From Hallella seregens ATCC 51272 (GTDB taxonomy: Bacteria; Bacteroidota; Bacteroidia; Bacteroidales; Bacteroidaceae): a stretch of 64,000 nucleotides of DNA. The notes below the pieces were generated by a model. That model did not search any database and was not told the origin of the DNA. It saw nothing but the letters and a program-made list of their open reading frames with translations. The position numbers and the translations under genes are program-made. Shown here one piece after another: positions 1 to 64,000 of this stretch. The DNA lies in the NCBI RefSeq assembly GCF_000518545.1, contig NZ_JADU01000012.1:1-64000 (forward strand). Reading direction: 5' to 3'. How positions within the stretch are numbered: position 1 is the first letter of the stretch; each line of letters begins with the position of its first letter.

Positions 1-1195
1 GTCCCTGCCTCACGTCCTGCACGAACTTGGCGATGCTGAACACCGACTCCCCGGCTGTCACGTGCGTGTAGAACGGCAGCAGGTAGCGCATGAACCCCTC
101 CTCGACTTCCTGGTTGGGGAAGCCGAGCCGGTAGAGCTGGAACTCCTCGTCGTAGCTCCTGATGGTGAGGTAACCGCTCTGGTAGATGACGGGGATGGGG
201 TTTTGCGACACGGAGTCGATGCTGTTGAGGAAGTCGGCCGACACCTGTTCCTCGGTGAGGTTGGGCAGCGGGTATCCGTCCTGCTTGAGCAACTCGACGA
301 GATAGCTTGGTGTTCCGGTCTCGAACCAGTAGCTTCCGAACTTGAGCGTGTCCAGCGTGCAGAGCAGACTGAAGGGGTTGTAGATGCCGACGCCCCCCTC
401 GACGAAGTGGTATCCGTCGTAACGCCGCTTGAGCCTGTCGCACGCCTCTTCATAGGTGATGCGGTTTTTCCCGGCCAGCTGGTGGAGCGTGGGCTCGAAG
501 TAGCGGTGAATCTCCTCCTCGGTGATGCCGCAGAGGGCTTGGTAGCGTTCGTCCATGGAGAGGTCGAATAGGTTGTTCAGGTCTGAGAATACGCTGACCT
601 TTCCGAACTTGGTAACGCCCGTGAGGAATCCGAGCCTGATGTATCGGTCCTGCGTCTTGAGCACGGAGTAGAAGGCCTTGAGCGTTGCACGGAACTCGGC
701 CTGCAGGTTTTCGTTTCCGATGGCCTGCAGCAAGGGCTTGTCGTATTCGTCCACGAGCACCACCACGCGCTGGCCGGTCTGCTCGAAAGCCATCCGTATG
801 ATGTGGTAAAACCGCTCTTCCAAGGCTTTGGACTGGTGCTGATCGCCATAGATTTTCTCCCAAAGCTCCAGGTGTTTGGCCAGCTCTTCGCGCAGTGCAT
901 GGGCGGAATCGTAGTTCCGCGAGTTGAGGTCGAGATGGAGCACAGGGTATTGTGTCCACTCCTGTTCCAGCTTCTCGATGGCCAGTCCTTGGAACAAGTC
1001 CTTGCGTCCTGCGAAGTAAGCCTCGAAGGTGGAGATGAGCAGACTCTTGCCGAAGCGGCGCGGACGGCTCAGAAAATAGTAGCGGCCCATGCTGGCCAGC
1101 CGGTAAACCATCTCGGTCTTGTCCACGTAGGTGTAGCCGTCAGCGATGAGACTTTCAAAATTCTGTATGCCGATGGGGTATTTTTGTGTATCCAT
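1..1195 (-). CDS. AAA-ATPase-like / PD-(D/E)XK nuclease-family protein, 3' part beyond the window
   Basis: The frame opens at the ATG at 1195 (MDTQKYPIGI) and runs off the left edge, so 398 codons are visible and the stop is missing. Residues 44-53 (RPRRFGKSLL) form a Walker A-like loop with K50 and S51, and LVDEYDKP (D149, E150) is the Walker B-like strand. This order, with the conserved YVDKTEMV segment near residue 25, is that of the AAA-ATPase-like family (PF09820), which usually carries a PD-(D/E)XK nuclease-like domain at its C terminus; that domain would be mostly outside the window. Bacteroidales genomes hold many paralogues. Their function is unsettled, so I name only the family. A good promoter precedes it. 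Confidence 0.85.
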   Translation of the reverse strand, partial: MDTQKYPIGIQNFESLIADGYTYVDKTEMVYRLASMGRYYFLSRPRRFGKSLLISTFEAYFAGRKDLFQGLAIEKLEQEWTQYPVLHLDLNSRNYDSAHALREELAKHLELWEKIYGDQHQSKALEERFYHIIRMAFEQTGQRVVVLVDEYDKPLLQAIGNENLQAEFRATLKAFYSVLKTQDRYIRLGFLTGVTKFGKVSVFSDLNNLFDLSMDERYQALCGITEEEIHRYFEPTLHQLAGKNRITYEEACDRLKRRYDGYHFVEGGVGIYNPFSLLCTLDTLKFGSYWFETGTPSYLVELLKQDGYPLPNLTEEQVSADFLNSIDSVSQNPIPVIYQSGYLTIRSYDEEFQLYRLGFPNQEVEEGFMRYLLPFYTHVTAGESVFSIAKFVQDVRQG

Positions 1196-1215
1196 GCTTC
1201 GTTGTGCTTATGGGG

Positions 1216-1246
1216 CAAAGATAGCGAAAAGCGGTGTATTGGCAAA
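1216..1246 (-). promoter_or_regulatory. Bacteroidota-type promoter for the AAA-ATPase-like gene
   Basis: On the minus strand TTTG (1246-1243) is followed by 19 nt and TATCTTTG (1223-1216), a full match to the TTTG/TAnnTTTG sigma-ABfr consensus. The start codon lies about 20 nt downstream. Confidence 0.75.
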
Positions 1247-1281
1247 AGAAAAGCCCGTTTTTTATTTTCCTGCACGCGTTC

Positions 1282-1312
1282 TTTGCGCTTTCGTCGGAAA
1301 GTGGTAATTTTG
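1282..1312 (+). promoter_or_regulatory. Bacteroidota-type promoter for the M6 protease/SGNH operon
   Basis: TTTG at 1282-1285, a 19-nt spacer, then TAATTTTG at 1305-1312. It is divergent from the promoter at 1216-1246, so the two genes share a compact control region. Confidence 0.8.
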
Positions 1313-1353
1313 CAAGGAGAACGAATCGAACGAATGTTTATTCAGAAATACAG

Positions 1354-3573
1354 ATGAAAAAGATACTCATGACACTGGTCTTGAGTCTTGCGACCTTGGC
1401 CCTGAATGCCGTGCCCGCCCGCCGGGGTGTGTGGCGCACGGCCACGCTCAGCGACGGAAACACCGTGCGCGTGGAGCTACGCGGCGACGAACACCTGCAT
1501 TACTGGCAGTCGGCCGACGGCCGGCGGTTCCTGCCCGACGGCGACGGCCGTTTCCGCGAAATAGACACAGAGGCCATGGGTGCCATGCGCCGCCGGGCGC
1601 AGGTGCGCCGCGAGGGGGTGCAGACACGCCGCCGGGCTGCCTTGCGCCGGGTCAAGACGAACCAAGGACTCTACGAGGGCAACCGGCGTGGACTGGTGAT
1701 TTTGGTGGAGTTTGCGGACAAAAGTTTCCAGACGGCCAACGACAAGGTCTTCTTTACGCGGGTGGCCAACGAGCTGGGATTCCGTGAGGGCAACTTCAAA
1801 GGCTCGGTGAAAGACTATTTTCTCGCCCAGAGCAATGGTCGGTTTGTGCTCGACTTCGATGTGGTTGGCCCCGTGAAGCTGCCCAACGGCTATGCCTATT
1901 ATGGCAAGAACGACGGCGAGGGCAACGAGCCCCATGCCGTGGAGATGGTGAAAGAGGCCTGTGAGGCGGCCGCCGACTCGGTGGACTTCGGCCGGTACGA
2001 CTGGGATGGCGACGGCTATGTGGACCAGGTCTACGTGCTCTATGCCGGTCATGGCGAGGCCGACTACGGTACGGGCTCTGTCGGAACCCAAGGCGACGAC
2101 GACGTGGTGTGGCCCCACGAGTGGACCATCAGCTCGGCCACGACCGTTTATGACAGCCGTGGACTTATCCAGCATATGGGCAAGCCGCTCGAACTCGACG
2201 GCGTGAAGGTGGACACCTATGCCTGTTCCAACGAACTCGACTACGCCGGCAAGACGGCGGGCGTGGGCACCATGTGCCACGAGTTTACCCACTGTCTGGG
2301 GCTGCCCGACTTCTACGACACCTCCAGCCAAGGCAGCAACTTCGGCATGGGCGACTGGGACCTGATGTGCAGCGGCAGCTACAACGGTGACAGCTACCGA
2401 CCGGCCGGCTACACGGCCTACGAGAAGATGGTGGCCGGATGGCTGCAGCCCGTGGAGCTGAAAGCCGACACCCTTGTGGCCGACATGAAGCCGATGAGCG
2501 AGCATGGTGCCAGCTACATCATCCGCAACGACGGCCACGATGACGAATACTACCTGGTGGAGAACCGCCAGCGCACGGGCTGGGACACAGCGTTGCCCGG
2601 CCGCGGACTGCTGGTGACCCATGTAGACTATGATGAGAAGATATGGTTTTACAATGAGGTGAACACCACCGGCAGCAGTTCCTACACCAAGAACAACCAC
2701 CAGCGGCTCACCATCTTCCATGCCGACAACAGTACAACCTACACCAGTCAGCAAACCGACCTCTATCCCTACGGCCAGAAAGATTCGCTCACGGCCACTT
2801 CGGTGCCCGCCGCCCGGCTCTATCACAGCAATGCCTCCGGCAAAAAGCTGATGGACGGCGCGCTGCTCGGCATCCAGCAGCAGGGTGGGGGCCTCATGAC
2901 GTTCCGCTTCCGCGCCAACGGGGCGTCGGGTGGAGGCACGGTCGTTGACCCGTCCACCGAGGTGCTGCTGCACGAAACGTTCGACCAGTGTGCCGGCAAT
3001 GGCGGCAACGACAACCAGTTCAACGGCCAGGTGGCTTCGGCCATGTTCACGCCTGACCTGTCCGGTTGGACCGACTATGTCCACGCCTATGGCGGCAAGC
3101 AGTGTGCCCGCTTCGGCACTTCGGCCTCGGTGGGCAGCGGCATGGTCACCTCGCCCGCGTTCACCCTGCCCGGCGACACGGTGGCCCTGAGTTTCCGTGC
3201 GGCCGGGTGGGACGCCCGCCGCGACGGCATGCAGCTGTTGCTCACGCTCAATGGCGGCAATGCCCGCTTCGTGGGCAGCAACGCCACGGACACCGTGCTG
3301 ACCATGGCCAAGGGGCAGTGGGAGGTCTACAAGTTCAGGCTGGCCGGCAAGGGCAGCGCCTCGCTCACGTTCTCGCCCAGCAATCGCTTCTTCCTGGACG
3401 ACGTGTTGGTGGAGCGGCCGCTGGCCACGGGCATCCGTGCCGTGGAGCGTAGGCCGCAGGACGGCTTGCGCAACGGCCGCATCTATACACTCGGCGGCCA
3501 GTATGTGGGCGTCGATTTGCAGCGTCTGCCCCACGGAGTCTATATACAGGACGGCCGGAAGGTGGTGAGATAG
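1354..3573 (+). CDS. Secreted M6-family metalloprotease (immune-inhibitor-A-like)
   Basis: This 739-aa protein starts at 1354 (MKKILMTLVL) with a clear signal peptide; an upstream in-frame start is ignored because it lies before the promoter. The zinc site is HEFTHCLGLPD (H309, E310, H313, D319), the HExxHxxGxxD signature of M6 peptidases, followed by a GMGDWDLMCSG segment typical of the family. The C-terminal third looks like a beta-sandwich, and the last 45 residues (IYTLGGQYVG...GVYIQDGRKVV) resemble the C-terminal tails on many secreted Bacteroidota proteins, possibly a type IX secretion signal. It probably degrades extracellular protein. It is followed after 12 nt by an SGNH hydrolase, so the two are likely co-transcribed. 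Confidence 0.92.
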   Translation: MKKILMTLVLSLATLALNAVPARRGVWRTATLSDGNTVRVELRGDEHLHYWQSADGRRFLPDGDGRFREIDTEAMGAMRRRAQVRREGVQTRRRAALRRVKTNQGLYEGNRRGLVILVEFADKSFQTANDKVFFTRVANELGFREGNFKGSVKDYFLAQSNGRFVLDFDVVGPVKLPNGYAYYGKNDGEGNEPHAVEMVKEACEAAADSVDFGRYDWDGDGYVDQVYVLYAGHGEADYGTGSVGTQGDDDVVWPHEWTISSATTVYDSRGLIQHMGKPLELDGVKVDTYACSNELDYAGKTAGVGTMCHEFTHCLGLPDFYDTSSQGSNFGMGDWDLMCSGSYNGDSYRPAGYTAYEKMVAGWLQPVELKADTLVADMKPMSEHGASYIIRNDGHDDEYYLVENRQRTGWDTALPGRGLLVTHVDYDEKIWFYNEVNTTGSSSYTKNNHQRLTIFHADNSTTYTSQQTDLYPYGQKDSLTATSVPAARLYHSNASGKKLMDGALLGIQQQGGGLMTFRFRANGASGGGTVVDPSTEVLLHETFDQCAGNGGNDNQFNGQVASAMFTPDLSGWTDYVHAYGGKQCARFGTSASVGSGMVTSPAFTLPGDTVALSFRAAGWDARRDGMQLLLTLNGGNARFVGSNATDTVLTMAKGQWEVYKFRLAGKGSASLTFSPSNRFFLDDVLVERPLATGIRAVERRPQDGLRNGRIYTLGGQYVGVDLQRLPHGVYIQDGRKVVR

Positions 3574-3585
3574 CATGCCCGTCTT

Positions 3586-4848
3586 ATGAAAAGAAAACTG
3601 TTGTTGCTCCTGCTGTCGGTCGTGGTTGTAGCGGCCACGGCCCAACCGCCACTACCTGTTCGTCCCCGTCCGTTGCCCAGCCTGACCGGCCATTGGACAG
3701 GCACGTGGGCCACGGCCATGCAGATTCCGGTGAAGGCCTACATGCCTTACAACAACGAGATGACCAACCGTTCGGTGCGGCAAATCGTGAAAGTGTCGGC
3801 TGGGGGCGACATCCTGCGTCTCGAACTGTCCAACATCTTCTCCACGGAGCCCGTCGAGATACGCTCCGTCTACATTGCCCATGCCCTCGACTCCTTTCGC
3901 ATCGACCCCGCCACGGCGCAGTATTTGCACTTCGAGGGGCGCGAGGAGGTGACGCTGGCACCCGGCAAGCGCGTCTGCTCGGATGCCGAGCGGTTTGCCT
4001 TGAGTCCGCTGGAGCGTGTGGCCATTACCATCAATTACCGCCGGGCCCCCAAGGTGCCGACGGTGCACATGGGGTCGCGCACCACCTCGTATATCCTGCG
4101 AGGCAGCAGCAAGCCGCATACCGACTTCTCGCGGGCATTCCGTTATGAGAAATGGTTCAACATCTCCTCGCTGGCCGTCTATGCCAACGATGTGCGCACG
4201 TTTGCCATTCTGGGCAACAGCATCACCGACGGCAAGGGCTCCACCACCGACCACCAGAACCGATGGCCCGACGAGATGAGCTTCAACTTGAACGGTGAAC
4301 CGGCCGGCCGGCAGCAGCAGGAAGACGGCGTTCGCAAGCAGTTTGGGGTGCTCAATCTGGGGATAGGCAACAATCGGGTGCTGTCCGTGGGCTACGGTCA
4401 GCCCGGCCGCGACCGGTTCGACCGTGACATTTTGGGGCAGCCCGGCGTGACAGACGTCATCATCTTTGAGGCCATCAACGACCTGGGCAACAGCCGTGAC
4501 GCACTGGTCACGGCTCGTGAACTGGCCGAGCAATACAGGCAGATGATGGAGAAATGCCGGCGGGCCCATTTGCGAGTCTACCTTGGCACCATCACGCCCA
4601 TGAAGGGGGCGGGTTATTTTTCGGCCAACCACGAGGCCGGCCGACAGTGGCTGAACGAGTGGATACGCACGCAGAAAGAGGCCGACGGCGTGATCGACTT
4701 CGACCGGCTCATGCGCGATCCGTCCGACTCACAGGCCTTGCGCCCCGAGTGGCGGCTGGCCGACTGTCTGCATCCCAATGCAGCCGGATACAAAGAGATG
4801 GGGCGGCTGGCTGCCGAAGTGGTGTCTGCGGCAAAACCGCAGCTTTAA
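3586..4848 (+). CDS. Secreted SGNH/GDSL-family hydrolase
   Basis: The 420-aa protein has an N-terminal signal peptide (MKRKLLLLLLSVVVV). The nucleophile block is GNSITDG (S212), the block III equivalent is INDL (N298), and the catalytic Asp/His pair is D393-C-L-H396 followed by PNAAGY, giving a complete SGNH active site. About 200 residues precede the hydrolase fold and probably form a beta-sandwich, as in bacterial GDSL esterases acting on plant or host polysaccharides. It is likely an extracytoplasmic esterase (acetyl or acyl ester substrate unknown). It starts 12 nt after the M6 protease stop and shares its promoter. Confidence 0.9.
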   Translation: MKRKLLLLLLSVVVVAATAQPPLPVRPRPLPSLTGHWTGTWATAMQIPVKAYMPYNNEMTNRSVRQIVKVSAGGDILRLELSNIFSTEPVEIRSVYIAHALDSFRIDPATAQYLHFEGREEVTLAPGKRVCSDAERFALSPLERVAITINYRRAPKVPTVHMGSRTTSYILRGSSKPHTDFSRAFRYEKWFNISSLAVYANDVRTFAILGNSITDGKGSTTDHQNRWPDEMSFNLNGEPAGRQQQEDGVRKQFGVLNLGIGNNRVLSVGYGQPGRDRFDRDILGQPGVTDVIIFEAINDLGNSRDALVTARELAEQYRQMMEKCRRAHLRVYLGTITPMKGAGYFSANHEAGRQWLNEWIRTQKEADGVIDFDRLMRDPSDSQALRPEWRLADCLHPNAAGYKEMGRLAAEVVSAAKPQL

Positions 4849-4868
4849 ATCAATTTATGGATTTAGAT

Positions 4869-4899
4869 TTTGCCAGTAGGCGAAAAGGTGGTAACTTTG
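4869..4899 (+). promoter_or_regulatory. Promoter of gpmI
   Basis: TTTG (4869-4872), 19 nt, TAACTTTG (4892-4899). The transcript would have a leader of about 50 nt before the ATG at 4954. Confidence 0.8.
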
Positions 4900-4953
4900 C
4901 ATAACCCTTTGGGTTAACGACAGTTTTAAAACATTAAACAGCAAAAGAATATT

Positions 4954-6471
4954 ATGGCAAAGAAAGCTTTATTGATGATCCTCGACGGATGGGGATGCGG
5001 CAAGCATGGTAAGGGCGATGTGATTTTCAACACACCGACACCTTATCTCGACTATCTGTACGCAGTGAGCGCACACTCTCAACTCATGGCTTGCGGCGAA
5101 GATGTGGGGCTGCCCGACGGGCAGATGGGCAACTCCGAGGTGGGCCATCTGAACATTGGCGCCGGCCGTATCGTGTATCAGGACTTGGTGAAAATCAACA
5201 AGGCCTGCCAGAGTGGCGACATCCTGAAGAACAAAGGAATCGTCGAGGCTTACAGCTATGCCCAGAAAACGGGCAAGAAGCTCCACCTCATGGGACTCAC
5301 CTCGACGGGTGGCGTGCACTCCTCGCTCGCCCATCTGTTCAAGCTCATCGAGGTGGGCAAGGAGTATGGACTGAAGAATGTCTTCGTGCATTGCTTCATG
5401 GACGGCCGCGACACCGACCCCAAGAGCGGTGCAGGATTCATTGGGGATGTCCAGAAAGTGTGCGAGGCCAACGATGCTCACATCGCCAGCATCGTCGGTC
5501 GGTTCTATGCCATGGACCGCGACAAGCGGTGGAACCGTGTGAAGGAAGCCTACGACCTGCTCGTCGAGGGCAAGGGAAAGAAGGCCGACGACATGGTGAA
5601 GGCCATGGAAGAAAGCTATGCCGAGGGCGTGACCGACGAGTTCATCAAGCCCATCAGCAACGCCAACGTGGACGGAACCATTCAGGAAGGCGACGTGGTT
5701 ATCTTCATCAACTTCCGCAACGACCGTGCCAAGGAACTCACGCAGGTGCTCACCCAGCAGGACATGACCGAGGAGGGCATGCGCACCGTCAAGGACTTGA
5801 AGTTCTATTGCATGACTCCTTACGATGCCAACTTCAAGGGCGTGGGCGTGCTCTTCCCCAAGGAGAACGTGGAAGACACGCTTGGCGAGTACCTCTCCAA
5901 GCATGGACTGCGCCAGCTCCATACGGCTGAGACCGAGAAATATGCCCATGTCACGTTCTTCTTCAACGGTGGACGCGAGGCGCCTTTTGCCGGTGAAGAC
6001 CGCATCTTGGTGCCGTCGCCGAAAGTGGCTACTTATGACTTGAAGCCTGAAATGAGTGCTTTCGAGGTGAAGAACAAGCTGGTGGGGGCCATCAATACCC
6101 AGCAGTACGACTTCATTGTGGTGAACTTTGCCAATGGCGATATGGTGGGGCACACCGGTGTTTACCACGCTATTGCCAAGGCCGTTTGGGCGGTGGACCA
6201 ATGCGTACACGACGTGATCGAGGCTGCTAAAGCCAATGATTATGAGGCCATCATCATTGCCGACCACGGCAATGCAGACAATGCCATCAACCCCGATGGC
6301 TCGCCAAATACGGCCCATTCTCTGAATCCCGTGCCCTTTATTTACGTGACCAACAACAACTCGGCCACGGTGAAGGACGGCCGTCTGGCCGATGTGGCCC
6401 CCTCCATCCTCCACATCATGGGGCTGGAACAGCCGTCCGACATGACGGGTGAAAACCTGATTAAGGACTAA
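4954..6471 (+). CDS. gpmI: 2,3-bisphosphoglycerate-independent phosphoglycerate mutase
   Basis: GpmI interconverts 3- and 2-phosphoglycerate in glycolysis and gluconeogenesis in the cytoplasm, using two Mn ions and a phosphoserine intermediate. The 505-aa protein has the family's usual length. LILDGWG-like LMILDGWG is at the N terminus (D11) and the catalytic serine is S61 in [12 protein letters not shown]. The metal-binding motif IADHGNAD is present near residue 430, along with HTGVYHA. It is transcribed alone from its own promoter and closed by a hairpin at 6487-6531. Confidence 0.97.
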
Positions 6472-6486
6472 TTAGCATGCTCTTTG

Positions 6487-6531
6487 CAGATGTCGCGGCG
6501 GATGTACCCGGTGTGCGTCGCCGCGCATCTG
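6487..6531 (+). terminator. Rho-independent terminator after gpmI
   Basis: CAGATG-T-CGCGGCG (6487-6500) pairs with CGCCGCG-CATCTG (6519-6531): 13 base pairs with one bulged T, followed by TTATCTTTTAT. Its position also argues against a start for ung at 6484. Confidence 0.75.
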
Positions 6532-6558
6532 TTATCTTTTATATGCTTGCCAATCCGT

Positions 6559-7221
6559 ATGGTCAACATCGAGACATCGTGGCATCGGGAACTTGAGCCC
6601 GAGTTTGCCAAGCCTTATTTCTCCGCGCTTGCCTCGGCGGTGCGCGAAGAGTACCGCCGGGGAGCGTGCTATCCTCCCGGACGGCTGATCTTCAACGCGT
6701 TCAATCTCTGTCCTTTCGACCGGGTGAAGGTGGTGATTATCGGACAGGATCCCTATCATGAGCCGGGGCAGGCCATGGGACTGAGCTTTTCCGTGCCCGA
6801 GGGGGTGATGATGCCGCCCTCTCTTCTCAACATTTTCAAAGAGATAGAAACCGACCTCGGGCGGCCCATGCCCCAGTCGGGCGACCTCAGCCGCTGGGCC
6901 GAGCAGGGCGTGTTGCTGCTCAATGCCACGCTCACCGTGCGTGCCCATCAGGCCAACAGCCACCAGAAACTGGGCTGGGACACGTTTACCGATGCAGCCA
7001 TCAAGGCCTTGAGCACCCATCGGGAACACCTTGTCTACATGCTTTGGGGCGGCTATGCACGCAGCAAACGCTATCTCATTGACCAGCAGCGCAACCTGGT
7101 GCTTGAGTCGGTACACCCCTCACCACTCTCGGCCAACCGTGGCGGATGGTTCGGGCAGCATCAGTTCTCCCGCTGCAATGCCTATCTCCGTGCGCACGGA
7201 GCGGCTGAAATCGAGTGGTAG
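6559..7221 (+). CDS. ung: Uracil-DNA glycosylase, family 1
   Basis: Ung removes uracil from DNA at the start of base-excision repair. GQDPYH (62-67, catalytic D64) and HPSPLSA (H186) are the two signature loops of family 1. I chose the ATG at 6559 (MVNIETSWHR; 220 aa): the longer frame from 6484 would place the start inside the gpmI terminator, and its extra residues are not family-like. A TATGCTTG sequence at 6542-6549 is one base off the -7 consensus and could drive a very short-leader transcript. Confidence 0.95.
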   Translation: MVNIETSWHRELEPEFAKPYFSALASAVREEYRRGACYPPGRLIFNAFNLCPFDRVKVVIIGQDPYHEPGQAMGLSFSVPEGVMMPPSLLNIFKEIETDLGRPMPQSGDLSRWAEQGVLLLNATLTVRAHQANSHQKLGWDTFTDAAIKALSTHREHLVYMLWGGYARSKRYLIDQQRNLVLESVHPSPLSANRGGWFGQHQFSRCNAYLRAHGAAEIEW

Positions 7222-7256
7222 GAACCACATGAGGCGGGAGTTTGGAATAGCGTTTT

Positions 7257-7895
7257 ATGGAACTTCACATTCTTCAGATAGGGGACGTATTGGTTTCCCC
7301 CGATATTTTCACCGAAAAATTCTGCTGTGATCTCGATGCCTGCAAGGGACGGTGCTGCGTTGAGGGCGATGCCGGCGCACCGGTAACGCTCGACGAGATA
7401 GGGAGCATTGAGTCCTGTCTCGACGAGGTTTGGCCCCAGCTTTCGGCTTCGGCCCAAAGCGTGGTCGACCGACAGGGCGTGGCTTATGCCGACCGTGACG
7501 GCGACTTGGTGACGAGCATTGTGAACGGCAAGGATTGCGTGTTCACTTGTTATGAGGATTTGGACGACAGGACAGACGGCCACACCATCCACAATTGCTG
7601 CCTTTGCGCCTTGGAACGAGCGTGCCATGACGGGCGCACCTCGTGGTGCAAGCCCATCTCGTGTGCCCTTTATCCCATTCGCGAGAAGCAGTTCGGTGGC
7701 GGCCTTGTCGGGCTCAACTATCATCGTTGGGACATTTGTCGGGATGCCGTGAAGAAAGGACGGGAACTCGACTTGCGCATCTACGAGTTTCTGAAAGAGC
7801 CGCTCATCCGGCGTTTTGGGCGGGCATGGTATGAAGAATTGTGTGAGGTGGGCGAAGAAATCAGGCGGAGAGTGTCTTCAGAGGCTTCTTCCTGA
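7257..7895 (+). CDS. DUF3109 family cysteine-rich protein
   Basis: The 212-aa protein carries the cysteine pattern of DUF3109 (PF11307): CCDLDACKGRCC near residue 22, then NCCLCALERACHDG and SWCKPISCALYPI in the middle. Such clustered cysteines suggest metal or Fe-S binding, as in the YkgJ-like proteins, but no reaction is established. There is no signal peptide. Its last 35 bp overlap the 3' end of the convergent AraC gene. Confidence 0.88.
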   Translation: MELHILQIGDVLVSPDIFTEKFCCDLDACKGRCCVEGDAGAPVTLDEIGSIESCLDEVWPQLSASAQSVVDRQGVAYADRDGDLVTSIVNGKDCVFTCYEDLDDRTDGHTIHNCCLCALERACHDGRTSWCKPISCALYPIREKQFGGGLVGLNYHRWDICRDAVKKGRELDLRIYEFLKEPLIRRFGRAWYEELCEVGEEIRRRVSSEASS

Positions 7896-8775
7896 ACACC
7901 GAAGGGCTTACGCCTACATGCTCCTTGAAGTATTTCCCCAAGAAGCTTTGGTTGGGGAAGTGCATCATTTCCGTGATTTCCTTGATGCTCTTTGTGGTGC
8001 TGCGCAGCAACGTGCGCAGCTCCAGCACGACGTAGTAGTCTATCCATTCGTTGGGCGTCTGATGGCTCACCTGCTTCACGGTTTCGGACAGATATTTCGC
8101 CGTGATGGACAGTTGGCGGGCATACCACCCCACCCGCCGCTCATGATAGAACTCTTGTTCCACCAGCCGCATGAACTCAATGTAGATGTGTTCAGCCCTC
8201 GTTCCCAGGGTTTGGCTGGTTGCCTGTATGCGTGAGATAGTATCGCCAGTGTCGTAGATCAGGGCCTGGATGAGCGAGCGAACCGTGTCGCGTCGGAACC
8301 GATGGCCCGTGTCGTCCACCTTGCGCTTGATGAGATGGAAGTAGTTGCCGGTGTTCTGCATTTCCTCCTCGGTGAGATGGAATACAGGATGCGTGCGCGA
8401 GAAAGTGAAGAGATAGGAAATTTCGTGCACGCCCGAGAGGACTTCGTAGAAGAACTGGTCTGAAATCACCAAGGCAATGCCCGTGCAGTCGGGGCTCTTA
8501 TGGTAGTCGTCGGTCACCTGTCCGCTGTTGATGATGATGATGTCGCCGGCAAATACCGTGTGTTTGATGGTGTCCACGCTGTACTCCATGCTGCCACTCG
8601 TGCAGAGAGCCAGGATGAGTGCGCGCACGCGGCGTGGCTCTTGGGGGAAAGGAAGCCGGGCAATATCGTCCACGAGCGCGAGGTCATCATCGATGTAGCT
8701 GCCGTTGCTGGCTATCCGTGTACTCTCTACGGTAATCTCCTTGAGTTCTGTCTGATTGGTCATTTTCCCTGTCAT
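7861..8775 (-). CDS. AraC-family transcriptional regulator
   Basis: This protein of up to 304 aa has a cupin-like sensor half (residues about 40-170) and a C-terminal double helix-turn-helix of the AraC/XylS class: SITAKYLSETVKQVS is helix-turn-helix 1, and FPNQSFLGKYFKEHVGVSPSVFR is the conserved second HTH and tail. Two starts are possible: MTGKM at 8775, whose ATG overlaps the upstream stop as TGATG, or MTNQT at 8763. It lies directly downstream of the fucosidase/rhamnosidase-like pair and probably regulates it or a related glycan locus. A -7 element (8788-8781) inside the upstream gene suggests it also has its own promoter. Confidence 0.9.
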   Translation of the reverse strand: MTGKMTNQTELKEITVESTRIASNGSYIDDDLALVDDIARLPFPQEPRRVRALILALCTSGSMEYSVDTIKHTVFAGDIIIINSGQVTDDYHKSPDCTGIALVISDQFFYEVLSGVHEISYLFTFSRTHPVFHLTEEEMQNTGNYFHLIKRKVDDTGHRFRRDTVRSLIQALIYDTGDTISRIQATSQTLGTRAEHIYIEFMRLVEQEFYHERRVGWYARQLSITAKYLSETVKQVSHQTPNEWIDYYVVLELRTLLRSTTKSIKEITEMMHFPNQSFLGKYFKEHVGVSPSVFRKKPLKTLSA

Positions 8776-9731
8776 CAGTGCAAAGGTAACGTATTTCTTT
8801 GAGAATCGGAAGCGCAGGAAGTCTCCAGTGCTTCCGCTTCAGTCACTTGGTCGCGCCGGAAGCGGCTGTCGCCGGTAAGCCGTGGACGCCGGTAGTTGTG
8901 GGTGAGGAACACCGGGCAGGCCTGTTCGTCCATTTCCCCGCTGCAGATATATTCCAGTCCGTCCATGCAGATACGTTCGCCCGGCAGGGCGTTGCGCAGG
9001 GTGAGTCGCAGCCGTCCGTGGAACCCCTGCCCGAACTCCAGCTCCACGCCCTTACCCACGGTCTCGATGTAGGAACAGCCGCGTCGGCGTACGATGTGTG
9101 GGGCAACGCCGTCGGTTGGCCGGTGCTTGTCGGCTGGCAGACTGCTTTCTGGCTGCTCGTCGGACCTGTCGGCCTGTGTCTCGGCACTGACCCACAAGGC
9201 CGGATCGAACCATGCCGTCCGCCATGCGGCGTTGTGCCGCCGACCGTCCACCCGCTCGCGGCCGTCGGTTGTCAGGCAGGAATTGGCCTTTCTGCAGAGC
9301 CAGTTGCCGTCGCTCCAGTGGCAGAACGGGGTGCCGTCGGCCGCACGGCCATGGAACGCCACGGAGATTTGCCTGGAGTTCAGATGCGGCCAGGCGGGCG
9401 AATAGGCAATGGCCACCACGTCGGTATCGCTGCGCAGGTAGGGCGTTACGTTGAAAGTCATGGCCACAGGAGCGTCGTCGCCCGTGGCCCGCGCTGGGTA
9501 ATAGAGGGCCCGGCCCACGTTGCACTCGTTCACGTAGAGCTTGAAAAAGCCCGTGGTCACGACGGTGATGCTGGCATCGCGCGCACGGCCTGCGGGCAGG
9601 TAGGTCTGCCGAAACCACACGTGCGACGTGCTGTCGGGTTGCGGCATCCTTATCCAATGGGTGTCGAACCCCTGTGCGGCCGATGGCATCGCCCACAGGA
9701 GCAGGGCCAGAAAAGGCGTCAGCCGGTGCAT
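8775..9731 (-). CDS. Alpha-L-rhamnosidase N-terminal-domain protein lacking the catalytic barrel
   Basis: The 318-aa protein has a signal peptide (MHRLTPFLALLLWAMPSAAQ). Residues about 25-130 (WFRQTYLPAG...FKLYVNEC...NVTPYL) resemble the Bac_rhamnosid_N beta-sandwich of GH78 enzymes, and residues about 220-300 (VELEFGQGFHGRLRL, EYICSGEMDEQACP) the following concanavalin-like domain. A GH78 enzyme would continue for about 400 residues with an alpha6/alpha6 barrel; here the frame stops. Its ATG overlaps the fucosidase stop (TGATG at 9733-9729) and its own stop overlaps the AraC ATG. It may be a sugar-binding helper or a truncated enzyme. The last residues (SQRNTLPLH) are encoded by the AraC -7 region. 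Confidence 0.75.
   Translation of the reverse strand: MHRLTPFLALLLWAMPSAAQGFDTHWIRMPQPDSTSHVWFRQTYLPAGRARDASITVVTTGFFKLYVNECNVGRALYYPARATGDDAPVAMTFNVTPYLRSDTDVVAIAYSPAWPHLNSRQISVAFHGRAADGTPFCHWSDGNWLCRKANSCLTTDGRERVDGRRHNAAWRTAWFDPALWVSAETQADRSDEQPESSLPADKHRPTDGVAPHIVRRRGCSYIETVGKGVELEFGQGFHGRLRLTLRNALPGERICMDGLEYICSGEMDEQACPVFLTHNYRRPRLTGDSRFRRDQVTEAEALETSCASDSQRNTLPLH
8781..8788 (-). promoter_or_regulatory. -7 element upstream of the AraC gene
   Basis: TACCTTTG on the minus strand, followed by C and the TGATG overlap, matches TAnnTTTG; no TTTG sits at the right distance upstream. Initiation here would give a leaderless mRNA from 8775 or a leader of about 15 nt to 8763. Confidence 0.45.
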
Positions 9732-12085
9732 CAGAGCGTCTTGGTTTTGCCCTTGCCCACGCTGATCGGCTTTACCCGGCCGTTGTAGCTCACGTTCACC
9801 TTGCCGCCCTTGCCGCTCGAAATCTCGGCCCACGTCACGCGTCCGTCTTTCCAGCCCATGCTCACCTCGAAGCCGCCGCGGGCCCGCAAGCCGCAAATCT
9901 CGCCCGCCGGCCAGGCTTCGGGCAAGGCCGGGAGCAGTTCGATGGTCTTGCCGTCGCTCTGCATCAGCATCTCGCACACGCCGGCGGTGCCGCCGAAGTT
10001 GCCGTCAATCTGAAAAGGCGGGTGCGCATCAAAGAGGTTGGGAAAGGTTCCGCCGTGCTGTTTCTGGGTGTGGGCCGGGTTTACATAGGCCAGCAGTTTC
10101 TGATAGATGCGGTAGGCTTGGCTGGCGTTGTGCAGCCGGGCCCACAGGTTGATGCGCCATCCGGTGCTCCATCCCGTGGTGCGCCCGCCCTTCATTTCCA
10201 GTGAGCGGGCCGCCGCCTGGGCCAGCTGGGGCGTGGCACCCACGGTGATTTGGTGACCCGGATAGAGCCCGATGAGGTGGCTTTGGTGCCGGTGGCAGGT
10301 GTCCTCGTCGGCCCAGTCGTAGTACCATTCGTTCAGGTCGCCCTGCCGGCCCACGGTGTAAGGATGCAGCCGGGCCAGCGTGTGGCGCAGCGTGTCTTGG
10401 TAGGCCCTGTCGCGGTTCAGCGTGCGCGCGGCTTCGAGCGTGTTGGTGAGGAGCTCGCGGATGATGGCCAGGTCGGCCGTTCCGCCGTACAGGGTGGCTC
10501 CCTTGTAGCCTTTGTCAGTCACGTAGTAGGCTTCGGGCGACGTGCTGGGAGCCGTTATCAGTTCCTCGGGATTCCGGGGATTGGGCACCAGCCAGTCCAG
10601 TATGAAGTCGCTGGCACCCCTCATCAGTGGATAGGCCGTGCCGGAAAGGTAGTCGCGGTCCTGGGTGTAGAGATAGTGGTCGTACACATTTTGCATGAGC
10701 CATGCCCCGCCCATGTTCCAGTTGCTCCACGTGGGGCTCTCTCTCTTCTCGCCCACGGGGTTGGTCATGGCCCAGATGTCCGAGTTGTGGCCACAGCTCC
10801 ATCCCCGGCCGATGCCATAGTAGTTGCGGGCGTTGTGCGCGCCTGTTTGGGCCAGATTCTGGCAGAATGTGGCCAGCGGTGCAAACATTTCGGGCATGTT
10901 GGCCACGTCGCAGGGCCAGTAATTCTCTTCCAGATTGATGTTGATGGTATAGTTGCCGCGCCATGGGGCTTTCTTCTTTTCGTTCCACAATCCCTGCAGA
11001 TTGGCCGGCACTCCCGGCGTGCGCGAGCTGCTGATGAGCAGGTAACGGCCAAACTGGAAGTAGAGCGCCTCCAGGTAGCGGTCGTAGGCGGGCTGGCTGC
11101 CGTAGGCGCGCAGCATGCTGTCGGTGGGTTGCGTGGCGTTGTAGCGACTGCCGTCGAGGGTGAAGCTCACCCGGTGGAAGATGGGCTGATAGTTGTCGAG
11201 GTGGCGTCTCAACAGGCTGTCGCAGCTGTAGTTGGCGAGATGCCAGGCGTCGTCCATGGCGTTCTCGATGTAGGGAGCCCCTTGGGTCACGGGGTGTTTG
11301 TCGTATCCGTTAAAGCTCGTCTCGTTCACCAAGTAGATGGTTGCTCCGTTGGCCCCCTTAACAATGAGGCTGCTGTCGGTGCGCTCCACTGAGCCGCCGT
11401 CGTTGCTCACTCGCAGCACGGTGCAGAAGTGGATGGTCTCCTGCGGGTCTCCTGCGGCGTTGCCGGTCATGATGATCTGGCGGTCGGAGGTCTTTGTGCC
11501 GTGGTCCACCTGCGAGCCGAGGCCGATGCTGCAGCTCAGCATGCCCGGGCGCGAGGCCCGCAGACGGACGGCAATCACCTTGTCGGGGGCCGAGGCGAAG
11601 TACTCTCGCGTGTAGGTCACGCCGCCGCGCACGTAGCGGTCGTGGCACACGGCGCTGTCGAGACTTAGCTGGCGGTAGTAGCCGGAGGCCTCGCCGGGCT
11701 GCAGGTCGCGGATGCGGAGCGTGCCCAACGGCTGGTAATACTGCGAGTTGGCTCCCTGCACACGGTGCTGCAGCGAGTCGGCCAGCCGGTAGTCTTCGCG
11801 GAAGAGGGCCTCGCGTATTTTGGGAATCCACACGTGCGCGTCGCTGTCGATGGTGAGATCCACGGGCTTTCCGCTCCAGAAAGTAATGTCGTTCAGGTGT
11901 ATCACGTTGTCGTCGGGCCCGCCGTAGATGATGGCTCCGAGCTTGCCGTTGCCAATGGGCAGCGACTCTTCAAAGCATGTGGCCGGGCGATCGTACCACA
12001 GGCGCAGGGGTTGGTGTCGGGTCTGGGCGGCCAGCGGGGTGGACGACAGGAAGAAAAGGAACGTCAGGCAGTGGATTGTTTTCAT
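9731..12085 (-). CDS. GH95 alpha-L-fucosidase, secreted
   Basis: GH95 enzymes release terminal, mostly alpha-1,2-linked fucose (some act on galactose) by inversion. The 784-aa protein starts at 12085 (MKTIHCLTFL) with a signal peptide ending near LAAQ. The N-terminal beta domain begins LWYDRPATCFEESLPIGNGKLGA. Catalytic-site motifs are present: INLEENYWP, matching the Asn-x-Asn pair of characterised GH95 enzymes; PSTSPEAYY, holding the general-acid Glu; and FQIDGNFGGTAG, holding the partner Asp. The protein is thus predicted active. It has its own promoter and is coupled to the rhamnosidase-like protein and the AraC regulator downstream. No SusC/SusD pair is nearby. Confidence 0.95.
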   Translation of the reverse strand: MKTIHCLTFLFFLSSTPLAAQTRHQPLRLWYDRPATCFEESLPIGNGKLGAIIYGGPDDNVIHLNDITFWSGKPVDLTIDSDAHVWIPKIREALFREDYRLADSLQHRVQGANSQYYQPLGTLRIRDLQPGEASGYYRQLSLDSAVCHDRYVRGGVTYTREYFASAPDKVIAVRLRASRPGMLSCSIGLGSQVDHGTKTSDRQIIMTGNAAGDPQETIHFCTVLRVSNDGGSVERTDSSLIVKGANGATIYLVNETSFNGYDKHPVTQGAPYIENAMDDAWHLANYSCDSLLRRHLDNYQPIFHRVSFTLDGSRYNATQPTDSMLRAYGSQPAYDRYLEALYFQFGRYLLISSSRTPGVPANLQGLWNEKKKAPWRGNYTININLEENYWPCDVANMPEMFAPLATFCQNLAQTGAHNARNYYGIGRGWSCGHNSDIWAMTNPVGEKRESPTWSNWNMGGAWLMQNVYDHYLYTQDRDYLSGTAYPLMRGASDFILDWLVPNPRNPEELITAPSTSPEAYYVTDKGYKGATLYGGTADLAIIRELLTNTLEAARTLNRDRAYQDTLRHTLARLHPYTVGRQGDLNEWYYDWADEDTCHRHQSHLIGLYPGHQITVGATPQLAQAAARSLEMKGGRTTGWSTGWRINLWARLHNASQAYRIYQKLLAYVNPAHTQKQHGGTFPNLFDAHPPFQIDGNFGGTAGVCEMLMQSDGKTIELLPALPEAWPAGEICGLRARGGFEVSMGWKDGRVTWAEISSGKGGKVNVSYNGRVKPISVGKGKTKTL

Positions 12086-12111
12086 TTCGTAGCCTTTACA
12101 TGATAATGATG

Positions 12112-12142
12112 CAAAAGTACGTTTTTTTCGCCATTTTCCAAA
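12112..12142 (-). promoter_or_regulatory. Promoter of the GH95 operon
   Basis: Minus strand: TTTG (12142-12139), 19 nt, TACTTTTG (12119-12112), giving a leader of about 24 nt. Confidence 0.8.
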
Positions 12143-12153
12143 GTTAAAGGCAT

Positions 12154-12199
12154 AAAAAAGTCTGAACGGAAAGAGTCGGAATCCCTTTCCGTTCAGACT
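12154..12199 (-). terminator. Strong rho-independent terminator
   Basis: A perfect 15-bp inverted repeat (arms 12185-12199 and 12159-12173, arm sequence AGTCTGAACGGAAAG) with an 11-nt loop. On the minus strand a T run (12159-12154) overlaps the foot of the stem. It ends the hypothetical gene at 12241-13254 and insulates the GH95 promoter. Confidence 0.85.
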
Positions 12200-12240
12200 G
12201 TCATGGTGCCGACTGGCGCGGCGATGGGTGCGCGCGGTGT

Positions 12241-13254
12241 TTAGAAGCCGAAGAAATTGCAGAAGATGATGGCTGCCGTCCATACGGGATTGCGGCAGTC
12301 GCAGTAGCCCAGCGTCTTGGAGCCCTGTGTGGTGTCCACGCGTCCGCCACCCCTCACCTCGGCCACGGTGGCATTGGAGCCACTCACCGAGATGGAGCCG
12401 CCGCTGGTAACGTGGCAGACGAGGTTGCCCGAACGATCCTTGATGTCGCCCGACCAGATGCGGCCGATGCTCGAACCGCTGGCGTTGGTGATGTCGCCGT
12501 TGCCCTTGGGCAGGCATCCCACCACTTTGTGCGCCCAGTTGTAGACCACGCCATTCTCGTCAACGAAGCCGCGGGCACCGCCTTTCTGGATGCTATACTC
12601 GCGGGCTTTGCCCTGAGAGGAGCCGCCGCCGCGGCCCGCTGCATTGTTCGAGGCTTCCATGGCGGCCCGTCTTTTGGCGGCTTCTTCCCGTTGTCTGGCA
12701 CGTTCGGCCTGTTCCTGTTTGAGTTTGGCCATGTTTTCCTTGGTTTGGCAGATGCCATAATAGAGGAAAGCTGCCTGTGGTTTGCTCATGCCTTCGTACA
12801 TGCCCTCGACAACTCCGAACATATATACATGGCCTCCGTCGTCGATATGGCCAATGTTGTCTCCGCCCACACTCACCGCGCCGTTGCTTTCCAGCTTGAT
12901 GTAGCCCGCGGTGCCGTGGCAGTCGATCGTGCCGTTGTCGTGGATATGGCCCACTTTTTGTCCGTCGTCGAGCACGACATCGCCGTTCTTTTCAAACGTG
13001 TAGGTGACCTTCTTGCCCTTGAGCTCGCCCGTCTCGTGGGTCTTGTCGAGAATGACCTGGCGCGTCCGGCTGCGGTAGACGCCCTCCGGTCCCAAGGTGT
13101 TGCTGAACTTGTGGTCGCCGTTGGCCATGTCTACAACCCCTTGGGCAGTCGTTGCAGTTTGCTTGATTTTCTTGATGATGCCCAGCTGGGCGTGTGCTGC
13201 TGCCGCGCCGATGACCCATGCGGCCAGCACGAGCAGCTGTCTTCTTGTTTTCAT
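12241..13254 (-). CDS. Secreted repeat protein of unknown function
   Basis: I do not recognise a named family. The 337-aa protein starts at 13254 (MKTRRQLLVLA) with a signal peptide ending near AHAQ. About six short repeats follow a loose pattern G-x-[IV]-x-[DN]-x-x-G-x-x-[IV]-G-x-[IV]: GDVVLDDGQKVGHI, GAVSVGGDNIGHI, GDITNASGSSIGRI and others, placed on either side of a central charged helix (about 155-200) rich in Arg, Glu and Ala. This suggests a beta-repeat stalk interrupted by a coiled coil. The C terminus (VWTAAIIFCNFFGF) is hydrophobic. It is transcribed alone and closed by the terminator at 12154-12199. Confidence 0.8.
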   Translation of the reverse strand: MKTRRQLLVLAAWVIGAAAAHAQLGIIKKIKQTATTAQGVVDMANGDHKFSNTLGPEGVYRSRTRQVILDKTHETGELKGKKVTYTFEKNGDVVLDDGQKVGHIHDNGTIDCHGTAGYIKLESNGAVSVGGDNIGHIDDGGHVYMFGVVEGMYEGMSKPQAAFLYYGICQTKENMAKLKQEQAERARQREEAAKRRAAMEASNNAAGRGGGSSQGKAREYSIQKGGARGFVDENGVVYNWAHKVVGCLPKGNGDITNASGSSIGRIWSGDIKDRSGNLVCHVTSGGSISVSGSNATVAEVRGGGRVDTTQGSKTLGYCDCRNPVWTAAIIFCNFFGF

Positions 13255-13405
13255 AGTGTTGCTTTTAAGAATGGAAATAGATGTTTTCACTTTAGATTTG
13301 AGCTTGTGATAAAGATACGGAGAATATCTATAACTCGGACGCAAAAGCCTTGCTTTTTATGGTTCTTCCCTTAAAAATCATGCCGGCGGCCCCTCCGGAA
13401 AACAT

Positions 13406-13444
13406 TTGTCCCCCGGCTGCCGGGGGATGGCTGCCGGGGGACAA
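13406..13444 (-). terminator. gyrB: Hairpin terminator after gyrB, with alternative stems
   Basis: TTGTCCCCCGGC (13406-13417) pairs with GCCGGGGGACAA (13433-13444). Inside lies a tandem 14-nt duplication that also permits a smaller stem, CCCCCGG (13410-13416) with CCGGGGG (13420-13426). On the minus strand the outer stem is followed by ATGTTTTCC. Confidence 0.6.
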
Positions 13445-13500
13445 GCGTTGTGCGGGTGCTCCGTGGAGCGCACGGCCGGCCTTGGTCGCCGGCCCGTGGC

Positions 13501-15474
<1,974 letters not shown>

Positions 15475-15498
15475 TTGTTGTTTTGCGATTGTTTGATG

Positions 15499-15506
15499 CA
15501 AAGATA
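15499..15506 (-). promoter_or_regulatory. -7 promoter element of gyrB
   Basis: TATCTTTG on the minus strand, about 25 nt before the start codon; the upstream element is a poorer TTTT about 21 nt away. Confidence 0.5.
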
Positions 15507-15683
15507 CTAAAAAATCGGCATACCGAGAAAACTTTGCCGCCGAAATTACGGTGCAAACGGCGGATTGTCACGGGCGGCCGACGACGGGCCGCGTCCCTGC
15601 GAAGCCTGTGGACCGAAACGATTCAAGGCCGCGTATCACGAGGATATGCGACCTTGTATGGTATGAACCGGTGCAAGCGGCGC

Positions 15684-15938
15684 TTAGCCGAGCTTGTTGA
15701 CGTGGAGGGCCAGACTCGACTTCAGATTGGCTGCTTTGTTGGCGTGGATGATGTTGGTCTTGGCCAACTTGTCCAGCATCTTCTGAACTACAGGGTACAG
15801 TTTAGCGGCCTCTTCCTTGTCCGTGAGCGAGCGGAGCTTGCGAACGGCATTGCGCATGGTCTTTGCGTAATACTTGTTGTGCAGCGTTCTCGCCTTGGTC
15901 TGGCGGATTCTCTTGAGTGATGATTTGTGATTTGCCAT
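15684..15938 (-). CDS. rpsT: 30S ribosomal protein S20
   Basis: The 84-aa basic protein ([19 protein letters not shown]) is bS20, which binds 16S rRNA early in 30S assembly. The N-terminal motif HKSSxKRIRQ and the length match the family. It lies 26 nt downstream of tRNA-Glu and may be co-transcribed with it. Confidence 0.97.
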
Positions 15939-15964
15939 CTTTGTTTCTACTTTATTTTTCTCAA

Positions 15965-16039
15965 TGGTAGTCCCTAGGAGAGTCGAACTCCTCTTTAGAG
16001 AATGAAAATCTCTCGTCCTAACCGATAGACGAAGGGACC
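15965..16039 (-). tRNA. tRNA-Glu (anticodon UUC)
   Basis: Read on the minus strand, the gene begins GGTCCCTTCGTC. The anticodon loop ATTTTCATT carries TTC, the T arm is AGGAG-TTCGACT-CTCCT, and the acceptor is closed by AGGGACT with discriminator A and an encoded CCA (15967-15965). G1 pairs with U72. Confidence 0.95.
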
Positions 16040-16061
16040 GTCGGCTTTAATTTTGCGGGTG

Positions 16062-16093
16062 CAAAGTTAGTACTTTTTCTTTATCCGGCCAAA
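16062..16093 (-). promoter_or_regulatory. Promoter of tRNA-Glu (and perhaps rpsT)
   Basis: Minus strand: TTTG (16093-16090), 20 nt, TAACTTTG (16069-16062), about 20 nt before the tRNA 5' end. Confidence 0.8.
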
Positions 16094-16132
16094 TTTCCAG
16101 ACGGAATTTTTCGCTAATTGCTTGGTTTTTCG

Positions 16133-16140
16133 TATTTTTG
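16133..16140 (+). promoter_or_regulatory. -7 element abutting the recO start
   Basis: TATTTTTG ends only 7 nt before the recO ATG (16148). No TTTG lies at the expected upstream distance. The mRNA would have a leader of about 5 nt and no room for a ribosome-binding site. Confidence 0.5.
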
Positions 16141-16147
16141 CGACCGT

Positions 16148-16870
16148 ATGGAAATCCGAACCCGGGCTGTTGTGCTCCATGCGCTCAAATATGGAGAGTC
16201 TCAGCTCATCGTCGATGTGCTGACGCGCGTGCAGGGCCGCCTCTCCTTTATCTGCCATCTGAGCCGCTCCGGCCGCGGCCGCACGAAGAAGCAGTTGTTC
16301 CAGCCGCTCACCGTGCTCGAGCTGGTGTTCGACCACCGGCCGGCGCTGCAGCTGCAGCGTTTTCGCGACCTGCGCTTGGCCGCCCCCTTTGTGTCGATAC
16401 CGTTCGACGCGGCCAAGCTCTCCATTTCGCTCTTTACTGCCGAGTTCCTGACGCACGCCACGCGCGGCGAACTGCAGAACGAACAGCTCTACGACTACGT
16501 GGAGCGCAGCATCGCCTGGCTGGACAACGTGACATCGGGCTACGCCAATTTCCATCTGGTTTTCATGATGAGGCTCTCGCGCTTCATCGGTTTCTTTCCC
16601 AATCTGGCCGACAATGTGCGCGGGGCATGGTTCGATCTGCGCAACGGTTGCTTTGTGCTGCGCCAGCCGGGCCACCCCGACTATCTGCGTCCCGACGAGG
16701 CCTCGCGCATCGGTTTGCTCATGCGCATGGACTTTGACAACATGCGTTTCTTCCGCATGTCGCGTCAGGAGCGCAACCGCTGCACGGAGATTATCCTCTA
16801 TTATTACAGGCTTCACGTGGCCGGCTTCCCGGAACTCAAGTCGCTGGACGTGCTGCGCGAGTTGTTCTGA
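16148..16870 (+). CDS. recO: DNA repair protein RecO
   Basis: RecO loads RecA on SSB-coated DNA together with RecR in gap repair. The 240-aa protein starts at 16148 (MEIRTRAVVLHALKYGE). The N-terminal OB-fold region (VVLHALKYGESQLIVDVLT, GRLSFICHLSR) and the helical C-terminal half are recognisable. As expected for Bacteroidota RecO, I do not see the zinc-finger cysteines found in some other groups. The upstream in-frame start at 16118 is rejected because the -7 element lies inside that extension. Confidence 0.88.
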   Translation: MEIRTRAVVLHALKYGESQLIVDVLTRVQGRLSFICHLSRSGRGRTKKQLFQPLTVLELVFDHRPALQLQRFRDLRLAAPFVSIPFDAAKLSISLFTAEFLTHATRGELQNEQLYDYVERSIAWLDNVTSGYANFHLVFMMRLSRFIGFFPNLADNVRGAWFDLRNGCFVLRQPGHPDYLRPDEASRIGLLMRMDFDNMRFFRMSRQERNRCTEIILYYYRLHVAGFPELKSLDVLRELF

Positions 16871-16885
16871 CGGTGCAACGGGCCT

Positions 16886-16973
16886 ACGAAAACGCCGTAA
16901 CCGCCGCGCCATTACGGTGTAATGACGCGGCGGTTACGGCGTAAAGGCGATGCGATGAGGCCGTGGACGTAGC
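16886..16973. repeat. Array A: four 22-bp palindromic repeat units between recO and yqeY
   Basis: Units start at 16886, 16908, 16930 and 16952, exactly 22 bp apart, sharing the frame xCG-xTT-ACG-xCG-TAA-xxG. Units 1 and 3 are inverted copies of each other, so the array folds into a long hairpin: 16892-16908 pairs perfectly with 16926-16942 (17 bp), then CATTAC pairs with GTAATG around a 3-nt loop. It lies between two convergent genes and may terminate both. The same repeat type fills the gaps at 42216-42505 and 53828-54165. Confidence 0.75.
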
Positions 16974-17000
16974 GCGTTGGAGGCCTCGCGGGCCGCGGGC

Positions 17001-17453
17001 TTAGGCCAGCAGCCGGCGCACGATGGCGGAGATGGCCTTGCCGTCGGCCTTTCCGGCCATCTGTTGGGCGGCCTGGCCCATCACCTTGCCCATGTCTTTC
17101 ATGCCGGATGCACCGGTCTGGGCGATGATGGCCTGCACCTGGGCCTCGACCTCCGCCTCGGTGAGCGGCTGGGGCAGATAGGCTTTGATGACGGCCACCT
17201 GGGCCAGTTCGGCGTCGGCCAGCTCGCTGCGGCCCGCGCCGTTGTAGGTGGCTGCGCTCTCCTCGCCCTGCTTGGCGAGCTTCTGCAAAATCTTCAGGGC
17301 GGCGGCATCGTCGAGCGTGTCGTTGGCCCCAGGGGCCGTCTTGGCCTCGATGAAATACTTCTTGATGTTGCGCAGGGCTTCGAGGCGCACCTTGTCGCGC
17401 GCCTTCATGGCCGTGCGGATGTCGCTGCTCACTTGGTCGAATAGTGTTGCCAT
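17001..17453 (-). CDS. GatB/YqeY domain protein
   Basis: The 150-aa protein matches the stand-alone YqeY family: MKARDKVRLEALRNIKKYFIEAK at the N terminus and the C-terminal GASGMKDMGKVMGQAAQQMAGKADG segment, which corresponds to the tRNA-binding tail domain of GatB. Its function is not firmly known; a role linked to tRNA-dependent amidation or tRNA binding is inferred from the domain. It starts 32 nt downstream of ftsZ and probably ends the dcw transcript. Confidence 0.93.
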   Translation of the reverse strand: MATLFDQVSSDIRTAMKARDKVRLEALRNIKKYFIEAKTAPGANDTLDDAAALKILQKLAKQGEESAATYNGAGRSELADAELAQVAVIKAYLPQPLTEAEVEAQVQAIIAQTGASGMKDMGKVMGQAAQQMAGKADGKAISAIVRRLLA

Positions 17454-17485
17454 GGCTGTTTCCTTTCTGTCAATGCTGGTGAAGA

Positions 17486-18844
17486 CTACACGCCGAAGTT
17501 GATGATGCCCGGCGTGGGGTCTGTATTCTCCTCGGGTTCGGGCTCGAGTTTCACGCCGTTGGCCTGGTTGCGGATGGCCTCGAGCGTCTGCCGCGTGCGC
17601 TTGTAGGTGGGTGTGTTCTCCACGGCCAGGATGACGTCTTCATTGTCGAGGTCGGCCTGACTGAAGAGGAAGATGTGCGGCCGACGCTTGTGCTGCGTGT
17701 TGCTCACGTCGTTACCGTAGTAGCGGTCGCGGCGGTCGCGCTTCTCGGCAGCGCGCTCTTCGGCCTCGGCAATGCGGTTGGCCTCCTCCTGCGAGTGGCG
17801 GCCGCGGTGGCTCATGGGCTCTACATCCTTCACGCCGAAGCCGGTGGCGAGGATGGTCACCTTGACTTTCTTGCCCAGTTCGGGGTCGGTGCCCACGCCC
17901 CACTTGATTTCAAAGTCCTCGCCGAACTTGGCCATGAAGTCGTTCACGTCGTTCATTTCTTCCATCATGAGGCCCTGATTGTCTTTCTTCTCGTCGCAGA
18001 AGTTGATGGAGAGCAGTATCTTCTTGGCGTTGAACACGTCGTTGTCGTTGAGCAGCGGCGAGTTGAGGGCGTCGTCGATGGCCTGTTTCACGCGGCCCTC
18101 GCCCTCGCCGTAGCCGGTGGACATGATGGCCACGCCGCCGTCCTTGAGCACGGTCTGCACGTCGCGGAAGTCGAGGTTGATGATGCCGTGCATGGTGATG
18201 ATCTCGGCAATGCTCTTGGCAGCCACGCTCAGCGTGTCGTCGGCCTTGCCGAAAGCGTCGAGCAACGTGAGGTCGGGATAGATTTCACGTAGCCGTTCGT
18301 TGTTGATGACGAGCAGCGCGTCCACGTGCTTGGCCATCTCCTCAACGCCGTCGAGGGCCTGGTCTATCTTCTTGGGGCCCTCGAAGCGGAAAGGAATGGT
18401 GACGATGCCCACGGTGAGAATGTCCATGTCCTTGCTGGCTTGGGCAATGACGGGCGCGGCACCCGTACCGGTGCCGCCGCCCATGCCGGCGGTGATGAAG
18501 GCCATCTTGGTGCCGTCGTTGAGCATGCGGCGGATGTCGTCGATGCTCTCGAGGGCGGCCTCGCGGGCGCGCGCCGGACGGTTTCCGGCCCCGAGACCCT
18601 CCTTGCCGAGCTGCAAGTGCACGGGCACGGGCGAGTCGTTGAGGGCTTGGGCGTCGGTGTTGCAGAGCACGAACGACACGTCGTGGATGCCCTCGCGGTA
18701 CATGTGGTTCACGGCATTGCCGCCCCCACCACCTACGCCGATGACCTTGATGATGCTGTCCTTCTGGTCGGTGTCGCCGAAGTCGAGGATGGACGGCTTC
18801 TGGTTTTCAGTATTGTAATTGTTGTTGCTGTTGTCTGACATCAT
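17486..18844 (-). CDS. ftsZ: Cell division protein FtsZ
   Basis: FtsZ is the tubulin-like GTPase that forms the division ring. The 452-aa protein has VGGGGGNAVNHM (residues 37-48) and the tubulin signature GGGTGTG (122-128). The T7/synergy-loop region (LDFRDVQTVLKDGG) is intact. After the GTPase core comes a charged linker of about 75 residues, the motif NTPTYKRTRQTLE and a short tail ending GIINFGV, presumably the FtsA-binding peptide. Two adjacent ATGs (18844 and 18841) are possible starts. It is the last division gene of the dcw cluster. Confidence 0.97.
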   Translation of the reverse strand: MMSDNSNNNYNTENQKPSILDFGDTDQKDSIIKVIGVGGGGGNAVNHMYREGIHDVSFVLCNTDAQALNDSPVPVHLQLGKEGLGAGNRPARAREAALESIDDIRRMLNDGTKMAFITAGMGGGTGTGAAPVIAQASKDMDILTVGIVTIPFRFEGPKKIDQALDGVEEMAKHVDALLVINNERLREIYPDLTLLDAFGKADDTLSVAAKSIAEIITMHGIINLDFRDVQTVLKDGGVAIMSTGYGEGEGRVKQAIDDALNSPLLNDNDVFNAKKILLSINFCDEKKDNQGLMMEEMNDVNDFMAKFGEDFEIKWGVGTDPELGKKVKVTILATGFGVKDVEPMSHRGRHSQEEANRIAEAEERAAEKRDRRDRYYGNDVSNTQHKRRPHIFLFSQADLDNEDVILAVENTPTYKRTRQTLEAIRNQANGVKLEPEPEENTDPTPGIINFGV

Positions 18845-18910
18845 ATCTGGCTGTCTTTAAATGGGTGTGATTCTCTGTTGTGCGTCACTGCCGTGGCCCG
18901 TCGGGGCGGC

Positions 18911-20359
18911 TTATTTGTCGTCTTCCTCGTCCTCGACCATCTTCTTGCCGAAAGTCTTGAGTCCGGTGAACACCTTGTGTAGCAGGGAGTTTTCGCGCTT
19001 GCGCCGCCGCTCCTCCTCCTCGGCTTCTTCGGCGCGTCGCCGTTCCTCCTCTTCCTGCAGTCTGCGCAGCCGGGCTTTCTCGGCCTCGGCTTTCTCGGCC
19101 TCGGTCTGCACGATGCCCTTGCCGGCGGTCTCAATGAGGGGGCGCGGACTCTTGGGGCCGTCGGCCAACGGGGCGGCCGCGGGGGCGTCGGTGGCAAAGA
19201 GCGTGCTGCTGAATTCGTCGCCGGCGCAGTTCATATCGCCACGGGCGAGCAGACCCAGCACGGTGCACATGGTGGCGTCCTTGGCCGTGATGGCCGGGTG
19301 GTTGGACTGGATGGTGTGCGACACGAAGCGCGCCACGCGTATCTTGTCCAGGCGGGTGTGGTTGCGGAAGGCGCGCTCTATGTTCTTCATGTTGGAGCCG
19401 CCGCCCGTGAGGACGATGCCACCAAGCAGTTTGTCGTAGTATTCGCTGGGCACCTGGCACCACACATTCTCGATAATCTCCTGCATGCGGGCCTCTACAA
19501 TGTCGACAAACTTGCTCATTTCCACCGAGCGCTCGCCGTCAATGGGGTAGGTCTGGGTTAGGTCAATGTCGTTGGGGTCGGTGTAGGCGCTGGCGAATTT
19601 GAGCTTCATCTGCTCGGCGTCTTTCTCCTCCATCTGCAGCGAGGCAATGTCTTTCGTGATGTTGTTGCTGCCCAGAGGGATGACGGCCAGGTGGCGCACG
19701 ATGTTCTTATTGTACACGCAGACGGTGGTAGTGTCCGAGCCCAGGTCGACGAGCACGCAGCCGCCGCGGCGCTCGGCATCGGTGAGCACGGCATCGACCA
19801 GGGCCAGCGGCGACAGATAGACCTCGGCAATGGCGATGCCGGCGTTGTCGAAACACTTGTTGAAGTTGCGGTAGAACGACTTGCGCCAGAGTATGTTGAT
19901 GAAGTTTCCCTCGAGGTGTCGGCACTGGATGCCCACGGGGTCGAGCTGGTATTGGTTGTCAATCTTGTATTCCTGAATGGCCACGTCCAGAATCTCCTGC
20001 TCGGGATACTGCATGCTGCGGTTGGCATCCATGAGCTCGATGACCATGTCCTGGGTGACGATGGTGTCCTGGGGCAGCTCCTTGACCGTGGTGTTCTTGA
20101 TGCTGCGGATGGATTGCCCGCCCACGCCCACATAGACATGAGCTATCTTGGCCTTGAGCGCGGTCTCGAGTTTCTTGACGATGGTGGAGATGGTCTGCAC
20201 CGTCTTGTCCACGTTGTAGACCACACCCTTGCGTATGCAGGTCGTAGAGTCTTCCTTGACGACAGCCAGCACGCTGATGCTTCCGTCGAGGTTTTTCTTG
20301 CCTGCAATACCGGTCATCTTGGATGAACCCAGTTCTATTGCTACTATAAATTCTGCCAT
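18911..20359 (-). CDS. ftsA: Cell division protein FtsA
   Basis: FtsA is the actin-like ATPase that tethers FtsZ filaments to the membrane. The 482-aa protein begins MAEFIVAIELGSSKMTG (phosphate-1 motif) and has VLVDLGSDTTTV (phosphate-2) and GIVLTGGGSNMKN (adenosine loop). After about residue 410 there is an unusually long, highly charged Glu/Arg/Lys helix (about 45 residues) before the amphipathic tail LLHKVFTGLKTFGKKMV, the likely membrane anchor. The spacer helix would hold the ATPase domain some distance from the membrane. It starts 16 nt after ftsQ. Confidence 0.95.
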   Translation of the reverse strand: MAEFIVAIELGSSKMTGIAGKKNLDGSISVLAVVKEDSTTCIRKGVVYNVDKTVQTISTIVKKLETALKAKIAHVYVGVGGQSIRSIKNTTVKELPQDTIVTQDMVIELMDANRSMQYPEQEILDVAIQEYKIDNQYQLDPVGIQCRHLEGNFINILWRKSFYRNFNKCFDNAGIAIAEVYLSPLALVDAVLTDAERRGGCVLVDLGSDTTTVCVYNKNIVRHLAVIPLGSNNITKDIASLQMEEKDAEQMKLKFASAYTDPNDIDLTQTYPIDGERSVEMSKFVDIVEARMQEIIENVWCQVPSEYYDKLLGGIVLTGGGSNMKNIERAFRNHTRLDKIRVARFVSHTIQSNHPAITAKDATMCTVLGLLARGDMNCAGDEFSSTLFATDAPAAAPLADGPKSPRPLIETAGKGIVQTEAEKAEAEKARLRRLQEEEERRRAEEAEEEERRRKRENSLLHKVFTGLKTFGKKMVEDEEDDK

Positions 20360-20375
20360 TGGTATGTGTTATAAA

Positions 20376-21170
20376 TCAGTTCAAACTTCGTTTTTTACAG
20401 ATAATCTGGTTGTCAAACTCGATGTTGATATAGGCATACTTGTTCCAACCGGCCTGCGAGAGGCCGTATTTGTAGAACTTTTCCAGCCGGTCCATCTTGT
20501 GGTTGACGTAGTCGGTGACGAGCTTTTTCCGCTGACCCGTGTGCCGTGTCTCGGGCAGCCGCCCGATGTAGACGATGTGGTCGCCCACGCGCGGCACCAG
20601 TTCGATGCCGTGGTCGGGCAGCACATGGATCTGCTCTATCTGGTTGCGCCACAGGTCGCTGGCCGTAAGGGCATTGGCCAGATGGGACACGTAGTTGCGC
20701 GCATACCACTGGTTGATGTGTCCCGAGGCGATGATGAGATCGCTGGTGTAGTGGGAGTTGGGCATGATGCTGTTGTTGTCGTCCAGATAGTAGTCCTCGC
20801 CGTTGTCTGCTTTGATGCGCAGGGTGGGCATGCGTTGGGTGAGGGTGATGCACACGTGGCCGTCCTGCGTCTTGTAGCACTCGGCATTTTTGACAAAGGG
20901 GCTCAGCTTGAGCATCTCCTCAATGCGGCGTGCATTGACCTGCTTCATGGGCTGGTTGAGCGGGTAGAGCCGGTTGCGCTCCAGCCGCGACTTGATTTCT
21001 CCGGCCGAGATAAAGCCGTTGGTGGCCTCGTCCTGGATGTTGATGTTGACCTGGGTGCACACGTAGGCGGCCTCGTTCGGCTTGTTGAACGCGGTGAAGG
21101 CAACGATGATGTAGGCGCCAAGCACCACATCGAGTGCACCCAGGACTACCTTTCTCCAGTTGATGTGCAT
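20376..21170 (-). CDS. ftsQ: Cell division protein FtsQ/DivIB-like
   Basis: This 264-aa protein has an N-terminal transmembrane segment (VVLGALDVVLGAYIIVAFTAF) and an extracytoplasmic part resembling a POTRA domain (residues about 38-110) followed by the FtsQ beta-domain. Its position between murC and ftsA is the standard place for ftsQ. Sequence identity to proteobacterial FtsQ is expected to be low, so the call leans on context and topology. It begins 3 nt after the murC stop. Confidence 0.88.
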   Translation of the reverse strand: MHINWRKVVLGALDVVLGAYIIVAFTAFNKPNEAAYVCTQVNINIQDEATNGFISAGEIKSRLERNRLYPLNQPMKQVNARRIEEMLKLSPFVKNAECYKTQDGHVCITLTQRMPTLRIKADNGEDYYLDDNNSIMPNSHYTSDLIIASGHINQWYARNYVSHLANALTASDLWRNQIEQIHVLPDHGIELVPRVGDHIVYIGRLPETRHTGQRKKLVTDYVNHKMDRLEKFYKYGLSQAGWNKYAYINIEFDNQIICKKRSLN

Positions 21171-21173
21171 CGG

Positions 21174-22553
21174 CTATTTCTTGGCTTCGATGATGCGGGC
21201 CATCTGCGGCACGTCGTTGTCGAGGTCGCCGGCCCCCAGGATGATGAGCACGTCGAAGTCGCGCTGCTTCACGAGATCCAGCACATCGGCCCGCTGCACC
21301 ATGCTCTTCTCCACGCCGGGGGCAAGCCGGTCGAAGATGATTTGCGAGGTGACGCCGGGGATGGGCTGTTCGCGAGCGGGGTAGATCTCGGTGAGAATCA
21401 CCTCGTCGAAATGGCTCAGCGCGTCGGCAAAATCGGCACAGAAGTCGCGCGTGCGGGTGTAGAGGTGGGGCTGGAAGATGGCCGTGATCTTGCGGCCCCG
21501 GTAGAGTTCCTTGAGACTGCGCGCGCTCTGGAGTATCTCCTGCGGGTGGTGGGCATAGTCGGAGAGCAGCACATGGCGGTCGTTGCGAACCTTGAAGTCG
21601 AAGCGGCGGTCCACACCGTGGTAGGTTTCCATGCCGAACCGCAGCTCCTCGGGTGTGCAGCCGTTGAGCTGGGCCATGGCCATGGCAGCGACGCTGTTCT
21701 CGATATTGATGGGCACGGGCTGGCCGAGGCGCACGTTGGGCACGGCCTCCACGGGCGAAACCAGGTCGAACGTGATTTCGCCATTCTCAATACGTATGTT
21801 CGTGGCATGGAAGTCGCCCTTGTCGCGGCTGTAGGTATAGGTCTTCACGTCGGGTTTCACGTTGGCCCGCATCTCCAGATCGGTATGGATGATGAGGGCT
21901 CCGCCGGGCTGGATGAACTCGGTGTAGTGACGGAAACTTTCGAGATAAGCCTCCTTGGTGCCGTAGATGTCGAGGTGGTCGGGGTCGGTGGCGGTGATGA
22001 CGCTCATCCACGGACGGAGCCAGTGGAACGAGCGATCGAACTCGTCGGCCTCGATGACCACGTAGTCGCTGCTGTCGGAGAGGATGTAGTTGGTGCCGTA
22101 GTTCTTGGAGATGCCGCCCAGAAAGGCGTTGCAGTCTACGTGGCTCTGGTGCATGATGTGGGCGCACATGGCCGACGTGGTGGTCTTGCCGTGGGTGCCG
22201 GCCACGCAGAGTCCCTTGTGGGTGCGGGTGAGAATGCCCAGCACTTGGGCCCGCTTCTCGATCTCGAAGCCGTTGGCCCGGAAAAACTGCAGCTCCTGAT
22301 GATCGGCCGGTACAGCCGGAGTGTAGACTACAAGACACGAGTGGCGGTCGCGGCAGGCATGTGGAATCTCGGCTGCATTTTCCTCGTAATGGATAATCAT
22401 GCCCTCCTTTTCGAGTTGGCGGGTCAGGGCCGAGGGTGTCTTGTCGTAGCCGGCCACCACGAGGCCCTTGCGCATGAAGTAGCGCGCAATAGCGCTCATG
22501 CCGATGCCGCCGGCTCCGACGAAATAGACGGCTTTGATATCTTTCAGTTCCAT
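21174..22553 (-). CDS. murC: UDP-N-acetylmuramate--L-alanine ligase
   Basis: MurC adds L-Ala to UDP-MurNAc using ATP in the cytoplasm. The 459-aa protein has the nucleotide-binding start VYFVGAGGIGMSAIAR, the P-loop GTHGKTTTSAM, and the Mur-ligase central motif EADEFDRSFHWL. The DYAHHPQEI motif is in the C-terminal domain. It starts 30 nt after murG. Confidence 0.96.
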   Translation of the reverse strand: MELKDIKAVYFVGAGGIGMSAIARYFMRKGLVVAGYDKTPSALTRQLEKEGMIIHYEENAAEIPHACRDRHSCLVVYTPAVPADHQELQFFRANGFEIEKRAQVLGILTRTHKGLCVAGTHGKTTTSAMCAHIMHQSHVDCNAFLGGISKNYGTNYILSDSSDYVVIEADEFDRSFHWLRPWMSVITATDPDHLDIYGTKEAYLESFRHYTEFIQPGGALIIHTDLEMRANVKPDVKTYTYSRDKGDFHATNIRIENGEITFDLVSPVEAVPNVRLGQPVPINIENSVAAMAMAQLNGCTPEELRFGMETYHGVDRRFDFKVRNDRHVLLSDYAHHPQEILQSARSLKELYRGRKITAIFQPHLYTRTRDFCADFADALSHFDEVILTEIYPAREQPIPGVTSQIIFDRLAPGVEKSMVQRADVLDLVKQRDFDVLIILGAGDLDNDVPQMARIIEAKK

Positions 22554-22583
22554 GTGATTGTGCGAAATGTTTGCGATGTGTCG

Positions 22584-23699
22584 TTAACGGGCGGTGCGGG
22601 CCAGCTTCACCACCTCGTCGGCGATGATGTCGGCCGAATCCTTGAGGCCCAGTTTCTGGATGTTGGCACTCAGCGAGGCCAGCTTGGCATCGTCGGCCAC
22701 AACCTGCAGGGCGGTGCTCAGCAGCATGTCGGGGGCGTCGGCATCCTTCACGTAGACGGCGGCGTCGTGGCTCACGAGGGCCATGGCGTTCTTGGTCTGG
22801 TGGTCTTCGGCCACATTGGGACTGGGCACGAGAATGACGGGCTTGCCGATGAGACAGAACTCGCTGATGGAGCTGGCACCAGCGCGACTGATGACAAGGT
22901 CGGCCGCCTGATAGGCCGCACCCATGTCGCTGATGAAGTCGAGAACCTTGAGATTGGGGATGTCGCCGAAAGCGGCCACGGCCTGGTTCATCTCGTCATT
23001 GTAGAATTTGCCGGTCTGCCAGATGAACTGCACCTCCGAGGACTTGACCTCGGCCAGGTGGCGGCGCATGCTCTCGTTGACGGTGCGTGCGCCGAGGCTG
23101 CCGCCCACAAGCAGAATGGTCTTCTTGTCGGGGGCGAGACCGAATTGGCGCCGGGCCTCCTCGCGGGAGAGCGGCGTGGAGAGCACGTTCTGGCGCACGG
23201 GGTTTCCGGTCATGACAATCTTGTCGGCCGGGAAGAATCGCTCCATGCCCTCGTAGGCTACGCATATCTTGGCAGCCTTCTTGGCCAGCAGCCTGTTGGT
23301 GACCCCGGCGTAGCTGTTCTGCTCTTGGATGAGGCAGGGGATGCCGCGCTCGGCACACACGTTGAGGGTGGGGCCGCTGGCATAGCCGCCAACGCCCACG
23401 GCCGCCATGGGGCGGAAGTCTTTGATGATGCGCTTGGCCATGCGCTGGCTTTTCCAAATGCGGAAAAGCACGGCGATGTTTTTCAGCAGGTGCTTGCGGT
23501 CGAAGCCGCAGATGGGGAGGCCCTTTATCTCGTAGCCTGCCGCCGGCACGCGCTGCATCTCCATGCGTCCGAGTGCACCGACAAACAGAATCTTGGCATC
23601 GGGATGCTTGGCCTTGATGGCATTGGCAATGGAGACGGCCGGGAAGATGTGGCCTCCGGTACCGCCTCCGCTGATGATGATTCTCAATTCGTTGTCCAT
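22584..23699 (-). CDS. murG: UDP-GlcNAc:undecaprenyl-PP-MurNAc-pentapeptide GlcNAc transferase
   Basis: MurG converts lipid I to lipid II on the inner face of the membrane (GT28). The 371-aa protein starts at 23699 (MDNELRIIISGGGTGGH). The glycine-rich donor loop GGGTGGH (11-17), GGYASGP, GGSLGA and SRAGASSISEF are all present. A longer reading from a TTG at 23732 is rejected because the -7 element TACTTTTG (23727-23720) falls within it. The 96-bp gap after ftsW and this element suggest a secondary promoter inside the dcw cluster. Confidence 0.95.
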   Translation of the reverse strand: MDNELRIIISGGGTGGHIFPAVSIANAIKAKHPDAKILFVGALGRMEMQRVPAAGYEIKGLPICGFDRKHLLKNIAVLFRIWKSQRMAKRIIKDFRPMAAVGVGGYASGPTLNVCAERGIPCLIQEQNSYAGVTNRLLAKKAAKICVAYEGMERFFPADKIVMTGNPVRQNVLSTPLSREEARRQFGLAPDKKTILLVGGSLGARTVNESMRRHLAEVKSSEVQFIWQTGKFYNDEMNQAVAAFGDIPNLKVLDFISDMGAAYQAADLVISRAGASSISEFCLIGKPVILVPSPNVAEDHQTKNAMALVSHDAAVYVKDADAPDMLLSTALQVVADDAKLASLSANIQKLGLKDSADIIADEVVKLARTAR

Positions 23700-23719
23700 T
23701 TGACCTTGTTTATTTTCGG

Positions 23720-23727
23720 CAAAAGTA
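23720..23727 (-). promoter_or_regulatory. -7 element of an internal dcw promoter before murG
   Basis: TACTTTTG on the minus strand, 20 nt before the murG ATG, in the longest AT-rich gap between ftsW and murG. No TTTG sits at the expected spacing, so it may be weak. Confidence 0.45.
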
Positions 23728-23795
23728 ATCAAAAAAAATATGATTTGGCCATTTTCACCCCACTTTATTTATTTTTTACGCTAAGTATGAGCCAC

Positions 23796-25070
23796 TTATG
23801 CTTCGGCTGCCAGGGGCTTTGGACTCTCGTTGCGGATAGTGGCGGCGCGCTTGGCCGAGCGGCTCACGCTGAGGATGGCCCCGATGTAGACGCAGTTGAT
23901 GACAGATGAGGTGCCGCCCTTGCTCACCAGAGGCAGCGGCTGCCCGGTGACGGGGGCCAGGCCCACGGCCACGCACATGTTGAAAAGGGCCTGTGTAACC
24001 AGCAGCAGGGCCAGCCCCATGGCCAGGAAAGCCGGGAAATTGTTCTCGCACCGACTGGCAATGCGGCTCGTGCGGAAGAGCAGGATGATATAGAGCATGG
24101 CCACGAAGGCGGCGCCCACAATGCCCGTCTCCTCGATGATGATGGCGTAGATGAAGTCGGAGAACGCCTGAGACAGGAAGTCGCGCTCCACGGAATTGCC
24201 CGGGCCCTTGCCGATGACGTTGCTCGTGGCTATGGCAATGTTGGCGTGTGCCACCTGTCCGTCCTTGTCGAGGTCGACGTCTTCGGGAGCCACTTCCTTG
24301 TTGTCGAGAAACTTGTCGATGCGCGATTTCCAAGTGTCGAAACGGTGGAGCACTCCGCTGCTGCGCTTGCCCTCGGACTGTCCGCCGGTCTGCGCCACCT
24401 GCTCGGTAAGGTTGTTCTCGGGCGACTGCTCCTTGATGTCGGTGCCCAGCACCATGACCAGCGTCACGACACCGGTGATGAGCAGCACCACGGCCCCGAT
24501 GAGCTTGCCGAGTTGCTGGCCGGGTACGCGGCCGATGACCATCATGAAGAAGAGCACCACGCAGAGCAAGGCGGCGGTGGAGAGGTTCTCTGCTCCGATG
24601 AGTGGGATGATGAACACGCCCACGGAGAGGATGTAGGGCATGGCATGGCGGTCGGCCCCGGTATCGGTTTGCATAGCGCTGAGAATCTGGGCGGTGGCCA
24701 AAACCATGGCCCCCTTGGCAAATTCGGAGGGCTGGAACTGGATGCCCAGAATGGAAATCCAGCGCTGGGCATCGTTGGTGGACTGTCCGGCGAAGTACAC
24801 CCATATCAGCGTGAGGAAAGAAATGAGGAGCAGCGGGAAGGTGCCTATCTTGAAATAACGGCACTTGATGTTCAGTGTGACCACCATGAGCAGGATTCCT
24901 ACGCCGAGGATAAGGATGTGCTTGATGATAGGCGCAAGGTAGTTGCCCCCCTTGTAAGTCAGTTCAGACGAGGCGGAGAACACCTCGACGATGCTGATGA
25001 GGCAAAGGAAGAAGAAGACCATCCAGATGACCTTGTCGCCCTTGAATATGTTTCCGAGTCTTTTGTTCAT
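23796..25070 (-). CDS. ftsW: Lipid II polymerase FtsW (SEDS family)
   Basis: FtsW is the septal peptidoglycan glycosyltransferase partnering FtsI. The 424-aa protein has about ten hydrophobic segments starting with VIWMVFFFLCLISIVEVFSASS, the SEDS motif QRWISILGIQFQPSEFAKGAM and the C-terminal TGQPLPLVSKGGTSS. A large extracytoplasmic loop of about 70 residues (around 220-290) separates the central helices, longer than in E. coli FtsW. The gene follows murD by 18 nt. Confidence 0.95.
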   Translation of the reverse strand: MNKRLGNIFKGDKVIWMVFFFLCLISIVEVFSASSELTYKGGNYLAPIIKHILILGVGILLMVVTLNIKCRYFKIGTFPLLLISFLTLIWVYFAGQSTNDAQRWISILGIQFQPSEFAKGAMVLATAQILSAMQTDTGADRHAMPYILSVGVFIIPLIGAENLSTAALLCVVLFFMMVIGRVPGQQLGKLIGAVVLLITGVVTLVMVLGTDIKEQSPENNLTEQVAQTGGQSEGKRSSGVLHRFDTWKSRIDKFLDNKEVAPEDVDLDKDGQVAHANIAIATSNVIGKGPGNSVERDFLSQAFSDFIYAIIIEETGIVGAAFVAMLYIILLFRTSRIASRCENNFPAFLAMGLALLLVTQALFNMCVAVGLAPVTGQPLPLVSKGGTSSVINCVYIGAILSVSRSAKRAATIRNESPKPLAAEA

Positions 25071-25088
25071 TCGGCTTGTGGGCAGGGA

Positions 25089-26420
25089 TTAAAGGTTTCG
25101 GACCAGTGTCTTGAACTGGTCGCCGCGATCCTCCATATTCTTGAAAAGGTCGAAGCTGGCGCAGCAGGGGGAGAGCAGCACGGTGTCGCCGGGCCGGGCC
25201 ATGTCGTAACAGGCGGCCACGCACTCCTGCATGGAGTGGGTGTCGCGGACGGGGATGCCTAGATGGTCGAAATTGGCGTGCAGCTTGGCATTGTCGGCAC
25301 CCAGATAGACAAGGCCCACGCATTTTTGTTTCACCAGTTCTTGGATTTCCGAGTAGTCGTTGCCTTTATCCTTGCCACCGATGATGAGAATGGTGGGAGT
25401 GCGCATGCTTTCCAGGGCATACCAGCAGGCGTCTACGTTGGTGGCCTTGGAGTCGTTGATATAGTGCACGCCGGCCACGTCGCACACCTTTTCCAGGCGG
25501 TGCTCCACTCCGGGGAAGTCGCTCAGGCTCTTGCGGATAATCTCTTTCTTGATGCCGCTGATGTTGGAGGCCAGACCGGCCGCCAGCGAGTTGTAGATAT
25601 TGTGTTTGCCCGTGAGCGAGAGTTCCTCTTGCTCCATATTAAACGGGGTTGGGAACTCCAGTTTGTACTGCCCCTCCTCCATGTAGCCGATGCTACCTTT
25701 CTCCTTGAGCTCGGAGAAAGGACACTTTACGGCGCGGATGTCGTACTTGTCGAGCTCCTGCTTGATGACAGGATCGTCGTTCCAAAAGATGAAGCTGTCG
25801 TCCTCGGTCTGGTTCTGAAGAATGCGCATCTTGGCATCGACGTAGTTCTGGAACTTGAAGTCATAGCGGTCGAGGTGGTCGGGCGTGATGTTGAGCAGGA
25901 TGGCAATGTTGCTTCGGAAGTTGTACATGTTGTCGAGCTGGAACGAACTCAGCTCGATGATGTAGTATTCGTGTGGCTCCTCGGCCACCTGCAAGGCCAG
26001 GCTGTGACCGATGTTGCCGGCCAGTCCGGCATCGTAACCGGCGGCCTTGAAGATGTGATAAATGAGCGAGGTGGTGGTGGTCTTGCCGTTGCTGCCCGTG
26101 ATGCAAATCATCTTGGCATTGGTGTAGCGGCCGGCAAACTCGATTTCGCTGATGATATGCGTGCCTTGGGCCATGAGTTTCTGCACCATCGGAGCCTCCT
26201 TGGGGATGCCGGGGCTCTTGATGACCTCGTCGGCATTCAGAATCTTGGCCTCCGTGTGGTGGCCTTCTTCCCAAGCTATGCTGTGGTCATCGAGTATCTT
26301 CTTGTACTTGTCCTTGATGAGCGAAGTGTCGGACACGAAAACGTCAAAGCCTTCTTTCTGGGCCAGGACGGCGGCTCCCGCGCCACTCTCCCCGGCTCCC
26401 AATACTACGATTCTTTTCAT
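25089..26420 (-). CDS. murD: UDP-N-acetylmuramoyl-L-alanine--D-glutamate ligase
   Basis: MurD adds D-Glu to UDP-MurNAc-L-Ala. The 443-aa protein begins MKRIVVLGAGESGAGAAVLAQ (UDP-binding fold), has the P-loop ITGSNGKTTTTSLIYH, and the motif HYINDSKATNVDA of the Mur-ligase C-terminal region. Length and order are normal. Confidence 0.95.
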   Translation of the reverse strand: MKRIVVLGAGESGAGAAVLAQKEGFDVFVSDTSLIKDKYKKILDDHSIAWEEGHHTEAKILNADEVIKSPGIPKEAPMVQKLMAQGTHIISEIEFAGRYTNAKMICITGSNGKTTTTSLIYHIFKAAGYDAGLAGNIGHSLALQVAEEPHEYYIIELSSFQLDNMYNFRSNIAILLNITPDHLDRYDFKFQNYVDAKMRILQNQTEDDSFIFWNDDPVIKQELDKYDIRAVKCPFSELKEKGSIGYMEEGQYKLEFPTPFNMEQEELSLTGKHNIYNSLAAGLASNISGIKKEIIRKSLSDFPGVEHRLEKVCDVAGVHYINDSKATNVDACWYALESMRTPTILIIGGKDKGNDYSEIQELVKQKCVGLVYLGADNAKLHANFDHLGIPVRDTHSMQECVAACYDMARPGDTVLLSPCCASFDLFKNMEDRGDQFKTLVRNL

Positions 26421-26530
26421 TCTTCTTTCTTCTTTACGTGTTAACTTGCCTCATGATGCCGGATGCCTGGCACCTGATGCGTGCTGTGTGCCGCCTCTTC
26501 AATGTCTTTCGGTCGGCATCCGCCTGAGCG

Positions 26531-27799
26531 TCACCTTATTTTGAGCGTGATGATGGTGAGGGCTGCAAGGATAATGGTGACAATCCAGAAGCGGATGGTG
26601 ATCTTGGCTTCGTGCTTGGGCGAGTGCGGACTCTTGATGAGATAGTGGCAATCGGGGTCCAGCTGCTCCTCGGTGATGCGGAAATTGTCGTGAATGGGCG
26701 TGCGCTTGAAGATGCGTTGCTTGATGCCTCTGTGCTTGCCGAGCTTGTAATACCACACCTGAAAGATAACGCTGAGGCTCTCAACAAAGAAGATGCCGCA
26801 GAGGATGGGCAGCAGCAATTCTTTGTGAATGATGATGGCACTCACGGCGATGATGCCGCCGATGGTGAGCGATCCGGTGTCGCCCATGAACACTTGGGCC
26901 GGGTAAGCATTGTACCAGAGGAAGCCGATGAGGGCTCCGACAAAGGCGCACATGAAGACAACCAGCTCTTGCGAGCCGGGAATGTACATGATATTCAGGT
27001 AGGCAGCGAACTCAATGTGCGAGCTCACATAGGCCAGAATGCCCAAGGCCACGCCGATGACGGCCGAGTTGCCTGCACACATGCCGTCCATGCCGTCGTT
27101 GAGATTAGCACCGTTGCTGACGGCTGTTACCACAAAGATGGTCATGATGACAAAGAGGATCCAGCCGGCAGCTGTTTTGTATTTGCCGCAGAACGACATG
27201 ATGGAGGAGTAATCGAGGTTGTGCCCTTTGACAAACGGGATGGTGGTCTTGAGCGTCTTGCGGGCCTCAGCTCGGTGCTTGACGACCACTTCCTGCCCTT
27301 GCCGCTCTAACACGATGTTCTCGTTGGACTTCACGTCGGGCGATCCCCATAGCACGAGACCGACAATCAAGCCGATGCCTATCTGCCCCACGATCTTGTA
27401 CTTGCCCTTGAGACCTTCCTTGTTGCGGTGGAAAATCTTGATGAAGTCGTCCATGCCGCCGAGGAAGCCCAGCCACAGGGTGGTGATAATCATCAGTATC
27501 AGATAGATGTTGCGCAGACGACCGAGCAGCAAAACCGGAATGAGGATGGAGACAATAATGATGACTCCGCCCATTGAGGGTACGCCAATCTTCTTGACAC
27601 CGAACGGATCGATCTTGGCATCACGCTGTGTCTCTGTAATCTGTTTGCTCTTGAGATACTTGATGAAGCGCTCGCCGAACCAGGCTGAGATGACAAGAGA
27701 CAGGATGAGTGCCAGCAAGGCACGGAAAGAAATGTAGCCCCAGATGCGTGCGCCGGAGATACCAAACTGTTCCAGGAACCGAAAAAGATAATACAGCAT
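26531..27799 (-). CDS. mraY: Phospho-MurNAc-pentapeptide-transferase
   Basis: MraY moves phospho-MurNAc-pentapeptide to undecaprenyl phosphate, making lipid I. The 422-aa, multi-pass protein carries MGGVIII near the N terminus, the active-site motif NLNDGMDGM, and the MGDTGSLTIGG signature. Between the third and fourth signature regions is a hydrophilic insertion (about 175-215; VVVKHRAEARKTLK) that makes it about 60 residues longer than E. coli MraY, as is usual in Bacteroidales. A 110-bp gap separates it from murD. Confidence 0.95.
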   Translation of the reverse strand: MLYYLFRFLEQFGISGARIWGYISFRALLALILSLVISAWFGERFIKYLKSKQITETQRDAKIDPFGVKKIGVPSMGGVIIIVSILIPVLLLGRLRNIYLILMIITTLWLGFLGGMDDFIKIFHRNKEGLKGKYKIVGQIGIGLIVGLVLWGSPDVKSNENIVLERQGQEVVVKHRAEARKTLKTTIPFVKGHNLDYSSIMSFCGKYKTAAGWILFVIMTIFVVTAVSNGANLNDGMDGMCAGNSAVIGVALGILAYVSSHIEFAAYLNIMYIPGSQELVVFMCAFVGALIGFLWYNAYPAQVFMGDTGSLTIGGIIAVSAIIIHKELLLPILCGIFFVESLSVIFQVWYYKLGKHRGIKQRIFKRTPIHDNFRITEEQLDPDCHYLIKSPHSPKHEAKITIRFWIVTIILAALTIITLKIR

Positions 27800-27843
27800 G
27801 CGAATACTCTTTTGATGTTTTTGGATAGGGGGAGGCTGCAGCC

Positions 27844-29301
27844 CTATTTCCCGATGCCGAAAATGTCGCGCAGAACCTCGCGGTCGTCGAAGTGATGCTT
27901 CACGCCTTGAATCTCTTGATAGTTCTCATGGCCCTTGCCAGCCACGAGAATCACGTCGCCTTTCCGGGCCATCATGCAGGCCGTGCGGATGGCTTCCCGG
28001 CGGTCGGCCATGCTGATGACCTTTTTCTGCTGGTCTGCATTGAGCCCGGCCAGCATGTCGTTGATGATGTCCTGCGGGTTCTCGAAGCGTGGGTTGTCAC
28101 TCGTGATGATGACACGGTCGCTCTGTCGCACGGCTTCCTGGGCCATGAGCGGCCGCTTGCCCTTGTCGCGGTTGCCACCCGCACCACAGACCGTGATGAC
28201 GTGTCCCTTGCCGTTGAGTACTTCGTGGATGGCGTTGAGCACGTTGGCCAGTGCGTCGGGAGTGTGTGCATAGTCCACAATGCCCGTATAGCCCTCGGGT
28301 GAGGTGATGGGTTCCAGCCGGCCGCTCACACTGTGCAGCGTGCTGAGCACCACGAGAATCTCTTCCGGCTGCTTGCCCAGCATGCGGGCTGCACCGTAGA
28401 CGGCGAGCAGGTTGCTCACGTTGAACTTGCCGATAAACTGCACGCCCACCTCATGACCGTCTACATCAAGGTACATCCCGGCGAAGTGCATCTCGATGAT
28501 GCGGGCCCGGAAGTCGGCCATCTGACGCATGGAATAGGTCTTGACCACGGCCTTGGTGTTCTGCACCATCACCATGCCGTTCTTGTCATCGGCGTTGGTA
28601 ATGGCAAAGGCTGTCTTGGGTAACCCGTCGAAGAAGGCCTTTTTGGCGTTGCGGTAGTTCTCGAATGTCTTGTGATAGTCCAGGTGGTCGCGGGTGAGAT
28701 TGGTGAAGATGCCGCCGGTAAACTTCAGTCCGGCGATGCGTTTTTGGGCGATAGCGTGGCTGGAGCACTCCATAAAAGCATATTCGCACCCGGCTTCGAC
28801 CATGCGGGCGAGCAGCATATTCAGTTCGATGGGGTCGGGAGTGGTATGGTCGGCAGGGATGGCTTCATCCTCGATGTAGTTGCAGACGGTGGAGAGCAGA
28901 CCGCATTTGTGACCCATCTTGCGGAACATATTATATAATAAGGTGGCGATGGTAGTCTTGCCATTGGTGCCTGTCACACCTACGAGCTTGAGCTTGCGCG
29001 AGGGGTCTCCGTAGAACAGGGTAGCCACCTTGCCAGCTGCATCTTCCGTGGATTCCACCTGCACGTAGGTCACGCCCAGTGCTTTCTCCGTGGGCATATC
29101 CTCGCAGAGCACAGCCTTGGCTCCGAGTTCGATGGCCTTTGGGATAAACAGATGGCCGTCTACCTGTGTCCCTTTCATGGCCACAAAGAGGTGACCGTCT
29201 TTCACTTGGCGCGAGTCGATGTCTACACCTGTGATTTCCACATCTGTCTCGCCGGCCATGGCGAGCGGCCTGATGTTCTTCAGCAACTCTTGAATCTTCA
29301 T
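27844..29301 (-). CDS. murE: UDP-MurNAc-tripeptide synthetase (meso-DAP-adding)
   Basis: MurE adds the third residue of the stem peptide. The 485-aa protein starts at 29301 ([13 protein letters not shown]); the longer open frame upstream overlaps ftsI codons and lacks family similarity. The P-loop is [16 protein letters not shown]. The substrate motif DNPR (in [11 protein letters not shown]) predicts meso-diaminopimelate rather than lysine. The gene lies 44 nt after ftsI. Confidence 0.95.
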
Positions 29302-29345
29302 ATTCTTGCTTGGTTTATAGTTCTTGACATGGAGCCGCGGGGCTG

Positions 29346-31526
29346 TCATTCCAGCGTGAGGACACAGGTTTCTCCCTTTGTCTTCTTGATGAAATGTCCG
29401 GGTTCCAGGCTTTGCTTCACCACCCGTCCCCGTCCGAGGAGGCGGCATTTCACGCCCCGCTTCTCAATCAGGTAGACTGCATCGCGTGCGCCCATGCCGC
29501 TCACGTCTGGGATGTATCGGTTGCCGAGGTCGTTGCGGCGGAGCAGAGCCACGAGATTCTGCCGCTTCTCGGCAATGCCCCATATCTTGTTCCGGGACGC
29601 AGTGATGGCTGAACCTGAGAAGTCGGCATTGGTCTTGATGCCCAGATGCGACAGCACATAGTCGGCAGAAAGGATGTTTCCGTCTTTCACGTCGGGGACG
29701 AACACCGATGCGGAGTCGCGGGCATCTTTGACATCGAGCCGAATATCCTGGGCCATGATGCCCTCGGCAATGTGATGGAACACCACGCCGCTCATGCCGC
29801 CGCCCGATGCCGGGAGTCCCGACTTCTGGATGCACACGATACAGCTGTAGCGAGGATTGTCGGCAGGAAAGTAGCCGGCAAAGGAGAGCAGGTAGTTCAT
29901 CGTGCCGCTCTTGTACCCTGCGGCGCCCTTGGACATCTGTGCGGTGCCCGTCTTGCCGGCCACTTGGAACGATTCGGAGCCGGCTTTCTTGCCGAGTCCC
30001 TCGCTTACCACCTTGCGCAGCATCTCCTGCATGTCCTTGATAACCTTTGGCGAGGCGATCTGTTCATGGCCTTTCACCACCTGCGGCGGGAACTCCTCGA
30101 TGACCTCGCCGTCCTTGATGGCAGCCTTTACAAAGCGGGGCTGCATCATGCGTCCGCCGTTGGCAATGGCGTTGTAGAACGCTAAGGTCGAGATGGGAGG
30201 TATCTGGGTCTCATAGCCGATGCTCATCCAGGGCAGTGCCGTGTTGCTCCAGTTCGTCCATTCGCCGCGCTTGTTCTTCATGGGCATCCGTACCTTGCCC
30301 GATGCTGCCCCCACAATGGGGATATGCAAGTCGGCCGTAATGCCCGAGCGGTACACTCCACGCACGAATTTCTCCGGGTTGCTGTGATAGTATTCGTCGA
30401 TGATACGGCTCACCCCGATGTTGGAACTCACTTTCAGCGTCTTGGGCAAGTTCATTGTTCCATAGCCTCCGCGCCGCCAGTTATGGTCTTTCATCTCGCG
30501 CCCGTACATGGGCCAGATGCCGGGACCGGTCTCTACCACTTTGTTGGTGTCGCACATGCCGTCTTCCAGTGCGGTCATAATGGAGATGGGCTTGAACACC
30601 GAACCGGGCTCCAACAGGTCGCTGACGGCATGGTTTTTAATTTCGCGGTACTCGCCGTCGACGCACTTTTCCATGTTGACGATGGCTTTAATGTCGCCCG
30701 TCTGCACCTCCATGACAATGGCCACGCCCACGTTACCGTTGATTTCGCGCAGTTCGTTGATGACGGATCGCTCGGCCAAATCCTGCATGCTCACGTCTAT
30801 GGTGGTCACAATATCGGCTCCAGCGATGGGCGGTATGTCCATGATGTCCAGAAATTTATTGAGCACTTTCCGGCGGTGCTTGATGCCATTGGTGCCCCGC
30901 AACAGTGAGTCGTACGACAGTTCGATGCCGCACCGCGGTGTGCGGCCGTCGTTCATGGCGGCATACATGTCGCCTACGGTTCGCCCGGCCAGCGTGCCGT
31001 AGGGCCGCTCGCGCGAGTTCAGCTCGTCGCAATGAAAGCCGCTTTGAAACTTCGACAGCCGGAACACGGGCAGCTGTTTCACCTCGGAGAACGTGTTATA
31101 GTTGATGCGCTTCGGCCATATGGGCCAGTGGCGTTTCTCTTTCTTCATGCCCTCGGCCAAGTGATTCTTAAAAGCCGTGGCACTTTGTTCGGGGAAGATG
31201 TCGTGTAATCCGTTGCAGATGCTGTCTATCTTGGCATGCCACAGCGAGTCGTTGCCAGCCTCGTGTAGCTGCCTGAAGTCCATGTAGATCTTGAATTCGG
31301 GAAGCGAAGAAGCCAGCAGCTGGCCGTCGCAGCTCAGTATGTTGCCGCGCACGGGCACCACCTCTACGCTGTCTTTCTTCACCCGGCTGGCCACTTTCGT
31401 CCAGTAGTCGCGCTTGGCCGTCATGATGTAGCTGGCCTTGACGAGGACGGCAAGAGCCAGCAAGGTCATCAGAATGGCGATGGCCCGGTATCGGGGGATA
31501 ATCTTTTTATTGTCAAACTTGCTCAT
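29346..31526 (-). CDS. ftsI: Septal penicillin-binding protein (class B transpeptidase) with PASTA domain
   Basis: The 726-aa protein is the PBP3-like D,D-transpeptidase of the divisome. It has one N-terminal membrane anchor (about 14-36), the dimerisation domain, and the transpeptidase motifs SVFK (S309-K312), SSN (367-369) and KTGT (525-528). A single C-terminal PASTA domain follows (about 660-726; [21 protein letters not shown]). A C-terminal PASTA domain is common in Bacteroidota FtsI but absent from E. coli FtsI. It starts 6 nt after the FtsL-like gene, as expected for partners. Confidence 0.95.
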
Positions 31527-31532
31527 GAGCGA

Positions 31533-31973
31533 CTACTTCTCTTCGGGCACATTAATGATATAAGGAGGTTGACTGGCCATCTTCAGCACGCTGTCCTTGT
31601 TGTTCTTCAGCTCGTTGAGCACATTGCTCTCGCGGCTCTTTTCCGTGAGCTGGCTGTTGCTCGACAGTGCCTTGTACTTGGCATCCTGCAGTTGTGTCTG
31701 CAGATGGTCTATCTCGATGATGTCCTGCTGGCAGCTGTAACGGTTGGAGATATAGAGCAGCATAAAGAAAGCGATGAGCACGAAGAGCCAGATTTGTCGT
31801 CGAATGATGGCCGTGTTGAGGATGTCGCCACCAAGAATCTTGCGCAGGGAGAGGGTGCGCGACAGCGGGGCCTCGCCCTCGATGGCCTGTTCCTGAATCA
31901 CTTCCTTGAGTGAGAGGCCCTCACCCTCGGTCAGTTCCTTGTTGTCGTCCTGTTTGGTTTCGTCTTCTTTCAT
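31533..31973 (-). CDS. ftsL: FtsL-like division protein
   Basis: The 146-aa protein has a cytoplasmic acidic N-terminal tail of about 65 residues, one transmembrane helix (IWLFVLIAFFMLLYISNRY) and an extracytoplasmic coiled coil (DIIEIDHLQTQLQDAKYKAL). This topology and the place between rsmH and ftsI define the Bacteroidota FtsL-like protein; sequence identity to proteobacterial FtsL is not visible. Its start codon overlaps the rsmH stop by 4 nt. Confidence 0.85.
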   Translation of the reverse strand: MKEDETKQDDNKELTEGEGLSLKEVIQEQAIEGEAPLSRTLSLRKILGGDILNTAIIRRQIWLFVLIAFFMLLYISNRYSCQQDIIEIDHLQTQLQDAKYKALSSNSQLTEKSRESNVLNELKNNKDSVLKMASQPPYIINVPEEK

Positions 31974-32908
31974 TTCTTCTCTGCAATTCTCAGTTTCGCG
32001 CTTCTGCTTCTCGGATTTCTGGTTTGCTCTTCTTCGCCGGGCACGATCACCTTGTTGTTGATGAGCGTATAGGGACTTTCAATGCGTCCGAAGAAGTCTT
32101 GTTGTATCTTGCCCCCCACATTGCCGGTCTTCATCACGTTCTTCACGATGCGGTCTTCCAGCGAGTGGTAGGTGATGACGCTCAGCCGGCCACCCGGCCG
32201 CAACAGTTCGGTGGCGGCGGCCAGCATCTCTTTGAGTGCGGCCATCTCGTGATTCACCTCAATGCGCAGGGCCTGAAACAGCTTGGCCATATCTTTTTTT
32301 TCGCGCTCCCGCCGGAAGAGGGGCTCCACGGCCTGGATGAAATCCTGTGTCGTGACAATGCGTTTGTCCTGTCGGGCCTTGGCCACTGTGGCTGCAATGC
32401 GACGCGAGCTCTTCAGTTCGCCGTAGAGATAGAAGATGTCGGCCAGCCGTTCTTCCTCATAGTCGTTCACAATGTCGGCCGCTGTCTTCCCCGCACGTTT
32501 GTTCATCCGCATGTCGAGCGGGGCATCGAAGCGGAAAGAGAACCCGCGGCTCTCGTCATCAAAGTGATGGCTTGATACGCCGAGGTCGCCCAGCACCCCG
32601 TCTATCTGCTCCACACCGTAGTAGCGCATCCAGTTTTTCAGGTATCTGAAGTTCGACCTTACAAAGGTGAAATTCCCCGGTGCCGGGTGCGATGCACTGG
32701 ACGTGAAAGCGGCGTTCTGTTCCGCGTCGGCGTCCTGGTCGAAGCTGTAGAGCCGTCCTTCCGGACCAAGCCGCGAGAGGATCTCTCGCGAGTGCCCGCC
32801 GCCTCCAAAGGTAACATCCACGTAGATGCCGTTCGGTTTGATGTTGAGCCCATCAATGCTCTCGGTCAAGAGCACGGGTACATGGTAAGTCTCTGCGGTC
32901 TTTGTCAT
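31970..32908 (-). CDS. rsmH: 16S rRNA (cytosine1402-N4)-methyltransferase
   Basis: RsmH (MraW) methylates C1402 in the ribosomal P site. The 312-aa protein starts at 32908 (MTKTAETYHVPVLL). YVDVTFGGGGHSREIL is the SAM-binding motif; GVLGDLGVSSHHFDD, FRFDAPLDMRM and the C-terminal SVITYHSLEDRIVK are family signatures. Start and stop both overlap their neighbours by 4 nt (ATGA), indicating translational coupling. Confidence 0.96.
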   Translation of the reverse strand: MTKTAETYHVPVLLTESIDGLNIKPNGIYVDVTFGGGGHSREILSRLGPEGRLYSFDQDADAEQNAAFTSSASHPAPGNFTFVRSNFRYLKNWMRYYGVEQIDGVLGDLGVSSHHFDDESRGFSFRFDAPLDMRMNKRAGKTAADIVNDYEEERLADIFYLYGELKSSRRIAATVAKARQDKRIVTTQDFIQAVEPLFRREREKKDMAKLFQALRIEVNHEMAALKEMLAAATELLRPGGRLSVITYHSLEDRIVKNVMKTGNVGGKIQQDFFGRIESPYTLINNKVIVPGEEEQTRNPRSRSAKLRIAEKK

Positions 32909-33363
32909 TCTGCGGTTGTCGTTTTCATCACGTCTTCCAAGGCGGCGCCAAAGGCATCCTTGTCCATGAACGGTTGCGAGGCCTCGGGGTCGTTGGCCCA
33001 AATCTCGATGGAGTCGCCCATACCCACGAATCTCAGCGACTGCTTGATGCCGGCGGTCTGGAGAAAGGGCTTGGGAATGAGGATGCGTCCCGTGGCATCC
33101 ACGCTGATATTGATGACGCCACTCACGAATGTTCGGTAAACCATCTGCTCCCGGCGGTCCCACCGCGAGAGCTTATGGCGCATCTCGTCCATCAGTGCGT
33201 TCCACACGCTCTCCGGATAAATCACCAAAATGTTCTCGAAGATGTCCTGGCGCAGCACAAGGTTCTCCTCGTCGGGCGACGTGAGCAACTTGCGGAAAGA
33301 GGCCGGCAGAAATGCCCGTCCTTTCGCATCAACCTTGGCTTCAATATTACCTAAAAAACGCAT
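32905..33363 (-). CDS. mraZ: Transcriptional regulator / division protein MraZ
   Basis: The 152-aa protein begins MRFLGNIEAKVDAKGRAFLPASFR, the AbrB-like SpoVT fold of MraZ, and has the second copy RILIPKPFLQTAG. MraZ binds DNA repeats upstream of its own operon and represses dcw in enterobacteria; matching boxes sit just upstream here (33409-33433). It is the first gene of the 13-gene dcw cluster. Confidence 0.95.
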   Translation of the reverse strand: MRFLGNIEAKVDAKGRAFLPASFRKLLTSPDEENLVLRQDIFENILVIYPESVWNALMDEMRHKLSRWDRREQMVYRTFVSGVINISVDATGRILIPKPFLQTAGIKQSLRFVGMGDSIEIWANDPEASQPFMDKDAFGAALEDVMKTTTAE

Positions 33364-33391
33364 GCGTACATCTATAAGCTCTATTCGCCCC

Positions 33392-33433
33392 CAAAGTTAC
33401 GCAAAATTCCCCACTTTGCGCCACTTTGCCCCA
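33392..33433 (-). promoter_or_regulatory. dcw promoter -7 element with three MraZ boxes
   Basis: On the minus strand TGGGG-CAAAG-TGGCG-CAAAG-TGGGG (33433-33409) is three TGGnG boxes separated by identical 5-nt spacers, so exactly 10 bp apart, followed by TAACTTTG (33399-33392). This is the architecture known for MraZ operators in E. coli and mycoplasmas. The boxes overlap the place where the -33 element should be, predicting autorepression by promoter occlusion. The leader would be about 25 nt. Confidence 0.75.
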
Positions 33434-33634
33434 CAATTTTTATGAATGTGCGTTTTTTATTGTTTCAAGGCAAGACGTGCCCGTTGTGTGAGGGGCTTTT
33501 CTTAGGTGCACAGGATTCAGGAGGCGCTTCGGCTTCATTGAGGGATAGTTCTTCATTTGGCTTCTTTTTGCTTGCATAACCCACAAAAAACAAACTTTTT
33601 TGTACAAGATTAAGGAATTTAGAAAAAGAAATGC

Positions 33635-33642
33635 TATTTTTG
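33635..33642 (+). promoter_or_regulatory. -7 element of the glycine-lipid operon
   Basis: TATTTTTG about 25 nt before the start codon at 33667. No TTTG is found at the expected spacing. Confidence 0.45.
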
Positions 33643-33666
33643 CATCTGTTTAGTATGGCGTAAAGG

Positions 33667-34557
33667 ATGAGCGAAAGCATAGAAAAGGAGACCAGCCAGG
33701 CTACGGACAGGGCCGCAGACAAGATCATTGATATTGAGAAAGTGCTGCGCAGCAAGATGGGCGACAAGGTGAAATTTTTGCCCCGAATGGTCGTAGCTTG
33801 GCTGAAACGCATGGTTCACGAGGACGAGGTTAATGATTTCTTGTGGAAAAGTCGTGACAAGGTGGGCACCGAGTGGCTTGCCGAGTGTGTCCGTTATCTT
33901 GATATGCACGTCACGATAGAGGGCGAAGAGAATCTGCCCGACAAGAACGACGGTCGGCTCTACACCTTTGTGTCCAATCATCCGCTGGGTGGTCAGGATG
34001 GTGTGTGCCTTGGCTCCATCATCGGCAAGCACTACGACGGCCGGTTTCGTTACCTGGTCAACGACCTGTTGATGTTTCTCCCGGGCTTGAAGCCAGTTTG
34101 TATCGGCATCAACAAGACAGGACGCCAAGGTCGCAATTTCCCCCAAATGGTCGAGTCGGGCTTCCAGAGCGACAACCACATGCTGATGTTTCCAGCCGGT
34201 CTCAATTCCCGTAAGACGGGCGGTATCATCCATGACCTGCCGTGGAAAAAGACTTTTATTACCAAGAGCGTGGAGTATCAGCGCGACGTGGTGCCCATTT
34301 ATTTCAGCGGGCGCAATTCCGAACGGTTTTATCGCATAGCCAAATGGCAGAGTCGGCTTGGGCTCAAGGTGAATCTTGCCATGCTGTTTCTGGTGGACGA
34401 GATGTATCGCAACGTGCACAAAGACTTCCGAATCGTCATTGGCAAGCCCATTCCCTGGCAGACTTTCGACAAGAGTCGAACCCCGATGGAATGGGCTAAA
34501 TTCGTTGAAGATCGCGTGTACGAACAAGCGGGTCCTGCCGGCCTTAGAGGCGAGTGA
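33667..34557 (+). CDS. glsA: PlsC-like acyltransferase, probable glycine-lipid O-acyltransferase GlsA
   Basis: The 296-aa protein has a lysophospholipid-acyltransferase fold. The catalytic region reads FVSNHPLGGQDG, with H105 and D111 separated by five residues rather than the usual four; the later motif FPAGLNSRK corresponds to the acyl-acceptor block. It is followed after 19 nt by a GNAT-type N-acyltransferase. In Bacteroides thetaiotaomicron such a pair (GlsA/GlsB) makes N-acyl-3-acyloxyacyl glycine, a serodipeptide-lipid precursor. I assign GlsA by this pairing and by the family, not by direct evidence. Confidence 0.78.
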   Translation: MSESIEKETSQATDRAADKIIDIEKVLRSKMGDKVKFLPRMVVAWLKRMVHEDEVNDFLWKSRDKVGTEWLAECVRYLDMHVTIEGEENLPDKNDGRLYTFVSNHPLGGQDGVCLGSIIGKHYDGRFRYLVNDLLMFLPGLKPVCIGINKTGRQGRNFPQMVESGFQSDNHMLMFPAGLNSRKTGGIIHDLPWKKTFITKSVEYQRDVVPIYFSGRNSERFYRIAKWQSRLGLKVNLAMLFLVDEMYRNVHKDFRIVIGKPIPWQTFDKSRTPMEWAKFVEDRVYEQAGPAGLRGE

Positions 34558-34576
34558 CCTTAAATAACAAGTGTTT

Positions 34577-35593
34577 ATGGAAGAACAGATTATCCAGCCG
34601 ATTAGTAAGGATTTGTTGAAAAGCGAGCTGACGCACGAACGTCTGCTGCGGACGACCAACAAGAGCCACAACGACATCTACATCGTGACGGCCCAGAACG
34701 CCCCGAATGTGATGTTGGAGATAGGGCGGTTGCGCGAGTTGGCCTTTCGCACCTCGGGCGGCGGCACCGGCAAGTCGGCGGATATAGACGAGTTCGACAC
34801 CATGGAAAACGGCTGCAGCCAGCTGGTGGTGTGGAATCCCGAAGCCGAAGAAATCATTGGCGGCTACCGTTATCTCTTCGGCGAGAATTGGCGGCTCAAT
34901 GCCGATGGACAGCCCAATTTGGCCATGAGCCACATGTTCCGCTTCTCTGAAAACTTCATGCGCGAGTATGCTCCCTATACTGTTGAGCTGGGCCGCTCGT
35001 TTGTTTCGCTGGAGTATCAGAATGTGCGCAGGAACACCAAGTCCATCTTTGCCCTCGACAACTTGTGGGACGGCCTCGGCGCCCTGACGGTCATCAACCC
35101 CCGTTGCAAGTATTTCTTTGGTAAGATGACGATGTATCCCTCGTTCGTAAGTCGTGGTCGCGACATGATACTCTACTTCCTGCGCAAGCACTTTGGCGAC
35201 CACGAGCAGCTCGTTGTACCGATGAATCCGTTGAAAACGAGCACTAACGAAGAAGAATTGTCCCGCATTTTCTGTGAAGACGACTTTAGGAAAGACTATC
35301 GCATTCTGAACCGGGAAATACGCAATCTGGGCTTCAACATCCCGCCGCTGATTAATGCTTACATGAATCTGAGCCCCACCATGAAGTTCTTCGGCACGGG
35401 CATCAACCGTGAGTTTGGCAATGTTGAGGAGAGTGGCATCCTGATTGCGATGGACGAAATCTTCGAGGAGAAGCGCGTGCGCCACATCAACAGCTTTGTC
35501 GACGAGCATCCCGAAGCCGTCAACCAAAGTCTCCCCCCGGCACCCTCCAGCATGAGCGGCCGTGCGGCAGCCCATCAAAATGTGTCCGATTAA
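34577..35593 (+). CDS. glsB: GNAT-fold N-acyltransferase, probable glycine N-acyltransferase GlsB
   Basis: The protein (338 aa from the ATG at 34577; a GTG at 34571 is an alternative) resembles the hemolysin/OlsB-like acyltransferases that form an amide bond between an amino acid and a 3-hydroxyacyl group. Recognisable blocks are LEIGRLRELAFRTSGGGTG, EIIGGYRYLFG and ELGRSFVSLEYQ. In the glycine-lipid pathway GlsB makes the monoacyl glycine that GlsA then acylates. It ends the two-gene operon at the hairpin at 35597-35615. Confidence 0.8.
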   Translation: MEEQIIQPISKDLLKSELTHERLLRTTNKSHNDIYIVTAQNAPNVMLEIGRLRELAFRTSGGGTGKSADIDEFDTMENGCSQLVVWNPEAEEIIGGYRYLFGENWRLNADGQPNLAMSHMFRFSENFMREYAPYTVELGRSFVSLEYQNVRRNTKSIFALDNLWDGLGALTVINPRCKYFFGKMTMYPSFVSRGRDMILYFLRKHFGDHEQLVVPMNPLKTSTNEEELSRIFCEDDFRKDYRILNREIRNLGFNIPPLINAYMNLSPTMKFFGTGINREFGNVEESGILIAMDEIFEEKRVRHINSFVDEHPEAVNQSLPPAPSSMSGRAAAHQNVSD

Positions 35594-35596
35594 GGT

Positions 35597-35615
35597 GTGT
35601 GCGGGTTTCGCACAC
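35597..35615 (+). terminator. Terminator after glsB
   Basis: GTGTGCG (35597-35603) pairs with CGCACAC (35609-35615) around a 5-nt loop, followed by TTGCCTTTTCTGTTTTC. Confidence 0.65.
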
Positions 35616-35670
35616 TTGCCTTTTCTGTTTTCAGTTCCCCCTCCTGTGGGAGAGCGCACTTGCATGCCGC

Positions 35671-37008
35671 CTACACGATAGGCAGTGAGATGCCGTTGAT
35701 TTTCTGGTAAACGTCCAGCGCATAGACGTCGGTCATGCCGCTGATATAGTCGAGCACGGCCATGATGCGTGTCTCCAGGCTTTCGCTCTGGATGTCGTAC
35801 TGGCTGCTGAATCGCCCGATGAGCTGCTGGCTGTGGAATTTTTCAGGGTGCACGGCGGCCCCGATGAGTGTCTGCATCAGCGTCTCCATGATTTTGTAAC
35901 CGCTCAGTTCCACGTCGAGCACGGGTTTGCTTCGGTATATTTTCTTGTATGACAGGGCGGCGCATCGCTTGTAGGCCTCGCGTTGCAGCTGTGCAATGTT
36001 ATCGATGAGGCTGCCTTGGAAGGTGCCGGCCAGTATCTCCTCCTCGTGTTCCACGAAGGTTTTCACGCATTCGTTCTCCAGTTTGCCCACGACGCAGGCC
36101 CGCATGTACACCACCTGCTCGTTCAGATCGGTCACGCCTTCCTTGTCCAGCCGCTGCCTGATTCTGCGTTTCATGTCGTCGTCAAAGAATCCCATGAGCA
36201 ATTCCTCGGTTTCTTGGAACGAGAGAATTTTCAGTTTGTGGGAGTCTTCAATATCCATAATCTCATAGCAAATGTCGTCGGCCGCCTCCATGAGGTAGAC
36301 CAACGGGTGGCGTACACAGCGCAGGGGCTCGCCCGGGGCGGACAGGCGGACGATGCCCAGCTCCTCGGCAATCCTGCGGTAAGTGGGTTCTTCCGTGCCG
36401 AAGAATCCGAATTTGCCGTGGTTTCCCGCCACGCTGCTGGCAAAGGGATACTTCACGATGGCGGCCAGCGAGGCATAGGTCATGACAAAGCCGCCGGGTC
36501 TCCGGCCGGCAAACTGGTGGGTGAGCAGGCGAAAAGCATTGGCATTGCCCTCGAAATGCGTGATGTCGTTCCAGAAAGCCTCGCTCACCTTGCCGCGCAG
36601 ACAGCTGCCCTCGTCTTCGGTGAAATAGGTCTGGATGGCCTTTTCGCCCGAGTGCCCGAAGGGCGGGTTGCCCATGTCGTGGGCCAATCCGGCCGTCTGC
36701 ACGATGGTGCCAATCTCCTCGAACAGCGTGCCCCGCAGTTCGGGGTGCCGCTCGATGAGCCGCGTGGCCACGTCGTCGCCCAGCGACTTGCCCAGCGACG
36801 ACACCTCCAGGGAGTGTGTCAGCCGGTTGTGCACAAACACGCTGCCCGGCAGCGGGAACACCTGGGTCTTGTTCTGCAACCGCCTGAAAGGGGCCGAATA
36901 GATGAGCCTGTCGCCGTCGCGCTTGAACTCGGAGCGGTCGTCATGGCGCAGCGGATGCGTGTCTTCCTGTCCGAGCCGCCTGTTGGAGATGAGTTGTTTC
37001 CAGTTCAT
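35671..37008 (-). CDS. dgt: dGTP triphosphohydrolase (HD domain)
   Basis: Dgt cleaves dGTP to deoxyguanosine and triphosphate. The 445-aa protein starts at 37008 (MNWKQLISNRRLG). HNRLTHSLEVSSLG and the HD pair in TAGLAHDMGNPPFGHSGE give the metal site, and the DRxIYSAPFRRLQNKTQVFPL block is the family's nucleotide-binding segment. It is divergent from dut, another dNTP-pool enzyme, with 130 bp between the two starts. Confidence 0.92.
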   Translation of the reverse strand: MNWKQLISNRRLGQEDTHPLRHDDRSEFKRDGDRLIYSAPFRRLQNKTQVFPLPGSVFVHNRLTHSLEVSSLGKSLGDDVATRLIERHPELRGTLFEEIGTIVQTAGLAHDMGNPPFGHSGEKAIQTYFTEDEGSCLRGKVSEAFWNDITHFEGNANAFRLLTHQFAGRRPGGFVMTYASLAAIVKYPFASSVAGNHGKFGFFGTEEPTYRRIAEELGIVRLSAPGEPLRCVRHPLVYLMEAADDICYEIMDIEDSHKLKILSFQETEELLMGFFDDDMKRRIRQRLDKEGVTDLNEQVVYMRACVVGKLENECVKTFVEHEEEILAGTFQGSLIDNIAQLQREAYKRCAALSYKKIYRSKPVLDVELSGYKIMETLMQTLIGAAVHPEKFHSQQLIGRFSSQYDIQSESLETRIMAVLDYISGMTDVYALDVYQKINGISLPIV

Positions 37009-37050
37009 GTCGTCGTGTTCTTGGTGTCGTTTTATCTTGTGGTTTAGGCG

Positions 37051-37058
37051 CAAAGATA
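37051..37058 (-). promoter_or_regulatory. -7 element of dgt
   Basis: TATCTTTG on the minus strand, 42 nt before the chosen dgt start; it overlaps the codons of a longer frame and so supports the MNWKQ start. Confidence 0.5.
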
Positions 37059-37122
37059 CGTCTATTTCCCCAATTTTCTGTCTTTTTAATATTTAAAATG
37101 AACCCGTCTGCATGGAAATGCG

Positions 37123-37130
37123 TAATTTTG
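37123..37130 (+). promoter_or_regulatory. -7 element of the dut operon, almost touching the start codon
   Basis: TAATTTTG ends 8 nt before the dut ATG at 37139, predicting a leader of about 6 nt. Confidence 0.5.
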
Positions 37131-37138
37131 CACTTATT

Positions 37139-37576
37139 ATGGTAAGAATCAAAGTTGTCAACACCGGCCGCCAGCCCCTGCCGGCCTATGCCACCGAGCA
37201 GAGTGCGGGCCTTGACCTGCGAGCCAATATCGATGCCCCCATGGTGCTCCGGCCTTTGGAGCGCCGCCTTGTCCCCACGGGTTTGCGCATTGCCTTGCCC
37301 GAGGGCTACGAGGCGCAGGTGCGCCCTCGCAGCGGTCTGGCCCTGAAGCATGGGGTGACTGTGCTCAACACGCCCGGCACCATCGACGCCGATTATCGGG
37401 GCGAGGTGATGGTGCTGCTCGTCAATTTCTCCCAAGAAAACTTTGTGGTCAATGCCGGCGAGCGCATTGCCCAGATGGTCATAGCCCGCTACGAGCAGGC
37501 CGAACTCGAGCCCGTCGACGTGCTCGACGAGACCGAACGCGGTGCCGGCGGCTACGGCCACACCGGCGTGAAGTGA
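37139..37576 (+). CDS. dut: dUTP diphosphatase
   Basis: Dut hydrolyses dUTP to dUMP, keeping uracil out of DNA and feeding thymidylate synthesis. The 145-aa protein starts at 37139 ([10 protein letters not shown]). All five trimeric dUTPase motifs are visible, including [33 protein letters not shown] and the C-terminal [10 protein letters not shown]. It leads an operon with a TPR protein, a DUF4292 lipoprotein and an EnvC-like protein. Confidence 0.96.
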
Positions 37577-37587
37577 ACGCAGTACGC

Positions 37588-39402
37588 ATGATGAACAGCA
37601 AACGCACACATAGGTTTCCGTTCGCAGCGGCCTTAGCCCTGCTGTTGGCCCTGTCCGCACCCGTCATGGGCAAGGCCCGGAAGCAGAAACCCACTCCTCC
37701 TGCAGCCTCTGCCGTGGCTCCGTTGAGCCCCGCAGACCGGCTGCGCTACCAATACTTTTTCCTGGAAGCCGTGCGCCAGCAGAATGCCGGGCACCACGCC
37801 GCCGCCTTCGATCTGCTGGACCATTGTCTGCGTATCGACCCCCATGCGGCCGAAGCCTACTACCTGCAGGCCCCCTATCTGTCCCGGCTCCATCAGGATT
37901 CGCTGGCTCTGGCCCGTCTGGAGCGGGCCGCCCGGCTCAGTCCCGACAACGACGTGTATCAAGAAAAGGTGGCCCAATACTATATCGGCACGGGCAATTA
38001 CGCCCGGGCCGTCGAGGCCTACGAGCAGCTCTATGCCCTCCACCGCGACCGCAGCGCCGTGCTCAACATCCTCGTGCAGCTCTACAAGCAGCAGAAAGAC
38101 TACGACCACATGCTCGACGCCATAGCCCGCCTGGAGCAGGTGGAGGGCGAGAGCGAGCAGCTTGCGCTGGCCCGAATGGGAGCCTACGAGCTGAAAGGCG
38201 ACACGAAAAGTGCCTACCGCACCCTGCGGCAACTGGCCGACAGCCACCCCAACGACCTGAATTACCGCATCATGCTGGGCAATTGGCTCATGCAGAACAG
38301 CCGGCCGGCCGAGGCCTATCCGCTGTTTGCCGGGGCTCTGAAAGAGGAGCCCGACAACACCTACGCCCTCAGCTCCATGTATGACTACTATCGGGCCGCA
38401 GGGCAGGACTCGCTGGCTCGTCAGATGATGGAACGCGTGCTGCTGGGCCGCAACACGCCCGCCGACAACCGCATTCAGTTCATGCGCCAGGCCATTCAGG
38501 AGAACGAGCAGCAGGGTGGCGACTCCACTCTCATCATTTCGCTCCTCGACCGCATGCAGCAGGTGGCCCCGCGCGACGCCCAGGTGGCCGAGATGCGCGT
38601 GGCTTACTACACGCTCAAGAAGATGCCCGCGGCCCAGACCGACTCGGCACTCGTGCAGTTGCTGCGGCTGGCACCCGACAACGGAGGTGCCCGCCTGCAG
38701 CTCATCCGAAACAAATGGGGCAAGGGCAACTGGACGGAGATAGCTGCTCTGAGCGAGCCGGGCATGCTATACAACCCCGATGAAATGGTGTTTTATTACT
38801 TTACAGGCCTTGCCCGCTACTACCAAAAGGACGACAACGGGGCCCTAGACGCCTTTCAGCGAGGTACGGCAGAGATTAATGACAAGAGCGATCCGGCCAT
38901 CGTGAGCGACTTCTACGCCATCATGGGCGAGATATACCACAACAAAGGCGAGCTGAAGAAAGCCTACGCCGCCTACGACAGCTGCCTGCAATGGAAGCCC
39001 GACCAGGTGATGACGCTCAACAACTATGCCTACTTCCTCTCCATAGAGGGCGGCGACCTCAAGAAGGCCGAGGAGATGAGCGCGCGCGCCGTCAAGGCCG
39101 AACCCAAGAATGCCACCTATCTCGACACCTACGCTTGGGTGCTCTATCGCCAGGGCCGCTACACCGAGGCCAAGCTCTACATAGACCAAGCCCTGGCCAA
39201 TACCCCCGACTCCACCCTGAACGCCGACGTGCTGGAGCATGCCGGCGACATCTACGACAAGACGGGCGACCGTCCGGCGGCCGTGGCCTACTGGCAGCGG
39301 GCCATCGCGGCCGGGGCCGACCGCACGGCCCTCATGCGCAAGATACAGCCCGTCCGTCCGTCAGCCGCCCGCCGCCCGGCCCGCAAGGCAGGGCGTAGAT
39401 AA
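37588..39402 (+). CDS. Exported tetratricopeptide-repeat protein
   Basis: The protein (604 aa from the ATG at 37588; 37591 is equally possible) begins with a signal peptide (FPFAAALALLLALSAPVMG). Helical TPR-like repeats fill the rest: QQNAGHHAAAFDLLDHCLRIDPHAAEAYY-type units near the start and YLDTYAWVLYRQGRYTEAKLYIDQAL near the end, at least ten in all. The C terminus is Arg/Lys rich. It starts just after dut and is followed by a DUF4292 lipoprotein; it is likely a periplasmic scaffold, function unknown. Confidence 0.88.
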   Translation: MMNSKRTHRFPFAAALALLLALSAPVMGKARKQKPTPPAASAVAPLSPADRLRYQYFFLEAVRQQNAGHHAAAFDLLDHCLRIDPHAAEAYYLQAPYLSRLHQDSLALARLERAARLSPDNDVYQEKVAQYYIGTGNYARAVEAYEQLYALHRDRSAVLNILVQLYKQQKDYDHMLDAIARLEQVEGESEQLALARMGAYELKGDTKSAYRTLRQLADSHPNDLNYRIMLGNWLMQNSRPAEAYPLFAGALKEEPDNTYALSSMYDYYRAAGQDSLARQMMERVLLGRNTPADNRIQFMRQAIQENEQQGGDSTLIISLLDRMQQVAPRDAQVAEMRVAYYTLKKMPAAQTDSALVQLLRLAPDNGGARLQLIRNKWGKGNWTEIAALSEPGMLYNPDEMVFYYFTGLARYYQKDDNGALDAFQRGTAEINDKSDPAIVSDFYAIMGEIYHNKGELKKAYAAYDSCLQWKPDQVMTLNNYAYFLSIEGGDLKKAEEMSARAVKAEPKNATYLDTYAWVLYRQGRYTEAKLYIDQALANTPDSTLNADVLEHAGDIYDKTGDRPAAVAYWQRAIAAGADRTALMRKIQPVRPSAARRPARKAGRR

Positions 39403-39422
39403 CCCGAAACCATTTAGCAACT

Positions 39423-40322
39423 ATGACGATGAAGATACAGAAATCCCTGTTTTCCCTGCTCCTCGGGCTGCCTTTGCTGCTGGCCTCGTGCGGAGCCAAG
39501 AAAGCCCTCGTGGCCGAACGGCCGGCCGGCGTGGTGGTCAAGGGCGACGCCGCTGCCACAAAAGAGGCCCGCAAACTGGCCTTCGTGCAGAAAGTGAGCG
39601 ACCATAAGGTCTATGCCCGGAACATTGTAGCCGACATGACCTTCACCGCAACCATGGGCGATCGCGACGTCACCGTGCCCGGTTCGCTGCACATGCGGCG
39701 CGACGAGGTCATCCGCTTGCAGCTGTTCATCCCCCTGCTCGGCACCGAGGTGGGGCGGCTGGAGTTCACGCCCGACTATGTGCTCGTGGTCGACCGACTG
39801 CACAAACAGTATGTCAAGGGCGACTACACGCAGCTCGACTTCCTGCAGGACAACGGGCTCAACTTCTACTCTCTCCAGGCCCTCTTCTGGAACCAGCTGC
39901 TGTTGCCCGGCGCGTCACGGGTGGGCGAGAGCGACCTGCAGAAGTTCGACGTGACGATTGACGGGGTGGGGCAGACGCTGCCCGTGAGCCTGGAGAACGG
40001 TCCGATGAGCTACGTGTGGCAGGCCGACCGCACGAGCGGACGCATCGACCAGGCCCGCGTGGCCTACAGCAGTGCGGGCCACGGCCAGTCGGATCTGACG
40101 TGGGACTACGCCAACTTCAAGCCGCTTGGCTCGAAAATCTTCCCCGCCACCCAGCAGTTCTCGTTCACCACAACGGCTACCGACAAGGTGAAGAAGACCA
40201 TCGTGAAGCTCGAAATGGGCGACCTCAAGACCACCGACGGCTGGGAACCGCGCACCACCGTGTCGGCCAAGTACAAGCAGATAGAGGCCAAGGATATTCT
40301 GGGCAAATTATTAAACATGTAA
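39423..40322 (+). CDS. DUF4292 lipoprotein
   Basis: The 299-aa protein (start 39423 or 39429) has a lipoprotein signal ending in LLLASCG. The body is rich in alternating beta-strand segments (LQLFIPLLGTEVGRLEFTPDYVLVVDRLHKQYVKGDY), the pattern of DUF4292 (PF14125). The strand-rich fold and lipid anchor recall LolA/LolB-type carriers, but that comparison is inference. It is separated by 20 nt from the TPR gene and is immediately followed by the EnvC-like gene. Confidence 0.85.
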   Translation: MTMKIQKSLFSLLLGLPLLLASCGAKKALVAERPAGVVVKGDAAATKEARKLAFVQKVSDHKVYARNIVADMTFTATMGDRDVTVPGSLHMRRDEVIRLQLFIPLLGTEVGRLEFTPDYVLVVDRLHKQYVKGDYTQLDFLQDNGLNFYSLQALFWNQLLLPGASRVGESDLQKFDVTIDGVGQTLPVSLENGPMSYVWQADRTSGRIDQARVAYSSAGHGQSDLTWDYANFKPLGSKIFPATQQFSFTTTATDKVKKTIVKLEMGDLKTTDGWEPRTTVSAKYKQIEAKDILGKLLNM

Positions 40323-42089
40323 ATGAGACGCATCATCACTTTCGTGCTGGCCCTGGCCCTGACCTCGACCGCCGGTGCCCAGACCCGCAAGCACGCACCG
40401 GCCAAGCGGCCCGCCACGGCTGCGCCCACCTCCAAGCGCACGGCGAAGACCGCCCGCCCGGCTGCCAAGCCCGCCAAGACGCCCGCCGCCCGCACGGCCA
40501 CCTACACCAACTCGTCCATCCGCGGACTGCAAAATCAGCGGGCGGCCATCCAGAAAAAAATCAAGGAACAGGAGCAGGCGCTCAAGGCCAACCGTGCCGA
40601 CGTGGAGCAGCGGCTACGCAATCTGTTTGTCATCAACGGCGAAATAGACCAGCGGCAGAAGAACATCGAGGGCATCCAGACCGACATCAGGCACATCGAA
40701 GGCAACATCGGCATTCTCAATGCACAGCTCGAAACCCTCGAGCAGCAGCTCAAGGAGCGGCAGGCCCGCTACGTGAAGTCCATGCGCTACATGGCCCGTC
40801 ACCGCTCAGTGCAGGACAAACTGATGTTCGTTTTCTCGGCCAAGAACTTCTATCAGATGTACCGCCGGCTGCGTTTCGTGCGCGAATACGCGCAGTATCA
40901 GCGGGCGCAGGGCGAGGCCGTGAAGGCCAAGCAGAACCAGGTGAACGCCAAGCATCTCCAGTTGCAACAGGTGAAGGGGCAGAAGAACACCCTGCTCTCC
41001 AAGGGACGCGAGGAGAAGAGCCGGCTCGAAAGCAGCAAGAACGAGCAGCAGCAGGTGGTGCAGGGATTGCAGAAACAGCAGAAGACCATCCAGTCCATCA
41101 TTGCCGAGCAGCACAAGAAAGACGCCGCCCTCAATGCACAGATAGACCGACTGGTGGAGATCGAGATACAGAAAGCGCGCGCGCGTGCCGAGGCCGAGGC
41201 CAAGCGGCGTGCCGCTGCGGCTGAGGCTGCCAAGCGGCGTGAGGTCGAGATAGCCCGCAAGAAAGCCGAAGCCGAGGCTGCCGCCCGCGAGAACGCCCGC
41301 CGCATTGCCGAGGCCAGAGCCCGTGAGGCCCGGCTCAAGGAGGAGGCCCGCCAGGCTGCCGCCGCCGAAGCCAAGGCCCGCGAAGCCCGCGAACAGGCTG
41401 CCGCCGAGGCCCGCCGCAAAGCGGCCGAGCAAGCCTCGGCCCAGGAGCGTGCCGCCCAGCAGGCTGCTGCACGCGACCTGGCTGCCAAGGCCGCCCGTGC
41501 GGAGCAGGCCGCCCGCGAGGCCGAAGCCCGAAAAGCCGCCACCGAACAGGCGGCCCGCGAGGCCGAGTCGCAGCGACGCGCCGCCGAGCTGAAAGAAGAG
41601 GTGGACGCTGCCCGCGCCAAGAAAGAGATTGCCGAGGCACGGCAGGACGCCGAGGAGGTGCAGAAATTCTCCACCGTGGACCGCATGATGAACAGCGGCT
41701 TCGAGGCCAACCGCGGCCGTCTGCCCATGCCCATCACGGGTGGTTACAAGATTGTGAGCCACTACGGGCAGTACAATGTGGAGGGACTTCGCGGCGTGAC
41801 GCTCGACAACAAGGGCATCAATATCATGGGCGGCAACGGCTGTCAGGCCCGTTCGGTCTACGACGGCGAGGTGAGCGCGGTCATCGGCTACGGAGGCAGC
41901 ATGGTGGTGATGGTGCGCCACGGCGCCTACATCTCGGTGTACTGCAACCTGAAGTCGGTGAGCGTGAGCCGCGGTCAAAAGGTAAGCACGGGCCAGGCGC
42001 TCGGTTCGGTGGGGGCCGACAACATCCTCCAGTTCCAGCTGCGCAAGGAGCGAACCAAGCTCAATCCCGAGGTGTGGCTGCGCCGATGA
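40323..42089 (+). CDS. EnvC-like murein hydrolase activator with degenerate M23 domain
   Basis: The 588-aa protein has a signal peptide, a long coiled coil (about 55-260), an extended Ala/Arg/Glu helix (about 280-440) and a C-terminal LytM/M23 domain (about 470-588). Every zinc-ligand position is changed: the HxxxD region reads NKGIN, the YxHL position is YCNL and the HxHFE block is LQFQL. Such LytM domains cannot cleave peptidoglycan but activate amidases, as E. coli EnvC does at the septum. Its ATG directly follows the DUF4292 stop, and a strong terminator closes the operon. Confidence 0.88.
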   Translation: MRRIITFVLALALTSTAGAQTRKHAPAKRPATAAPTSKRTAKTARPAAKPAKTPAARTATYTNSSIRGLQNQRAAIQKKIKEQEQALKANRADVEQRLRNLFVINGEIDQRQKNIEGIQTDIRHIEGNIGILNAQLETLEQQLKERQARYVKSMRYMARHRSVQDKLMFVFSAKNFYQMYRRLRFVREYAQYQRAQGEAVKAKQNQVNAKHLQLQQVKGQKNTLLSKGREEKSRLESSKNEQQQVVQGLQKQQKTIQSIIAEQHKKDAALNAQIDRLVEIEIQKARARAEAEAKRRAAAAEAAKRREVEIARKKAEAEAAARENARRIAEARAREARLKEEARQAAAAEAKAREAREQAAAEARRKAAEQASAQERAAQQAAARDLAAKAARAEQAAREAEARKAATEQAAREAESQRRAAELKEEVDAARAKKEIAEARQDAEEVQKFSTVDRMMNSGFEANRGRLPMPITGGYKIVSHYGQYNVEGLRGVTLDNKGINIMGGNGCQARSVYDGEVSAVIGYGGSMVVMVRHGAYISVYCNLKSVSVSRGQKVSTGQALGSVGADNILQFQLRKERTKLNPEVWLRR

Positions 42090-42174
42090 CTCCCTGACAG
42101 CTCCTCTCACCCCTTCCATGGGAGGGGCACGACGGCGGAGCGGCGCTTTGACGAAACAATATAATTGGAATTTG

Positions 42175-42211
42175 CATGCCGTGGACGCGCTCAAGGCGCG
42201 TCCACGGCATG
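42175..42211 (+). terminator. Strong rho-independent terminator after the dut operon
   Basis: A perfect 16-bp stem (42175-42190 with 42196-42211, arm CATGCCGTGGACGCGC), a 5-nt loop, then GTTTTATTT. Confidence 0.9.
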
Positions 42212-42215
42212 GTTT

Positions 42216-42505
42216 TATTTACGGACATAGATGGCTCTATTTACGGACACACAAGGCATGTGTCTCTGCCATTTGACAGCAAGTTTAGCATTTGCCACAC
42301 CCCCGCCTTGCGGCTGCCGGTGCGGCTTTGCGCTTTCATGGCGTTGGCTTTGCGCCGTAAACGCGATGCGTTTGCGGCGTTTTCATGCGGCGTTTACGCC
42401 GTTATCGCGCGGCCTTTGCGGTGCAATCGCACCGGCGTGGAGGCGTGACAGCAACACCATGGCCTTTTTGCCGCGCTGCCGCGCCGCTTTTGCAGCCTTT
42501 CCACT
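42216..42505. repeat. Array B: degenerate 22-bp tandem repeats between the EnvC-like gene and the M20 gene
   Basis: Five clear units begin at 42324, 42346, 42368, 42390 and 42412 (TTTGCG or TTTACG at the same offset in each). Two more, both TATTTACGGACA, begin at 42216 and 42238. TTTTGC recurs at 42466 and 42488. Every spacing within these groups is 22 bp, with small phase slips between groups. The best unit reads GCGTTTACGCCGTTATCGC plus 3 nt. The repeat fills almost the whole 424-bp convergent gap, in which I see no gene. Confidence 0.75.
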
Positions 42506-42513
42506 TCTCCTTT

Positions 42514-43596
42514 TTACAGTCCGCCCAACAGGCTCAGGTAGAGGTCGAGGGCGTGTGCCAGCTCGTCGATGCGGATGAATTCGTCGGCGCTGTGCGACCG
42601 TGCCGACTCGCCGGGACCGAGTTTCAGCGAGGGGAATGGCATGAGTGCCTGGTCGCTCAGCGTGGGCGAACCGAAGGGTTTGAGCCCGAGTTGGAGGCAC
42701 CGCTGCACCAGCGGATGGCCCTCGTCGATGTGCGAAGCATGCAGCCTGAACGAGTGGGCGCGCACCTCGCTGCGCACGTTTCGGCACACGATGTCGTAGA
42801 TTTCTTCGTTGGTGTAGAGCTCGTTGGGGCGCACGTCGACGAGCATGGTGCAGCGGTCGGGCACCACATTGTGCTGCGTGCCGGCGTTGACCACGGTGAG
42901 AGTCATCTTGACCGGGCCGAGCAACGGGCTCACACGGTCGAACCTGTAGTCGCGAATCCATTGCATGTCGTCCAGTGCTTCGTAGATGGCATTCTGGCCC
43001 TCGTCCCGTGCGGCGTGCCCGCTCTTGCCGTGGGCAACGAGGTCGAGCACCATCAGTCCTTTCTCGGCGATGGCCGGCTGCATGCCCGTGGGCTCGCCCA
43101 CGATGGCCGCGTCCACGCGGGGCAGCAGGGGCAGGGCGCGGCAGATGCCGTCCCGGCCCGACACTTCCTCCTCGGCCGAGGCCAGATACACCAGGTTGAA
43201 GCCCCTCGGCCTCTCGGCCCGCTCGCGGCAGAAGTGGCGGAACACTTGCAGCAGCGTCACCAGTCCGCCGCCGCAGTCGTTGCTGCCCAGGCCGTAAAGC
43301 GTGCCGTCTTCGAGGGTGGGGGCGTAGGGGTCGCGCGTCCACGTGGCCACGGGCTTCACGGTGTCGAGGTGTGCATTGAGCAGGAACGTGGGGCGATCGG
43401 GGTCGTACAGTGGGTCCACGGCCCATACATTGTTGGCTTCGCGGCGGGTCTCGAAGCCGTAGCTGCGGATGGTTGCCTCCATGATGGTAGCGGCTTGGCT
43501 TTCGCTGCGACTCACGGACGGCGTGGCGATGAGCCGACGGAGCAGATCGGTGGCGTCGCGCAGGTATTGTTCTTGTAGTTCGATGTGCTGTTCCAT
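42514..43596 (-). CDS. argE: M20-family metallohydrolase, probable N-acyl-ornithine deacylase
   Basis: The 360-aa protein starts at 43596 (MEQHIELQEQ). Zinc-site motifs of M20 peptidases are intact: NAHLDTV (H76, D78), GSNDCGG (D107) and the catalytic pair AEEE (E142, E143). Its length and motif spacing match the ArgE/DapE/CPG2 group; Bacteroidales use such an enzyme to release ornithine from an N-acyl (often succinyl) form. No arginine gene is adjacent, so the substrate is inferred. Its -7 element lies right next to the start codon. Confidence 0.75.
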   Translation of the reverse strand: MEQHIELQEQYLRDATDLLRRLIATPSVSRSESQAATIMEATIRSYGFETRREANNVWAVDPLYDPDRPTFLLNAHLDTVKPVATWTRDPYAPTLEDGTLYGLGSNDCGGGLVTLLQVFRHFCRERAERPRGFNLVYLASAEEEVSGRDGICRALPLLPRVDAAIVGEPTGMQPAIAEKGLMVLDLVAHGKSGHAARDEGQNAIYEALDDMQWIRDYRFDRVSPLLGPVKMTLTVVNAGTQHNVVPDRCTMLVDVRPNELYTNEEIYDIVCRNVRSEVRAHSFRLHASHIDEGHPLVQRCLQLGLKPFGSPTLSDQALMPFPSLKLGPGESARSHSADEFIRIDELAHALDLYLSLLGGL

Positions 43597-43600
43597 GTTG

Positions 43601-43608
43601 CAAAAGTA
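43601..43608 (-). promoter_or_regulatory. -7 element of the M20 gene; predicted leaderless mRNA
   Basis: TACTTTTG on the minus strand is followed by only C-A-A-C before the ATG at 43596, so transcription would begin within 1-3 nt of the start codon. No good -33 element is seen. Confidence 0.5.
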
Positions 43609-43678
43609 AGCAAATTCCCCCATATCCGCCCCCTTTGTTCCTCTGATTCTGAAAGGACAGAGAAAAATCCTCCGACCC

Positions 43679-43709
43679 TTGCAGGTTTGGCGGGAAACGC
43701 CTATCTTTG
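43679..43709 (+). promoter_or_regulatory. Promoter of the AbiE-like pair
   Basis: TTG (43679-43681), 20 nt, TATCTTTG (43702-43709), about 40 nt before the start at 43751. Confidence 0.65.
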
Positions 43710-43750
43710 CAGTGAATCCGTTGACTCGGAATGTAAAAGGAAAGAAAACC

Positions 43751-44056
43751 ATGAGTAGTCAAGAGTGTATCGGGCGGTTGTCGAGCCATTTGTTTTGGGA
43801 CATTGACTTGGCGCAAGCCGACATGGACCGGGCTCCGGCCCAGATTGTGCAGCGCGTGCTGGAGTACGGCGAACTGAGCGATTGGCGCCTGATTAGGGAT
43901 TACTATGGACTTGACAAAATCGTGGAGGTGTGCAAGCAACTGCGCACACTCGACCCGGTATGCCTGTCGTATATATGCGCTATCTCGCAAACCAGAAAGG
44001 AAGACTACAGATGTTATCGTACCAGACAGTCGAACCCCACACCCTGGAACTCCTGA
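43751..44056 (+). CDS. Antitoxin-like small protein paired with an AbiEii-type nucleotidyltransferase
   Basis: The 101-aa protein (MSSQECIGRLSSHLFWD) has the pattern HLFWDID...QRVLEYGELSDWRLIRDYYG and ends RQSNPTPWNS, a family (DUF6922-like, from memory) regularly found just upstream of AbiEii nucleotidyltransferase genes in Bacteroidota. It is thus the likely antitoxin or partner of a type IV-like toxin/antitoxin pair. Its last 46 bp overlap the downstream gene. The protein looks intact although its partner is not. Confidence 0.75.
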   Translation: MSSQECIGRLSSHLFWDIDLAQADMDRAPAQIVQRVLEYGELSDWRLIRDYYGLDKIVEVCKQLRTLDPVCLSYICAISQTRKEDYRCYRTRQSNPTPWNS

Positions 44057-44379
44057 AACGGCTCATGGCCGAACCGCTGTTTGCAGACATGCGGCTTGTA
44101 GGAGGTACGGCGTTGGCCCTGCAGTATGGACACCGTCAGTCGGTGGATTTGGATCTGTTCGGCCGTCTGCCCGACGATATCTTCCTTTTACAACATTACA
44201 CGTTGCGTGAATTGATGACTTTTTACCGGCGCAAATACCCTGAACATAACGAGTTTCGAGCCCTGATGAGCCTTTCTTATTTTGAAGATGCCGAGGAGCA
44301 GTTGATGCCTCGGATGTTCAGTACGTTGACGTGGGAGACTGTCAAGGCCACGATATTGCGCGAAGTGCAACATGTTTGA
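44011..44379 (+). pseudogene. AbiEii-type nucleotidyltransferase toxin with a large internal in-frame deletion
   Basis: The 122-aa frame starts at 44011 (MLSYQTVEPH) inside the upstream gene. Residues 29-50 (LVGGTALALQYGHRQSVDLDLF) hold the nucleotidyltransferase core with GG (31-32) and the metal-binding D46-x-D48. In intact relatives about 85-90 residues follow, including a KDFIDLY-type segment, before FLLQHYTLREL. Here GRLPDDI (51-57) runs directly into FLLQHYTLREL (58-68), and the normal C terminus (MPRMFSTLTWETVK) follows. The reading frame is preserved but the missing part should contain the third catalytic Asp and helical core, so the toxin is probably dead. The deletion size is my estimate from memory of the family. 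Confidence 0.7.
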
Positions 44380-44472
44380 GGACAGTGCATAGCCATGCAT
44401 GCAGCAGTGACAGGCTGCGACAAGGAGGAGGAACGGACTGCGGAGTCCTGCTTTCAATTTTCGGAAAACAAG

Positions 44473-44502
44473 TTGTCGTTTCGGAAAAATGCGCTATCTT
44501 TG
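44473..44502 (+). promoter_or_regulatory. Promoter of the membrane AraC regulator
   Basis: TTG (44473-44475), 19 nt, TATCTTTG (44495-44502); leader about 40 nt. Confidence 0.65.
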
Positions 44503-44544
44503 CAGCCGGTACAAATACAAGTCATAACCTACGAACGACAATCT

Positions 44545-45675
44545 ATGGCCCAGTCAATGATTACGGTGGCCCCCATGCTGGTTTGTGCTTTCTGGATGGC
44601 GATGCTGGCCTTGGATGTCAAGGAGCACGGCGACCGGGCGGCACACCGCGCCCTGCTGTTGTGGGCAGCGGCCGCCACCTTATTATATATGGGGCACTGC
44701 GTCTTCTTCAACCGCGACACGCTGCTGCTTCCGCTCTTCGACACGCTCTATGTGGTCTGCAATCTGGCCGTGTTCCCGCTGTATCTGCGCTATCTCGTCC
44801 GGCTCACCGAGGGTCGGGTGAGCCGATCGACGAATCTCCTGGTGGCTGTGCCTCCGGTGGCATTTGGCGTTGTGGTGGGTGCCCTCTACCTGCTGATGAC
44901 ACCGTTGGAAACGGCCCATTTCATCGAGGCTTACCTCTATCGCAATAGTTTTGACAGCCTTGCGGGGCTGGTTTGGTGGATGGCGGTCGTGCACCATGCA
45001 GGCAAAGTGCTGTTTGCCGTCGGCGTGGTTGTGACGCTGTGGGTGGGCACACGCAAGGTGAGACGCTACAACCGGCTGGTCGATTCGCTGTATGCCGACA
45101 CGGACAACCGACGGCTTCGCGGTGTGACCACCATCTTGGTGTTGATGGTGGCGACGTGCATCGTGTCGTTTACAGCTAATGCCATTGGTCGCCATTACTT
45201 TGCCGGACGGCTGTGGTTGCTGGCCATTCCGTTTGTGATGTTCAGTATGTTGCTCTTTGCTTTGGGCTATTGCGGCTATCGGCAACAGTTCTCTTTCGAG
45301 GACGTGGAGCTCGGAACAGACGGGCCGGAGGCCGCGCCCGAGGCTGAAAGTATGGGTCAGTGGCTGGCGCAGGTGCGTGGGGTGATGAGCGACGAGCAGC
45401 TCTACCTGCTGCCCGATCTTAAGGTTGATGATGTGGCCCGACGGCTGGGCACCAACCGCCGCTACGTGCAGCAGGCCATGAACGAGGAGCTGGGCATGAC
45501 GTTCTCCGAGTATGTGAACCGGCTGCGCGTGGACTATGCCGAGCGGGTGCTGCAACAAGAGCCCGGCATCACCGTTGAGGAGCTGGGTCAGCGGGCCGGC
45601 TATGCCACGAAAAGCACGTTCTATCGCAACTTTGCCAGGTTTAAAGGCTACCGCCCCAAGGCGGCCGAAAGATAA
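44545..45675 (+). CDS. Membrane-anchored AraC-type regulator (7TM-HTH)
   Basis: The 376-aa protein starts at 44545 (MAQSMITVAPMLV). About seven hydrophobic segments span residues 1-240, among them MLVCAFWMAMLAL and LWLLAIPFVMFSMLLFALGY. A cytoplasmic AraC-type DNA-binding domain occupies about 275-376 (DVARRLGTNRRYVQQAMNEE as HTH 1; VEELGQRAGYATKSTFYRNF as HTH 2). Such proteins sense a membrane or extracytoplasmic signal and bind DNA directly; the ligand is unknown. It lies upstream of an acyl-CoA synthetase that has its own promoter and might be a target. Confidence 0.88.
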   Translation: MAQSMITVAPMLVCAFWMAMLALDVKEHGDRAAHRALLLWAAAATLLYMGHCVFFNRDTLLLPLFDTLYVVCNLAVFPLYLRYLVRLTEGRVSRSTNLLVAVPPVAFGVVVGALYLLMTPLETAHFIEAYLYRNSFDSLAGLVWWMAVVHHAGKVLFAVGVVVTLWVGTRKVRRYNRLVDSLYADTDNRRLRGVTTILVLMVATCIVSFTANAIGRHYFAGRLWLLAIPFVMFSMLLFALGYCGYRQQFSFEDVELGTDGPEAAPEAESMGQWLAQVRGVMSDEQLYLLPDLKVDDVARRLGTNRRYVQQAMNEELGMTFSEYVNRLRVDYAERVLQQEPGITVEELGQRAGYATKSTFYRNFARFKGYRPKAAER

Positions 45676-45692
45676 AAAAACGGGGATTTTTC

Positions 45693-45723
45693 TTGTTTTC
45701 TTTGCCAATTAACGCTATCTTTG
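45693..45723 (+). promoter_or_regulatory. Promoter of the acyl-CoA synthetase gene
   Basis: TTG (45693-45695), 20 nt, TATCTTTG (45716-45723); leader about 20-25 nt. Confidence 0.65.
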
Positions 45724-45746
45724 CATCAATTATAAATCCCAAAAAC

Positions 45747-47555
45747 ATGCAGAACAGAAGTCACCTCTCGGTCCTTATCCATGAACAGGCAAAGAAATAT
45801 GGCTCTCGGGCGGCACTCACTTTTCGCAACTTCGGCAGCCTGAAGTGGAAGACCGTGTCTTGGAATCAGTTCTCGTTGCGCGTCAAGCAGGTGAGCAATG
45901 CCATGCTCAACCTGGGTATCCGTCCGCAGGAAAACATAGCTGTTTTTTCCCAAAACTGCATCCATTATCTCTATACAGACTTCGGCGCCTACGGTGTGCG
46001 GGCATGCTCAATTCCCTTTTATGCCACAAGCTCGGAGCAGCAGATACAGTACATGATTAACGACGCGGAGGTGCGCTTTCTCTTTGTAGGCGAGCAGGAA
46101 CAGTACAACAAGGCCCACCGTGTCTTTGCACTGTGCCCCTCGCTGGAGCGTATCATCGTCTTCGACGACAGTGTACGCATCAGTACCCACGACCCCAACG
46201 CACTCTATTTTGACGACTTCCTGAAGCTCGGCGAGGACTTGCCGCGGCAGACGGAGGTGGAGAAGCGCTGGGCCGAAGCCAATGACGACGACCTCTGCAA
46301 CATCATCTATACCAGTGGCACCACGGGCGAGAGCAAGGGTGTGATGCTCACTTATGGGCAGTATGCCGCCGCCATGCGGGCCAACGGCGAGTGCGTGCCG
46401 GTGAGCGAAAAGGACAGAATCATTAGTTTCCTGCCTCTCACGCACATCTTCGAGCGGGGATGGACCTATCTGTCACTGACCATGGGGGCCGAGATTATCA
46501 TCAACACCTATCCCAAGGAGATACAGGATTCGATGCGCGAGACCCATCCCACGTGCATGTCGAGCGTGCCGCGCTTCTGGGAGAAAGTGTATCAGGCCGT
46601 GAAAGACAGGATAGACCGGGCCGGCAGCGTGCAGCAGAAGATATTCCGCCATGCGCTCCGTGTGGGCCGACGGCACAACATCGAGTACCTGGCCAACGGC
46701 CGGCGGCCGCCGCTCACGCTGGCGCTGGAATATAAAATGGTGAATGCTTCGGTGTTGAGCCTGGTGCGCAAGCAGCTGGGTCTCGAGAACCAGCACATCT
46801 TTCCGACGGCCGGTGCCTACGTCTCGCCCGAGGTGGAGGAATTCGTCCATTCCATCGGCATCAACATGATTGTGGGCTATGGGCTCACCGAGAGCCTGGC
46901 CACGGTGTCGTGCGACCGCTTGGGCAAACCGTTTACCGTGGGTTCGGTGGGTCGTCCCGTGCCGGGGCTGGAAATCAAGATTGGAGCCAACGACGAGGTG
47001 CTGCTCAAGGGCCCCACCATCACCAAGGGCTACTACAAGCGCGACGGACTCAACGGACAGGCTTTCGATGCCGATGGATTCTTCCATACGGGAGACTCGG
47101 GCTACATGAAAGACGGCGAGCTCTACCTCAAGGAGCGCATCAAAGACCTCTTCAAGACCAGCAACGGCAAGTATATTGCCCCGCAGATGGTGGAGTCGAT
47201 GCTGCTTGTAGACAAGTTCGTCGACCAGGTGGCCGTGATTGCAGACCAGCGTAAATTTGTCTCGGCTCTCGTGGTGCCGGAGTTCCGACTGGTCGAGGAG
47301 TGGGCACGCGACAACGGCATTGCCTTCGAGTCGCGCGAGGATTTGTGTGCCAACCAGCGTGTGCACGACATGATGATGGACCGCATAGAGACCTTGCAGC
47401 AGGGGTTGGCCCACTACGAACAAATCAAGCGCATTGCCTTGTTGCCCCATCATTTCTCGATGGAATCGGGCGAACTCACCAATACTCTCAAGATGCGACG
47501 CCCCGTGATATACAAGAATTACAAGGAGGAAATCGACCGCATGTATGAGGAATAG
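45747..47555 (+). CDS. Long-chain acyl-CoA synthetase (AMP-binding)
   Basis: The 602-aa protein starts at 45747 (MQNRSHLSVLIHEQ). The AMP-binding P-loop is YTSGTTGESKGVMLTY, followed by SFLPLTHIFERGWTY, GYGLTESLATVS, FHTGDSGYMKDGELYLKERIKDLFKTSNGKYIAP and other class I adenylate-forming motifs. The length and the FERG motif match bacterial long-chain fatty acid-CoA ligases. It activates fatty acids to acyl-AMP and acyl-CoA, probably at the inner membrane. A transmembrane segment is not evident. Confidence 0.93.
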   Translation: MQNRSHLSVLIHEQAKKYGSRAALTFRNFGSLKWKTVSWNQFSLRVKQVSNAMLNLGIRPQENIAVFSQNCIHYLYTDFGAYGVRACSIPFYATSSEQQIQYMINDAEVRFLFVGEQEQYNKAHRVFALCPSLERIIVFDDSVRISTHDPNALYFDDFLKLGEDLPRQTEVEKRWAEANDDDLCNIIYTSGTTGESKGVMLTYGQYAAAMRANGECVPVSEKDRIISFLPLTHIFERGWTYLSLTMGAEIIINTYPKEIQDSMRETHPTCMSSVPRFWEKVYQAVKDRIDRAGSVQQKIFRHALRVGRRHNIEYLANGRRPPLTLALEYKMVNASVLSLVRKQLGLENQHIFPTAGAYVSPEVEEFVHSIGINMIVGYGLTESLATVSCDRLGKPFTVGSVGRPVPGLEIKIGANDEVLLKGPTITKGYYKRDGLNGQAFDADGFFHTGDSGYMKDGELYLKERIKDLFKTSNGKYIAPQMVESMLLVDKFVDQVAVIADQRKFVSALVVPEFRLVEEWARDNGIAFESREDLCANQRVHDMMMDRIETLQQGLAHYEQIKRIALLPHHFSMESGELTNTLKMRRPVIYKNYKEEIDRMYEE

Positions 47556-47681
47556 GAGGCGTGGAGTCAAGAGGTGATGGGGTTAAGCCCAGTGGTTTGC
47601 GGACGGCTGCCATGTGAATTTCCCATGTGTCATAACTCCATCACTCCTTAACGCCCTCACTCCCCCCAAAACAATGATGAA
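47556..47681. repeat. Intergenic GAGTTA/TAACTCC-type inverted repeat before prfB
   Basis: The left part carries GGAGT and GGGGTTAA motifs and the right part (about 47631-47670) TAACTCCATCACTCCTTAAC-like sequence, a loose inverted repeat. It has the same style as the element at 59584-59658, so the two are probably members of one intergenic family. Confidence 0.45.
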
Positions 47682-48809
47682 ATGATAACAGCAGATCAAT
47701 TGAAAGATGTGGCGGAGCGCACAGAGAAGCTACACCATTATCTGAATATCGACCAGAAGAAAGTGGAATACGAAGAGGAGCAATTGCGCACGCAAGCTCC
47801 CGATTTTTGGGACGACCCCAAGCGGGCCGAGGCCCAGATGAAAAAGGTTAAAGGCATCGGCAAATGGCTGTCGGGCTACAACGAAGTGAAGCAGTACGCC
47901 GATGAGTTGCAGCTGGCTTTCGACTATTACAAGGAGGAGCTGGTGACCGAAGAAGAGGTCGATGCCGACTATGCCAAGGCCATCGGGGCCATCGAGGAAC
48001 TGGAGCTGAAGAACATGCTGCGGCAGACTGAAGACCCGATGGAGGCCGTGATGAAGATCAATTCGGGTGCTGGCGGCACAGAAAGTCAGGATTGGGCACA
48101 GATGTTGATGCGTATGTACATGCGCTGGTGCGACGCCCACGGCTACCGGGTAACCGTCTCAGACATCCAGGAGGGCGACGAGGCGGGCATCAAAAGCGTC
48201 ACCATGACCATCGAAGGAGGCGAATATGCCTATGGCTTCCTGAAGAGCGAGAACGGCGTGCACCGCCTGGTGCGTGTGTCTCCCTATAATGCACAGGGCA
48301 AGCGCATGACGAGTTTCGCCAGCGTTTTCGTGTCGCCGCTGGTCGATGATACCATTGAAGTGTATGTCGATCCGGCCAAAGTGAGCTGGGATACGTTCCG
48401 TTCCAGCGGTGCAGGAGGCCAGAATGTGAACAAGGTTGAGTCGGGCGTGCGGCTACGTTATCAGTACGAAGACCCCGATACGGGCGAGAAAGAGGAGATA
48501 CTTATTGAGAACACCGAGACCCGAGACCAGCCTAAAAACAGGGCCAAGGCCATGTTGCTGCTCAAGAGTCAGCTCTACGACCGGGCCATGAAAAAGCGTA
48601 TGGAGGCCCAGGCTAAGATAGAAGCCGGCAAGAAAAAGATAGAGTGGGGCAGCCAGATTAGGAGCTACGTGTTCGACGACCGCCGGGTGAAGGACCATCG
48701 TACCAACTTCCAGACTTCCGATGTGGACGGTGTGATGGACGGCAAACTCGACGGATTCATCAAGGCTTACCTCATGGAATTTCCCGTGACCGACGAGGAA
48801 GAGGCATGA
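47682..48809 (+). CDS. prfB: Peptide chain release factor 2
   Basis: RF2 reads UGA and UAA stop codons. The 375-aa protein has the GGQ motif at 245-247 (SSGAGGQNVNKVES). The stop-recognition tripeptide position reads SPY (200-202) instead of the E. coli SPF. The N-terminal region runs through TERxxxLHHYLNIDQKKVEYEEE without the in-frame UGA and slippery CUU used for autoregulatory +1 frameshifting in many bacteria, so this copy is read in one frame. Confidence 0.96.
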   Translation: MITADQLKDVAERTEKLHHYLNIDQKKVEYEEEQLRTQAPDFWDDPKRAEAQMKKVKGIGKWLSGYNEVKQYADELQLAFDYYKEELVTEEEVDADYAKAIGAIEELELKNMLRQTEDPMEAVMKINSGAGGTESQDWAQMLMRMYMRWCDAHGYRVTVSDIQEGDEAGIKSVTMTIEGGEYAYGFLKSENGVHRLVRVSPYNAQGKRMTSFASVFVSPLVDDTIEVYVDPAKVSWDTFRSSGAGGQNVNKVESGVRLRYQYEDPDTGEKEEILIENTETRDQPKNRAKAMLLLKSQLYDRAMKKRMEAQAKIEAGKKKIEWGSQIRSYVFDDRRVKDHRTNFQTSDVDGVMDGKLDGFIKAYLMEFPVTDEEEA

Positions 48810-48854
48810 CAGCAATCTGTAATCTAATCGTTAAACCTATAAAATTGAAATGGT

Positions 48855-49046
48855 ATGAGCAATAAAAAGAAGAACGACGCCCACATCCCCGTACGCGAAG
48901 TGAACGCTGCAGAGAAGAAAGTGGTTCGTGAAAAGCGCGACGAGAAACAGAAAAACCAGGGCGACAGTGTGGTGAAATGGATCTTCGGCATCCTTGTCGC
49001 ACTGGCCATCATTTACATGATTTGGAGTATGTATCTCGTAGGATGA
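48855..49046 (+). CDS. Small single-pass membrane protein
   Basis: A 63-aa protein with a basic, highly charged N-terminal half (about 1-40, Lys/Glu/Arg) and one C-terminal transmembrane helix (VVKWIFGILVALAIIYMIWSMYLV). I do not recognise a named family. Its TGA stop overlaps the ATG of the CYTH gene (ATGA), so the two are translationally coupled. The charged tail would face the cytoplasm. Confidence 0.8.
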   Translation: MSNKKKNDAHIPVREVNAAEKKVVREKRDEKQKNQGDSVVKWIFGILVALAIIYMIWSMYLVG

Positions 49047-49543
49047 GCGGACTGGAAATAGAGAGAAAGTTTCTCGTCAAGAGGGGCGGCGCGTACAGGC
49101 GCGCCGCCTTTTCGTGCAGCCATATCCAGCAGGGCTATATCCCTGCCGACGGCGCCACGGTGCGTATCCGTGTCCGCGACGACCGCGCTTTCCTGACCAT
49201 CAAGGGCCGCAGCGTCAATGGCGGCATGACTCGCTACGAATTTGAGAAGGAGATTACCCTCGACGAGGCCGCCCATTTGATGCAGCTTTGCCGGGGAGGA
49301 GTGATAGATAAGCACCGCTACTTGGTGCGGAGCGGGGCGCATGTCTTCGAGATCGATGAGTTTCACGGGGCCAACGACGGGCTGGTGATGGCCGAGGTGG
49401 AACTTGGCAACGAGGCCGAGGCTTACGAAAAGCCCGATTTCATCGGGCCCGAAGTGACGGGTGACAAGCATTTCTACAACTCCCACCTGCTGTCCAATCC
49501 CTACGAACGCTGGAAAGAAAACGTGCCGGAGGATTACCGCTGA
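49043..49543 (+). CDS. CYTH-domain protein (probable inorganic triphosphatase)
   Basis: The 166-aa protein begins MSGLEIERKFLV, holding the ExExK signature of CYTH tunnel enzymes, with further charged strands (VRIRVRDDRAFLTIKGR, TRYEFEKEI, KHRYLV, EIDEF, MAEVEL) lining the tunnel. Bacterial stand-alone CYTH proteins usually hydrolyse tripolyphosphate or thiamine triphosphate; the substrate here is not known. It overlaps the preceding small membrane protein gene by 4 nt. Confidence 0.92.
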   Translation: MSGLEIERKFLVKRGGAYRRAAFSCSHIQQGYIPADGATVRIRVRDDRAFLTIKGRSVNGGMTRYEFEKEITLDEAAHLMQLCRGGVIDKHRYLVRSGAHVFEIDEFHGANDGLVMAEVELGNEAEAYEKPDFIGPEVTGDKHFYNSHLLSNPYERWKENVPEDYR

Positions 49544-49667
49544 CAGGTGGCCGCATGGCGGCGGGGCCGTGGAGGCTTGCCGAGAACATGCCTGTCTGTT
49601 GCTTTATAAATCAAAGAATTTCCGGATTTTTGCTTTCATCGTACCCGCAAAAGCGGATTATTTTTTA

Positions 49668-49675
49668 TAATTTTG
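49668..49675 (+). promoter_or_regulatory. -7 element of the first SNF transporter gene
   Basis: TAATTTTG in an AT-rich stretch 28 nt before the ATG; no matching TTTG at the expected spacing. Confidence 0.5.
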
Positions 49676-49703
49676 CAAGCCGAAGCAACAAGAAAGGACG
49701 CTT

Positions 49704-51062
49704 ATGTCAGAAGAAAGATCCAATTTTGGGAGCAAGATGGGCATGATATTGGCCACGGCCGGCGGGGCCGTGGGCCTGGGAAATGTGTGGCGTTTCCCCT
49801 ATATGACCGGCGAGAACGGTGGTGCTGCTTTCATTCTTATCTATGTGTGCTGCGTGTTGGTGCTGGGCATTCCCTGCATGATCTCGGAGTTTATCATCGG
49901 TCGTCACGGTGCGTCCAACACGTTCCGGGCCTATGCCAAGGTGTCGGACGGCAGCGCGTGGAAGTACGTAGGGCTGCTCGGCGTGCTCACAGGCTTCCTC
50001 ATTACAGGCTATTATGCCGTGGTGTCGGGCTGGTGCCTGCAGTACGTCTACGCCTCGGTGATGGGCGAGCTGCGGGGCGACCCGGCCTTTGTGAAGACCT
50101 ATTTTGAGGCATTCTCCACTGATCCCGTGCGCCCCATCTTCTGGACAGCGGCCATCTTGCTCTTTGCACACTTTGTCATTATCCATGGCGTGCGGGGCGG
50201 AATAGAGCGTGCATCCAAGCTGATGATGCCCACACTCTTCGTGTTGCTGCTGGTCATCGTGGTAGCTTCATGCCTGTTGCCCGATGCCTCGCGGGGTGTG
50301 GAGTTCCTTTTCAGGCCCGATTTCACCAAGGTGGACAAGGGCGTTTTCCTCGGTGCGCTGGGCCAGTCGTTCTACTCGCTGAGCATTGCCATGGGCTGCA
50401 TCTGTACCTATGCCTCCTATTACAGCCGTCAAACCAACCTGCTCAACTCGGCCCTGCAGGTGTCGCTGGTCGATACGGCCGTGGCCGTGCTGGCCGGACT
50501 GATGATTTTTCCGGCGGCTTTCTCCGTGGGTGTGAACCCCGACAGCGGCCCCTCGCTCATCTTCATCACCCTGCCCAACGTGTTTAACCAGGCCTTTGTA
50601 GGCATGCCTCTGCTGGGTTGGATCGTCTCATTGCTGTTCTATGCCCTGCTCTCCATGGCAGCGCTCACGTCGCTTATTTCGTTGCACGAGGTGAGCACCT
50701 CGTTCTTCTACGAGGAGCTGCACATCACCCGTCGGCGCGGAGCCATGCTCGTCACCGCCACCACCGTCGTCATTGGCGGCTTCTGCTCGCTCTCGCTGGG
50801 GGCTGTGGATGGGCTGCAGGTGGCCGGCCGGTCGCTTTTCGACCTCTTCGACTTTGTGACCGGACAGGTGTTTCTGCCTGTCGGCGGCTTCCTCACCTGC
50901 CTGTTTCTGGGCTGGTTTGTGCCGCGCCGGCTGGTGCGCGACGAGTTTACCAACTGGGGAACGCTGAGCGGCCGCTTCTTCGGCGCATACCTTTTTTTGG
51001 TGCGTTACGTGTGTCCGCTGGCCATTCTCTGCATCTTCCTGCACCAATTCGGCATTATTTAA
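49704..51062 (+). CDS. Sodium-dependent transporter, SNF family (copy 1)
   Basis: The 452-aa protein belongs to the neurotransmitter:sodium symporter family (LeuT-like). The N-terminal signature GGAVGLGNVWRFPYMTGENGGAAF is the unwound TM1 region that forms the Na+ and substrate sites. About eleven or twelve hydrophobic segments follow, with the TM8 region LSMAALTSLISLHE. The substrate is probably an amino acid, identity unknown. It is followed after 57 nt by a close paralogue. Confidence 0.93.
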   Translation: MSEERSNFGSKMGMILATAGGAVGLGNVWRFPYMTGENGGAAFILIYVCCVLVLGIPCMISEFIIGRHGASNTFRAYAKVSDGSAWKYVGLLGVLTGFLITGYYAVVSGWCLQYVYASVMGELRGDPAFVKTYFEAFSTDPVRPIFWTAAILLFAHFVIIHGVRGGIERASKLMMPTLFVLLLVIVVASCLLPDASRGVEFLFRPDFTKVDKGVFLGALGQSFYSLSIAMGCICTYASYYSRQTNLLNSALQVSLVDTAVAVLAGLMIFPAAFSVGVNPDSGPSLIFITLPNVFNQAFVGMPLLGWIVSLLFYALLSMAALTSLISLHEVSTSFFYEELHITRRRGAMLVTATTVVIGGFCSLSLGAVDGLQVAGRSLFDLFDFVTGQVFLPVGGFLTCLFLGWFVPRRLVRDEFTNWGTLSGRFFGAYLFLVRYVCPLAILCIFLHQFGII

Positions 51063-51119
51063 AACACAACGCGGCGGCCCTGCACCCTGTCGCCGCCGCA
51101 CCATCAATACCCCAAGACC

Positions 51120-52463
51120 ATGAGCGAACGCGGAAATTTCGGAACCAAGATAGGCGTTATTCTGGCCACGGCCGGCTCGGCCGTGGGACTTGGCAATATC
51201 TGGCGCTTCCCCTACATGACGGGACAGGACGGCGGCGCGGCCTTTATCGTGCTCTATCTGGTGTGCATTCTGCTGCTGGGCATCCCGGGCATGGTGGGCG
51301 AATTCATCGTGGGCCGCCACGGTGCATCCAATGCAGCGCGGGCCTATCACCTGCTGGGCGGCAAGTGGTGGGCGGCCGTAGGCTACATGGGCTCCGTGAC
51401 GTCGATCATCATTCTCGGCTTCTACTCGGTCGTGGCGGGCTGGTGCCTGCAGTACCTCATGGCCTCGCTGCTGGGCGGACTGAACGGCGATGCCGCCTAC
51501 GTGGCCCGCTACTTCCAGGAGTTTTCGTCGCATCCCGTGAAGCCGTTGCTTTGGACAGTGGCCTTCATCCTGCTGACCCACCTCGTCGTTATCCGCGGCG
51601 TACGCAGGGGAATCGAGCGGTTCAGCAACCTGCTCATGCCCACACTCTTCGTGCTGCTGCTCATCGTCGTGGTGGCTTCGTGCCTGCAGCCCGGCGCCGG
51701 GCGTGGGGTGGCGTTCCTCTTCAAGCCCGACTTCACGAAGATTTCGCGCGGTGTCCTGCTTGATGCGCTGGGCCAGGCTTTCTTCTCGCTCTCGCTGGGC
51801 ACGGCCTGTCTGTGCACCTATGCCTCCTACTTCAGCCGTCAGACCAACTTGCTGCGCTCGGCCGGACAGATTGCCGGCATCGACACCTTGATAGCCATCC
51901 TGGCCGGACTGATGATCTTTCCGGCGGCTTTCTCCGTAGGCGTGAACCCCGACAGCGGGCCCTCGCTCATCTTCATCACCCTGCCCACAGTGTTCCAACA
52001 GGCCTTCACGCCTACGCTGGGCTACATCGTCGGTATCCTGTTCTATGCCCTGCTGTCCCTGGCCGCCCTCACGTCCACCATTTCCATGCACGAGATTGGC
52101 ACGGCCATGTTCTACGAGCAACTCCACATTTCGCGGCCGCGCGGTGCAGTTTTGGAGACGCTCTGTGCCGTCGCCATCGGCGTGGCATGCTCGCTTTCGT
52201 GCGGTGCGGCGGACATCAGCATCCTGGGCAAGAGCTTCCTCGACTGCTGTGACTACCTCACTTCCAACATCCTGCTGCCCTTGGGCTCGTTCCTCACCTG
52301 CATCCTGCTGGGATGGGTGGTGCCCCGGCGCGTGGTGCGCGACGAGTTTACCAATTGGGGCACCCTGTCCGGCGTGCTCTTTGCCGTGTGGCTTTTCCTC
52401 ATCCGCTACGTCTCGCCGCTCTGCATCGTCGCCGTGTTCCTGCATCAGCTGGGTGTTATTTAG
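51120..52463 (+). CDS. Sodium-dependent transporter, SNF family (copy 2)
   Basis: The 447-aa protein is colinear with copy 1: GSAVGLGNIWRFPYMTGQDGG in TM1, the identical NPDSGPSLIFITLP block, and the same C-terminal end. Identity is high in the cores and lower in loops, so this is an old tandem duplication and not an assembly repeat. Differences in TM1 (GG versus GS) and TM8 (SLIS versus STIS) lie near the substrate site and may mean different substrates. Confidence 0.93.
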   Translation: MSERGNFGTKIGVILATAGSAVGLGNIWRFPYMTGQDGGAAFIVLYLVCILLLGIPGMVGEFIVGRHGASNAARAYHLLGGKWWAAVGYMGSVTSIIILGFYSVVAGWCLQYLMASLLGGLNGDAAYVARYFQEFSSHPVKPLLWTVAFILLTHLVVIRGVRRGIERFSNLLMPTLFVLLLIVVVASCLQPGAGRGVAFLFKPDFTKISRGVLLDALGQAFFSLSLGTACLCTYASYFSRQTNLLRSAGQIAGIDTLIAILAGLMIFPAAFSVGVNPDSGPSLIFITLPTVFQQAFTPTLGYIVGILFYALLSLAALTSTISMHEIGTAMFYEQLHISRPRGAVLETLCAVAIGVACSLSCGAADISILGKSFLDCCDYLTSNILLPLGSFLTCILLGWVVPRRVVRDEFTNWGTLSGVLFAVWLFLIRYVSPLCIVAVFLHQLGVI

Positions 52464-52489
52464 CCGGCCCCCATATCCTTTCTTTTGCC

Positions 52490-53404
52490 ATGAAACCCAA
52501 AGACCTGTTCTTCTTCAACCGTTCCGACCGCGGCGTGCTCCTCTTCTTCCTGCTGCTGCTGGTGGGTGGCCTCGCCCTGATGGGCTGGCTGGGCGGAGGC
52601 GGGGGCCGTGGTGCCGCCGGTTCCGTAGACTCCACAGCCGCGACCGACCGACCGCAGCCGCGTTTCGCCGACACGGACGAAGCGCACCCGTCCAAGGCCT
52701 ACGAGCCCTATGCCGTGGCTCCGGCCCATGTTCCCGAACGCTTCCCCTTTGACCCGAACACGGCCGACAGCAGCCAGTTGCTGCGGCTCGGGCTGCAGCC
52801 CTGGCAGGTGCGCAACATCTACCGCTACCGTGCCGCCGGCGGCATCTATCGCCGGCCGGCCGACTTTGCCCGACTCTACGGACTCACGCGCCGGCAGTAT
52901 CGGGAGCTCGAGCCCTACATCCGCATCTCCGACGACTACCTGCCCGCCGCCACGCGCTACGCCACCGCCACTCCCGTTACGGCCGACACCGTCCGCCGCC
53001 ACCCGGCCAAGCTGGGCCCCACGGAGCGTGTGGACCTGAACGCGGCCGACACCACGCTGCTCATGCGGGTGCCCGGCATCGGCCCGTATTTTGCCGCCCG
53101 CATCGTGAACTACCGGCAGCGGCTGGGCGGCTACGCCCACACGGAACAGCTGCGCGAGATAGACGACTTTCCCGAACAGGCCCTCGGCTACTTCGTGACG
53201 GGCGGCGGCGTGCAGCGGCTCAAGGTGAACCGTCTGCGGCTGGGGGAGCTGCGCCGCCACCCCTACATCAATTACTATCAGGCCAAGGCCATCGTCGACT
53301 ACCGACGGCTGCACGGCCCGCTCACCAGTCTGGACCAGTTGCGGCTGCTCGACGACTTCACCGCGGCCGACATTGACCGGCTGCGGCCCTATGTGGAATT
53401 TTGA
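52490..53404 (+). CDS. Membrane-anchored helix-hairpin-helix protein (ComEA-like repeats)
   Basis: The 304-aa protein starts at 52490 (MKPKDLFFFNRSD) with one transmembrane segment (about 15-35). Three ComEA-type helix-hairpin-helix modules follow: FDPNTADSSQLLRLGLQ (about 85), VDLNAADTTLLMRVPGIGPYFAARI (about 180) and INYYQAKAIVDYRRLHGPLTSLDQL (about 260). In ComEA such modules bind DNA during uptake; here a DNA-binding or DNA-import role is only inferred. It follows the transporters by 26 nt. Confidence 0.88.
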   Translation: MKPKDLFFFNRSDRGVLLFFLLLLVGGLALMGWLGGGGGRGAAGSVDSTAATDRPQPRFADTDEAHPSKAYEPYAVAPAHVPERFPFDPNTADSSQLLRLGLQPWQVRNIYRYRAAGGIYRRPADFARLYGLTRRQYRELEPYIRISDDYLPAATRYATATPVTADTVRRHPAKLGPTERVDLNAADTTLLMRVPGIGPYFAARIVNYRQRLGGYAHTEQLREIDDFPEQALGYFVTGGGVQRLKVNRLRLGELRRHPYINYYQAKAIVDYRRLHGPLTSLDQLRLLDDFTAADIDRLRPYVEF

Positions 53405-53452
53405 AAGAGGAAACAAAAAGGGGTTGCTTCTGCACGAAGCAACCCTCTTGGC

Positions 53453-53528
53453 TGGTCGGGATGAGGCGACTCGAACGCCCGACCCCTACGTCCCGAACGT
53501 AGTGCGCTACCAACTGCGCTACATCCCG
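53453..53528 (-). tRNA. tRNA-Pro (anticodon CGG)
   Basis: Read on the minus strand the gene begins CGGGATGTAGCGCAG with the C1-G72 pair typical of bacterial tRNA-Pro. The anticodon arm ACTACG-TTCGGGA-CGTAGG carries CGG. The T arm is GGGCG-TTCGAGT-CGCCT and CCA is encoded. Confidence 0.95.
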
Positions 53529-53578
53529 CTGCCATCTCAAGAGTCGGCACCCCTGGGGGCGTTCCTCTTTTGACGGTG

Positions 53579-53586
53579 CAAAGGTA
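53579..53586 (-). promoter_or_regulatory. -7 element of tRNA-Pro
   Basis: TACCTTTG on the minus strand, 50 nt before the tRNA 5' end; the -33 element is not consensus. Confidence 0.5.
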
Positions 53587-53626
53587 CGCCTTTTTTCCGA
53601 AACGCACGCATTTTTGCAGGGAAAAA

Positions 53627-53658
53627 TTTGGGCATTCGCCAAAAAACCACTACCTTTG
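53627..53658 (+). promoter_or_regulatory. Promoter of tRNA-Phe
   Basis: TTTG (53627-53630), 20 nt, TACCTTTG (53651-53658), 19 nt before the tRNA. Confidence 0.8.
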
Positions 53659-53677
53659 CACCCGCAAACAAGCCTAA

Positions 53678-53750
53678 GGTGCCATAGCTCAGTTGGTAGA
53701 GCAAAGGACTGAAAATCCTTGTGTCCCCGGTTCGATTCCTGGTGGTACCA
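53678..53750 (+). tRNA. tRNA-Phe (anticodon GAA)
   Basis: The gene begins GGTGCCATAGCTCAG and ends TGGTACC plus discriminator A; no CCA is encoded. The anticodon arm AAGGA-CTGAAAA-TCCTT carries GAA. The T stem CCCGG/CCTGG has a C-U mismatch at 51-63, which is unusual. Confidence 0.93.
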
Positions 53751-53827
53751 CTTCCTCCTTTCATTCGGTCCGGTTACTGCATTCGTGCGGTGCCGGACTT
53801 TTTCGTTGTCGTCGCCCGTCCGCGCGC

Positions 53828-54165
53828 GCACCGCTATCCCTCCGTATATGCACCGCCACCCTTTCGTGTCTGCACCGCTGGCGGATGGGGCAGGGGCCGC
53901 CACGCCGTGGCATAGAGGTCGTCGCACCGTGGGGCACGGGCGGCGACGGGCCCTTGGCCCTGCCGCCATCGCGTGCCCGCCCGTCTTTTATGCCGCAAAC
54001 GCCCGGCGATTACGCTGTAAACGCAGTGCGTCTACGCCGCAATCGCCAGGCGTTTTCACCGTTATTGTTTTTCGTTCGGGCCGTCGAGGCACAGTCCCGG
54101 CCGTGTAGCGGCGCAATCCCAGCCATGTGGCGGGGCAGCCATGGCCGTATGGCGGCATGGCCCCG
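53828..54165. repeat. Array C: degenerate 22-bp tandem repeats between tRNA-Phe and murF
   Basis: Groups of units at exact 22-bp spacing: GCACCGC at 53828, 53850 and 53872; CCGTGG at 53905 and 53927; four consensus-like units at 53984, 54006, 54028 and 54050; and GCCrTrTrGCGG at 54100, 54122 and 54144. The unit at 54006 (GCGATTACGCTGTAAACGC plus AGT) and that at 54028 form an imperfect 19-bp stem with each other. The remaining sequence of this 434-bp gap contains no gene I can support. Confidence 0.72.
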
Positions 54166-54184
54166 GCCGCCGCACGCTCCGCCC

Positions 54185-55549
54185 TTAGAGCAGGGCGGGC
54201 AGCTCGAACAGGCGGATGCCGTTGGACCCCTTGACGAGGATGCAGTGGCCTTCGGGGCGGTTGGCGGCTATGGCGGCCTTGACCTCGTCGATGTTTCTGA
54301 ACTTGCGGAAGCTGCAACGGGTCTTGGCAAACTCCTCGCCCACGAGCCACACGCAGTCGAAGCGGGCCGTGGTGAGCATGTCGGCCACGCGCTGGTGCTC
54401 CTCGTTGCTCACGTCGCCCAGCTCGCGCATGTCGCCCAGAATGGCCATCTTGGGCATGGAAACCTCGGTACGCTCAAAGTTGTCAATGGCGGCTGCCATG
54501 CTTGTGGGGTTGGCGTTGTAGGCGTCCATGATGAGCCAGTTGTGGGCCGTCTGCTCCAGTTGCGAGCGGTTGTTGCTGGGCACATAGTGCTCCAGGGCGT
54601 GTCCTATCTGCCCGGGCGTCACGCCGAAGTGGAGGCCTATGGCGACGGCGGCCAGCACGTTGTCGAGGTTGTAGGCGCCGATGAGCTGCGTCCGGACGGC
54701 ATGCCTCGGTGTCTGCATGCCGGGCTGCGGGCCGGTAGGGTCGTCGGTGGCGGCATCGCCGTCGGCCAGGGCGTCGTCCTGCCACCACTCGAGCCCCAGG
54801 AACGGAGTGCAGCCCGTGACGCGGCCCTGCACACGGGCCTGGTTGTCCTGACCGTAGCTCAGCACGCGGTCGAGGCCGCGCTGGCGGGCCATCTCCACCA
54901 GATGGTCGTTGCCGGTGTTGAGAAAGGCGAGGCAACCGTGGGCCTTGAGATAGTCGTAGAGCTCGCCCTTGGTCTGCTTCACGCCCTCGAACGAGCCGAA
55001 TCCCTGCAGGTGGGCACGGCCCACATTGGTGATGAGGCCGCAGGTGGGCTCCACATAGTCCACGAGTTTACGGATGTCGCCGGGGTGCGAGGCCCCCATT
55101 TCCACCACCGCAATCTCGTGTTCGGGGGCGAGGCGCAGCAGTGTTTTGGGCACGCCCACGTCGTTGTTGAAGTTGCCCTCGGTGTGCATCACGCGGTATT
55201 TCTCGGCCAGCACGGCCGAGACGAGCTCCTTGGTCGTGGTCTTGCCGTTGGTGCCGGTGATGCCGATGACGGGGATGCGGAACTGGCGGCGGTGCTCGCG
55301 GGCCAGCTCTTTGAAGGCGGTGAGGCAGTCGTCCACGAGGATGATGCGCGGGTCGGCGGGGTCGGCACAGTCCGCCTCGTCGACGATGGCGTGGCTGCAA
55401 CCCTGCTCGAGGGCGGCGCGGGCAAACTTGTTGCCATTGAACGAGGCCCCTTTCAGGGCGATGAAGATGCTTCCGGCCGGACAGTTGCGGCTGTCGGTGG
55501 TTACCTGCGGGTGTTGTAGGTAGAGCTGGTATAGTGCTTTGCTGTTCAT
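54185..55549 (-). CDS. murF: UDP-MurNAc-tripeptide--D-Ala-D-Ala ligase
   Basis: MurF adds D-Ala-D-Ala to complete the UDP-MurNAc pentapeptide. The 454-aa protein has the P-loop [25 protein letters not shown], and DAYNANPTSM of the C-terminal domain. In many bacteria murF lies in dcw between murE and mraY; here it stands alone 25 kb away with its own consensus promoter. An insertion around residues 245-275 (rich in Asp, Gly, Thr) precedes the AYNLDN motif. Confidence 0.95.
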   Translation of the reverse strand: MNSKALYQLYLQHPQVTTDSRNCPAGSIFIALKGASFNGNKFARAALEQGCSHAIVDEADCADPADPRIILVDDCLTAFKELAREHRRQFRIPVIGITGTNGKTTTKELVSAVLAEKYRVMHTEGNFNNDVGVPKTLLRLAPEHEIAVVEMGASHPGDIRKLVDYVEPTCGLITNVGRAHLQGFGSFEGVKQTKGELYDYLKAHGCLAFLNTGNDHLVEMARQRGLDRVLSYGQDNQARVQGRVTGCTPFLGLEWWQDDALADGDAATDDPTGPQPGMQTPRHAVRTQLIGAYNLDNVLAAVAIGLHFGVTPGQIGHALEHYVPSNNRSQLEQTAHNWLIMDAYNANPTSMAAAIDNFERTEVSMPKMAILGDMRELGDVSNEEHQRVADMLTTARFDCVWLVGEEFAKTRCSFRKFRNIDEVKAAIAANRPEGHCILVKGSNGIRLFELPALL

Positions 55550-55590
55550 GATTCTTGACGGACGTGGAGGGAGAGCCCCCTGTCCGCGCG

Positions 55591-55622
55591 CAAAAATAGC
55601 GGTTTCGGGCTAAACCTCCAAA
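55591..55622 (-). promoter_or_regulatory. Promoter of murF
   Basis: Minus strand: TTTG (55622-55619), 20 nt, TATTTTTG (55598-55591); leader about 40 nt. Confidence 0.8.
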
Positions 55623-55694
55623 TGTTTTGGGCGGAAATGTGGGCCGCCGTGGCAGAATGTGCGGCCCGCCGCGGTGGGGCGTGTGCCGAGTGCC

Positions 55695-55731
55695 CCTTAT
55701 ATAATAAGGTGTAGCCGGAAGCTGCGGCTAC
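55695..55731. promoter_or_regulatory. Two adjacent palindromes in the divergent murF / lipoprotein gap
   Basis: CCTTAT-ATA-ATAAGG (55695-55709) is a perfect palindrome and is directly followed by GTAGCCG/CGGCTAC (55711-55717 with 55725-55731). They sit upstream of both divergent promoters and could be an operator or small hairpins; no function is known. Confidence 0.4.
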
Positions 55732-55796
55732 TGTTAAGATATACGAAAAAAGCCACTCCTTTGCACTCCGATCCGCGCGGGTTGGCAGATTTTGCT

Positions 55797-55804
55797 TAAC
55801 TTTG
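55797..55804 (+). promoter_or_regulatory. -7 element of the BACON/LRR lipoprotein gene
   Basis: TAACTTTG, about 40 nt before the ATG at 55847. The -33 element is weak. Confidence 0.5.
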
Positions 55805-55846
55805 CGAGAGCCGGCAAACCGGCAGGACTGTAAACTTGAAACACGC

Positions 55847-57337
55847 ATGAAACGATTGAGACTTGTAAACGCCTGGCTGGCCACGTGCGCCTTGCTGCTG
55901 CTTACGGCCTGTGGCAGCGACAGCGAGCAGCCGCAACCCACCACCGATCCGGCCACGCGGCAGATACTGGAACAGCAGGAGGTACTCACGGGTGCGGCCG
56001 ACACCACCCTTGCCTTGGTGTTGCGGTCGGGCGACGAGCCTTGGCAGGCAACGGTGGACAATGGCGAAACAGCCGAGGGCGAGAGCCCCTGGTGCACCGC
56101 CACCGTGGCCAACGCCGGCGAAACAAGCACCGTACAGATACACGTGACACGCAACCCGGAGATGGGGTGGCGGCGGGCACAGCTCACGCTGACGCAGGGC
56201 GAGCGGCGCTACGTGGTGACCCTGCGCCAGCACTTCGCCCCGCAGCTGCGCCTCCGCAGCACGCACATCGACGTGGCGACCGACAGCACCAATGCCTATG
56301 TCTTCGTCACGGCCAACCTGGAGCACACCGTCACCGTGCCCGCCGAGGCCTCATGGCTCAAGGTGGAGTCGAGGATGGCGGAAAAGTGGGGAGGCCCGAC
56401 ACGGCCCTACGCCACGTTCATCTACCGCCTCCGGTGCGAGCCCAACCGCGGACTGGGCCGTGCGGCCGAGCTGACGATTGCGGCTCCCGGGGCCGTGCCG
56501 GTGTCGGTGACCGTGCACCAGGGCCCCCGTACGCTGCGCGAGCAGGAGGAAATGCGGGTGGACAAGCCCGGAGAGCTGGGCACGCTGCTGGGCAGCGACC
56601 CACGAAAGTGGCGTGAACTGCGGAGCTTGAAGCTCTCGGGGCAGCTCAACGACGCCGACATGCAGGCACTGCGCACGCTGCTTTGCCCCGAGGTGTCGTG
56701 GCGATGGACCAACGCTGAGGGTAATGTCGTGTCGACGCACCACGGCATTCCCCTGAACTTGCAGCAGGTGGACTTGGGCGAGTGCAGCCTCGTGACGTGT
56801 GGCACATACGCCGAAAAGGCCATCGGCACCACGCTCGACGCCTACGTCAGCCGCAGGCCCGACGTGCTGGCTGACGGTGCATTCAGCATCACCCGCACGC
56901 CCTTGCAGCGCGTGGTGCTACCCCGTGGGCTCACGGCCATCGGCCATCGCGCTTTCCATCTCTGTCTGGAGCTCTGCGAGGTGGACTTCCCCGCCTCCGT
57001 GCGCAGTGTGGGCAGCTATGCCTTCTTCAACTGCTCCAAGCTCTCGCAAATCCATATTCCTGCCGACTCGCAGCTGGAGACGCTCGGCGACGAGGCTTTC
57101 CACACGGGCGCGCGGCTGGACGAAATCAGCTATCCGGCCACGTTGCAGATGGGCCCCGACCAGGGATTCAAGGGCAACTTCACGGCCCGCCGCATCCACG
57201 TGAAGTGGCTGGTGCCGCCTGCATTGGGCCGCTTTGGCGTGAACAAGACGTCGGTGCTCTGCGTGCCTCGCGGCACGGCCGCCCTCTATCGCGCGGCTCC
57301 GGGCTGGAACCGGGCCAGCGAAATTGTGGAGGAGTGA
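55847..57337 (+). CDS. Lipoprotein with BACON-like domains and a BspA-type leucine-rich repeat
   Basis: The 496-aa protein starts at 55847 (MKRLRLVNAWLATCALLLLTACGS), a lipoprotein signal with Cys in LTACG. Two BACON-like immunoglobulin-fold modules follow, ending RAQLTLTQGERRYVVTLRQ (about 130) and RAAELTIAAPGAVPVSVTVHQ (about 225). A BspA/LRR_5 block occupies about 350-440 (VVLPRGLTAIGHRAFHLC, VDFPASVRSVGSYAFFNCSKL). It is probably a surface-exposed adhesin or glycan/mucin-binding lipoprotein; the ligand is unknown. It is transcribed alone. Confidence 0.88.
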   Translation: MKRLRLVNAWLATCALLLLTACGSDSEQPQPTTDPATRQILEQQEVLTGAADTTLALVLRSGDEPWQATVDNGETAEGESPWCTATVANAGETSTVQIHVTRNPEMGWRRAQLTLTQGERRYVVTLRQHFAPQLRLRSTHIDVATDSTNAYVFVTANLEHTVTVPAEASWLKVESRMAEKWGGPTRPYATFIYRLRCEPNRGLGRAAELTIAAPGAVPVSVTVHQGPRTLREQEEMRVDKPGELGTLLGSDPRKWRELRSLKLSGQLNDADMQALRTLLCPEVSWRWTNAEGNVVSTHHGIPLNLQQVDLGECSLVTCGTYAEKAIGTTLDAYVSRRPDVLADGAFSITRTPLQRVVLPRGLTAIGHRAFHLCLELCEVDFPASVRSVGSYAFFNCSKLSQIHIPADSQLETLGDEAFHTGARLDEISYPATLQMGPDQGFKGNFTARRIHVKWLVPPALGRFGVNKTSVLCVPRGTAALYRAAPGWNRASEIVEE

Positions 57338-57391
57338 GAGGCCCCGAAAGTCTGTATGCAGCCCCGGCGGAGCGATTTTTGCCCGCCGTGC

Positions 57392-57422
57392 TTGCGGGAT
57401 AAGCCGGAATTGCCTATCTTTG
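57392..57422 (+). promoter_or_regulatory. Promoter of the ATPase gene
   Basis: TTG (57392-57394), 20 nt, TATCTTTG (57415-57422). Confidence 0.65.
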
Positions 57423-57428
57423 CATTGC

Positions 57429-57469
57429 GAAAAGTTCGTAACGAGAAGTTCGCAACGACGCTTCGCAAC
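57429..57469 (+). repeat. Three 14-nt tandem repeats in the 5' leader of the ATPase gene
   Basis: GAAAAGTTCGTAAC (57429-57442), GAGAAGTTCGCAAC (57443-57456) and GACGCTTCGCAAC (57457-57469, 13 nt). TTGCGAA (57426-57432) can pair with the TTCGCAA of repeat 2 or that of repeat 3, giving two mutually exclusive stems. All lie between the promoter and the start codon. Confidence 0.7.
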
Positions 57470-57488
57470 GACTTGAAGATTTGTGTTT

Positions 57489-58607
57489 ATGGACATTGTC
57501 AATCCCTTTCTGCTGTCCGGTTATGTGTCGCCGGCCTATTTCTGCGACCGTGAGCAGGAGACAGACAAGCTGGCCTCCGCCCTGCGAAACGGCCGCAATG
57601 TGACCCTCGTCAGTCCCCGTCGCATGGGCAAAACGGGGCTCATCAGGCACGTGTTCCACCAAGTGGAACAGGCCGGGGAGGCTGCGTGCTACTATGTAGA
57701 CCTGTACCAGACGGACAGTTTGGCCTCGCTCGTCAAGAAGCTGGGCGACGCTGTGCTGGGCACGCTTGACACCACCGAGGCCCGGCTGGTGAAGCGGGTG
57801 GCCACTTTCTTCAGGTCGCTGCGCCCCGTTATCACCATCGACCCCATGACGGGGAAGCCCTCGCTCACGATAGACGTGCAGCCCGACCTGGCCGAACGGT
57901 CGCTGGCCGAGATATTCGACTACATGCAGCAGTCGGGCAAACGCTGCTATGTAGCCTTTGACGAGTTCCAGACCGTCACCACTTATGCTGACAAACAGGT
58001 GGAGGCCCTGCTGCGTGCCCACATCCAACACCTCACCTCGGTGCGCTTCATTTTCTCCGGCAGCCAGCGCCACGTGTTGGAAAACATGTTTGTTTCGGCC
58101 GCCCGCCCGTTCTATCAGAGTGCGCAGATGATGAATTTGGGGAGCATTGCCCCGGCTGCCTACGAGGCCTTTGTCCAGGCCAGGCTGGCCGATGCCGGGC
58201 GGAGGCTGCTGCCCGGCGTGTTCGGCGGGCTCTACGAGCGGCTTTCCGGGCACACGTGGTACGTGCAGATGACGCTCAACCGGCTCTATGAAACGGGCGC
58301 GACCGACATCACGGCCGATGCCGTAGACCGTGTGCTGGCCGACATCGTAGAGGAGAACGCCCCCACCTATCACACCTTTCTGCGCCTCGTCACCCCGGCT
58401 CAGGGGCGGCTGCTGCGGGCCGTGGCCCGGGAGGGGACGGTGCGCGAGATACTCGGCAAGGCCTTTGTCGCGGCCCATCAGCTGGGTGCAGCCAGCACGG
58501 TGAAGTCGGCAGCCAAGGTGTTGGTGGACAAGGAACTGCTGCTGCAGACGGACGATGCCTACCAGGTCTACGACCGATTTTTCGGCATTTGGCTGGCCCG
58601 AGGCTGA
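57489..58607 (+). CDS. AAA ATPase of the archaeal-type ATPase family
   Basis: The 372-aa protein starts at 57489 (MDIVNPFLLSGYVSP). The Walker A loop is SPRRMGKTGL (about 41-50) and the Walker B strand CYVAFDEFQ (about 155-163). A sensor segment FIFSGSQRHVLENMF and a C-terminal winged-helix-like half follow. This arrangement fits the PF01637-like ATPases, common as scattered single genes in Bacteroidales; their role is unknown. It differs from the truncated ATPase at 1-1195, which has a nuclease-like tail. Confidence 0.85.
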   Translation: MDIVNPFLLSGYVSPAYFCDREQETDKLASALRNGRNVTLVSPRRMGKTGLIRHVFHQVEQAGEAACYYVDLYQTDSLASLVKKLGDAVLGTLDTTEARLVKRVATFFRSLRPVITIDPMTGKPSLTIDVQPDLAERSLAEIFDYMQQSGKRCYVAFDEFQTVTTYADKQVEALLRAHIQHLTSVRFIFSGSQRHVLENMFVSAARPFYQSAQMMNLGSIAPAAYEAFVQARLADAGRRLLPGVFGGLYERLSGHTWYVQMTLNRLYETGATDITADAVDRVLADIVEENAPTYHTFLRLVTPAQGRLLRAVAREGTVREILGKAFVAAHQLGAASTVKSAAKVLVDKELLLQTDDAYQVYDRFFGIWLARG

Positions 58608-58651
58608 ACGTCCACCTATTATTATAGTAAGTTTTGAAGACGAAAGAAGCA

Positions 58652-59509
58652 ATGACAAATACAAGCACGGACTATACCATCAACGTGCGCGGCCGGCTGT
58701 TCAGCCTGAAACGCCCGCAGGTGATGGGCATACTGAACTGCACGCCCGACAGTTTCTTTGCCGGAAGCCGCAAGCAGACCGAGGCCGAAATAGCCGACCG
58801 GGCCAACCAGATCGTGGCCGAGGGTGGCACAATCATCGATGTGGGGGCCTTCTCCACGCGTCCCGGCGCCCACGAGGTGACGCAGGAGGAGGAGATGGAA
58901 CGGCTGCGTCGCGCCCTGCCCATCGTGCGCCGCGAGCAGCCCGACGCCGTCGTCTCCGTAGATACCTACCGGCCCGAGGTGGCGCGCATGGCGGTGGAGG
59001 AGTATGGGGCCGACATCATCAACGACGTGTCGGAGGGCGGACTCACAGGCATTGTGGACACGCCGCTGGAGCAGACCGCCGCCGACTGCCCCGCCATCTT
59101 CCGTATGATGGGACGGTTGCGGGTGCCCTACATCCTCATGTCGGTGCAGGGCACGCTGCACGACATGCTTGTTGGCTTTGCCCGCGAGGTGCAGCAGCTG
59201 CACGACCTCGGCGTGAAAGACATCATTCTCGACCCTGGTTTCGGCTTCGGCAAGGCCATGGACGAGAACTTCCGCGTGCTCGACACGATGGATCGGCTGT
59301 CTGTTCTGGGGTTGCCTGTGCTGGCCGGCATCTCGCGCAAGCGCATGATTCATCAGGTGTTGGGCATCACGGCCGACGAGTCGCTCAACGGAACGACCGT
59401 GCTCAACACCGTTGCCTTGATGCGGGGAGCCTCCATCCTGCGTGTGCACGACGTGCGCGAGGCGGTGCAGGCGGTGAAGCTCGTGGGACGAACCATGGGT
59501 GTGGAGTGA
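58652..59509 (+). CDS. folP: Dihydropteroate synthase
   Basis: DHPS joins p-aminobenzoate to the pterin in folate synthesis and is the sulfonamide target. The 285-aa protein starts at the ATG at 58652 (MTNTSTDYTINVRG). MGILNCTPDSFF (25-36), DVGAFSTRPGAHEV and the C-terminal LAGISRKRMIHQVLG are family signatures, and the length is normal. Its neighbour cdaA follows in the same direction, a common pairing in Bacteroidota. Confidence 0.95.
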   Translation: MTNTSTDYTINVRGRLFSLKRPQVMGILNCTPDSFFAGSRKQTEAEIADRANQIVAEGGTIIDVGAFSTRPGAHEVTQEEEMERLRRALPIVRREQPDAVVSVDTYRPEVARMAVEEYGADIINDVSEGGLTGIVDTPLEQTAADCPAIFRMMGRLRVPYILMSVQGTLHDMLVGFAREVQQLHDLGVKDIILDPGFGFGKAMDENFRVLDTMDRLSVLGLPVLAGISRKRMIHQVLGITADESLNGTTVLNTVALMRGASILRVHDVREAVQAVKLVGRTMGVE

Positions 59510-59583
59510 TGGCGTGAAGGAGTGACGGAGTTGAGACAACAGGTTCTTGGGGATGGTTTAACGTGTGGAGTTAGAGGAGTGAT

Positions 59584-59658
59584 GGAGTTAAGGAGTTAAG
59601 ACAAATGGTTCTTGGGGCTCATTCAACCGCAGACCCGCTGTCATAACTCCTTAACTCC
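59584..59658 (+). repeat. Intergenic inverted repeat of the GGAGTTAA type between folP and cdaA
   Basis: GGAGTTAAGGAGTTA (59584-59598) is perfectly complementary to TAACTCCTTAACTCC (59644-59658), with a 45-nt loop. Further GGAGT and TAACCCCTTAACTCCTCC motifs flank both arms (59520-59680). The arms are themselves tandem 8-nt repeats. The gap before prfB (47556-47681) has a similar element. Confidence 0.7.
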
Positions 59659-59691
59659 ATAACCCCTTAACTCCTCCAAACAAAGGATATT

Positions 59692-60471
59692 ATGTTTTTT
59701 GAATTCGGCATTAAAGACATCATCGACATCTTTTTGGTCGCCCTGATGCTCTATTATATCTATCGGTTGATGAAGGAGAGCCGGTCGCTCAACATCTTTA
59801 TCGGCATCATGTTCTTCGTGTTGGTGTGGCTTTTCGTCTCGCAAGTGCTGGAGATGCGCCTCATGGGAAGCATTCTTGACAAGCTGGTGAGCGTGGGTGT
59901 CATCGGCCTCATCGTGCTGTTCAAGGAAGAGATACGCAAGTTTCTCTATCAGTTGGGCGCCCACGAGCGGGTGCGCAACGTGCTGCGCTTCTTCTCGCAA
60001 AAGAAAGATGCCGGGCAGACGGAGGACAAAGCCACCATCATGCCCATCGTGTGGGCGTGCATGGATATGGCCAAAGCCAAGGTGGGTGCACTCCTCGTGG
60101 TGGAGCGGGCAACGCCACTCGACGACATCGTGCAGACGGGAGAGACCATCGATGCCAGTGTGAACAAACTGCTCATAGAGAACATTTTCTTCAAGAACTC
60201 GCCTTTGCACGACGGTGCCATGATAGTCTCGAAGAAGCGAATCAAGGCTGCCGGCTGCATCCTGCCCGTGAGCCACAGCCTCGACATTCCCAAGGAACTG
60301 GGGCTGCGCCACCGTGCTGCCATGGGCATCAGCCAGGATTCGGACGCCATCGCCGTGGTGGTGTCGGAGGAGACCGGGCGCATCAGCGTGGCCATCAGGG
60401 GGCAGTTCCGCCTGCGGCTCTCGGCAGAGGAGCTGGAGAGCATCCTTGCCCGTGAGATGGCAAGCGTATAA
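59692..60471 (+). CDS. cdaA: Diadenylate cyclase CdaA
   Basis: CdaA makes c-di-AMP from two ATP. The 259-aa protein has three N-terminal transmembrane segments (about 8-85) and a DisA_N (DAC) domain (about 110-240) with both catalytic motifs: LHDGAM (D174-A176) and RHRAAMG (R206-R208). There is no cdaR next to it, as is typical of Bacteroidota. It follows folP in the same direction, with a 182-bp gap holding the inverted repeat at 59584-59658. Confidence 0.95.
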   Translation: MFFEFGIKDIIDIFLVALMLYYIYRLMKESRSLNIFIGIMFFVLVWLFVSQVLEMRLMGSILDKLVSVGVIGLIVLFKEEIRKFLYQLGAHERVRNVLRFFSQKKDAGQTEDKATIMPIVWACMDMAKAKVGALLVVERATPLDDIVQTGETIDASVNKLLIENIFFKNSPLHDGAMIVSKKRIKAAGCILPVSHSLDIPKELGLRHRAAMGISQDSDAIAVVVSEETGRISVAIRGQFRLRLSAEELESILAREMASV

Positions 60472-60514
60472 GGGCGTTTTTATGACCGTTTACGCCTAAT
60501 TTCTACGCCTTGTG

Positions 60515-60546
60515 TTTGTCCACCTCGGAAACTTTGCCTAACTTTG
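60515..60546 (+). promoter_or_regulatory. Promoter of pta-ackA
   Basis: TTTG (60515-60518), 20 nt, TAACTTTG (60539-60546); leader about 40 nt. Confidence 0.8.
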
Positions 60547-60585
60547 TAGCATACAACAGACAATTAATGGAATAAGAATCAAACT

Positions 60586-61635
60586 ATGGGTTTATTAGAA
60601 CAGATTGTGGCGCGTGCTAAGGCTGACAAGCAGCGCATCGTGCTTCCCGAAGCAGAGGAAGAACGCACATTGAAGGCAGCGGATAAGGTATTGGCCGACG
60701 ATTTGGCCGACCTGATTCTCATCGGCAACCCTGAGAATATCAGGAAAGAGGCCGAGGCTTGGGGCCTGACCCATCTTGACAAGGCCACCATCGTGGATCC
60801 GCGGCACTGCGAGAAGACGGAGGAGTATGCCGCAGTGCTGGCCGAACTGCGCAAGAAAAAGGGCATGACCGTGGATCAGGCCCGCGAGCTGGTGACCAAA
60901 AACAATCTTTATCTGGGTTGCATGATTATCAAGACCGGCGACGCCGACGGCCAGATTTCGGGTGCGCTCAGCACCACGGGCGACACGTTGCGCCCCGCCC
61001 TGCAAATCATTAAGTGCGCCCCCGGTGTCAGTTGCGTGAGTGGTGCCATGCTGATTATCACCCATCAGAAAGAGTATGGCGAGGACGGCATCGTGGTGAT
61101 GGGCGACGTAGCCGTCACCCCGAACCCCACGGCCGACCAGCTTGCCCAGATAGCCTACACCACTGCACAAACCGCACACTCCGTGGCTGGCTTCTCCGAT
61201 CCGCGCGTGGCCATGCTCAGCTTCTCGACCAAAGGCTCTGCTCAGGATGCCAAGGACAAGGAGACGGGCAAGAGTGTCTACATCATCGACAAGGTGCTCG
61301 ACGCTACAAGGATTGCCCATGAGAAGTATCCCGAGCTGAAAGTGGACGGCGAACTACAGGCCGATGCCGCCTTGGTGCCCGCCGTGGGCTCCAAGAAAGC
61401 CCCCGGAAGCGACATTGCCGGCAAGGCCAACGTGCTGGTGGTGCCCAATCTCGAGGTGGGCAACATCGGCTATAAGCTCGTTCAGCGTCTGGGCAACGCC
61501 CTTGCCATCGGCCCCATTATTCAGGGCATCGCCCGTCCGGTGAACGACCTGAGCCGCGGCTGCTCCGTGGACGACATCTATTATATGGTGGCCATCACGG
61601 CCTGTCAGGCCCAGGATGCCAAGGCGAATTCTTAA
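60586..61635 (+). CDS. pta: Phosphate acetyltransferase
   Basis: Pta converts acetyl-CoA and phosphate to acetyl phosphate. The 349-aa protein is the short form consisting of the catalytic PTA_PTB domain only (RIVLPEAEEERTLKAA, GALSTTGDTLRPALQ, PLxGIARPVNDLSRGCS-type end), without the regulatory N-terminal domain of long Pta. It is followed after 30 nt by ackA. Confidence 0.96.
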   Translation: MGLLEQIVARAKADKQRIVLPEAEEERTLKAADKVLADDLADLILIGNPENIRKEAEAWGLTHLDKATIVDPRHCEKTEEYAAVLAELRKKKGMTVDQARELVTKNNLYLGCMIIKTGDADGQISGALSTTGDTLRPALQIIKCAPGVSCVSGAMLIITHQKEYGEDGIVVMGDVAVTPNPTADQLAQIAYTTAQTAHSVAGFSDPRVAMLSFSTKGSAQDAKDKETGKSVYIIDKVLDATRIAHEKYPELKVDGELQADAALVPAVGSKKAPGSDIAGKANVLVVPNLEVGNIGYKLVQRLGNALAIGPIIQGIARPVNDLSRGCSVDDIYYMVAITACQAQDAKANS

Positions 61636-61665
61636 TTCACGATTCATCATTTACAATTCAAGACT

Positions 61666-62874
61666 ATGAAAATATTGGTTCTGAACTGTGGAAGCAGTTC
61701 TATTAAATACAAGCTGTACGACATGACCGACGAGCGTGTGCTGGCTCAAGGCGGCGTGGAGCGTATCGGATTGGATGAGGCTTTCATCAAGGTGAAGCTC
61801 GCAAATGGCGACAAAAAGCAAATCATGGCCGAGTTGCCCACCCACAAGGAGGGCGTGCAACTGGTATTCAAATGCCTGCTCGATCCCGAGATGGGCTCCA
61901 TCAAGAGCCTCGACGAGATAGGGGCCGTGGGGCATCGCGTGGTGCAAGGCGGCGACCTCTTCGAGAAGAGTTGCCTCGTGACCCCCGAGGTGGAGCAAGG
62001 AATAGAGAGCCTGATCGAACTGGCCCCCGTGCACAACAAGGGCCATCTGGCCGGCATCAAGGCTGTAGACGAGCTTATGCCCGACGTGCCGCAGGTGACA
62101 GTGTTCGACAATGCTTTCCATAGCACGATGCCGGACTACGCTTATCTCTACGCCGTGCCCTATGAATGGTACACCAAATACCACGTTCGCCGCTACGGTT
62201 TCCACGGTACGTCGCACCGCTATGTGTCGAAGCGCGCCTGTGAATTTCTGGGTCTCGACTACAAGAAGACCAAGGTCATCACCTGCCATATCGGCAACGG
62301 CGCCTCCATTGCAGCCGTCAAAAACGGCAAGGTGATCGACACCTCGATGGGCCTCACCCCGCTGGCCGGTCTGATGATGGGCAGTCGTTGCGGCGACATC
62401 GACCCCTCGGCCGTGACGTTCATGATGGAGAAGAGCGGCATGACACCCCACGAAATGTCCGAATATCTCAACAAGAAGAGCGGCGTGCTTGGCATGACCG
62501 GCATCTCAAGCGACATGCGCGACGTGGAGAATGCGGCCAACGAGGGCAACGAGAAGGCTGTCCTGGCCCTCAAGATGTACGCTTATCGCATCAAGAAATA
62601 CATTGGAGCCTACGCTGCTGCCATGGACGGCGTGGATGTTATTGTCTGGACAGCCGGCGTGGGCGAGAACCAGACGGGCATGCGTCTTGACAGCTGCGCG
62701 GGACTTGGTTACCTTGGAGTGAAGATGGATGCCGAGCGCAACAACGTGCGTGGCGAGGAGCGCGTCATTTCTTCAGACGATTCCAAGGTCAAGGTGGTGC
62801 TGATTCCCACCGACGAGGAGATTGTCATCGCCCGCGATACACTCGCTCTGGCCACGGGCAAGACCCTCGAATAA
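61666..62874 (+). CDS. ackA: Acetate kinase
   Basis: AckA makes acetate and ATP from acetyl phosphate, a main energy step in anaerobic fermentation. The 402-aa protein begins MKILVLNCGSSSIKYKLY (ASKHA phosphate-1). GHRVVQGG, RRYGFHGTSHRYVS and ICHIGNGAS-type ITCHIGNGASIAAV are the family signatures. It forms an operon with pta, ended by a hairpin at 62906-62932. Confidence 0.97.
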   Translation: MKILVLNCGSSSIKYKLYDMTDERVLAQGGVERIGLDEAFIKVKLANGDKKQIMAELPTHKEGVQLVFKCLLDPEMGSIKSLDEIGAVGHRVVQGGDLFEKSCLVTPEVEQGIESLIELAPVHNKGHLAGIKAVDELMPDVPQVTVFDNAFHSTMPDYAYLYAVPYEWYTKYHVRRYGFHGTSHRYVSKRACEFLGLDYKKTKVITCHIGNGASIAAVKNGKVIDTSMGLTPLAGLMMGSRCGDIDPSAVTFMMEKSGMTPHEMSEYLNKKSGVLGMTGISSDMRDVENAANEGNEKAVLALKMYAYRIKKYIGAYAAAMDGVDVIVWTAGVGENQTGMRLDSCAGLGYLGVKMDAERNNVRGEERVISSDDSKVKVVLIPTDEEIVIARDTLALATGKTLE

Positions 62875-62905
62875 ACCCGAAAGAACGCACAAACCATAAC
62901 GTGAG

Positions 62906-62932
62906 GGGGATGTTGCCGCAGGCAGCGTCCCC
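62906..62932 (+). terminator. Terminator after pta-ackA
   Basis: GGGGATGTTGCC (62906-62917) pairs with GGCAGCGTCCCC (62921-62932) with two G-U pairs and a 3-nt loop, followed by TTTATAC. The kinase start lies only 15 nt further on, so some read-through is likely. Confidence 0.75.
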
Positions 62933-62947
62933 TTTATACTTGACAGG

Positions 62948-63964
62948 ATGAAGAAGATAATTACGTTTGGAGAGATACTCCTGCGGCTGTCCAAGCCGGG
63001 CAGCCGGCGACTGTTTCAGGGCAGCACGTTCGGCGCCGACTATGGCGGATCGGAAGCAAATGTGGCTGTAAGTCTGGCGCAACTGGGCGACGACGTGGAG
63101 TTTGTCACCCGCATTCCCGACAATTCCATCGGTGAGGCCGCCCTCATGCACCTGCGCTCGCTCGGACTCAACGTGGGGCACGCAGTGCGTGGAGGCAAGC
63201 GGCTGGGCACCTACTACTTTGAGCCGTCGGCCGCCATGCGCTCCTCGCGGGTAGTTTACGACCGCGACGACTCCTCGTTCAATACGCTCGAGCATGGCGA
63301 CATCGACTGGGAGCCCGTCTTTGCAGGGGCCGGACTGTTCCATTGCTCTGGCATAACCTGCGCCACCAGCCGGGCGGCCCTCGACACAACGATGGATGCT
63401 GTGCGACGCGCCGACGCTTCGGGCATCGAACTCACCTGCGACATCAACTACCGTGGAAACCTGTGGCGGTATCCCGGCGCCGATGCACGCCGGTCGCTCG
63501 ACGAGCTGATGCAGTACAGTTCGTTCATCTTTGGCGACCAGAACGAGTGGTACGTGGCCAGCGGCCTTGAGCCCATCCCCTTTACTGCACTCGATGAAAG
63601 CTACCGGTTCGACCGGGATGCCTACCGCCGTTATTTCGATCATTTGCATGCGCTTTTCCCCCGATGCCGTCGCATGCTCATCGCCCACCGCAACCAGCTT
63701 TCCTTCAATCACCACGTCAATGCCGGAGTGCTCTGGGCCGAGGGACGCATCTACACCTCGCGTATCTACGACATCCAGCCCATCGTCGACCAGATGGGCG
63801 TGGGCGACGCCTGGGTGGCCGCCTTCATCCATGCCCGTCGCCGCTGGCCCGACGACGACCAGCGGTGCCTCGATTTCTCGGTTGCAGCCTCTGCGTTGAA
63901 GAACACGGTGCCCGGCGATCAGAACCTGGTCACTGAGGCAGAAATCATAGCCGGTCTCTGCTAA
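62948..63964 (+). CDS. kdgK: PfkB-family sugar kinase, probable 2-dehydro-3-deoxygluconokinase
   Basis: The 338-aa protein has the ribokinase fold: KIITFGEILLRLSKPG at the N terminus, GSEANVAVSLAQLG, and the catalytic signature MGVGDAWVAAF (catalytic D287). The substrate-loop segments FQGSTFGADYGGSE and RLGTYYFEPSAAMRSS resemble KDG kinases, which phosphorylate 2-keto-3-deoxygluconate in uronate and pectin breakdown. Other PfkB sugars cannot be excluded from the sequence. A downstream start at the window edge may be its partner aldolase. Confidence 0.82.
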   Translation: MKKIITFGEILLRLSKPGSRRLFQGSTFGADYGGSEANVAVSLAQLGDDVEFVTRIPDNSIGEAALMHLRSLGLNVGHAVRGGKRLGTYYFEPSAAMRSSRVVYDRDDSSFNTLEHGDIDWEPVFAGAGLFHCSGITCATSRAALDTTMDAVRRADASGIELTCDINYRGNLWRYPGADARRSLDELMQYSSFIFGDQNEWYVASGLEPIPFTALDESYRFDRDAYRRYFDHLHALFPRCRRMLIAHRNQLSFNHHVNAGVLWAEGRIYTSRIYDIQPIVDQMGVGDAWVAAFIHARRRWPDDDQRCLDFSVAASALKNTVPGDQNLVTEAEIIAGLC

Positions 63965-63975
63965 TACCGCCCGCC

Positions 63976-64000
63976 ATGTCTACGTTTCCCCTTGTCCGTC
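63976..64000 (+). CDS. Start of a further gene, cut by the window edge
   Basis: An ATG 12 nt after the kinase stop opens MSTFPLVR and runs off the end. Next to a KDG kinase it could be a KDPG aldolase, but eight codons do not allow a call. Confidence 0.3.

Follow-up and report, generated by a model that had tools for sequence, protein, structure and literature searches.

The gap between the tRNA-Phe gene and murF in Hallella seregens ATCC 51272 contains a sequence that repeats with a period of 22 bp, which raises the question of what kind of element this is and of what holds its period. The locus was analysed within a stretch of 64,000 nucleotides (positions 1 to 64,000 of contig NZ_JADU01000012.1), hereafter called the window, and the repeats of the gap are referred to as array C (Table 1). 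The gene on the right side of the gap was assigned as murF by a TIGR01143 score of 357 bits against a cut-off of 288.6. With Rfam models at their gathering thresholds, the window yields three tRNAs only, and the gap is without a match.

Table 1. Array C, its neighbours and the other family arrays located in the window
Feature	Position	Strand	Remarks
Family array	16886-16970	+	4 units; between convergent genes; 15 bp past the recO stop codon
Family array	42346-42430	-	4 units; between convergent genes
tRNA-Phe(GAA)	53678-53751	+	left neighbour of the gap
Outer group C1	53813-53882		period 22; unit not demonstrably family-related
Four degraded rows	53896-53983		in phase with core array C
Core array C	53984-54068	open	four units of the dispersed 22-bp family
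Outer group C3	54081-54169		period 22; unit not demonstrably family-related
murF	54185-55549	-	right neighbour; 3' end toward array C; TIGR01143

The periodicity of the gap, as claimed in the original prediction, is real and forms part of a phenomenon larger than first stated. The lag-22 self-match of the gap has a z of 9.5, a value that none of 1000 dinucleotide shuffles attains, be it at lag 22 or elsewhere between lags 2 and 60, and the outer groups taken alone, C1 with z 4.9 and C3 with z 6.5, are likewise matched by 0 of 1000 shuffles each. Tandem Repeats Finder (TRF) reports period 22 at 53828-53879, 53992-54053, and 54088-54137. A scan of the whole window at eight lags (11, 20-24, 33, and 44), scoring 44-base stretches with at least 29 matches, places four clusters at lag 22 (42338-42443, 53813-53882, 53972-54062, and 54081-54169), one position at lag 21 and five positions at lag 44. 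As a separate observation, a short 8-bp tandem repeat at 59567-59600 of the window, GGAGTTAA, faces another at 59644-59675, TAACTCCT.

Chance periodicity in GC-rich DNA might be invoked for a gap with a GC content of 67%, and random sequence of equal composition had been named at the outset as the test of the repeat; the shuffled gap, however, never reaches the lag-22 signal. In an unselected sample of this genome (463 kb unmasked, made up of the window and 20 stretches of 20 kb each), 24 lag-22 self-match clusters are present, and no other lag between 10 and 40 has more than 4; of the multiples, lag 44 has 20 clusters and lag 66 has 9. In turn, 240 kb from other classes of Bacteroidota contain 0 lag-22 clusters. 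Chance as the origin of the period is thus refuted.

The core of array C is built from units that each comprise a 19-bp imperfect palindrome, approximately GCGATTACGCCGYAAACGC, and 3 variable bp, and it matches a sequence-only model of the dispersed family at E 2.0e-15; the automatic strand call is minus, but the units are mixed, and the strand is therefore left open. The four rows to the left of the core follow its phase (phase 18 is the best among the 22 phases by mean matrix score), with scores far under the threshold. Membership in the family of arrays A and B, originally proposed for all of array C, is thus retained for 53984-54068 with the degraded rows from 53896 and is withdrawn for the outer groups. 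For the latter, drift in sequence with a kept period had been suggested: the period is confirmed, and descent from the family is not, as the circular identity of C1 and C3 to the family is 12/22 in each case, with shuffled p of 0.12 and 0.38. This likeness does not go beyond chance, and C1 and C3 as decayed members of the family are unsupported. A count of at least twelve units is reached only when the degraded rows are included.

The family represented by the core is widely dispersed. With 76 bases of the gap as a query, BLAST finds 48 matches in this genome (E ≤ 10), and phased units are present in 20 of the 20 places fetched around such matches. The model, built on 21 arrays (20 from this genome and one from H. 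multisaccharivorax), finds 276 matches at E ≤ 1 in this genome, counting both strands and, separately, overlapping windows. The unselected 463 kb contain 17 arrays with at least three units, corresponding by scaling to ~120 per genome, and the copy number per array is mostly 3-8 units. Family matches occur in 16 of the 24 lag-22 clusters and in none of the other 8, and this genome holds several unrelated 22-bp repeats besides the family. By a row-consensus test, 4 of the 24 clusters are palindromic at p ≤ 0.05, as are 9 of 30 lag-22 clusters in other genomes (1.5 expected). A fresh 22-bp array of GGCTCTGCGTGAGCCACACCAT, with 4.7 copies, 92% match and no dyad symmetry, is found at L068:18856-18958, and a repeat similar in look lies at L068:17819-17871. 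A second 22/44-bp repeat (around TTTAGACATAACAACAT / ATGTTGTTATGTCTAAAACCAC), with partly inverted copies and grouped by eye, is located at L074:10850-11277, L078:61-216, L079:10191-10274, and L064 at ~1730-1860.

The spacing of the family units is nearly invariant. The unselected sample gives 78 unit matches, against 6 in the reversed sequence, and of 53 neighbouring spacings of at most 140 bp, 52 are 22 bp and the remaining one is 44. When the loci picked by BLAST are added, the spacing is 22 bp in 108 of 109 cases here and in 146 of 147 in H. multisaccharivorax; in the fetched loci of two further genomes, G064 and G062, it is 22 bp in 96/99 and 73/74 (figures for G062 are given throughout without locus L199, a repeat of the L043 array). 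Substitutions, in turn, are frequent: 700 over 153 cores in this genome (4.58 per 19-bp core) and 525 over 184 cores in H. multisaccharivorax (2.85 per core). Beyond the ends of 37 arrays here, the in-phase offset is the best of 21 at 51 of 74 positions one unit out (3.5 expected) and at 15, 10, 8, and 9 of 74 two to five units out; the corresponding values for H. multisaccharivorax are 23, 7, 5, 5, and 2 of 69 (3.3 expected). The phase is thus still recognisable in degraded units as far as five units out in this genome, and one to two units out in H. multisaccharivorax. This in-phase decay may be read as a constraint on phase or as a general rarity of indels, and since indels may simply be rare, the case for selection on the pitch is weakened.

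Two origins had been offered for array C, erosion of an old array from its edges and independent local amplification of one unit length. The in-register fading at the array ends, which is family-wide, agrees with the former, and the latter suits C1 and C3, which are not demonstrably akin to the middle group. Neither reading accounts for the main facts, which are the dispersal of the unit over many intergenic sites, the sequence turnover at a kept period among relatives described below, and the likeness of units, which is slightly, though significantly, higher within one array than between arrays (13.88/22 and 13.08/22, with a permutation standard deviation of 0.118), so that most arrays are unlike fresh local duplications. 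Transposition of whole arrays as blocks was also rejected: the in-register identity is 0.672, against 0.652 for shuffled units (0.809 against 0.792 in H. multisaccharivorax), and the flanks are unrelated, no conservation between loci being detected over 40 bp of the flanks of the dispersed family (family 1; mean pair identity 0.29-0.34).

With the arrays oriented, the unit consensus is GCGATTACGCCGYAAACGC here and GCGATTACGGCGTAAAGGC followed by AAT or a similar triplet in H. multisaccharivorax. Each unit consists of two inverted half-sites of ~9 bp, GCGATTACG and CGYAAACGC, repeating exactly every 22 bp, which is nearly two helical turns of DNA. The arms are related by a dyad yet differ systematically, and positive covariation was found neither between them nor across the spacer; one covariation column from G064 (positions 7-13 and 9-11) mixes the strands of an asymmetric centre and was disregarded. 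Such units could be RNA hairpins or bidirectional terminators at 3' ends, so that the arrays would act after transcription, a reading which we regard as very improbable. Compared with dinucleotide shuffles, the arrays fold well, at a mean z of -2.75 in this genome and -6.44 in H. multisaccharivorax; compared with a reordering of their own units, they are slightly ahead (-0.34 and -0.53), and they lie near stop codons in these two species. Against units re-assorted among arrays, however, the mean z is -0.23 here, that is, no better, and +1.43, that is, worse, in H. multisaccharivorax, where the control is biased by mixing array orientations; in this genome the strong z-scores against shuffles thus follow from the unit itself. 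In addition, T-runs past the array edges are not enriched (2/74 here and 1/70 in H. multisaccharivorax, with 0.05 at random), and a hairpin does not need an exact DNA pitch. Maintained hairpins are therefore unlikely, and half-sites acting at the level of DNA fit better.

The position of the arrays relative to genes was described with gene calls, and thus stop codons and convergent gaps, from a home-made codon-usage script. None of the distinct arrays lies mainly inside a called gene (0/37 here, 0/35 in H. multisaccharivorax, 0/22 in G064, and 0/21 in G062). Within 60 bp of a stop codon are 8 of the 17 unselected arrays here (0.14 at random) and 18 of 31 in H. multisaccharivorax (0.13 at random), and convergent gaps hold 7 of 17 (0.12 at random) and 11 of 31 (0.16 at random), respectively. 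This 3' bias is not seen in G064 (2/20 within 60 bp of a stop) and G062 (4/17), counts that lack a random control, nor in a mixed lag-22 set of other species (2/26, 0.12 at random) that takes in G024 stretches chosen for their arrays; the bias thus holds in two species and is not general. Conserved positions of individual arrays were considered and rejected, as they are mostly not shared with H. multisaccharivorax. Nine array-flanking genes have a homologue in its stretches, which were chosen for arrays and make this comparison a weak one; an array on the same 3' side and at a similar distance is found for murF only, 116 bp away here and 99 bp in H. multisaccharivorax (L041:7432-7582), where the next gene differs. 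For two other genes of the nine, an array accompanies the homologue on another side or at another distance.

Outside this genome, few genomes carry the letters of the family. H. multisaccharivorax has 217 family matches, the genome that locus L044 belongs to has 22, and three others have 0, 1, and 2; at E ≤ 0.01 with stricter filters, matches are limited to 5 of 60 genomes, the host included. The period itself extends much further. Across samples of 65 Prevotella-like genomes, 883 kb in total, no lag from 10 to 66 has as many clusters as lag 22, with 29 (7 of them in G016), followed by lags 44 (22 clusters), 66 (16), 14 (14), and 21 (12). These clusters come from 19 of the 65 genomes, which are represented by small samples (13 at less than 6 kb) and comprise genomes of the same genus together with presumed relatives, namely records titled Prevotella, Segatella, or Hallella and a few others; some genomes may be included twice. 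Two records named Segatella baroniae, L025 and L026, have a locus GC of 0.37 and 0.59, respectively, and are hardly one species. Other families of the order have 1 lag-22 cluster in 303 kb (3 at lag 23), and other orders of Bacteroidota 1 in 160 kb.

Altogether 53 lag-22 clusters, including those of the host, fall into 35 sequence groups, and several relatives have dispersed families of their own. That of G064 has 55 matches there and 1, 0, and 0 in three other genomes; a family common to G062 and G126 has 68 and 55 matches in them and 0 in G061 and G064; and that of G024 occupies 12 places, with 0 matches in G016 and G010 and one in the host at E 0.59. The relatives' arrays differ in letters at one spacing, which suggests that the spacing is what was kept. 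Adjacent units share one orientation in 96 of 96 cases in G064, the arrays of which are near uniform (59 of 120 units identical), and are mixed in G062 (39 of 73 alike), where the arrays are a mosaic of few unit types (32, 31, and 10 of the 97 centres). The G064 unit, GCGATACCATAGCTATCGC, has its outer arms in common with the window family and its centre, CATAGC, in common with the G062 unit, CTAAAAGCATAGCTTTTAG, which looks, by letters, as if modules had been exchanged. A comparable appearance was noted in G027, where adjacent 19-bp units at L233:255-345 have differing arms (AGTACGAA, AGTTTTAA, AGTTCGAA), some self-complementary and one a hybrid, as if half-sites were exchangeable modules.

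With regard to block transposition, G024 is an exception, the five loci fetched sharing the order of units over the whole array at an identity of 0.79-0.86 and a weaker identity of the flanks (means of 0.58 and 0.45 over 60 bp, ungapped). The element itself (L095:6421-6651, with copies at L164, L165, L166, and L168) is dispersed and consists of five palindromic units in a set order, GGGTAATCGAATTACCC, with 22-bp steps among the first four, and looks like a regulatory or RNA element.

Arrays that are dispersed, extragenic, palindromic, species-specific, and mosaics of few unit types could also be unusual REPs spread by a Y1 (RAYT-like) transposase since lost from this genome, which we consider improbable. 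According to PMC6006769, a Y1 subclass of Bacteroidetes has atypical secondary structures on its flanks, copies of which occur at other places in the genome. Matches to PF01797 (Y1) are present in four of the six genomes searched (three in G016, two each in G010 and G063, and a weak one in H. multisaccharivorax) and absent from this genome and from G024, both of which carry dispersed arrays, so that spread driven by RAYT is not a requirement in either. Eight Y1 loci of ~3.3 kb each were fetched, and two of the three from G016 contain lag-22 clusters, confined to one side of the gene. The three G016 loci together have three such clusters where 0.49 would be expected, and two of these resemble the 22-bp repeats of G016 at 14-17/22. 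These arrays, at L137:929-1151 and L138:821-917 (e.g., GTAACTTGACGCAAGTTAC), lie some hundred bases from the Y1 genes, and the Y1 of G016 is a possible mobiliser of arrays in that species. The other six loci, five from G010, G063, and H. multisaccharivorax and the third from G016, have no lag-22 cluster, and none of the eight contains a family-1 unit. Finally, PMC3733652 distinguishes two super-families of REPs, in which one palindrome end bears a GTAG or a CGTC tag. By eye, neither tag is present in the consensus matrices of three families of the arrays described here.

Among known systems, the arrays resemble REP/BIME elements in their many dispersed intergenic copies and high number, in being imperfect palindromes that form short, species-specific clusters as mosaics of few unit types, and, in two species, in their location. 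REPs show a bias to 3' ends, and the stem-loop structure of REP/BIME elements is maintained. The arrays differ from these in a tandem pitch that is fixed at 22 bp and leaves just 3 bp from one 19-bp core to the next, in giving no sign that a stem-loop is maintained, and in the lack of a detected Y1 transposase in this genome, one being present in some relatives. Iteron-type arrays, which bind replication or partition proteins, are likewise tandem sites at about two helical turns; they lie next to the gene for the binding protein, at a single locus or a few, unlike the many chromosomal sites occupied here. CRISPR arrays have near-identical repeats and unrelated spacers of even length, whereas the present units are diverged and contiguous.

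The closest counterpart within Bacteroidales is BrickBuilt, a minisatellite/MITE of Porphyromonas gingivalis, which PMC4596501 describes as a 23-nt intergenic tandem repeat without spacers at multiple loci (19 loci with 1 to 22.8 copies), with a leader and a tail bearing IS5-like terminal inverted repeats. The same paper mentions 22-, 23-, and 41-nt tandem repeats already described in strain W83, so that intergenic repeats of 22-23 bp are not as such new to the order. The arrays described here share with BrickBuilt the order, the intergenic tandem arrangement and nearly the unit length, and differ in having no conserved flanks (family 1), more loci, an exact 22 bp, and mostly 3-7 copies. Neither 22-bp arrays in Prevotella nor a pitch kept across a group with turnover of sequence is described in the accessible text of the open-licence literature searched (PMC4596501, PMC3733652, PMC6006769, PMC3236051, PMC5771137, and PMC2817692 included).

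This comparison leads to the chief rival of the reading preferred below, namely that the arrays are selfish or neutral minisatellites, similar to BrickBuilt, in which a copying process (slippage, template switching, cross-mobilisation) would set the unit length and the arrays would decay without a function. We consider this a real, if lesser, possibility. It would accommodate the unrelated 22-bp repeats of this genome, some fresh and partly non-palindromic, with C1 and C3 among them, the near uniformity of the G064 arrays, and the outward fading in phase. Such a process, however, would need to fix the unit length at 22 over 35 sequence groups, and it sits less easily with the near absence of indels among strongly diverged units, with the narrow range of copy numbers, and with family-1 arrays that have no counterpart of the BrickBuilt leader and tail.

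We prefer to read array C as a REP/BIME-like array, the pitch of which would be set by a phased, dimeric DNA-binding protein, and put the probability of this reading at roughly 40%. Cooperating dimers are proposed on the grounds of the exact pitch, the inverted half-sites, the lack of a maintained hairpin, and the gene-free positions. Dispersal, exact pitch, imperfect dyad, intergenic position, a 3' bias in two species, folding without a sign that hairpins are maintained, and different families in different species are directly supported properties of the arrays. What we infer from them is the protein, its cooperativity, its function, and the manner in which the arrays spread. Thus, a dimer would occupy one unit and touch the dimer on the next, and an array of mostly 3-7 units would carry a short row of protein along a single face of the DNA. 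Placed outside genes, and with a 3' bias in two species, such a row could act as a boundary, a roadblock, or an anchor for supercoils or the nucleoid. The letters would drift and be swapped between arrays, and whole families would be replaced from species to species, with the pitch preserved by dimer-to-dimer contacts that require the 22-bp spacing. We can speculate that the recognition surface of the protein evolves and its dimer-dimer contacts do not, yielding species-specific letters at a fixed pitch. Several observations count against this reading: degraded units past the array ends keep the phase as well, 22-bp repeats without dyad symmetry also exist in this genome, the 3' bias is not seen in G064, G062, and the mixed set of species, array positions are mostly not shared with H. 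multisaccharivorax, unit order extends over whole arrays in G024, and Y1 genes lie near arrays in G016.

A broader proposition, which is rather unlikely as it stands, is that the 22-bp pitch is a conserved trait of Prevotella-like bacteria in which the letters were repeatedly replaced, one nucleoprotein scaffold with a fast-evolving or exchanged recognition surface marking sites free of genes, for instance where transcription units end, in a code particular to each species. A class of repeats defined by its pitch is easily missed by annotation that seeks shared sequence, and the genomes of this common group of host-associated bacteria carry such arrays at many sites. Were a protein to read them, they would point to an unrecognised nucleoid or boundary factor together with a natural series of species-specific recognition codes; if none does, they would imply a copying process that has its own ruler of 22 bp. 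In both cases, it becomes possible to test directly if extragenic repeats are functional or selfish.
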